DNA of 28,158 bases from a virus: positions 1-28,158 of the IMG/VR virus record IMGVR_UViG_3300031553_000511; one strand, 5' to 3'. Made by a program: the position numbers and the translations under genes. The stretch's first letter is position 1. Every line of letters begins with the position of its first letter. Positions 1 through 28,158 of the stretch are shown here, piece after piece. The notes under the pieces are model-generated. The model saw nothing but the letters and a program-made list of their open reading frames with translations. It searched no databases and had not been told where the DNA came from.

Positions 1-288
1 ATGGGTAAAACATATGGCATAAGAGCCAGCTATTTTGGGAAACCTGAAGGACACATCAAAATACTCAAGAAGTTTCAACAGAAGCTTGGAGACATAAGCC
101 CTAAAGACGTAAAAAAAGAAGGATTCAACACTCTAGAAGAGTTCCGCAGGGCATGGGAAGAGATCAACGGAAAAGGAAGCTGGGATCCTGAACAGATGGT
201 TATTGTTTATGAATTTGTATATTTGGAAGGGCGGGATCTCGCCAAAACAGGTAGACTTTCGACTGAAGAAGCATCCCAACAATCTTAA
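1..288 (+). CDS. ASCH-like (PUA-fold) protein, probably lacking its N-terminus
   Basis: This is the only plus-strand gene I support. The 95 residues carry the second half of an ASCH-type small domain: a GKTYGIR start, a LGDISPKDVKKEGF helix, a LEEFRRAWEEIN helix, then SWDPEQ and the strand VIVYEF. ASCH domains are PUA-like beta-barrels thought to bind RNA or modified nucleotides. Members I know begin about 40 residues earlier with a basic segment (a TTIR-like motif) that would lie outside the window, so this is either cut by the window edge or a truncated copy starting at the ATG at base 1. The recognisable domain ends near residue 72. The remaining 23 residues overlap the 3' end of the convergent ATPase gene by 89 bases and look unrelated to the family. 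It may be a host or boundary gene. Confidence 0.6.
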   Translation: MGKTYGIRASYFGKPEGHIKILKKFQQKLGDISPKDVKKEGFNTLEEFRRAWEEINGKGSWDPEQMVIVYEFVYLEGRDLAKTGRLSTEEASQQS

Positions 289-1744
289 TTAACTTCGCCA
301 TTTTCGTTAGGTCCACGTTTTTCACGCCTTCAACATACTCGGCTTTTCTCCCATAAGGTTGATGAGGAGTAAACATTTTTCTAAGTCTCGGATGAGCATT
401 TTTTATGAAAGCTTCCTTTAGCATCGCAAACTGTTCACTGCTTAGATTCTCAAGCCTATCCTGGAGATATCTCCCACTGCTTAAAAACTGAAGATTAAAA
501 CCTAAACTTGACAAAGCTTCGGATATCCTTAAAACTTTCTGGGTTGGCTGCTGCACAGCTATCTTCTGCATCCCCGCCTTTTCCGCAAACGGATTATACT
601 TCGCCATAACCGCAACCATCTCCACATAAGGAGTCCCAGCGCGCGCTAAAGTTTCCCGAACAAGCTTAGCGCCTAAACCAATACTGCGATACTTCGGATG
701 CACAACAACACGGCTAATAATGCTAAGTTTCTTATTCAACTCTTGAATTGTCATTTTAGGCAAAACTTGACGCCTACCAAAACACGCTATCGGCGGATAA
801 CTATAAACGATCACGCCACAGAGCTCGTATCCACGCCACAAACAGAAGATCTCTCGGGTGGCTGCAACCTTATGACTTCGATAATGAAAACCAGCAAGCC
901 GACGCCAATCATCAAGCACGCCAGTTTCAACGTGCATCTCTTCAACTAAACTGCACTGCAGGGGTTCGAATCCCCTCTCTGAATAATATTTTACGGAGAG
1001 TTCTTTTCCAAACCTTTTATGAACATGCACGTCAGGCGTCAAATCATCAGCCAAATCCCTATGCGTAGTTGCAGCAACCACAGCTTTACCTTCTTTGCGG
1101 GCCAGTTTCTGCACGTTAAAAGCCACAATCTTAGCCGTATCACGATCAAGAGTGCTGCAGAACTCGTCCATAAGCCACCATTGCTTACCAGACTCTAACA
1201 ACTTCGCAAGTCTATACCGGTATTTCTGGCCGTCACTAAGCTGACCATACTTCCGCAAGAAGAGAAAAGCATCATTCAAACCCACACGACTCAGCAATTC
1301 CAAACCTTCCGTAACAGTTTCGCCTACAGTCTCAATCAGCGGTCGGTTCAAATCCAAGTGGATATCCGCCATGTCAACAGCTTCATCATCTAAATCCTTC
1401 TTAATTTCCTTCAACAAAACACTCTTGCCACTACCACTATCCCCAGTAATATACACAATGTCCTTGGCTCCGATCTTAAACTCAACATTATCATAAATCA
1501 CAAACTTCTGTTCCTCATCAATCCCAAGCCCGAAAGCATCAGCCACAGCAGTAGTACGCGACGATACCTCCACAGCAGTCTCATAAGCAACGTTAATCGT
1601 GAATTTACCTTCACGCCTATCGTATCGACGTGCATACTTGGTTATACGAAAAAATTCTCTTCGCCTTCTGAAGGCTGATTCCCCTCTTACAACTAAATTC
1701 AATGACTTTAAGTTAGTTGTGCAGAAAAGACACTGCGGAACCAT
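200..1744 (-). CDS. ABC-type ATPase fused to GNAT acetyltransferase domain (COG2401 type)
   Basis: The N-terminal half is a soluble ABC ATPase: Walker A GDSGSGKS (residues 101-108), signature LSDGQ (169-173), Walker B WWLMDE (189-194) and an H-loop histidine in AATTH (228). No membrane segments are present, so it is not a transporter subunit. Residues about 270-400 form a GNAT-like acetyltransferase fold, with the acetyl-CoA loop around RSIGLG (353-358) after strand SRVVVHP. This two-domain architecture is the COG2401 family, known in archaea and their mobile elements; its substrate is not established, as far as I know. The N-terminus has two cysteines (CLFC) that could belong to a small metal site. 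The ATG lacks a clear ribosome site. It lies downstream of the PadR gene and is probably co-transcribed with it. A tRNA-T-arm-like sequence is embedded around residue 259 (SERGFEP). Confidence 0.85.
   Translation of the reverse strand: MVPQCLFCTTNLKSLNLVVRGESAFRRRREFFRITKYARRYDRREGKFTINVAYETAVEVSSRTTAVADAFGLGIDEEQKFVIYDNVEFKIGAKDIVYITGDSGSGKSVLLKEIKKDLDDEAVDMADIHLDLNRPLIETVGETVTEGLELLSRVGLNDAFLFLRKYGQLSDGQKYRYRLAKLLESGKQWWLMDEFCSTLDRDTAKIVAFNVQKLARKEGKAVVAATTHRDLADDLTPDVHVHKRFGKELSVKYYSERGFEPLQCSLVEEMHVETGVLDDWRRLAGFHYRSHKVAATREIFCLWRGYELCGVIVYSYPPIACFGRRQVLPKMTIQELNKKLSIISRVVVHPKYRSIGLGAKLVRETLARAGTPYVEMVAVMAKYNPFAEKAGMQKIAVQQPTQKVLRISEALSSLGFNLQFLSSGRYLQDRLENLSSEQFAMLKEAFIKNAHPRLRKMFTPHQPYGRKAEYVEGVKNVDLTKMAKLIKIVGMLLQSKVYLFWRDPALPNIQIHKQ
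960..976 (+). other. tRNA T-arm-like hairpin inside the ATPase gene
   Basis: A perfect 5-bp stem (AGGGG/CCCCT) encloses the loop TTCGAAT, giving the tRNA B-box consensus GGTTCGAATCC. It lies antisense inside the ABC-GNAT gene, where it encodes RGFEP. I could not build the rest of a tRNA upstream: no acceptor partner, no anticodon arm. It may be a tRNA-derived remnant, an attachment-site relic or coincidence. Confidence 0.35.
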
Positions 1745-1770
1745 GCAGAGAGAGATAAGTTAAAGTGAAC

Positions 1771-2103
1771 CTACGTTTGCAGATTCTCATGTGCGTACTG
1801 TAAGGGTTTCCGCCATTTCTCCTTGAACTCTTTGAAGGCTTTCATGCCCTTTTCAGTCATCTCATACGCGGTTGCTCCTCTGCGTGCATATTTTGATCTT
1901 GTTTCCTGCTCTTCTCCTCTAATGAAGCCCCACTCGGACAGCATGCCGAGCTGGTGATAGACGGTGCCTGTGCTTGCCTTAAAACTCAGACTGCTAATGT
2001 GCACCATGATTTCGTAGCCGCTCATCTTCTTTCCCTTCGAAAGCTCGATGAGTATGGTGAGGAACGAGAAACTCTTAACGATGTTATCTGCAATTTTAGA
2101 CAT
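1771..2103 (-). CDS. PadR-family winged-helix transcriptional regulator
   Basis: The 110-residue protein has the PadR N-terminal wHTH: FSFLTILIELSKGKKMSGYEI, then a recognition region TGTVYHQLGMLSEWGFI (residues about 46-62), then a wing with RGATAYEMTEKG (74-85). The C-terminal helix (FKEFKEKWRKPLQY) is shorter than the dimerisation arm of large PadR members, so this is the compact class. PadR proteins are usually autoregulatory repressors that bind at their own promoter. A TATA-like element 32-46 bases upstream of the ATG supports this as the first gene of a short operon with the ABC-GNAT gene, 26 bases downstream. It may control the accessory tail of the genome or the lysis/persistence decision; that role is inference. 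Confidence 0.85.
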   Translation of the reverse strand: MSKIADNIVKSFSFLTILIELSKGKKMSGYEIMVHISSLSFKASTGTVYHQLGMLSEWGFIRGEEQETRSKYARRGATAYEMTEKGMKAFKEFKEKWRKPLQYAHENLQT

Positions 2104-2134
2104 GCCAAATCACGATTTCCTATGGTTCTCTGCT

Positions 2135-2149
2135 TCTTATAAAAATTTG
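2135..2149 (-). promoter_or_regulatory. TATA-box promoter of the PadR gene
   Basis: Read on the minus strand this is CAAATTTTTATAAG, an archaeal TATA-like box centred about 37 bases upstream of the PadR ATG. With the usual 25-27 base spacing to the start site, the leader would be about 10 bases. It sits in the 155-base gap between TerL and PadR. That gap also holds an 8-base GCGCGCGC palindrome at 2156-2163 just upstream of the box, a possible operator. I see no terminator for the TerL operon there. Confidence 0.5.
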
Positions 2150-2258
2150 TGATAGGCGCGCGCTAATACACTGCAATGTTTATGAGCAATAGTAACTAAC
2201 AATGGTTAAGGTGTCACGCACATCACATCATCTCTGAGAAAGCTGTAGGGCTCATTTT

Positions 2259-3674
2259 TCACCGTGGAACCACCCATACCTCTGGCTCTTCGACCATTTC
2301 AACTGTGGAGTATAATGCAAGGGCTGCCGCCCAGAACACGTCGTCATGTGTTCCGCTTGGATGGTTGAGGGCTATGCTGCCGTCTTTGCGAAGTTCAAAC
2401 CGTTCCACATTCAACTCTGAAACCCATTCACTCCGATAAGGCCTTTCCCACGTGAAATACGGATACCAAAACCGATTATTAATCATTCTTTGCTTGACTA
2501 GAGTAGCCATCTCCTGCTTACGCGGTAAACTGAAACGCACACCTTCCACATTATCAATTTCCGCGTTCTTCATATCTTCAACAACATAATCCTGATTAGT
2601 ACTGTCCACACGAATCTTAATGAAGCCCCCCCAACGATCCTGAAGAGTTTTAACATAGCCGATAACGCTGGCGTAGCTTGTGCCTAACGGAAAAATCTTC
2701 AAGTGACGAAGAAAGAAACGACCTCTAACCTCATCAATTACCACGAGAGCACTATAATCTTTCACTCGACCCAAGTCTAAACCTGCATAAAGATTGCCCT
2801 TGTAATATTTCTCAAAATCCCACAACTCCAGCTCTTCACCAAGCGTCTTCTCAGTCGCAATACATTTAGTTATAAGCGATTGACTCAACCATGCTGCTTC
2901 ATCCTCAGCCCATTCCGCTTCCATCTCCCTCTTCCAACGCCAAGGATCATCACCAAACTGTTTGCGGATTTTCTCAAGCGTGCCCTCATCTAAAGGCCCG
3001 TTAGGCTTCATGCTTTCCCGCCAAGTAACATGGCTCCGGGCGAAGTCTCCGTAATCCTTATGATTAAAAATTTTGTAAAAAACCGAATCTGTGTTCCAAG
3101 GCGTGCTACTGATTAAAACCTTGCCTTTAGTCGTGCTGATCGTGAACAAAATAGCAGTGTATAAATCCTCGTCACCCGGCGTGTGGTTGGCTTCGTCCCA
3201 GAAAATCACGTTTAACGTTGGTCCTCTGATAGTTTCGGGATTATTTGGGAAGGCTTCTATTATGCTGCCGTTAGAAAAATACAGCACAGTTCGAGCGGGC
3301 TTAGGACAAACTTCAGTTGGAAGCTTCCGCAAGAACCATCTGATTCTTCGTATAACAAGTTTTGACTGTCGCCACCCAGGAGCTACAATGCCAATGTAAG
3401 CACCCGGGTGAGTAAAAGCATAATTAAGCAATAGCGCAGCTGCGATCCATGACTTGCCACTCTGCCTGTTCCATCGCATAGCCGTAAACTGATTATTCTT
3501 AAATTTCTTAGCGAGGTCGCGTTGATAAGCTGTTGGCTTAAAACCTACTACTTGCTCAAAAAACGTGATAGGGTCCTTGCTAAGCTTTTCTCGTTCCTTT
3601 TCAGCCTCTTCCCAAATTTCACTAAGGTTGTCCTCAAAAATGTCTAAACGAGAAAAACGATTCTTAGGACGCAT
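2259..3674 (-). CDS. terL: Terminase large subunit (packaging ATPase-nuclease)
   Basis: This is the DNA-packaging motor. In the 471-residue form the ATPase shows an adenine-binding Q (TAYQRDLAKKF, about 48-58), Walker A RQSGKS (70-75), Walker B NVIFWDEA (155-162) and the coupling motif ISSTPW (188-193). The RNase-H-like nuclease follows with GLDLGRVKD (298-306), acidic RVDSTN (355-360) and HDDVFWA (443-449), giving the expected metal-binding aspartates. I chose the ATG at 3674. It overlaps the TerS stop by 11 bases, like neighbouring gene pairs, and the longer open frame to 3857 only adds residues antisense-free but out of frame with conserved TerS sequence. It is the last gene of the late operon, after the tail genes, whereas in many tailed viruses the terminase comes first. 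Confidence 0.95.
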   Translation of the reverse strand: MRPKNRFSRLDIFEDNLSEIWEEAEKEREKLSKDPITFFEQVVGFKPTAYQRDLAKKFKNNQFTAMRWNRQSGKSWIAAALLLNYAFTHPGAYIGIVAPGWRQSKLVIRRIRWFLRKLPTEVCPKPARTVLYFSNGSIIEAFPNNPETIRGPTLNVIFWDEANHTPGDEDLYTAILFTISTTKGKVLISSTPWNTDSVFYKIFNHKDYGDFARSHVTWRESMKPNGPLDEGTLEKIRKQFGDDPWRWKREMEAEWAEDEAAWLSQSLITKCIATEKTLGEELELWDFEKYYKGNLYAGLDLGRVKDYSALVVIDEVRGRFFLRHLKIFPLGTSYASVIGYVKTLQDRWGGFIKIRVDSTNQDYVVEDMKNAEIDNVEGVRFSLPRKQEMATLVKQRMINNRFWYPYFTWERPYRSEWVSELNVERFELRKDGSIALNHPSGTHDDVFWAAALALYSTVEMVEEPEVWVVPR

Positions 3675-4104
3675 GGTCCTTGGTTTTTTTGAGTTCACCA
3701 ATTTTCTTATCCATCTCCAAAAGCCTCTGCTCAATTTCACTCCATCTCTCAAACTTTTCCAACACACTATCGTAAGTTTGAACTGCATCAACCAAAATTC
3801 GAAGACGTTGCAGCTCCAGTTTATCTTGGCCAGGTTTACGAAGAGCCTCAATAGCACCGGCTAAAATCTTCACAGCCTGCTCATGCGTCAAAACATCCTT
3901 ATCCTCAATTACTGTTGTGGTGGTGCGCACAAATTTCTTCTTCTCCACCACAACTCCCAACCGATTCAGTTTCTGCTTTACACCTCTCGGCGGGCGTCCC
4001 AGCTCTTTACCCAAAACTTCAAAGTCTCTGATGCCTTTTTCCCATAGTTTAAGCAGTTTCTTCTCTTCCGCACGAGTCCAATAATATTTCTTTTTCTTAG
4101 ACAT
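3664..4104 (-). CDS. terS: Probable terminase small subunit (DNA-recognition)
   Basis: The 146 residues have a basic start (MSKKKKYYW), then a SANT/Myb-like helix-turn-helix: WTRAEEKKLLKLWEKG followed by FEVLGKELGRPPRGVKQKL (residues about 9-47). A linker and then a helical, charged C-terminal half (LTHEQAVKILAGAIEAL, then coiled-coil heptads to the end) suit a ring-forming TerS. Position directly before TerL with an 11-base overlap is the strongest argument. TerS proteins bind pac/cos DNA and regulate TerL. No sequence motif proves the assignment, so a generic DNA-binding protein remains possible. Confidence 0.7.
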   Translation of the reverse strand: MSKKKKYYWTRAEEKKLLKLWEKGIRDFEVLGKELGRPPRGVKQKLNRLGVVVEKKKFVRTTTTVIEDKDVLTHEQAVKILAGAIEALRKPGQDKLELQRLRILVDAVQTYDSVLEKFERWSEIEQRLLEMDKKIGELKKTKDHAS

Positions 4105-4348
4105 GTTGACTGATTAACACTCCTGAAACCGTTCCAATCAAACCAGATATGCAAGCGAAGATCTCGCTACTCCACGAGCCCAAGAAAGCCATGTGAGCAA
4201 CTTCGAGAGCTGACAAAATAAGCGTCATAACAATGGCAAATTTCACGCCTAAAACAAGCCTTTCGCTAGGTGTAACTTCTAGGATCTGCTCTCCACGTCC
4301 ACGCTTAACCGAGACTCTTCGTGTTAAAGCCCTTCTAATAGGATCCAT
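4097..4348 (-). CDS. Small membrane protein with two transmembrane segments (holin-like candidate)
   Basis: The 83 residues start with a basic, soluble stretch (RRALTRRVSVKRGRG) and then have two hydrophobic segments, about residues 32-56 and 60-80. The second is glycine-rich (GLIGTVSGVLIS). Size and two-helix topology resemble class II holins, and no other lysis gene is evident nearby, but there is no family signature. It overlaps TerS by 8 bases and the upstream gene by 14 bases, so it belongs to the late operon. Alternative: a small virion membrane or tail-associated protein. Confidence 0.6.
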   Translation of the reverse strand: MDPIRRALTRRVSVKRGRGEQILEVTPSERLVLGVKFAIVMTLILSALEVAHMAFLGSWSSEIFACISGLIGTVSGVLISQHV

Positions 4349-4727
4349 GATTCTTTACCTTCTGCTGTTTATGTTTACTGGAAACTCGCCTACCGCCCCG
4401 CAGAAAACTTGTGAAAAGAATTTGAGCTTCATCCTTTGCCACGTGGTTTTTCTCAATAACGTTAACGGTTACAGTCCAGCTGACAGGAATAGCAGTGTAA
4501 TCAATATCGTAGAAGCCGTCTGAATATTGAAAATTGTTCTGGGCCAAAACAATATGCTGATTATGTTTACCCATCAATCCAATGAAGATACCCCAGCTTT
4601 GAGCAGGCACATCAACAGCTACGCCGCTACCTAAACTTTTGCCAATACTTGCGTCCGTCCATGAAACAGAAATCAAATCTCCAACCTGCAAATCCTTAAG
4701 CTGCTTTTTCAAACTCTTATTCTTCAC
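4335..4727 (-). CDS. Unknown beta-rich protein of the late operon
   Basis: I do not recognise a characterised family. The 130 residues open with KKQLKDLQVGDLISVSWTDAS, typical of an SH3-like or OB-like small barrel, continue with short strands (WGIFIGLMGKHNQHIVLAQ; DYTAIPVSWTVTVNVI), and end in a basic, disordered tail rich in K, R and H. The start is GTG, sharing GTGA with the stop of the fibre gene, a coupling signature. Position between the fibre and the small membrane protein suggests a virion, host-recognition or lysis accessory. Confidence 0.6.
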   Translation of the reverse strand: MKNKSLKKQLKDLQVGDLISVSWTDASIGKSLGSGVAVDVPAQSWGIFIGLMGKHNQHIVLAQNNFQYSDGFYDIDYTAIPVSWTVTVNVIEKNHVAKDEAQILFTSFLRGGRRVSSKHKQQKVKNHGSY

Positions 4728-7700
4728 GCCGCAACACCTTCCTTGATTTTACCCGAGATCTCAATGTTTCCGTCTTCGTCAAGAACCATTATGACTTTGC
4801 CTTTCCGGTTTAGGAAGGCGAAGCCCGGGCCTAACCCGAGTGATTCAGCTTCTGTGATCGCCATACCATTGATAAATGGGATTCTCATTCCCTTTTTCAT
4901 GCACAAGTCACCCGCGGAATAGTTCACACAGCCATAGTGTGGACAATACTCCCACGCAATGCTTGTTGCATAAACACACTGTTGACCACTCGGATGCGAA
5001 TATTGTTTATTGCAGCTGCTAGCTATGCTCATGACGTTACAACTTACCGCGTTTGGAGATATTGATTCCCCACCGTGATTATGAACCTGGGCATGATGAT
5101 CGTTCGGTCCTATTCCGGTATGTTCTGAATGAGGATGACTTTTAGGCTCGTAACGATAATTCGGATCAACATACATGGGGTCAAAGCCTCCACCTTCGGC
5201 CTCAAGAACATAGCCACTTGCACCTTCTGGAAGCCTTGCTAAGGGAAATCTACCGCTTGTGATTATGTTTGCGGCAGCCGTGACGTTCTGCAAAACTCGA
5301 GCGGCGGTTATAACCTCATAATCGGCAACGTTTAAGGACCCTAAATAGCCGACGCCAGCAACATACAAATTACTCCATTTCTTCGCTGAGCTGCCCAGGT
5401 CATAAGTGGCAGTTGCATTCGGCAAAAGATGAACTGCAACACCAGCATCTAAGGCTTTAATTGCACCTGAAAGGTAGAGGTCTTTCCATTTTTTGTTGCT
5501 TGCACCCAGGTCGTAAGTGGCATCAGCATCGGGCAACAAATGAAAATTGAAAAGCATGTTTGAAACATGGATTTCAACTGCGTAGATATGAGCAAAGCGT
5601 TTATCAGCCGCGCCCAGGTTGCTCGCGTTGTCGCTTGCTGGGATCATGTTACCTTTGATTCCATACTGATAACCGTTGATCTCAGCGAAGCTTTTCGCGG
5701 ACGTGCCTATTTTTCCAGAATTATCCGAAACAGGCCACAATTCAGTTTTCAATTCAAGCTGTCCAGAACCTACGCGTTTAAGCCACGTGTCAAGAGCGGT
5801 TGCTCCTCCAGGACCAAACTGCAGCATTTCTTTGTCAAATTTGGCTTTGGGATTTGACTCTCCATAAGTTTTAATTTGCATGTAGCCATCGGTGTATAAG
5901 AGCAGATAGAGCGTGTGCACTTCTTTCCATTTCGCCGTCGCAGATCCTAAAACTCCATGTTCATCATCGCTTGGCTGAAACTGATGATCAAGAACGCCAG
6001 TGCCAGCCTTATTCTTCGTGCGAAACTTGACGATTGCAGCCTCATCCTCATATGGTCCAATATGCCTCGGGCAGACCCAACCCGTGATTTTATCCCAGCC
6101 ACCATCATCGTCAGTCGGCCATGGAACGCCATTATCATCTCCAGCTTCATGACCAACATGATGAGCACCCAATCCTCCGCCCAGAGCGGTTGGAATAGCT
6201 CCTTTTCCGAGTTTTGTTCTTGCAAGCTTCTCCACAGTAACCGTTGTCGCCCGCAATCCGTACATATAATCCGCAAGCAATGGTGGAACCTTACCGAGAT
6301 CAGCAACAATCTCAAGCGTCTGTATTGCTGGATACACGTAATATTCAACGTTATCTGTGCGGAAATATGAGTCAACATTTTCATTAGGCAATATAACAGG
6401 AATTTTATCCCCTGGAAGCAGAGGCGTATTACCATAATCCAAAACAGTTGTTCTAATGACCTTTACGTATTCCGCAGGACCTTTCAAGTAATCAAGCAAA
6501 GCTTTTGCTCTCAGATCACATTCATTATCGGATATAAGTTCCTCATCAACCTCAACAAGCTCCCGAGGCTCTCCATCAGTGTATTCTTCTTGACTTGCTA
6601 CGTCTTCTCTAACTGCTGAGTATCTGCGACCGCCAAAATATAACTGGTCAATCCAGAAGTCACCGGAGCCTACACCAGAGAACCACCCGTCTATTCTAAC
6701 CTTTTTTATGTTACTCCAGTCAAAGCCCGCGTCAACATCAGTCCACTCCACCTCATTCGCTAAGCCCACTTTCAAATCAGTTTTACGCCATTTGCCAGGA
6801 GCTACCGTGATGTTTTTGCCTGCAGTCTTATCTGTCTGATCATATAACATGACGCTAACGTTGCCGTTGTAGCTCTTTTCCAAATATGCTAAGAAGCTTA
6901 GAATCGGATAGAGATTAGAGTTAACTTCTTTTCCAGCATTCAGAGTGAATATCGCGCCTACCCAATACATGCTTACGGAGTGAACTTTAATGCTGGCGGA
7001 ACCCTTCGCCTTGAAAGTTGTGTCAAGGCTGATTTCTCCAGCAGCAGCACTCCAAGCACCATCATCAGGCGTTAAGCTTTCAGTCCATGCATCCTTGTCG
7101 GCGGGCACACTTTTATCGGCCAAACCCCGGACAATAATTTTGTTTCGAATACGATGAATGTCTTTACCATACTTAATATGTTCAAGTGTATCGGTTACAG
7201 TTACCGGCGAAGTTTTACTGTTCTTGGGAAAAAATTCAAACTTCCCATCTGGAGCAACACGAAAATCGTAGCCTATAACACCACCTTTATCTGCTGATCC
7301 AGTAATATATTTTAAAACGTCAAAAACAGGCGTTTCGTCACATTCCAGTTTTGTATATGTAGTGTCCGTTTTTTCAATCAGATCTATCCAGACTTTTCCG
7401 TTAGCTGCAACCGTATAAGTATTAGCAAGATTATTCACCATACTCACGGTGTTTCCGAGTACTGAGGAGACTTCGTTATATTCCCAAGCGTTATCATCCT
7501 TAATCTTGATAAGCATACCCGCACTGAATTTTGAACCGTCCGCAACAACACAGTCTTTCTGACCAGAAGAAGCATCTTGGCTTAAAGCGCTGTTTTCTCG
7601 GCAATGGTCCAGGCCAATATAATAGTCGACAAGATCCCTAATGATACTCTCGCCCTTTTTGTTTTCATAAGTTTTTACGACTACACGTCTGAAAATCCGC

Positions 7701-8023
7701 TCTCCCCAGCATCTGCCAGTGAGACGAATATAGTGTTCGTTAGCCAGAGATTCACATTCAGCGTTTTCCACACGACAAGTAATAATCTGAGGAACGTTTG
7801 AGCCTCTTCCAATGTCAATATGCCCATGCATGCCTTCAGTTATCGGTGAACTTCCGCCCTGACTATATTTTTTATTCCAGTTCTGAAGCAAACATTCAAA
7901 ACTGCTAACTTCTTTCGTGCATCCCAAGTGCACAAATAAAAATTGGATATCACCTTGAGGCGGAGTGACCTCGCCAAAAACAACAGCAGCCTTAGGAATC
8001 GCTACGCTCACGCTATTCGACAC
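4724..8023 (-). CDS. Tail hub / tail fibre protein with carbohydrate-binding-like insertion and fibre repeats
   Basis: This is the largest gene, about 1,100 residues. The N-terminal 300 residues and a segment near 500-590 look like one baseplate-hub fold (late-control-D/gp27 style; RIRNKIIVRG, then PLLPGDKIPV). A jelly-roll of about 150 residues (about 315-465, ending WIDQLYFGG) interrupts it; this resembles family-11-type carbohydrate-binding modules. Five degenerate fibre repeats follow, the clearest being YDLGASNKKWKDLYLSG and YDLGSSAKKWSNLYVAG. The C-terminus has a His-rich metal-binding-like stretch (SHPHSEHTG, HHAQVHNHGG), several cysteines and a final VLDEDGNIEISGKI strand pair. I prefer the GTG at 8023, which overlaps the upstream stop by 11 bases behind a GGAGAGGAGG stretch; a GTG at 8053 in the same frame is possible. 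Likely role: tail tip and host-surface binding. Confidence 0.85.
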   Translation of the reverse strand: MSNSVSVAIPKAAVVFGEVTPPQGDIQFLFVHLGCTKEVSSFECLLQNWNKKYSQGGSSPITEGMHGHIDIGRGSNVPQIITCRVENAECESLANEHYIRLTGRCWGERIFRRVVVKTYENKKGESIIRDLVDYYIGLDHCRENSALSQDASSGQKDCVVADGSKFSAGMLIKIKDDNAWEYNEVSSVLGNTVSMVNNLANTYTVAANGKVWIDLIEKTDTTYTKLECDETPVFDVLKYITGSADKGGVIGYDFRVAPDGKFEFFPKNSKTSPVTVTDTLEHIKYGKDIHRIRNKIIVRGLADKSVPADKDAWTESLTPDDGAWSAAAGEISLDTTFKAKGSASIKVHSVSMYWVGAIFTLNAGKEVNSNLYPILSFLAYLEKSYNGNVSVMLYDQTDKTAGKNITVAPGKWRKTDLKVGLANEVEWTDVDAGFDWSNIKKVRIDGWFSGVGSGDFWIDQLYFGGRRYSAVREDVASQEEYTDGEPRELVEVDEELISDNECDLRAKALLDYLKGPAEYVKVIRTTVLDYGNTPLLPGDKIPVILPNENVDSYFRTDNVEYYVYPAIQTLEIVADLGKVPPLLADYMYGLRATTVTVEKLARTKLGKGAIPTALGGGLGAHHVGHEAGDDNGVPWPTDDDGGWDKITGWVCPRHIGPYEDEAAIVKFRTKNKAGTGVLDHQFQPSDDEHGVLGSATAKWKEVHTLYLLLYTDGYMQIKTYGESNPKAKFDKEMLQFGPGGATALDTWLKRVGSGQLELKTELWPVSDNSGKIGTSAKSFAEINGYQYGIKGNMIPASDNASNLGAADKRFAHIYAVEIHVSNMLFNFHLLPDADATYDLGASNKKWKDLYLSGAIKALDAGVAVHLLPNATATYDLGSSAKKWSNLYVAGVGYLGSLNVADYEVITAARVLQNVTAAANIITSGRFPLARLPEGASGYVLEAEGGGFDPMYVDPNYRYEPKSHPHSEHTGIGPNDHHAQVHNHGGESISPNAVSCNVMSIASSCNKQYSHPSGQQCVYATSIAWEYCPHYGCVNYSAGDLCMKKGMRIPFINGMAITEAESLGLGPGFAFLNRKGKVIMVLDEDGNIEISGKIKEGVAA
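5360..5968 (-). repeat. Five tail-fibre LGSS..KW..LYL repeats
   Basis: This part of the fibre gene encodes five copies of a motif of about 20 residues, consensus (Y)DLGSSxKKWxxLYxxG, separated by short spacers. Copies three to five are the most regular. This repeat is widespread in phage fibres and is thought to form a trimeric beta-rich shaft. The last two copies are similar at DNA level too (AAGTGGCA with the shared CCCAGGTC block on the plus strand), suggesting recent duplication. Confidence 0.75.
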
Positions 8024-8786
8024 CCCGCCGGTACATTTCCTCCTCTCCAGCACGAATTATTCCGCGTGTCCTTGTAGGCGTCTCAGAAACAGCAGCATTG
8101 TATTCTTCAACGCTGGATGTAGCAGCGTTCATACTACTTGCAAAACTCCACATGGCAACCGCCGCCGCAGCAATAACTGCTAAGCCAACACCTGTCAAAG
8201 CCAGAAAAGTCGCGTAGCTGATGTTCAAAGCGTTCTGGGCAGCTGTGGCAACCCAGCTGGCTGCTGCATGAATCTTATGCGCTACGGCTGAGGCTATGCT
8301 TGCTGAAGCGTTAGCCGACTGAACTGTTGTGTTCACGGCTGTTGCAGCCGTATGGCCTGCTGTGATTGTTGTTAAATAGGATTTGAGGCGGATCCACGTG
8401 GAAGTAATCGTTATGATACTGAGTATTGTCCTGGCCCATTTCGCACTTTCCTTATCCACTATGCCTAAGTCTCCTGCGAGGCTGATTACTGCAGTGCTCA
8501 AACCAGCAAACGTCGTTAATGTTGATGCTACGGTTCTGATGCTAACGGTTGTGCTTTCAGCCTTCGTTTTCAAGTCTTCCATACCACTCGCTGCCTCACG
8601 TGCTTGACTACCCATTTCACCCATGCCAGCAGCAGTTTCCCGAGAAGCACCAGCCAATTCATTAAAGCCTGCAGCAGAGGCTCTAACGCCTTCACCCATC
8701 CTTGCGGCGTCAGCTGCAACCTTGATAAATTCAGCACTTGCCTCATTGTGAACTGTTATGGGTATGGCTAACCCTTGAAAACTCAT
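8013..8786 (-). CDS. Short tape measure protein
   Basis: The 257-residue protein is alanine/serine/threonine-rich and largely helical. An N-terminal coiled-coil-like part (FIKVAADAARMGEGVRASA) leads to hydrophobic segments (about 85-108, 115-130 and 205-228, the last LALTGVGLAVIAAAAVAMW). That pattern, and its place between the tail chaperone/gp10 gene and the hub, is typical of tape measure proteins, which span the tail lumen and set its length. At the usual 1.5 angstrom per residue the tail would be only about 39 nm. The ATG shares ATGA with the upstream stop and follows GGAGG at good spacing. It lacks lysozyme or peptidase domains. Confidence 0.75.
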   Translation of the reverse strand: MSFQGLAIPITVHNEASAEFIKVAADAARMGEGVRASAAGFNELAGASRETAAGMGEMGSQAREAASGMEDLKTKAESTTVSIRTVASTLTTFAGLSTAVISLAGDLGIVDKESAKWARTILSIITITSTWIRLKSYLTTITAGHTAATAVNTTVQSANASASIASAVAHKIHAAASWVATAAQNALNISYATFLALTGVGLAVIAAAAVAMWSFASSMNAATSSVEEYNAAVSETPTRTRGIIRAGEEEMYRRGVE

Positions 8787-9151
8787 AAGCCAGCCTCCGC
8801 TTTAGCCGCGTCCAAAGCATCAAGAATAATCTGTTCAAGACGCGGTAAATGCTGTTGAATAGCAGGATAAAGATAAGGCTGCGCCCTCATGCGACGTGTT
8901 CCAAACTCAACGAAGAGTCCATAGGTCGCCTCTGCACCGATTTCAGCAACCCACTCGCTAATCTTCGCATAAATTGTACTTCGTAGATATCCGGTTCTAA
9001 CGGGCACAAGTTGACGGGCCAGGGCTTTGACGTCAGCAGCCCAACTAAGTAACTGCCTATGCACCTGACGTTGCATTGCAGAATCAAAATTACGCATCGC
9101 CCTTTGAAACTCTTCAATACCTTTTACGTAACAACTTATTTCAATACTCAA
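8783..9151 (-). CDS. HK97 gp10-like tail component
   Basis: The 122 residues match the HK97-gp10 family in pattern: an N-terminal strand-helix (YVKGIEEFQRAMRNF), a helix with ARQLVPVRTGYLRSTI (residues about 46-60), then a core of EIGAEATYGLFVEFGTRRM followed by PYLYPAI (about 71-97). These proteins act at the head-tail joint or in tail completion. The start is TTG, which overlaps the stop of the frameshifted chaperone product as TTGA. Its position after the chaperone and before the tape measure is unusual, since gp10-like genes normally sit between the head-closure and tail-tube genes. Confidence 0.85.
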   Translation of the reverse strand: MSIEISCYVKGIEEFQRAMRNFDSAMQRQVHRQLLSWAADVKALARQLVPVRTGYLRSTIYAKISEWVAEIGAEATYGLFVEFGTRRMRAQPYLYPAIQQHLPRLEQIILDALDAAKAEAGL

Positions 9152-9677
9152 CGCTTTCGTGCCTCCCGCTTAGCTTTATCAATCTCCTCTTGCGTCTGCC
9201 GGTCAATCTCCTTCATTATCACGATGAATTCTTGGATCGTTTTCGCTGGCTGCCTTCTGAGCTGCGTTGGGCTCCAACCGAACTCTTTGCAGAGCCTGTA
9301 CTCCGTGACTTTTGGGTTAGGCTTCTCTCTTCGGATTGCTCTGACAAAAAACGCGCTTCTTGAACCGTTAAGCCGTTAAGTTTGTTTGCGATCTTACTGA
9401 ACAGTTCACCTAAGCCTACGGGTATGCCGTCTTCCTCGCTTAGCAGCTTCTCAAGTGTGACGGGTTTGTTTTCTGGCTGCTCCTTTAGTGAAGCCCAAAT
9501 CGTTTCTGCTTGAATGGCAACGTAATCGCTGCTTTGAATTTGCCCGGTTACTTGGCTATATTTTGTCTGACGCTGAATGATTCGGCTACGCTTAGCCCAG
9601 GTGATCTCCTCGAAAACATAGCGACCGGCATATTCTTCGCCGAAGCGGTTGTCAAGCTCTATTTTCTCTGTTCGCAT
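9148..9677 (-). CDS. Tail assembly chaperone G-T fusion made by -1 frameshift
   Basis: Reading from the ATG at 9677 and slipping back one base at T TTT TTG (9345-9351) gives one 176-residue product. The new frame continues as VRAIRREKPNPKVTEYRL, then a helical T-like domain (LCKEFGWSPTQLRRQPAKT, then EFIVIMKEIDRQTQEE) and ends at a TGA that overlaps the TTG of the next gene. The reading after the slip is protein-like, whereas the unshifted frame turns into Ser/Arg/Lys-rich, low-quality sequence. Siphoviruses make such G and G-T proteins between tail tube and tape measure genes to chaperone the tape measure, and this gene sits in exactly that place. No start codon opens the second frame, so frameshifting is required unless the T run is an assembly error. 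Confidence 0.75.
9219..9677 (-). CDS. Tail assembly chaperone, unshifted G-like product
   Basis: The unshifted 152-residue frame starts MRTEKIELDNRFGEEYAG with a GAGATGAT ribosome site. Its first 110 residues (IPVGLGELFSKIANKLNG near the end) are shared with the fusion product. The last 43 residues have little structure, so the product may be functional mainly through its N-terminal domain. A long unshifted tail after the slip site is atypical, because lambda-type G frames end soon after it. Confidence 0.6.
   Translation of the reverse strand: MRTEKIELDNRFGEEYAGRYVFEEITWAKRSRIIQRQTKYSQVTGQIQSSDYVAIQAETIWASLKEQPENKPVTLEKLLSEEDGIPVGLGELFSKIANKLNGLTVQEARFLSEQSEERSLTQKSRSTGSAKSSVGAQRSSEGSQRKRSKNSS
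9345..9351 (-). promoter_or_regulatory. Slippery heptamer T TTT TTG for -1 ribosomal frameshift
   Basis: In the unshifted frame the bases read CGT TTT TTG, an X XXY YYZ heptamer. The alternative frame is open from a TAA about 27 bases upstream through to 9148, so the slip must occur in this short upstream interval or just after it, and this is the only good slippery site I see there. No strong downstream hairpin was evident by eye. Confidence 0.65.
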
Positions 9678-9873
9678 TATTTATCATCTCCATAACAGCT
9701 ATCCGATTTTTAATCGCCGTGTTGATGTCGTCAAGTATCATGTCCTGCATCCACTTAGGCATCTTGAGAATGCGTTTTCCAAGCTTTTCCCACATCTGCA
9801 TCCACTTTCTTCTTAGAGCAGTTTCTCGCCCCCAATTTTGCAAAACTTTGACTTTAACAGCCACGTTAACCAC
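9652..9873 (-). CDS. Small basic tail-module protein, unknown
   Basis: The 73 residues are basic and tryptophan/methionine-rich: VKVLQNWGRETALRRKW followed by an amphipathic helix with KMPKWMQDMILDDIN. I do not recognise a family. It starts at GTG, overlapping the Ig-like gene's stop by 8 bases, and overlaps the chaperone start by 26 bases, so it is embedded in a coupled operon between tail tube and chaperone. The tight overlaps on both sides and good codon pattern argue it is real. A tail-assembly accessory role is only positional inference. Confidence 0.55.
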   Translation of the reverse strand: MVNVAVKVKVLQNWGRETALRRKWMQMWEKLGKRILKMPKWMQDMILDDINTAIKNRIAVMEMINNANRENRA

Positions 9874-10312
9874 TTCCTATAATCACGATCGTAAAACTGA
9901 AGGAGCTGATGCCTACTGTTGCTGGATCCACATTGAGAACTAAAGTTACTGGAATAGAGCCGTCAACAGGGATCTCGCTTCCATCGTAATCCCAAGAGAG
10001 GCTTACGAAAGACGAAGCGTTTACAGGGCTCCAATCTTCCGCGTACATCGTTAAAGTTATGGGAACATTGCTTTCGTTTTTGATGTATGCATCAAAGGCT
10101 GCCGTGTCTCCAGGCTCAACCACGCCCCAATCAATCTGTATAACTGAAACTGTGCAAACAGGATCTTCGTAAACGCCTACTCCGACAGTTTTCAGCGTAG
10201 CGATGCTTGGAATACGCCTTGTCCAATGCATAACAGCAAACGTTAGCGCTGAACCAGCAACAAAGGCAACAACAGCTGCCAACGCAACAATGCGAACAAA
10301 ACTCTGTTTCAC
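9866..10312 (-). CDS. Membrane-anchored Ig-like beta-sandwich protein
   Basis: After KQSFVRIV there is one hydrophobic helix (ALAAVVAFVAGSALTFAV), a signal anchor, then an extracytoplasmic beta-sandwich with a CSVxxIDWGxxEPG-like strand pattern (here VSVIQIDWGVVEPGDTAAF), NESNVPITLTMYAEDW and ISSFSFTIVII at the end. Such anchored domains are common in surface proteins of uncultured Thermoproteota such as Bathyarchaeia; I infer that from family memory. A viral tail operon is an odd place for a membrane-anchored protein. It may be a surface receptor blocker, an exclusion factor, or a virion protein whose anchor is removed. I prefer the GTG at 10312 (GAGGTG six bases upstream); a GTG at 10321 is also possible. 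Confidence 0.6.
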   Translation of the reverse strand: MKQSFVRIVALAAVVAFVAGSALTFAVMHWTRRIPSIATLKTVGVGVYEDPVCTVSVIQIDWGVVEPGDTAAFDAYIKNESNVPITLTMYAEDWSPVNASSFVSLSWDYDGSEIPVDGSIPVTLVLNVDPATVGISSFSFTIVIIGSG

Positions 10313-10322
10313 CAAGAACACC

Positions 10323-11207
10323 TCAGCTTATGAAGAGGTCTCTCGCAACAAAAGGAGCTTTGAGACTCACAAGATCCTCAATGCCTGAGGGCGTAGCAAC
10401 GTTTTGCCACTTACAGTACTTGAATAATGCAGTGTGCTCACCATTTGCTGGATTATCGCCAAGCCGGAAGGACAAGCTGAACTCACTGTCATTTATTACG
10501 TCATCAAACTCTGTTTTGCTTTCAAACTCGAGTAGAAGTTCGCCGAAAATGTTGCGGTGACGTTCTCGCAAATATTTGAGGAGATGCCCGTTTGAATTTT
10601 GGATAACAGGGACAGCCTTCAAATTGTTTTCAACATTGAATTTCCAATCCGTCACTGTGCTAACCGCTACCAAGTTTCCGCCGTCCGCATCGCCTTTTTT
10701 CACGTAGCTTTCATTATAGGGAACGGCACCAGCATAGTCTCCGTAGGTGGCTCCAGTGATCTTCGCCGTGCCCAGAGCAACGTCTTTGCCGATGAGATCA
10801 ACTGTTCCTTTTATCACGTCTTCAATGCTGCATGACATGCTTAACTTGTCAATTCGGCAGCCCGTGTATAGAAAACTGATGATGTCTGTAGCACTTACCC
10901 ACAAGCCCTTGTAATACAAGACTTGAATGCTCAAGCTGTTTAGTGTTTGAGCATGTTGAATGAAACTTATAGGCGATTCACTGCTTAGGCAATCGCTAAT
11001 TTTCAACGTCACCCTTCGCAATCCTTTACTAATGCTTTGCAGGTCCCGTGAACCAACACCTCTAACCTTGATCAACTGAGGATCCAAGAGGGGCTCCACG
11101 TTTTGAGTGTTAATGCCAAGCATCGAAGGAGTTTCAGGCGTTTCTCCATAGTTTACTTCTTGCACAAAATAGGCGCGGCATTCATGCGTTCCATACGTTT
11201 CAACCAT
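10323..11207 (-). CDS. Major tail tube protein
   Basis: The 294-residue protein has the features of phage tail-tube proteins: an N-terminal region describing the subunit start (CRAYFVQEVNYGETPETP), a mid-protein motif of GCRIDKLSMSCSIEDVIKG (about 116-134) followed by TVDLIGKDVALGT, and a C-terminal FELLLEFESKTEFDDVI-like part. That strand, specified as 'cleft then core', is the hallmark tail-tube signature. It is followed by the chaperone and tape measure genes and preceded by the probable terminator, the standard siphovirus order. The ATG has a strong AGGAGG site. No contractile sheath gene is seen, so the tail is probably non-contractile. Confidence 0.85.
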   Translation of the reverse strand: MVETYGTHECRAYFVQEVNYGETPETPSMLGINTQNVEPLLDPQLIKVRGVGSRDLQSISKGLRRVTLKISDCLSSESPISFIQHAQTLNSLSIQVLYYKGLWVSATDIISFLYTGCRIDKLSMSCSIEDVIKGTVDLIGKDVALGTAKITGATYGDYAGAVPYNESYVKKGDADGGNLVAVSTVTDWKFNVENNLKAVPVIQNSNGHLLKYLRERHRNIFGELLLEFESKTEFDDVINDSEFSLSFRLGDNPANGEHTALFKYCKWQNVATPSGIEDLVSLKAPFVARDLFIS

Positions 11208-11213
11208 TTTTTT

Positions 11214-12170
11214 CTATCCTCCTAACACTTTTTCAAACATCCATGTTTTGACTATGAACTCGGTGCGCCACAAAAACGGTTTAACCCGCACCTGATCTAA
11301 ATCCCGAAAACCCACAACATCACAATAAGTAATTCCGTTAATTGTTACTGTGCAACTTACATAGTCGCAGTAAATCGTTGCTGGGCCTTCACCTTCAGCC
11401 CCGTAAGTGGTTTCCGCGAGAAGGAAAATATACCCGTTTTCATTGATGTACCTTGTCAAGTTCGAAGTTAATGTGATAGTGATTATTTCATCTTCTCCAG
11501 CCGACCCGCTTGCAGACTTGTCCCATGAGGAAGTGGCATCATTCCAGGCTCTTATTACAACACCATTATCAGTGGGAGTAGTGCCGTAACCCTCAAAACT
11601 TAAAACAATTTTTTTAACAGTCTGCTCACGAGATTCAATTTTGAAACGAAACAGCATCATAGCATACTTCGGCGGGTCATCATGTGAATAACTATAACGG
11701 TTATCGTCGCTGTACCAGAGCTTTTCATAATCCGCTGCAGCTAATTCGTTCCATTCAGGCGCTGTCGGAGGCAACAGGCACATTATTGATTTCCCATAAT
11801 AAGCCTTGTGCGGGTCGCCGCTTGGATAGCCTAAACCAGTAAAATCGTAACCCGTAACATTAGGCACAGTTCTCTTCTCTCGAATAATACGGTTAATCTC
11901 CTCACGAAGTTTCTCACGAACATCCCTATCTCTGGACCAACCATTCACTTTCAGAAAGCTTAGACGTCTACGATTAATCCCGTTAAGAGTCAACTTTTGG
12001 TCCTCAGCACGTTGAAGACCCACAGTTACTTGCGCATCATAATTCTTCAAAAGCTCTTGATCATACCATTCTTTGCTACAATAAACACTTGCTAAGCCAC
12101 CGTCATCTTGCACGAGATGCATATTTTGGCTTAGAAGCCGAACAACCGTAGTCACTGGATCCTCAAACAT
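11214..12170 (-). CDS. Probable tail terminator / neck protein with inserted beta-sandwich domain
   Basis: The first about 105 residues (FEDPVTTVVRLLSQNM; VTVGLQRAEDQKLTLNGINRRR; a helix REKLREEINRIIREKR) and the last about 40 (VVGFRDLDQVRVKPFLWRTEF) look like one alpha/beta tail-terminator-type fold. Between them sits a beta-rich insertion of roughly 170 residues (about 107-278) including YAMMLFRFKIESREQTVKK, VVIRAWNDATSSWD and YCDYVSCTVTI, resembling a carbohydrate-binding or adhesion sandwich. Its stop to the downstream tail-tube gene leaves 6 bases, and its ATG overlaps the closure gene's stop by one base. Position between head-closure and tail tube supports the terminator assignment; the insertion's ligand is unknown. 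Confidence 0.65.
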   Translation of the reverse strand: MFEDPVTTVVRLLSQNMHLVQDDGGLASVYCSKEWYDQELLKNYDAQVTVGLQRAEDQKLTLNGINRRRLSFLKVNGWSRDRDVREKLREEINRIIREKRTVPNVTGYDFTGLGYPSGDPHKAYYGKSIMCLLPPTAPEWNELAAADYEKLWYSDDNRYSYSHDDPPKYAMMLFRFKIESREQTVKKIVLSFEGYGTTPTDNGVVIRAWNDATSSWDKSASGSAGEDEIITITLTSNLTRYINENGYIFLLAETTYGAEGEGPATIYCDYVSCTVTINGITYCDVVGFRDLDQVRVKPFLWRTEFIVKTWMFEKVLGG

Positions 12171-13552
12171 TAGCTAACAAGCCTCCTACACAAAGCAGCG
12201 TAATATTGAGGTTCACCTTTGAAACGGAACACTTGAGGCGAGCCCACTTCGTAGTATACACCATTACGCATGATCTTGTCATGATGCCTGATTGGAATCA
12301 GAGTGTAAACCTTAACAAAATCAGTCACCATAAAGCCTGGCTCGATAACAACTTCATCGGGCAACGCAAGCCTAACAACAGCCTTAATCGTTATGCCTTC
12401 CCCATAAGAAACAGTCTCGCCAGATTGAACGATGCTGTAAAGCGTAACGTTTTCGGCGCCAGCATTCAAAACAGGAGTAAAAAGCGTCTTCACAGCCTTA
12501 TACCGCAAAAGCAAAAGACCCAGCCACGAAACCGTGATAATCGACTGCTTATTTTCAACATAGCTCCAATCAAAGAATTTAACGCCCCAAAACATGAACT
12601 CTTCGTAATGCAAGTTCACGATTTGCGCGCTTAACTCAAGACTTGGCTTATCCTTAACTGCTCGAACATCATGCAGAATACCGCTTGTCACACAATCATA
12701 ATAGTCGCAGGCAGACTTGCGTTTCAGAACATCAATGTAGCCAGCCCAACAAATGCTCGAGTTATATCTTGGATAATCAGCACTAGCAGCAATCGTGTTG
12801 ATGAGCTCGTAAACTTTTTCACAGCTTAAACTCCAACCTTCATAATCATACAAGCCGAGCAAAGCATAAGCAATGCAATCATCGTAAATCTCATTCTGAG
12901 ACAAGCCAACACGATGCCACGAAGAGTCAGAAGGATCATAATAAAGCCACAATTTCTCAAAGCCAGCGCGGAGGAAATCTACAGCAGTTTCCATCATCAG
13001 TTCATATTGACTCTTCGCATCTGAGTCATAGCTGCATAGCATCTTGAGACCGATAAGCCCATAGAGACATTCCACATCCATCTTAAGGTCCCAAACATCG
13101 TTAATATCCACAAACCTAGCAAATCCTCCATGGGCCTGTTTGTCCTGCATAGTCTTCAGAAAAGTTTTCCCCGCAAGCACAGCAGCATCCAAATAGTCAC
13201 TGTCACTTGTCAGCTCATACGCTTTCAAAAGCGAAGGAATCACTCGACACGCATCAATGCTATAATAAAAAGTGCTGGTTTCGTTGCTCTTGAAACCGCC
13301 ATAAGCATCCTTCGCGTTATTCACGCACTGCTGAGTTAAAATCCAATCAGCCAACGAGACAATCTTGTTATAGATATCCGTTTGCTTACTTGGGAACTTT
13401 CCACTATTGTAGGCTTCATAAAGAAAATCTATACTGAAAGAGGCAGCTGCAACACCACGCCCAAACGTTAGATCCACACCAGTTCCGGGAATGTAATAGA
13501 AATACGGTGCATAGTCAAGGATAAACTGCAAATAAGCCTCGAGCGCCGCCAC
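12170..13552 (-). CDS. Head-closure protein fused to an alpha/alpha-toroid (glycosidase-like) domain
   Basis: Residues 1-355 are almost entirely paired helices with small turns (IYNKIVSLADWILTQQ; DYLDAAVLAGKTFLKTMQD; GLIGLKMLCSYDSDAKS), including YGGF (84-87) and HGGF (141-144) hairpin motifs. This is the look of an alpha/alpha toroid as in six-hairpin glycosidases, polysaccharide lyases or cyclases. Residues about 365-460 are a head-closure fold: an antiparallel strand set ending VYTLIPIRHHDKIM, GVYYEVGSPQ and YYAALCRRL, like SPP1 gp16 or the HK97 connector. A GTG start follows GGAG at eight bases and abuts the adaptor gene. I see no certain catalytic residues, so enzyme activity or sugar binding is unproven. 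A virion collar decoration is my inference. Confidence 0.7.
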   Translation of the reverse strand: MAALEAYLQFILDYAPYFYYIPGTGVDLTFGRGVAAASFSIDFLYEAYNSGKFPSKQTDIYNKIVSLADWILTQQCVNNAKDAYGGFKSNETSTFYYSIDACRVIPSLLKAYELTSDSDYLDAAVLAGKTFLKTMQDKQAHGGFARFVDINDVWDLKMDVECLYGLIGLKMLCSYDSDAKSQYELMMETAVDFLRAGFEKLWLYYDPSDSSWHRVGLSQNEIYDDCIAYALLGLYDYEGWSLSCEKVYELINTIAASADYPRYNSSICWAGYIDVLKRKSACDYYDCVTSGILHDVRAVKDKPSLELSAQIVNLHYEEFMFWGVKFFDWSYVENKQSIITVSWLGLLLLRYKAVKTLFTPVLNAGAENVTLYSIVQSGETVSYGEGITIKAVVRLALPDEVVIEPGFMVTDFVKVYTLIPIRHHDKIMRNGVYYEVGSPQVFRFKGEPQYYAALCRRLVS

Positions 13553-13906
13553 TTAAGCCACTCCCACGTAGGGCTCAGTTAAGTTTTCAATCATCCGGTC
13601 TAATCGACTTGTCAAAATAGAAAGCGGAGGCACCTGGTTTTGAACCTCAACTCGCAAATCGCCTAGACTGAAACTGCGACCAACAGACGAGCCCCCAGTC
13701 ACATAACAAAGACAATACAAAGCCGCTAAAAGCCGAACAGCAGCAGCCTCACCGTCACTGCAATCGCTATAATCAATTGATAAATCAGTTTCAAGACTGA
13801 CCTCTCCTGCAGCCTGGGTCAAAAACGCGGTAACTTTATCGTCAGCTACATCATCAGCTGTAAGATGCATAAGATCCCGGACACTGTCAGGCGTTACAGA
13901 AACCAA
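13553..13906 (-). CDS. Head-tail adaptor (connector, gp6/gp15-like)
   Basis: The 117-residue protein has the helix-rich adaptor pattern: VTPDSVRDLMHLTADDVAD, then DKVTAFLTQAAGEVSLETDL (about 24-43), AAAVRLLAALYCLCYVTGG (about 54-72) and a C-terminal LTSRLDRMIENL helix. These adaptors bind the portal ring. It begins with TTG behind a GAGG eight bases upstream and is the first gene of the neck/tail operon, with a candidate promoter and repeat array directly upstream. Confidence 0.8.
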   Translation of the reverse strand: MVSVTPDSVRDLMHLTADDVADDKVTAFLTQAAGEVSLETDLSIDYSDCSDGEAAAVRLLAALYCLCYVTGGSSVGRSFSLGDLRVEVQNQVPPLSILTSRLDRMIENLTEPYVGVA

Positions 13907-13953
13907 AGGTTAAGCCTCATTACCTATAGCTAATATTAAGATACGTGAAAAGA

Positions 13954-13963
13954 GAAATTTAAG
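13954..13963 (-). promoter_or_regulatory. Candidate TATA box for the neck/tail operon
   Basis: Minus-strand GCTTAAATTTC is centred about 53 bases upstream of the adaptor TTG, so transcription would start about 27 bases before the start codon and leave room for the GAGG site. An alternative AT-rich box at 13930-13940 would place the start too close to the ribosome site. Weak match, based on spacing. Confidence 0.3.
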
Positions 13964-13984
13964 CAATTTTACGGAAAAAACGAC

Positions 13985-14052
13985 ACGAGAAAAGACATAC
14001 GGCGAAATAATGACGAAAAATTACTTATTATTAAATAATAACGAGAAATTAC
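13985..14052 (-). repeat. Three direct repeats with 28-base period (operator/iteron-like array)
   Basis: On the plus strand the cores are ACGAGAAAAGAC (13985-13996), ACGAAAAATTAC (14013-14024) and ACGAGAAATTAC (14041-14052), each exactly 28 bases apart. The last two extend to about 20 bases with two mismatches (14005-14024 and 14033-14052). A 17-base AT palindrome (TTATTA..TAATAA, 14025-14041) lies between them. The array fills the gap between the stop of the winged-helix gene and the start of the tail operon. It suggests cooperative binding of a regulator, plausibly that neighbour, on one DNA face every 2.7 turns. Confidence 0.55.
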
Positions 14053-14316
14053 TCATCTCAACAAGTCAAGCAGTCCTCGAAACTGTTTGAGAAATTTGTT
14101 CCCTTTCAGAGTTGTTTTATATTTTCCGTTGTTTTCTGATAGAAGTTTAGCTTTTAAACATAATCCAAGAACGGCATCGAGCACTTTATAGGAAAGACGA
14201 ACTTCATAGAAGAGGTCGCTTTTCGTTTTTGGTTCTCTGCAACTTTCAAGGATTGAAGCTATAAGGCCATATCTTGTTCTTCCTCTAATCTCTAAAACTG
14301 TTTTTTCTTCAAGCAT
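14053..14316 (-). CDS. Winged-helix regulator, ArnR1-like (HTH_45 type)
   Basis: The 87-residue protein matches the archaeal HTH_45 pattern: a first helix RTRYGLIASILESC (about 12-25), KTKSDLFYEVRLSYKVLDAVL as turn and recognition helix, LLSENNGKYKTTLKGNKFL as wing. I chose the ATG at 14316, behind GGTGAG; an upstream GTG at 14343 would add nine residues. Its own promoter (TATA-like at 14371-14378), a repeat array after its stop and its isolation between structural operons suggest it controls the neck/tail operon. Function is inferred from fold and position. Confidence 0.8.
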   Translation of the reverse strand: MLEEKTVLEIRGRTRYGLIASILESCREPKTKSDLFYEVRLSYKVLDAVLGLCLKAKLLSENNGKYKTTLKGNKFLKQFRGLLDLLR

Positions 14317-14370
14317 AATTATCAGCTCACCCGCAACTTTCACCCTTCTCTATCTGTTTACCATTAAAAA

Positions 14371-14378
14371 ACTTATAG
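14371..14378 (-). promoter_or_regulatory. TATA box of the winged-helix regulator gene
   Basis: Minus-strand CTATAAGT, centred about 59 bases upstream of the chosen ATG, implies a leader of about 33 bases that includes the GGTGAG site. It lies directly downstream of the terminator-like hairpin of the collagen-like gene. Confidence 0.45.
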
Positions 14379-14387
14379 TGAGACTAA

Positions 14388-14422
14388 CAAAACAAAAAAG
14401 GGATTAGAACAACGTGTTCTAA
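14388..14422 (-). terminator. Hairpin plus T-tract after the collagen-like gene (or operator)
   Basis: A perfect inverted repeat TTAGAACA-ACG-TGTTCTAA (14404-14422) is followed, in the minus-strand direction, by TCCCTTTTTTGTTTTG. That is a classic stem plus T-run terminator for the collagen-like gene, 81 bases past its stop. A further TGTTCTA half-site at 14425 and closeness to the next promoter leave the alternative of an operator for the winged-helix protein. Confidence 0.55.
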
Positions 14423-14502
14423 CCTGTTCTACTTTGGGCTCGTTTCGGACGGAACCAGATAGAAAAAAGGGGAAGTTTAACCATGGACTTTGATTATCAC
14501 AT

Positions 14503-15054
14503 TTAAGACCAAGTTATTTCCCAAGTGATGTAGTCGTAGCCACCTTCAAAGTAGTATGTTTTGGAATACTCATAGATTTGATGCCCGCTGAAAGTTCCTA
14601 TCAAGTGTGCTGGTTCTATATGTTCTCCGCCACCAGTTATATGCCATGTTATTGTGATGGTGACACTGTAAGCAGGGTCGCTTCCGAAGTTTATGAGTAT
14701 TCCTTTTACATCGTGGCTGTCTGTTCCAAATATGTTATTGTGATAAGTGGTTGTTAGCGATGCTGCGACATCAGGCGTAACTCCTCCCGGGTCTCCTTTA
14801 TCACCTTTTGGTCCCGTTGCTCCTGTATCTCCCTTGTCGCCTTTTAGTCCTGTTTCTCCTTGAGGACCCTGTTCACCTTGTATTCCTTGCTCACCTTGAG
14901 GTCCAGTGTCGCCTTTGACTCCTTGTGGTCCTTGTGGTCCAACCTTAACGATTGTGCTGGCGATACCGTAGCTTAGAAGTACGGAAGCGAGAAGAACCGC
15001 TATTAGGCCTATTGCGAAAGCTTTTGTGGATATCCCCACAGTTCCTTCACTCAT
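14503..15054 (-). CDS. Collagen-like surface protein with membrane anchor and beta-sandwich head
   Basis: From an ATG at 15054 behind GTGAT, the protein has a hydrophobic signal anchor ([20 protein letters not shown]), then 17 uninterrupted Gly-X-Y triplets (encoded 14785-14940; GPQ, GDK, GDT, GEQ types with charged X/Y), then a C-terminal beta-rich domain of about 90 residues ([36 protein letters not shown]). Collagen-like repeats form trimeric rods in phage fibres and in prokaryotic surface proteins. The anchor suggests display from the host membrane rather than a plain fibre, unless it is cleaved. Its own TATA box and terminator make it a separate transcription unit within the structural region. 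Confidence 0.85.
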
Positions 15055-15099
15055 TTTTATCACATCTGATTACTGTTAGGGATAATTAAACTATTAAAA

Positions 15100-15109
15100 C
15101 GTATATAGA
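15100..15109 (-). promoter_or_regulatory. TATA box of the collagen-like gene
   Basis: Minus-strand CTATATAC sits about 50 bases upstream of the ATG at 15054, predicting a leader of about 25 bases with a GATGTGAT ribosome site. A second AT-rich stretch lies closer to the gene but at poorer spacing. Confidence 0.5.
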
Positions 15110-15168
15110 AGATTCAGCTCTTGATAAAGAGAAGGGGAGTTTTTTATGGTTTATACGCAGGCTTCTAA

Positions 15169-15636
15169 CTATGGCGTTGAAGGCGGACCAGTTGCTGAAG
15201 TCTGCACTTTTTGACGATCCAGCCAGTCGGCATACTCGTTTGTTACAAACATCAGAATAGAAGCTCCGAAAACTATGCCTGCCACTTCTACAGGAGTCAA
15301 AGTAAGCCAACCTAGTCCATAAGCAATACCAGCTATAACGAATATGCCCAGTCCAAAGTATATACCGAAAGTAACGCCCACCAAGAACCCGTTTGCTATG
15401 CAGAACATTAAGCCATAGTTGTGCGACTCTTTCAGCCAGTTACCGTATTCCCAGCTAATGCCAGTCAAGATACCATTCCCGAACACGAGACCAGCGATTA
15501 CCGTTGGCGTCAGTGCAGCAGGAATGAAACCCAGACTATACGCATTTGAAGCCAGAACGAATATGGCAAAGCCGAAGAGTAAGCCAAGAGTTATGCCGTA
15601 GAGTAGGCCTTTCGTCAAGTTGAATTGTAATGGCAT
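15169..15636 (-). CDS. Four-helix membrane protein made of two tandem repeats
   Basis: Two internal repeats of about 65 residues align: GLLYGITLGLLFGFAIFVLAS..YSLGF with TPTVIAGLVFGNGILT..YGNWL, and GFLVGVTFGIYFGLGIFVIAG..YGLGW with TPVEVAGIVFGASILM..YADWL. Each gives two membrane helices, rich in glycine, with a conserved acidic/aromatic end (EYxxWL). I do not recognise a family; a holin-like pore, a superinfection-exclusion factor or an envelope-remodelling protein are all possible. A GAGGAGGTGA site precedes the ATG. It follows the portal gene by 60 bases. Confidence 0.7.
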   Translation of the reverse strand: MPLQFNLTKGLLYGITLGLLFGFAIFVLASNAYSLGFIPAALTPTVIAGLVFGNGILTGISWEYGNWLKESHNYGLMFCIANGFLVGVTFGIYFGLGIFVIAGIAYGLGWLTLTPVEVAGIVFGASILMFVTNEYADWLDRQKVQTSATGPPSTP

Positions 15637-15696
15637 TTTTGCTTATTCACCTCCTCTCACCCTTTCGGATGATACAAGTGAGCATGCACAGTTTCA

Positions 15697-16920
15697 TCAT
15701 GCAGTTTCTCCAGATTCAGCCCCATCACCTTCCTGTTCCCACAATTCCCATCCAAACTTAACCGCGTTTTTACGGAACTCTTCAGGGCGAATCAAGTTTA
15801 ATTCAGCAGCTTTTACAATGTCTGCTAAAACCACCTCGGGAGTTTCGGGAGTGCCCCAGTTAAGGCGAACCTGAGCCTCTGCAGGATCAAATTTCGCCTG
15901 ACGCAAAACAGGATTAAAAATGTCCCTTTCAACTTGACGCTTAACATAACGTTGAATAGGCTTAATCAGCATCTCTTGGAGCTCAAGCGCAGCATTAGCT
16001 GAAGCTTCAGTAAAGCCGGGCGTGCTGAAAAGACGCGGCAAAGGAGTTTCGCAACCGAGATAAAACTGGTTAAGAATATGCTCGATGTAAAATTCAAAAC
16101 GTGCCCTAGGGTCTATTGTGACAGGTTTGATGTCACCTTTCTTGTTGTAGAAAAGCCAAGCACCCTCTTCAGGACGCTTCTTAATAGCTCTCTCAAACTT
16201 CTTGATCGTATCTTCTTTCGCTCCTTCCAACAAAGCCAAAACATCAGGCCCTGCATACTTCTCAAAAATCTTAGGCAAAATCTTCTCAATCTTACTCTTC
16301 ATCCACGCGTAGGCAGGCCTTTTATCAGAATTAACTGTTAAAGTGTGCAACAAAACTTGGAGAATACCGATTCCGAAGCCCTCACTGCCAAGGTAGTTGA
16401 TTCGCCAATGAATCACAGCTTTCGGATCCAGTTCTCCGCCACCATAAGGACTGTTGCGAAGTTTATAACTTTCAATCCTATACGGAATTTTCAGATCTTC
16501 ACTAATGGAACTTTGCGTAATCTTTTCAACAGCGTCTATTGGAAGCCTATGCAAATCTGTAAGGGTCGCAGGAATAAGTCTAAGCCAAAAATCGTTCCCA
16601 CAGGCAATAAGCACACGTGCCATATCACAGAGCAAACCGTCCAAATTCACATCTGCATTAAACTTGTCCACAACTTCCTTAGCTTCCTTCGCCTTTTCAT
16701 ATTTCTCGTTAACTGTCGTGTAGAAGCCTATGCCCGCAGTAGCGCTGGCCAAAAGGTCAACACTAGCCTTACACGTAGGATCCCGCTCATACAACTTCAT
16801 CACATCAACAAGCGGAATATTTGGCCTAGTCTCAAAAACCGTTAAACCCTTAGGGCTCGCACTACCCGAAACACTCCGCCTAACAATAGCCTCATGAATC
16901 TTACGCAAAACACTTGACAT
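15697..16920 (-). CDS. Portal protein
   Basis: The 407-residue protein is a short HK97/SPP1-like portal. N-terminal residues PLVDVMKLYERDPTCKASVDLL (about 35-57) and ACGNDFWLRLIP (106-117) are the usual wing start. The core has VIHWRINYLGSEGFGIGIL (about 167-185), then the crown-side helix KKFERAIKKRPEEGAW, a stem/tunnel-loop region FEFYIEHILNQFYLGCETPLPRLF (about 290-313) with GFTEASANAAL, and C-terminal helix KRQVERDIFNPVLR. The portal ring is the vertex through which DNA is packaged by TerL and on which the adaptor docks. It shares TAATG with the upstream winged-helix gene. Confidence 0.9.
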   Translation of the reverse strand: MSSVLRKIHEAIVRRSVSGSASPKGLTVFETRPNIPLVDVMKLYERDPTCKASVDLLASATAGIGFYTTVNEKYEKAKEAKEVVDKFNADVNLDGLLCDMARVLIACGNDFWLRLIPATLTDLHRLPIDAVEKITQSSISEDLKIPYRIESYKLRNSPYGGGELDPKAVIHWRINYLGSEGFGIGILQVLLHTLTVNSDKRPAYAWMKSKIEKILPKIFEKYAGPDVLALLEGAKEDTIKKFERAIKKRPEEGAWLFYNKKGDIKPVTIDPRARFEFYIEHILNQFYLGCETPLPRLFSTPGFTEASANAALELQEMLIKPIQRYVKRQVERDIFNPVLRQAKFDPAEAQVRLNWGTPETPEVVLADIVKAAELNLIRPEEFRKNAVKFGWELWEQEGDGAESGETA

Positions 16921-17174
16921 TACAATCCCCCTAAAAACCGCATGCCCTTCTCAGTAATCCGATAAGGCGCAGTATGCTTAGTCGACGTCTTTTCAACATG
17001 CCCCTGCTGCTTCAAATAATTAAGAATGCTAGTGAAAGTCGCAGGAGTCCCACACTGCCTTAACGTTCTCGTATGCAAATCTCGCCTACGAAGAGCCTCT
17101 TTACTGAGCTCCGCTAACACAACCTTCGCAAGACCCGGATCAATCCTCTTCGTCCTACGCTTCAACCATCTCAA
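16920..17174 (-). CDS. Small winged-helix DNA-binding protein in the head operon
   Basis: The 84 residues read as a wHTH: LAKVVLAELSKEALRRRDL, GTPATFTSILNYLKQQGHV (turn and recognition helix, about 42-60), then a wing HTAPYRITEKGMRFL. The basic N-terminus (RWLKRRTKRID) could contact DNA. It starts at TTG (17174, or TTG 17165 with a better GAGGT spacing), overlapping the zinc-ribbon gene by 20 bases. Placement between capsid and portal genes suggests a late regulator or a DNA-contacting head protein. Function unproven. Confidence 0.7.
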   Translation of the reverse strand: MRWLKRRTKRIDPGLAKVVLAELSKEALRRRDLHTRTLRQCGTPATFTSILNYLKQQGHVEKTSTKHTAPYRITEKGMRFLGGL

Positions 17175-17415
17175 CCTCAGCAGGTTTTAAAGTACTAAAA
17201 AAGGGAGGAGAACAGCTATTGCAAACCCTGAGAATCTTCAAGTCACGCTTGCCATCCATACCATACGTGTTCGGTGCAAGATCCGGAGTATACGGCTCCA
17301 TCAGAGCTCCGCATGTCGGACAGTATTTCCAGCAGTCACAAACGACAATGTCGCCCTTGCGATGTGAATAGTGTGTTTTTCCGCAGTTAGGACATTTTCC
17401 TTCAAATTTTGGCAA
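17155..17415 (-). CDS. Zinc-ribbon-like protein of the head operon
   Basis: The 86 residues contain eight cysteines in pairs: CPNC (8-11), CDCWKYCPTC (26-35) and CNSC (65-68), enough for two zinc sites. The tail is acidic. It resembles small archaeal zinc-ribbon proteins, which often mediate nucleic-acid or protein contact. Its stop overlaps the winged-helix gene, and it lies 20 bases after the major capsid gene. It may serve as a late-gene regulator or capsid accessory; nothing in the sequence decides. Confidence 0.75.
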   Translation of the reverse strand: MPKFEGKCPNCGKTHYSHRKGDIVVCDCWKYCPTCGALMEPYTPDLAPNTYGMDGKRDLKILRVCNSCSPPFFSTLKPAEVEMVEA

Positions 17416-17435
17416 TCTATTCTAACCTGGACGGC

Positions 17436-18401
17436 TTAAGTCAAAGTAGTCTTTATTCCAGTCATTTTCGCAACTGCACTAGCTCGTAGGACACCTAAGC
17501 CAAACCGTGTTGTAGCTCGAACGCCGAATTTGCCTGACCGTTTTTCTTCCCAGTCTTCAGCAGTTACATCTCTCCGTAACAACATCATTGCTGCCACGCG
17601 AGTATCAATCGCATAAGCGGTTCCATTAGTCACTAAAGTGCTGGCTTGAACGTTCATGCCTAGAACCCGTGTAACAATTCCCTGCTCAATGTTTGTCTGT
17701 GCACTAGGCAAATACTGAGCATGAATAAACTTGTCATCATTCAACAGTTGATGCAGCTGCATCTCATTGACCACTAAGACTGTTGGATGCCAATTCTCGC
17801 CGCGAACTTGATAATGAAGCTTAAGTATAGCAGCCCAATCCATAACCGCACTGCCCTGAGCAATTACTGCACCACCAGCCAAATCACCTGCAGCTATCGC
17901 CCCGTAAAGATCCAGTATTTTCGTTGTCTCCTTTTCACCTAAGGCCCTGCCGACTTTTTCAACCTCGTTATCCATGACGTTCCATGTGGCATCTTCAACA
18001 AACTCCCTAGTCCATTCCTCGCTAGATTCAGCAAGTTCTCCCGTCGAAATGTCAACTGTACTATGCTTTTTACCGCTAAGCCTTGTAGCAGCACCTTCGG
18101 CGTAAAGGTAAGCAACACCTTTCACGTCCAATGGAAAACGTTCCATAGTCTCGGTTGTCGGTCTAACGTTGATTATGTTCCTGCCAATAAGCTCCGGATA
18201 AGCAGCTTCAACAAGCGTATCATGCATACGCCCAAGGGCGCCAACCATGTCACTGAACAAGCCTTCTCTAACGCCGATCTCCGCGTAACGCTTGAAAAAC
18301 GGATGCACAGCTGCTTTTTGCTTAAGGCTCTCGTAGAACTGCTTGTGCTCATTGTCTTTCTCCATTAAACTCTCAAAAAGTTTAGGCTTCATTGTTATCA
18401 C
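17436..18401 (-). CDS. Major capsid protein (HK97 fold)
   Basis: The 321-residue protein carries the HK97-fold features of archaeal and phage capsids: an N-arm FESLMEKDNEHKQFYESL, an E-loop/spine region LVEAAYPELIGRNIINVRPTTETM (about 62-85; ERFPLDVKG follows), the long helix with WTREFVEDATWNVMDNEV, the P-domain core TVLVVNEMQLHQLLND and a C-terminal MMLLRRDVTAEDWEEKRSGKFG strand set. It follows a decoration-protein gene (GTGA overlap at the start) and precedes the zinc-ribbon, winged-helix and portal genes. The first codon may be GTG 18401 or ATG 18392. Confidence 0.9.
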   Translation of the reverse strand: MITMKPKLFESLMEKDNEHKQFYESLKQKAAVHPFFKRYAEIGVREGLFSDMVGALGRMHDTLVEAAYPELIGRNIINVRPTTETMERFPLDVKGVAYLYAEGAATRLSGKKHSTVDISTGELAESSEEWTREFVEDATWNVMDNEVEKVGRALGEKETTKILDLYGAIAAGDLAGGAVIAQGSAVMDWAAILKLHYQVRGENWHPTVLVVNEMQLHQLLNDDKFIHAQYLPSAQTNIEQGIVTRVLGMNVQASTLVTNGTAYAIDTRVAAMMLLRRDVTAEDWEEKRSGKFGVRATTRFGLGVLRASAVAKMTGIKTTLT

Positions 18402-18835
18402 TTCCCAACCGAAATAAACAGTAGATCATCCGGAGCCGTTGTGGTTTCCAATGCTATTCCAAGCTTGCGATTGTAATAAATCGTATACGAGGCTGAGCCG
18501 CTTTCGTCAACCGCTTGATCCGACAGTTCAAGAACTCTTTTGCTCGAGTCTGCACCCTTAACAGCCTTTCCACATGCAATAGCTCCTCCAGCCTTCACTT
18601 TAACCCGGCCACGCGTTAGAACCGGACATTTTTTGCCTGATGCTAAAGTAACGGTTTTTACAGCTACGCCTATGCAATCTTGAGCAGACCCAGCCGGGCT
18701 AACTGTGTCATCTGCAGATAAGTAAACAGGATCGCCTTTCGTGACGTCCGCTCCTATATCAAAAGGTTCTATAAGAGCCTCTGGATCGTCTGTTTCACCT
18801 ATAGCCATCCAGTCTTTGCCAGTTTTATCAGCCAT
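18398..18835 (-). CDS. Capsid decoration/stabilisation protein (DUF2190-like)
   Basis: The protein has a beta-barrel pattern of DUF2190-type head decoration proteins: ADVTKGDPVYLSADDTVSPAG (about 30-50), CIGVAVKTVTLASGKKCPVL, then TRGRVKVKAGGAIACGKAVKG (about 77-97). The next part has LGIALETTTAPDDLLFISVGK. Family members coat the capsid and resist internal pressure. I chose ATG 18835, preceded by GGAG at good spacing, over a GTG at 18844. It shares GTGA with the capsid gene, so the two are coupled. Confidence 0.8.
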   Translation of the reverse strand: MADKTGKDWMAIGETDDPEALIEPFDIGADVTKGDPVYLSADDTVSPAGSAQDCIGVAVKTVTLASGKKCPVLTRGRVKVKAGGAIACGKAVKGADSSKRVLELSDQAVDESGSASYTIYYNRKLGIALETTTAPDDLLFISVGK

Positions 18836-18878
18836 AAATATCACTCCAAAATCTATTTAGTTTTCAGTGAGTTCGTCC

Positions 18879-19124
18879 TCACTTACTCCCTGCCACATTA
18901 AGTGACTGTGATTCACCTTTCGAAGTAGATTCAGCCTCGAGTTTTTCAACAGTCTTTTCAGGCGAAGGAGTTTCGGCAACCTTCTCTTTAGTTTTCCTTC
19001 GCGCACGCCTTGGCCTTTCACTCCTCACTGCATGCAGAAAAGCTTCAGCAATCTCATCCATCTGTCCAGGACTTAAAGGCGGACTATACTTCGCCAAAAT
19101 GCCTTTAACCGTGTCTTTATCCAC
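18879..19124 (-). CDS. Small charged head-module protein
   Basis: The 81 residues start with MDKDTVKGILAKYSPPL and contain a short helix DEIAEAFLHAVRS, a basic patch RPRRARRKTKEK, then a disordered acidic tail. I recognise no family. It overlaps the protease gene's stop by 8 bases and so follows it closely. The patch may contact DNA or scaffold. Low complexity limits further inference. Confidence 0.6.
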   Translation of the reverse strand: MDKDTVKGILAKYSPPLSPGQMDEIAEAFLHAVRSERPRRARRKTKEKVAETPSPEKTVEKLEAESTSKGESQSLNVAGSK

Positions 19125-20958
19125 TTTTCAACATCTCCTTAAGCTGCAAGATTGCTCCACGAATCGCTTGACACTCCCGCTGCATTCCCATGCTACTTCG
19201 TTCAACCATTGGGCTCGGCAAAAGACCTTCAATAATTTTTATCGCTTCCGTCACTTTGATAGTGGGCTCCTTCGAATTTTTCAGAAGACTCTCACTAAGA
19301 TTGCCTGGTGCTCCACCATGGGCCTTCTCAAGCTTGCCAACACGAGCGAATAACTCTGTAACTTTCGCTTCCAGCAGCCCTTCTTTATTTGAGGATCCTT
19401 GACCTGACGGCTCAACACCACAAACATCACTAGTAATCTGATCGTCCGAATGCGCCCCATTCCACGTTTTAACAGCTGCACACAACTTCTTTTTCGCAGC
19501 AGCCTTAGCCTCATCACTCAAATCCGTTTGAGCCAGCCTACCCAAAGCATTATTCAAATGTGCCTTGTTGATGTTACCCTCAGCATCCTTGAAAGGCAAA
19601 TGACGCAAACTACGAGGCTTAGTTTTACCATCCTCATCTTTCTCTCCGCCCTCTTCAATGAACGCAAAACTGCTGTCCGGAAGATTATTAATGTACTCTG
19701 TATCCCACTCAGCCTCCTTCAATTTCACTTCAAGAACTACTTGGTATCCTTCGCCCAGCGTTGCCCCAACTTGCGCAGTAATCACTGCAGCCAAAGCTGT
19801 TTCGAGAGCGTTGATCTCCGCCCAAATAGTTTCTGATTCCGCATTCAATGTTGCCCTTTGTTCATCTGTCAATTCAGCTTCCGGATAAAGCTGCGCCATA
19901 ATGTCCGCATTTTTCTTACTCAGATCGGCAATTTTCGCTTTTATCTGATCAACTGTAAGATTTTGTCCATCATTTCCGTTGTTTCCTTGACCATTTTGCT
20001 CGTTTATTTTTTGTCCCCTTTCAGGAAGCAGCTTGAATAATTCGTCACCAAGTATGTCATAGAGTTTCTGGAATGCGTCCGCATCTATACCGAAATGGGC
20101 CATGAAACGCTCTTTGTCTGTTTTAGGCTCTCCTCCATTCTGTTCCTTTATTTTTGGTTTTTTCTTCATGTTTCCACGCTCTTTCAGCGGCGCCTTACTA
20201 ACAGCAGAAACGCCTGCTGGAGCCATATAACCAGGATATACTCGTGAAACTGACTCCATCAACAACTCTATCATAGCGTTAGGGTCGCCAGGAGTCATCT
20301 GTTGTAAAATGCTTAAACCCGGGTCTCCAAACTCAAACCCATAAGGCGCAATTCCTATTTCCCCATCAACTTCAACAACCTTTATGCCGCCTTGGCCAGG
20401 AATAAGCCAATCAATGCTAACACTTACGGGACATCCGCCTTGAATTAACTCATAAAGGTAATCATCAATTTGCGCCCAAAACTCAACCGCTTCCACTTCT
20501 GTATTCCATTTCGCATCTGTGATTACGTTTACACTTGGATTAACGGCCACATCGCTATGGTCAATATCAAAATGCTTATCTTTAAGCGTTGGAGCCGCTT
20601 TAATCAATTCCTCTTTAACCGCGGAATAAACACGTGGCGGTTCACCCGGATGATGTGTAATAATGGGGTGTAACGCGAAACCATGAGCCTTATAAACTCC
20701 TTCCGCAACTCCCTCAGTTATTATCAGGCTATCAACTAAAAATGTGAATTTTCCCTCTTCTGCCTTCTTAGGCATCGGTTTCGTGTAATCTAAACCTTTT
20801 TCTTTGCACGTAGCATAAAAAACACTCAAAGCTTTCTTACACGTCTTATTCGCGTAACCCTCAACCTCTTGATCTTTCTTTGTATCATCCGTCTCTCCGT
20901 CACAATACTGTCCAGTCATCGAATCAAGCATCGAATGAAAGTCCTTGTGAACAGGCAA
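19117..20958 (-). CDS. Prohead protease fused to scaffold region
   Basis: Residues about 70-220 are an HK97-type prohead serine protease domain: the segment FTFLVDSLIITEG, histidine in DIDHS (134) and serine within PVSVSID (179-181), then GIAPYGFEFGDPG. Residues about 260-410 are charged, helical and low in complexity (AKIADLSKKNADIM; ETIWAEINALE), fitting a scaffold. Residues 412-500 carry a known phage-associated domain: EAEWDTEYINNLPDSSFA, PRSLRHLPFKDAEGNINK and AHLNNALGRLAQTDLS. A C-terminal helical part follows. The gene starts at a TTG 3 residues after an in-frame stop region, so the first codon is uncertain. An internal ATG at 20169 (residue 264) could yield a scaffold-only form. Confidence 0.8.
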   Translation of the reverse strand: MPVHKDFHSMLDSMTGQYCDGETDDTKKDQEVEGYANKTCKKALSVFYATCKEKGLDYTKPMPKKAEEGKFTFLVDSLIITEGVAEGVYKAHGFALHPIITHHPGEPPRVYSAVKEELIKAAPTLKDKHFDIDHSDVAVNPSVNVITDAKWNTEVEAVEFWAQIDDYLYELIQGGCPVSVSIDWLIPGQGGIKVVEVDGEIGIAPYGFEFGDPGLSILQQMTPGDPNAMIELLMESVSRVYPGYMAPAGVSAVSKAPLKERGNMKKKPKIKEQNGGEPKTDKERFMAHFGIDADAFQKLYDILGDELFKLLPERGQKINEQNGQGNNGNDGQNLTVDQIKAKIADLSKKNADIMAQLYPEAELTDEQRATLNAESETIWAEINALETALAAVITAQVGATLGEGYQVVLEVKLKEAEWDTEYINNLPDSSFAFIEEGGEKDEDGKTKPRSLRHLPFKDAEGNINKAHLNNALGRLAQTDLSDEAKAAAKKKLCAAVKTWNGAHSDDQITSDVCGVEPSGQGSSNKEGLLEAKVTELFARVGKLEKAHGGAPGNLSESLLKNSKEPTIKVTEAIKIIEGLLPSPMVERSSMGMQRECQAIRGAILQLKEMLKSG

Positions 20959-21141
20959 CAGGCTCAGACCTTAATTTTTGGTCAGCCGAGAAAAACAGCA
21001 AGCCCCTAGTAGCTGAGGAGGGAAGGAGCCTACTATTTTCCTCAGCTACCGAGTACAAACAGTACTTTAGTGAGATTCAAGATAAAAGATTTACTATAAG
21101 CTGAAAAAGCTCGCGGGTTCAAATCCCGCACAAATTTTTTT
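20959..21141. other. Structured gene-free stretch upstream of the head operon
   Basis: No plausible gene is present in these 183 bases. It contains a perfect 11-bp stem GTAGCTGAGGA/TCCTCAGCTAC (21009-21049) with a 19-base loop, a small hairpin AGTAC-AAACA-GTACT (21052-21066), and a tRNA T-arm-like hairpin followed by nine T (21113-21143). On the minus strand a TATA-like CTTATAGTAAATC (21088-21100) could start transcription near 21070, giving the protease gene a structured leader of about 110 bases. On the plus strand the same stretch would read as a small RNA with a T-run terminator. Confidence 0.5.
21009..21049. other. Long perfect hairpin (11-bp stem)
   Basis: Inverted repeat GTAGCTGAGGA (21009-21019) and TCCTCAGCTAC (21039-21049). 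Strand is undetermined; the minus-strand form would lie in the leader of the protease gene. An 11-bp perfect stem by chance in 183 bases is unlikely. Confidence 0.6.
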
Positions 21142-21143
21142 TT
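21113..21143 (+). terminator. T-arm-like hairpin with nine-T tail (plus-strand terminator or tRNA 3'-end remnant)
   Basis: Stem GCGGG/CCCGC (21113-21129) encloses TTCAAAT, then ACAAA and nine T. It reads as a simple stem plus T-run terminator on the plus strand, and equally as the T-arm end of a tRNA gene. I could not fit the rest of a tRNA (no acceptor or anticodon stem). The T run itself overlaps the stop codon of the next minus-strand gene. Confidence 0.45.
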
Positions 21144-21390
21144 ACGTCCCCAAAAAGTATTTCTTAAACCATTTACGAAGTCGTGCTTCATCTGGCTGAA
21201 ACATTGGGTGTCCTACGTTACAAAGTACGTCCCAAGGAAATTCTTTTCGAGCCTCATCAACAGTTCTATATAAGTCTTCCACATCAATTATCATTAATCC
21301 AGCTTTGTATTTAGTAGCATTAACAAGATATGGTCGCCCCATTGGAAGTTTCTTACCTTTTTCTTTTATTCGTTTTTGAAATTCTCCCAT
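21142..21390 (-). CDS. Small conserved-looking protein, unknown
   Basis: From the ATG at 21390 (after GGAG nine bases upstream) it is 82 residues: a basic start MGEFQKRIKEKGKK, YLVNATKYKAGLMIIDVEDLY, then TVDEARKEFPWDVLCNVGH and a C-terminal RLRKWFKKYFLG helix. I do not recognise a family, though similar DEARKEFP/WFKKYFG-like small proteins recur in archaeal mobile elements as I remember them. The longer form starting at 21414 would add eight residues. It sits between the winged-helix genes and the structural operon. Confidence 0.6.
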   Translation of the reverse strand: MGEFQKRIKEKGKKLPMGRPYLVNATKYKAGLMIIDVEDLYRTVDEARKEFPWDVLCNVGHPMFQPDEARLRKWFKKYFLGT

Positions 21391-21431
21391 GTTATTCATC
21401 TCCTTCGTTTCCAAACCAATTTCCTTCTAGA

Positions 21432-21914
21432 TTATTTACTATTAGCACGGTAAGATAAAACAGTTTCAATCTCATCCATCTTAGCACTCCAATTGTGAAG
21501 CATAAAATCGCTCAAAGCCCAATTACGACCAACCTTATCTGCTACTCGTTCACCAATCTCATTCATCATCCGCTTGTTCATACGGTTGATCCTACGAGTA
21601 ATGTGATGATATTTTAAACCGTAACGCCGCACCTTCAAAAAGATCTCTCTAGGAGACAACCCGGCGGGTCCGCACTCGTGCAGCACATCTAAAATCATCT
21701 CGTCTCGGCTGTCACGACAAACCATGCGTATTAAATACGCAGACTCAAAATTCATCATGTAACTTAGGCCGCGACTAAGCCCTGTTACGACACGTCGAAT
21801 CTCCTTAAGCTCCTTAGTATTACGGTCAATAAGCATCCGCATCCACTTGTACTTACCATACTTTTCCTCTGAACTACGATCTTTTTTAACATTCTTTTTC
21901 GTTTCAGCTGTCAA
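21432..21914 (-). CDS. Winged-helix DNA-binding protein, unknown role
   Basis: The 160-residue protein has a charged N-terminal helix region (SSEEKYGKYKWMRMLID; KELKEIRRVVTGLSRGL) and a C-terminal wHTH (about 72-138): DEMILDVLHECGPAGLSPRE, VRRYGLKYHHITRRINRM as recognition helix, and a wing WALSDFMLHNW. The start is TTG behind a GGGAGGGATC sequence. It may act as an early/late switch, since it is the gene before the virion cluster. No family recognised. Confidence 0.65.
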   Translation of the reverse strand: MTAETKKNVKKDRSSEEKYGKYKWMRMLIDRNTKELKEIRRVVTGLSRGLSYMMNFESAYLIRMVCRDSRDEMILDVLHECGPAGLSPREIFLKVRRYGLKYHHITRRINRMNKRMMNEIGERVADKVGRNWALSDFMLHNWSAKMDEIETVLSYRANSK

Positions 21915-22146
21915 AACTTCAAAGATCCCTCCCCCAGCAATGTATGAAATGTGGCAAATGTAGAGCCATTAGCCTAGACCAAACAGCATCACAAATATGC
22001 AGTCTTAAGAAACCCTTAGAAAACAACGCTTTCAACAAAACAACCAAAATTTAAGCCTCCCAAAACAACATACAAAACCACATTTAACATGAAAACATTC
22101 CAAAACACGAAGAGCCTCTTCGTAAAAACCAGCTGCTTCGTAAACC
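21915..22146. other. Gene-free stretch between two DNA-binding proteins
   Basis: I see no convincing gene in these 232 bases. The plus strand is strikingly A/C-rich, the same strand bias as the neighbouring minus-strand gene. A plus-strand frame of 36 codons at 21944-22054 has MKCGKC at its start but no ribosome site. A hairpin (22107-22123) closes the upstream gene's end. Confidence 0.4.
22107..22123 (-). terminator. Hairpin after the winged-helix gene
   Basis: Perfect palindrome ACGAAGAG-C-CTCTTCGT lies 24 bases past the stop of the gene at 22147. In the minus direction it is followed by GTTTTGGAATGTTTTC, a T-rich stretch, so it probably ends that transcript, though the T run is broken. 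Confidence 0.45.
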
Positions 22147-23046
22147 CTAAGCAACATAATCAACATCCCTCTTCACATTGTTCGGCACAGGCGGCTGCAG
22201 GGCTCGTTTCAAAAGCGACGTCAGCTCTTCCAAATCATAATGCAAAGCGTCAACCTTACCTTCCAACTTCTTAACTCGCTCAGGCATCAACAAATACTCA
22301 ACTGCAGCATCACGCGATAAATGATCAATCTCACCCTCCAACTCTCCCGGACTGTGATCCATCTTACGCTTCGGCGTCGACACTTGGAAATATCGGCTAA
22401 GCAGCTGCGCAACAGGATCATCAATCGCTAACTCGTAACCACGTCCGATTTTTCCTTCATCCAACAAACAACCATACTTCAACATCAAACTCCTACGCAC
22501 ACGCTCAGCCAAGTTCTTAGCCAAATTAAACAATTCACCAGGATGCCGACCATACAAAGTCTCCACATGCACAATCCAATTACGACTAGTCTTACGAACA
22601 GAAACACCTTTTTCAAGCCCCAACAAAGCCATCCAATTAACCATCTCAACACGCCTAAAACCACCACTCCCATACGAGCCCTCACGCACAATCCTAAACT
22701 TGAAAAAACAACGATGCAAACGATAAACACCCGTACTCCACAACAAACCCTCACATGAACCGAGAAGTTTTTGACTTTGATTTGTGAGCTCGTAGAAAAC
22801 CACGTTAGAGCGAACTTTGCGACGCACAAGACCAGCCTTCTCAAGCTTCCGGAGATAATAAAAAACATGCTGCTTACTCCAACCATAGATACGCCCTATC
22901 TTACTAGGATAGTCGCCGACCTCAATACGCTTAAGAATAGGAATCACCCGGGTGCGCACAGTCCTAAAGTAAAACTTGACTTTTGACTTTGAACTGAAAA
23001 CTTCTTTACTTCGAGAAGAATTGCGCTTACGTCGAGCCCCAGCCAA
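22147..23046 (-). CDS. Winged-helix protein with C-terminal coiled coil (possible replication or partition factor)
   Basis: The 299-residue protein begins with a basic, serine-rich tail (RRKRNSSRSKEVFSSK), followed by a wHTH: ILKRIEVGDYPSKIGRIYG, then SKQHVFYYLRKLEKAGLVRR (about 57-76) and wing SNVVFYELT. A central domain of about 150 residues has LHRCFFKFRIVREGSYG, SRNWIVHVETLYGRHPGEL and FNLAKNLAERVRRSLMLKYG, which I do not recognise. The end is a coiled coil, EYLLMPERVKKLEGKVDAL. Size and organisation resemble plasmid/virus DNA-organising proteins in uncultured archaea. A replication-initiator role is a guess from position in the early half and the lack of any other replication gene. Confidence 0.6.
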   Translation of the reverse strand: MAGARRKRNSSRSKEVFSSKSKVKFYFRTVRTRVIPILKRIEVGDYPSKIGRIYGWSKQHVFYYLRKLEKAGLVRRKVRSNVVFYELTNQSQKLLGSCEGLLWSTGVYRLHRCFFKFRIVREGSYGSGGFRRVEMVNWMALLGLEKGVSVRKTSRNWIVHVETLYGRHPGELFNLAKNLAERVRRSLMLKYGCLLDEGKIGRGYELAIDDPVAQLLSRYFQVSTPKRKMDHSPGELEGEIDHLSRDAAVEYLLMPERVKKLEGKVDALHYDLEELTSLLKRALQPPVPNNVKRDVDYVA

Positions 23047-23052
23047 AAACCA

Positions 23053-23334
23053 CTAAACCTCCAGGTTCTGCTCGATTTTGGGTAGGAGGTCATTAAGCCA
23101 TTTTTCCGCTTTCTTTTTCCGTCTTTCCCTACGCTTTATTGCTTTCTCAGAGAAATCCCAAAGCGTAGTTAGTATCGCGCCTTGAGCCTCCAATTCATAG
23201 AGACGTTTGAACTTTGGAATCATCCTTAAAACTTTAGGGAAAAGATTGCATTTTTCCTTCACACATTTTCCTTCAGCTATAACTCGAATACATGGCTTGC
23301 CTTTGGCGTGTTCAGAGCATTTTACAATTGCCAA
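23053..23334 (-). CDS. Small Cys-rich charged protein, unknown
   Basis: The 93 residues have an N-terminal cysteine pattern (KCSEHAKGKPCIRVIAEGKC, then KCNLF), consistent with a small zinc or structural knot, and a C-terminal very basic helical half (KAIKRRERRKKKAEKW). Similar Cys-then-basic small proteins are seen in archaeal viruses, but I recognise no family. It lies 6 bases upstream of the winged-helix gene and 12 after the next zinc-finger gene, so likely co-transcribed. Confidence 0.6.
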   Translation of the reverse strand: MAIVKCSEHAKGKPCIRVIAEGKCVKEKCNLFPKVLRMIPKFKRLYELEAQGAILTTLWDFSEKAIKRRERRKKKAEKWLNDLLPKIEQNLEV

Positions 23335-23346
23335 AAAATCACCTGA

Positions 23347-23592
23347 TTATATGATAGTCCAAACGCTCGCTACTTCTAGCCGGTAGGGACATCGGTCCGT
23401 ATCGAAGTCTCTGCAGCTCGCACCACAAAGGTTCCAGTGTTTGTCACGTAAGTGATCCTCTACTTCGCCTTGAAACAGTTCTCCACAACAGAGACATTTC
23501 GTCTTAGCTTTTATATGGAAGTGTCCCTCGATCTCTCTCATACGCCGGTGCAAACGAGCCTGCGCCAGTTCAATCTTTGTCGGCTTAACCAA
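23347..23592 (-). CDS. Small C2H2-type zinc-finger protein
   Basis: The 81 residues contain a C2H2-like finger: KTKCLCCGELFQGEVEDHLRDKH (about 31-53, two Cys and two His in classical spacing) preceded by a basic helix (IELAQARLHRRMREIEGH). A second Cys cluster, CGASCRDFDTDRC (about 56-68), may bind another metal. Single viral zinc fingers of this type occur widely in archaeal viruses, where they can bind DNA. The function here is unknown. Confidence 0.75.
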   Translation of the reverse strand: MVKPTKIELAQARLHRRMREIEGHFHIKAKTKCLCCGELFQGEVEDHLRDKHWNLCGASCRDFDTDRCPYRLEVASVWTII

Positions 23593-23600
23593 AAAATCAC

Positions 23601-24545
23601 CTATAATGTGCAGTTGCAGCGGATCTCTTCAGGCAACATTCCAAGCATAAACCGCAATTCGTTCCAGACGTCGACAGTTTCCTTGCACAGAGCAATCGAG
23701 CCTTTGTAACCGTATTTTCTAAGCCAGTAAATTACATATTGGTAAACTTCGACACGATTTTTCAGCCGATATCTCTTATCGCAACAGAGCTCCCGATTAC
23801 CGATGAAGTTATCGAAGAATCTATCGGTGCGGCCTGCACGTTTAAGCCAGTAAGGCAAAGCTGGAAACCATCTTGGTGTTCCGAGTGTAATCCGTGTAGG
23901 CGTCACATACATAATGTCCAGCATGAATTTAATGAGATCTCTGTAAGCCATCTTCCAGGAGTGCGCGTTTCGCGATGATTCCGGCGGCTTCAAAGGAATT
24001 ACAGGGTCAACACGTATTCTAACATCATAACCGAAATTCCCTAGAGTACGAGCTGCCTCCAGACGCTCATATATCCTAGGTGCCCTCTTCTCGTAGAGTT
24101 CAGCGAACTCATGAGCATTAACGCTGAAGCTAACAATAGTTTGCTTGTACCGCTTACGACGTAGAAAATCTATAGATGTGCCCTCTGTAGGATTGAGCGA
24201 CTGCCTTTCTGGCCAGTGGCAGCCTTTAGAAAGCAACAGAACCTTATGCGTCTCTTGCGTTTCAAATTTATCACAAATCTTCTCCATAAACTCCGGATTC
24301 ATCAAGCTGTCAGAGAGCTCGCCAGTATTCAATACAGCAGGCTCTTCGTGAGTCTTAAAGAACTTTTCAATAGCACTTTCTATCCGCTCCCATGAATAGT
24401 AATGCGGCTTCGTACCGTTGAAACGATGAGTCAAAGCAAGATAACAATAACTGCAATCATAAGGACAGCCACGAGCCCACGACAACAAATAGAAATGAGG
24501 ACAAACAACGCCTTCAGGAGTCTTATCAAACAACCTAACACTCAT
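23601..24545 (-). CDS. SPL-family radical SAM enzyme (SplB-like)
   Basis: The 314-residue protein (from ATG 24545 behind GGTGAT) has the radical SAM cluster motif CPYDCSYCY (27-35, C-x3-C-x2-C) directly after a WARG motif. Downstream are ITLGTPRWFP and RYKQTIVSFSVNAHEF-like stretches typical of the COG1533/SPL group, plus the conserved GELSDSL and VDPVIP. Spore photoproduct lyase repairs UV-induced thymine dimers; whether this archaeal homologue does so is not established. In a virus it could repair UV-damaged DNA or modify a nucleoside. It is flanked by zinc-finger genes, 13 bases after the HNH-like gene. Confidence 0.85.
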   Translation of the reverse strand: MSVRLFDKTPEGVVCPHFYLLSWARGCPYDCSYCYLALTHRFNGTKPHYYSWERIESAIEKFFKTHEEPAVLNTGELSDSLMNPEFMEKICDKFETQETHKVLLLSKGCHWPERQSLNPTEGTSIDFLRRKRYKQTIVSFSVNAHEFAELYEKRAPRIYERLEAARTLGNFGYDVRIRVDPVIPLKPPESSRNAHSWKMAYRDLIKFMLDIMYVTPTRITLGTPRWFPALPYWLKRAGRTDRFFDNFIGNRELCCDKRYRLKNRVEVYQYVIYWLRKYGYKGSIALCKETVDVWNELRFMLGMLPEEIRCNCTL

Positions 24546-24558
24546 GTCTATCACCATT

Positions 24559-24882
24559 TTAAACTGAGATTGTTTCGTGAGGTCGTTGATTCTTCAATTC
24601 GTTATGACATTCCAAACAAAGGTTAGGACAGTAATCTTCGGTTTCTGTGTGAACCCAACAACATTGATAGCGCGTGATGTTAATGTCTGAATCTTGTAGA
24701 GCTGTCTGTCTAGATTTCCCACATCTATCACACCTGTTCCTGATATCAATGATAATTTCGGCGAGCCCTTCCGGAAGTTCACCATGATTGCTGAACCTTT
24801 CGATCTTGACTTCTCTGGCATAGTTCCAGATCGTCTTAACAATGTCATTCTTCCACTTAGGCTCATTCAACTTGTCAACCAT
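24559..24882 (-). CDS. Small zinc-binding protein with degenerate HNH-like motif
   Basis: The 107 residues have RNRCDRCGKSR (about 48-58) and, near the end, YQCCWVHTETEDYCPNLCLECHNELK, like the second half of an HNH or endonuclease-VII-type finger (NLCLECH). The usual HH pair is not visible, so catalytic activity is doubtful. The first eight codons, including the ATG, are also present in a second copy upstream as part of a 39-base direct repeat. The neighbour is the SPL-family gene. Confidence 0.6.
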   Translation of the reverse strand: MVDKLNEPKWKNDIVKTIWNYAREVKIERFSNHGELPEGLAEIIIDIRNRCDRCGKSRQTALQDSDINITRYQCCWVHTETEDYCPNLCLECHNELKNQRPHETISV

Positions 24883-24894
24883 TAGGCTTCAACC
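24856..24894. repeat. 39-base direct repeat, copy 1 (covers gene start)
   Basis: Identical to copy 2 at 24929-24967 with 73-base offset. It covers the ribosome-site region, ATG and first codons of the HNH-like gene. Confidence 0.8.
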
Positions 24895-24928
24895 CGGATG
24901 CAAAGTTTGAATTTTTCCCAAAGAACAG

Positions 24929-24967
24929 CTTAGGCTCATTCAACTTGTCAACCATTAGGCTTCAACC
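24929..24967. repeat. 39-base direct repeat, copy 2
   Basis: Exact copy of 24856-24894. In the minus direction its ATG (24955) opens a 26-codon frame, MVDKLNEPKLFFGKNS, that stops inside copy 1 at 24875. It looks like a duplicated gene start, perhaps a decoy or a scar of insertion; the 34 bases between copies are not otherwise remarkable. Confidence 0.8.
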
Positions 24968-25123
24968 TCTTTTCGCTAAATCTTTCAGTTTCTGCATTAA
25001 CTCGAGGGCTTTGTCTGAACTGTTAGTTTCAACATAAAGCGTCTGGATACCGGCGTCTCCTGCTGAGATCTGCAGAACAGTTTTAGCTTTCGCGTCTCTC
25101 CTTTTCCAAAAACGCCATCTCAT
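24962..25123 (-). CDS. Small unknown protein of 53 residues
   Basis: A 54-codon frame starts at an ATG directly after the stop of the next-upstream gene and has normal coding character: MRWRFWKRRDAKAKTVLQ, then IQTLYVETNSSDKALELM and a helix to KDLAKRG. It carries one N-terminal Arg/Trp patch and a helix with a DKALE-type start. Both neighbours are real small genes, and coupling at the TAG/ATG junction supports it. No family recognised. Confidence 0.6.
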   Translation of the reverse strand: MRWRFWKRRDAKAKTVLQISAGDAGIQTLYVETNSSDKALELMQKLKDLAKRG

Positions 25124-25285
25124 CTAAACTTCAACCTCTTCAAATTCTATACTTTCGCAGAACGGGCAACACGGCTTTTCAACGATCACTCTTCTTGCAT
25201 CAAAAGAACTTGACGGCGGCAACTTCTCAATGCTAATCCTTGCAAGGACATGAAAAATTCTTCCACAGTTCTTACATTTCCACAT
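25124..25285 (-). CDS. Small zinc-ribbon protein of 53 residues
   Basis: A 54-codon frame overlaps the HerA stop as TGATG. It has two CxxC pairs: MWKCKNCGRIFH and KPCCPFCESIEF, flanking a basic stretch (SFDARRVIVE), the look of a single zinc ribbon. Such ribbons often serve as regulators or nucleic-acid adaptors. Its last codons, EEVEV, contain a GAGG site for the next gene. Confidence 0.7.
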   Translation of the reverse strand: MWKCKNCGRIFHVLARISIEKLPPSSSFDARRVIVEKPCCPFCESIEFEEVEV

Positions 25286-26817
25286 CAAGTCTCAGCCTCC
25301 TTGAAAACCACGTTTTTCGCTAACCTGAAGTAATTCCGGTCCGTGTGCTTCTTAGCGATCAGCTGCTGCTTCACCAAATCATTCAAACCATTATTCACTT
25401 GTTGAGGCGACACGGTCCAGCCTTCCTCTATAATCGCCTTAACAATCTCTCCAAGCTTTCTCCACTTGTCAAGCATGCCTTTCTTAGCAACCGTCAGAAT
25501 CTTACCCTGGATACTCACGTCATTAATCGTAACCGATTTCATAACAGGGGGCACGTCGACAATACTCTTCGTACTTTGCAACTGAACCTTCTGGGACCCG
25601 GGTTCAAATCCCAGCGAGCCCGCTGTAGGTAAAGAAGTAGGTAACTTCGCTTCGATAAGCCCTGTCAAAGCCTCATCGAAAAGCTCAAACTTCTTTAAGA
25701 GCTTAACTTGACCTTCCAGGTCCGAAATGATAAGCCCTTGGTCCTTAATCTGCTGCTCAAGACGGGTCTTTTCTTCTTCAGCCTTCGCTAGTTTCTCAGC
25801 TAACTCTTCCGCGTCGCCATCGCCTTTCAGCATCTCTTTGACGGATAGTTTGATCTCCGCCTTCTTCTCAAGCGTCTTAACTTGCTCTTTCAAGTCTGCA
25901 ATCTGTTTTTCTTGGCGTCTAATTGTTGACTCTTCTTCTTTCTTGGCTGCAACTGCCTTCATAATCGACTCTTTCAACGAGCTCAACGCTTGAGTTACGT
26001 TAGCTGTGAACGGCTTAGCCTCAACGAGAGGCGTATCAGCACCGTGAGGACATGAACGCTTGCGGACAATTACAGTTTCAACACCAGCTTTATGGTGCAC
26101 GATGAAATGGCTGAGAGGCTGTTTCATAATCTGTTCTTCCGTTATAGGAAGATGCAGTTTTTTGACTACGTACATGATGCCTGTTCGCGGATTCAGATCA
26201 GCTGCACTTGTAAACTTGCCGAAGAGAATCACGTTGCATTGGCTGAGAGGCGACTTGTGCAAGTCTGCAGGCCGCTGACTAATCAAGATGGGAAAAATGC
26301 CGATTTTCCGCCCTTGCTTCGCAATCAAGCTGACTCGACTTAAACTAGGTTTTGATGTGGCATCCCACTGTTGAGGAGCCCATGTGTCAGCATCTTCAAG
26401 AACCAGGAAAACAACACGCCGGTACTTCTGCTCAAGTCGATAAAGATTCCACAAGAAACGAGCTACAAACCGCAGCTGGTCAGCTTCATCCTCGATATCA
26501 CTAACGTTTACTACGAGGCTGATGCCCTTTTCCAAAGCAGCCTGGACATATTCATGCGCAAAACCCGGCTCCAAAGGAAGATCCTGGTAAGGCCCGCCGA
26601 TAACGACAACATTGTTATATCTAGCCTTTAACGTGTGCCACTCAGGAATAGGCTCGATAATGATTACTTGGGCTCCATTATCCAAAACATCTTCAACAAC
26701 GTCAGCTGCAGCGTTACTCTTGCCATGGCCACTCATAGCTAATATACCGATGCGTAAACCTTCCTTCACATAATCATCTGTGTCAATAGCAAAATCAGAA
26801 CTCAAACGCAACTTCAC
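25285..26817 (-). CDS. HerA-type ATPase with coiled coil and C-terminal winged helix
   Basis: The 510-residue protein has a HerA/FtsK-like motor domain: Walker A MSGHGKS (28-34), VIIIEP, Walker B VFLVLEDAD (about 135-143), a motor-type LISQRPADLH (178-187) and an arginine-rich KQGRKIG before it. Residues about 290-378 form a coiled coil. A wHTH follows near the end: LGEIVKAIIEEGWTVSPQQV, then NNGLNDLVKQQLIAKK. DNA translocation, segregation or packaging assistance are plausible. The start is GTG, overlapping the upstream gene by 4 bases (GTGA). The linker at about 400 carries a tRNA T-arm-like sequence. Confidence 0.8.
   Translation of the reverse strand: MKLRLSSDFAIDTDDYVKEGLRIGILAMSGHGKSNAAADVVEDVLDNGAQVIIIEPIPEWHTLKARYNNVVVIGGPYQDLPLEPGFAHEYVQAALEKGISLVVNVSDIEDEADQLRFVARFLWNLYRLEQKYRRVVFLVLEDADTWAPQQWDATSKPSLSRVSLIAKQGRKIGIFPILISQRPADLHKSPLSQCNVILFGKFTSAADLNPRTGIMYVVKKLHLPITEEQIMKQPLSHFIVHHKAGVETVIVRKRSCPHGADTPLVEAKPFTANVTQALSSLKESIMKAVAAKKEEESTIRRQEKQIADLKEQVKTLEKKAEIKLSVKEMLKGDGDAEELAEKLAKAEEEKTRLEQQIKDQGLIISDLEGQVKLLKKFELFDEALTGLIEAKLPTSLPTAGSLGFEPGSQKVQLQSTKSIVDVPPVMKSVTINDVSIQGKILTVAKKGMLDKWRKLGEIVKAIIEEGWTVSPQQVNNGLNDLVKQQLIAKKHTDRNYFRLAKNVVFKEAET
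25591..25614 (+). other. tRNA T-arm-like sequence inside the HerA gene
   Basis: Contains GGGTTCAAATCCCAG with an outer 6-bp stem CTGGGA/TCCCAG. As a T-arm, CCGGG/CCCAG with TTCAAAT loop, it has one mismatch. It is followed by CGAGCCCG, an acceptor-like tract, and reads as SLGFEPG in the linker between coiled coil and winged helix. No full tRNA can be built. Confidence 0.35.
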
Positions 26818-27185
26818 TCAGAAGCCTCCTCCTTCCTCTCATAATCTCTCCATTCTTCACAATCAAGCCATCCTTGATCGCCACCAGACCAACACGGGCA
26901 TAGTTTACAGTCAGAAACCTCATTATCTGCCGCACATAACCCTCTCGCTTTCGCTTCACCGACAGAAAAAGGATACGCATTATTGGGAGAAGGTGAAGCC
27001 TCCTTTTCTTTTTTGATGTCGATGTAGATTGTGCGTCCTGGAGCCTTACTGTGGCTATAGTCTCGGCCCACAGCCCAAGGAAACCTTCTCGGTCCCCGAT
27101 TGACTTCAAAATGGTCCAAGAGAACCTTAGCGATCTTCTCCACGAGCTCAGGATCCCCGACAATACGAACCTTAGTCTTCCTCAA
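26814..27185 (-). CDS. Small protein with N-terminal alpha/beta part and Cys cluster
   Basis: The 123 residues begin at TTG (TTGA overlap with the upstream stop) with RKTKVRIVGDPELVEKIAK and a second strand set TIYIDIKK, like a small ferredoxin-like fold, then four or five cysteines in CAADNEVSDCKLCPCW, then an acidic helix. The Cys cluster may bind metal. Its final codons EEASE contain the GGAGG ribosome site of the HerA gene. No family recognised; an alternative frame at 26795-27163 lacks coupling and is a shadow. Confidence 0.65.
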   Translation of the reverse strand: MRKTKVRIVGDPELVEKIAKVLLDHFEVNRGPRRFPWAVGRDYSHSKAPGRTIYIDIKKEKEASPSPNNAYPFSVGEAKARGLCAADNEVSDCKLCPCWSGGDQGWLDCEEWRDYERKEEASE

Positions 27186-27496
27186 CTAGAAGCCTCCAAT
27201 TGTTGTGGCAGCAACTTCTCCTGTTTTGGGTCGGTAGCAGCTTTATGGCGTTCAATTAAGCCTCGTTTGTACATGAAATCTTTCAATTCAATGGTTGCAC
27301 GTAAAACGTAGCCGCTGCTTGTCAAGTGATACGCATAAGGGCCTTCTTCAACATCAGTTTCCAGGCGCAGCCGCTTAGCCAATTTAGGGCGAAACTGTGC
27401 TAACGTGTCAATCTCTGTATACACTACATAGAGCATGTAGCGATGGGCACGCCAGCAAGGATCATCCTTGAAACCGCACCGTGGACAAACAAACAT
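27182..27496 (-). CDS. Zinc-ribbon protein, unknown
   Basis: The 104 residues start with MFVCPRCGFKDDPCW, three cysteines of a likely zinc site, then helices HRYMLYVVYTEIDTLAQF and ELKDFMYKRGLIERHK, and LTSSGYVLRATIE as strand pair. It shares TAATG with the methyltransferase stop. A role in regulating or partnering the methyltransferase is only positional inference. Confidence 0.65.
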   Translation of the reverse strand: MFVCPRCGFKDDPCWRAHRYMLYVVYTEIDTLAQFRPKLAKRLRLETDVEEGPYAYHLTSSGYVLRATIELKDFMYKRGLIERHKAATDPKQEKLLPQQLEASS

Positions 27497-28158
27497 TATT
27501 TAGAAGCCTCCAATGGATATTCAAGTAACTGAGCCTGCAATGGATCTCGAGGCAAATCGGCATTTGACAATGGCGCCAGAGGAGAATAAGGCGGCAAAGG
27601 CAACTCCATCAAGCCAACAAGCTTTTCTATTTTAAATCCGACGAGAATTATTCTCCGTCTATGTTGCGGCACGCCATAATCAGCTGCATCCAAGATTTTC
27701 CAAACAACTTCGTAAGGCATAACAATCTCAAACTTCAGCATCCTTAACATTTCATGAAACTCTGGATAACGCCTCGTTTCCGGGACGTTCTCAAAAGTGA
27801 TTCTTTTGGGCTGTAGATATTCTATTGCAGCTGCAAACCATAGCAATAACTTCCGTTGCCTAGCGTACTTGGGTTTAGATCTGTGGAAGTTGAGTCGACT
27901 GAAACCTGCACATGGTGGTGAACCGTGAACAAGATAAGGTTGCAAGTCTTGACGCAAGGGCAAATATCGGACATCTGCTTTTATGGCATTTCCAATGTTA
28001 AATTGATATGTCGCCAATGCGTCTCTAGCTATGTCGATTCCGCACAGGTGATTATAGCCCGCTTGAATAAACCCAAGCGTTGCGCCGCCACAACCACAGA
28101 ATAGATCAATAAAGGTAGGTGCGTCTGGACCATAACTCTTCTCAAAATGTTTAGTCAT
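27496..28158 (-). CDS. C5-cytosine DNA methyltransferase, short form
   Basis: The 220 residues show the methyltransferase signature motifs: I DLFCGCGGATLGF (18-30), IV GSPPCAGFS with catalytic Cys 83, VI ENVPE (123-127), VIII YGVPQHRRRIILVG (161-174). The protein then ends about 45 residues later, without recognisable target-recognition domain or motifs IX-X, so it is shorter than typical members (about 300-400). It may bind a partner for the missing part or be a degraded copy. The ATG coincides with the window edge, so an N-terminal extension cannot be excluded. Viruses use such enzymes to escape restriction. Confidence 0.9.
   Translation of the reverse strand: MTKHFEKSYGPDAPTFIDLFCGCGGATLGFIQAGYNHLCGIDIARDALATYQFNIGNAIKADVRYLPLRQDLQPYLVHGSPPCAGFSRLNFHRSKPKYARQRKLLLWFAAAIEYLQPKRITFENVPETRRYPEFHEMLRMLKFEIVMPYEVVWKILDAADYGVPQHRRRIILVGFKIEKLVGLMELPLPPYSPLAPLSNADLPRDPLQAQLLEYPLEASK

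Follow-up and report, generated by a model that had tools for sequence, protein, structure and literature searches.

We have discovered that the head-closure (stopper) domain of tailed viruses of Bathyarchaeia is encoded in one reading frame with a 355-residue N-terminal domain, which is modelled as an (alpha/alpha)6 toroid. Known stoppers comprise about 100-130 residues, and head-closure proteins are commonly regarded as minimal plugs. In a conserved, uncultured archaeal virus family the plug now proves to carry an enzyme-type domain, and the next ring of the neck is usually decorated too. The neck is hence a possible site of contact with host glycans in archaeal viruses, and the fusion offers a testable way into the question of how viruses meet the poorly known surface of Bathyarchaeia cells.

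The DNA examined (the window) comprises positions 1 to 28,158 of IMG/VR record IMGVR_UViG_3300031553_000511 (28,158 nt, one strand). The features of its neck region are as follows.

10323..11207, minus strand: tail tube protein (Pfam Phage_tube_2, E 1.9e-13)
11214..12170, minus strand: predicted tail terminator with an inserted CBM-like jelly roll, 318 aa (AlphaFold2 pLDDT 93.7; structural matches of the core)
11343..11861, minus strand: predicted inserted jelly roll of the terminator, residues about 104-276 (Z scores to the phi812 baseplate and CBMs; missing in 11 relatives)
12170..13552, minus strand: toroid-stopper fusion protein, 460 aa, stop included, GTG start (in-frame in 84/85 IMG/VR relatives)
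12173..12487, minus strand: predicted head-closure (stopper, SPP1 gp16-like) domain, residues 356-460 (Foldseek, PDB 8hdr_A, PHROG 939, L172 homologue)
12488..13552, minus strand: predicted (alpha/alpha)6 toroid domain, six helical hairpins, residues 1-355 (AlphaFold2; VIA-align; Pfam C5-epim_C)
13553..13906, minus strand: adaptor (portal-proximal connector) gene (PHROG 302, head and packaging, E 8e-4; upstream neighbour of the fusion in nearly all loci)
15697..16920, minus strand: portal protein (Pfam Phage_portal, E 4.7e-5)

Reading frame and neck gene cluster

The fusion gene is read from the minus strand, with a GTG start at 13552 and a stop codon at 12172-12170, and encodes 460 residues in one continuous ORF. 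An earlier note on this DNA had placed a two-domain neck protein at 12170-13552 and quoted the peptides DKIMRNGVYYEVGSPQ and YYAALCRRL; the coordinates are correct and both peptides are present in the protein, as is the motif GGF at residues 85-87 and 142-144. The GTG start is directly abutted by the stop codon of the adaptor gene, and the stop codon of the fusion gene overlaps the terminator start as TAATG; the fusion gene is therefore part of a tightly packed structural cluster. The order adaptor, fusion, terminator, tube was found in 145 loci (some of them duplicate fetches) and was partial at contig ends in most others, in agreement with the neck position that had been claimed for the gene.

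Searches of IMG/VR found 15 relatives with a protein query and 135 with an alignment query, 80 of which were kept, and the 85 loci fetched encode proteins of about 55-91% identity to that of the window. In 84 of these loci toroid and C-terminal domain share a single open frame, as the earlier note had held for the window, and neither chance nor sequencing error accounts for it; in the sole exception (L014), whose sequence contains ambiguous bases, the frame is broken. The same fusion was found in Bathyarchaeia genomes as proviruses, including in a record titled chromosome. An artefact of assembly or annotation, or two genes run together, would have nothing in its favour beyond the rarity of the fusion outside this virus group, and it is already refuted by the continuous frame in these contigs and in chromosomal provirus copies, so that we give it practically no credence.

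Several other genes of the window were recorded. A collagen-like protein of Gly-X-Y repeats, hydrophobic over a stretch at its N-terminus (14503-15063, minus strand; Pfam Collagen, E 9.7e-10), is encoded between the portal and adaptor genes and is a possible virion fibre. At the edge of the virus contig (200-1744, minus strand) one gene encodes an ABC-type ATPase together with a domain resembling GNAT acetyltransferases, and a radical SAM protein resembling spore photoproduct lyase is encoded at 23601-24557 (minus strand).

Proviruses, distribution and separability of the two modules

The carriers of the fusion are tailed viruses of Bathyarchaeia. The toroid profile matches 44 of 257 Bathyarchaeia-class genomes, of which we count 38 as strong matches, and the fusion gene can serve as a marker gene for these viruses. 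The A05DMB-2 host genome contains seven matches, its lineage having several of the proviruses, and one of its loci, L093, is on the same contig as BATPV1, a provirus already published (PMC11705971). The fusion is under strong purifying selection, with dN/dS of 0.05-0.21 for the toroid and about equally low values for the stopper domain. A tblastn search with the fusion protein against 50,697 annotated phages returned no match, and PHROGs held no convincing family for the full-length protein.

No stand-alone toroid gene was found in the Bathyarchaeia genomes, where strong matches were fusion-length frames unless cut by a contig end or broken. Candidates for toroid-only genes were rejected: L173-L175 are weak matches to cellular proteins, and L178 (4387-5667) is what remains of a provirus, with its first ~100 toroid residues joined to a tail protein through a deletion. 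Four fusion proteins (L176, L141, L112 and L180; 539-555 aa) are lengthened by an insert of some 70 residues close to the N-terminus of the toroid.

In a sister provirus (L172/L181) the adaptor gene is followed, in the same order, by those for a free-standing stopper (about 110-125 residues), a terminator of 153 residues with no insert and a tail tube, and the toroid is absent. Since the same neck occurs there with a stand-alone stopper and no toroid, toroid and stopper are separate modules, and this provirus is the strongest evidence for modularity. A stopper-like domain was also seen outside a virus neck. In one genome (G059; L182:7327-9411), the C-terminal ~95 residues of a host topoisomerase VI subunit B form a homologue of the viral stopper domain (E 2.6e-18). 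No other of the 257 class genomes showed this fusion, which represents either domestication, an integration relic or an assembly error.

Predicted folds and conserved residues

The AlphaFold2 model of the fusion protein was built from an alignment of 15 sequences and is of moderate confidence (mean pLDDT 69, pTM 0.76). It comprises 12 helices in six hairpins (residues 2-350) followed by a beta domain, and the loops that hold many of the conserved residues are its least certain part. VIA-align matched the toroid to six-hairpin barrels at Z 16-18 over 252-298 residues. Most of these are glycoside hydrolases or sugar epimerases, and the matches include GH76 mannanases, GH88/GH105, 2-epimerases, terpene cyclases and complement thioester domains. 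Residues 1-350 are thus modelled as a member of the (alpha/alpha)6 six-hairpin superfamily, and the model upholds the alpha/alpha-toroid that the earlier note had proposed for residues 1-355.

The nearest sequence family of the toroid is C5-epim_C (PF06662), matched by 65 of 87 non-redundant members at E <= 0.01 (best 5.1e-6), followed by GH88 (5 of 87); both families consist of (alpha/alpha) barrels that act on uronic acids. The similarity to them is weak and covers only part of the domain. The window protein scores 21.2-22.0 bits against C5-epim_C, just under the cut-off of 23.3 bits, which two relatives exceed (25.5-25.6 bits). In a PDB sequence search, human and zebrafish C5-epimerase were the top toroid matches, at only 0.008-0.015, and profile alignment to two cellular C5-epimerases of Bathyarchaeia was weak (hhalign probability 5% and 1%). 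The catalytic residues of human GlcE are E499, Y500, N510, Y560 and Y578 (PMC13308652). Inspection by eye of the alignable part revealed no catalytic motif of the GlcE type, in a profile alignment too weak for these residues to be placed (hhalign probability 5%), and no set of catalytic residues could be assigned to the toroid. The toroid was not accepted as a true C5-epimerase: the fold matches while similarity to the enzyme families is weak, and it is therefore designated a member of the fold and assigned to no enzyme family.

Conservation was tabulated over 87 non-redundant toroids. Invariant residues include R103, W212, R214, D224, D225, Y263, W269, Y272, Y285, D286 and W322. Positions at least 95% conserved make up 31 of 97 in the second helices, 33 of 128 in the long loops of one face, 18 of 100 in the first helices and 17 of 110 in the stopper domain. 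Many of the invariant residues are acidic, basic or aromatic and are located in the long loops of one face and at the starts of the inner helices. Such a pattern would be expected if one end of the barrel formed a cup for a ligand, and a plain spacer would not need it.

The C-terminal ~100 residues are, on predicted structure, a head-closure (stopper) protein. Foldseek rows from BFVD for residues 356-460 are annotated as head-to-tail stopper, closure knob, head-tail joining and Gp16_SPP1 (TMt up to 0.71), and a neck chain of Pam3 (8hdr_A, TMt 0.62) was matched in the PDB. Among PHROGs, family 939 (head protein) matches 30 of 40 stopper-domain members (best 3.6e-9), and families 161 and 8797 (head closure Hc1) match members at 0.005-0.007. 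The stopper domain of the window protein, searched alone, matched no PHROG family, and a PDB sequence search with stopper profiles gave nothing or chance matches only. The connector fold that had been read into residues 365-460 is supported by the BFVD rows, by 8hdr_A and by PHROGs 939 and 161.

The protein at 11214..12170, modelled from 58 sequences, is predicted to be a tail terminator. Its core aligns at Z 15.0 with HFTV1 tail chain 9fkb_Pa, 12.7 with T5 p142 and 10.9 with T4 gp15. These alignments comprise 138-147 residues spread over residues 1-318, and the insert is therefore skipped by the core matches. The insert itself, which the earlier note had overlooked, is a predicted jelly roll of the CBM type; it matches phi812 baseplate 9eui_D at Z 13.8, CBM29, CBM61, CBM16 and CBM22 at about 8, and sugar-binding domains of GH2 at 8-9. 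A WD-40 match of the terminator profile was considered spurious, as no single stretch was significant. The insert is cleanly missing from an otherwise continuous terminator in 11 unique relatives; its apparent absence in L051, L087 and L089 is disregarded, as these are contig-end fragments. The 11 include L002, with a fusion protein 88% identical to that of the window. Inheritance of the toroid and the CBM-like insert always together was thus rejected; the toroid is nearly always present, the insert is optional, and the two are not strictly coupled.

Proposed function and comparison with known neck proteins

We lean slightly towards a toroid that binds glycans of the host surface, and perhaps modifies them, as part of a neck collar beside the CBM-like jelly rolls. 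The C-terminal domains would make up the ring by which the head is sealed beneath the adaptor, and the barrels fused ahead of them would stand out round the neck, about six copies making up the collar. The open face of each barrel, with its invariant acidic, basic and aromatic residues, may bind sugars of the host surface and possibly epimerise or cleave them, uronic acids being the best guess. In most relatives the toroid would work beside the CBM-like jelly roll on the next ring, that of the tail terminator. The data show the fusion, the position of its gene, its conservation, purifying selection and the separability of the modules, and give both folds as predictions; that the toroid is exposed on the virion, its number of copies, its ligand and any catalytic role are inferences. 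A glycan is the best guess for the ligand because of the sugar-enzyme relatives of the toroid and its CBM-like neighbour, and glycan binding, which the earlier note had proposed, is plausible on the indirect evidence of the conserved residues on one face and of sequence similarity to C5-epim_C and GH88; against this, the toroid fold is common to proteins that do not handle sugars, such as terpene cyclases and complement thioester domains.

Portals and adaptors are 12-mers, and a ring of about 12 toroids had been pictured in the earlier note. This number is not supported: in long-tailed phages both the stopper and the terminator form hexamers (PMC12886913, PMC10276861, PMC10747895), and six toroids with six jelly rolls are thus likelier, by analogy, than twelve. 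The N-terminus of the R4C stopper contacts the adaptor (PMC10276861), and the N-terminal toroid would therefore probably lie near the adaptor-stopper junction.

A bolder form of the glycan reading makes the head-closure ring itself an enzyme, in which six glycan-epimerising or -cleaving barrels and the CBM-like domains would form a two-part collar that helps the virus to reach or leave the cell; we regard it as rather doubtful. A narrower form, in which the toroid is a former enzyme that acts as a glycan lectin only, for reversible first contact with the host surface, is likewise tentative. GlcE catalytic residues are not evident in the alignable part, and those lactococcal neck modules that have been tested serve for binding (PMC6669499), whereas the invariant acidic pair D224-D225 and D286, located where second helices begin, would be as suitable for catalysis as for binding. 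The toroid may instead be structural, locking the adaptor-stopper junction or anchoring whiskers with no sugar ligand, in the manner of the stopper decoration proteins of phage 812. In that phage the stopper bears a beta-sandwich domain on its outside, and the neck may be strengthened by separate decoration proteins (PMC12886913); retention of the toroid in all viral relatives found but one would befit an assembly part. However, the residues on the conserved face resemble those of a ligand site more than those of a spacer, the sister virus builds the same neck with no toroid, and the nearest sequence families are sugar enzymes; we consider a structural collar unlikely. Handling of a lipid or isoprenoid, such as the isoprenoid membrane lipids of archaea, is suggested by terpene cyclase folds among the matches at Z 16, but sequence similarity was found to C5-epim_C and GH88 and none to terpene cyclases, and we judge this role very improbable.

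In the literature searched, no stopper fused to a toroid and no terminator with a CBM was found, in line with the earlier note, which knew of no virus neck protein of this build; absence there is not proof. The main texts of two papers on Bathyarchaeia viruses mention neither head closure nor a toroid (PMC10848311, PMC11705971). The stoppers of SPP1 (gp16), Pam3 (8hdr_A) and Corynebacterium phage EmiRose resemble the C-terminal domain in fold (predicted here), in size and in place in the neck gene order, and differ in that 355 toroid residues precede the stopper domain here. The stopper of Staphylococcus phage 812 (gp97) also carries an extra external domain, although a beta-sandwich rather than an enzyme-type toroid (PMC12886913). 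The neck passage structure of lactococcal phages 936 and TP901-1 likewise displays carbohydrate-binding modules round the neck, and that of 936 is a precedent for glycan modules at this site; these are separate fibre proteins with a BppU-like anchor, whereas the module described here is in-frame with the stopper (PMC6669499, PMC10747895). The turrets of HFTV1 are a precedent for glycan modules on the head of an archaeal virus: the turret head protein bears a galactose-binding-like domain and a predicted sugar-enzyme domain on an archaeal tailed virion and is proposed to make the first contact with surface glycans, but it is located on capsid turrets and its enzyme domain is deacetylase-like (PMC12494034).
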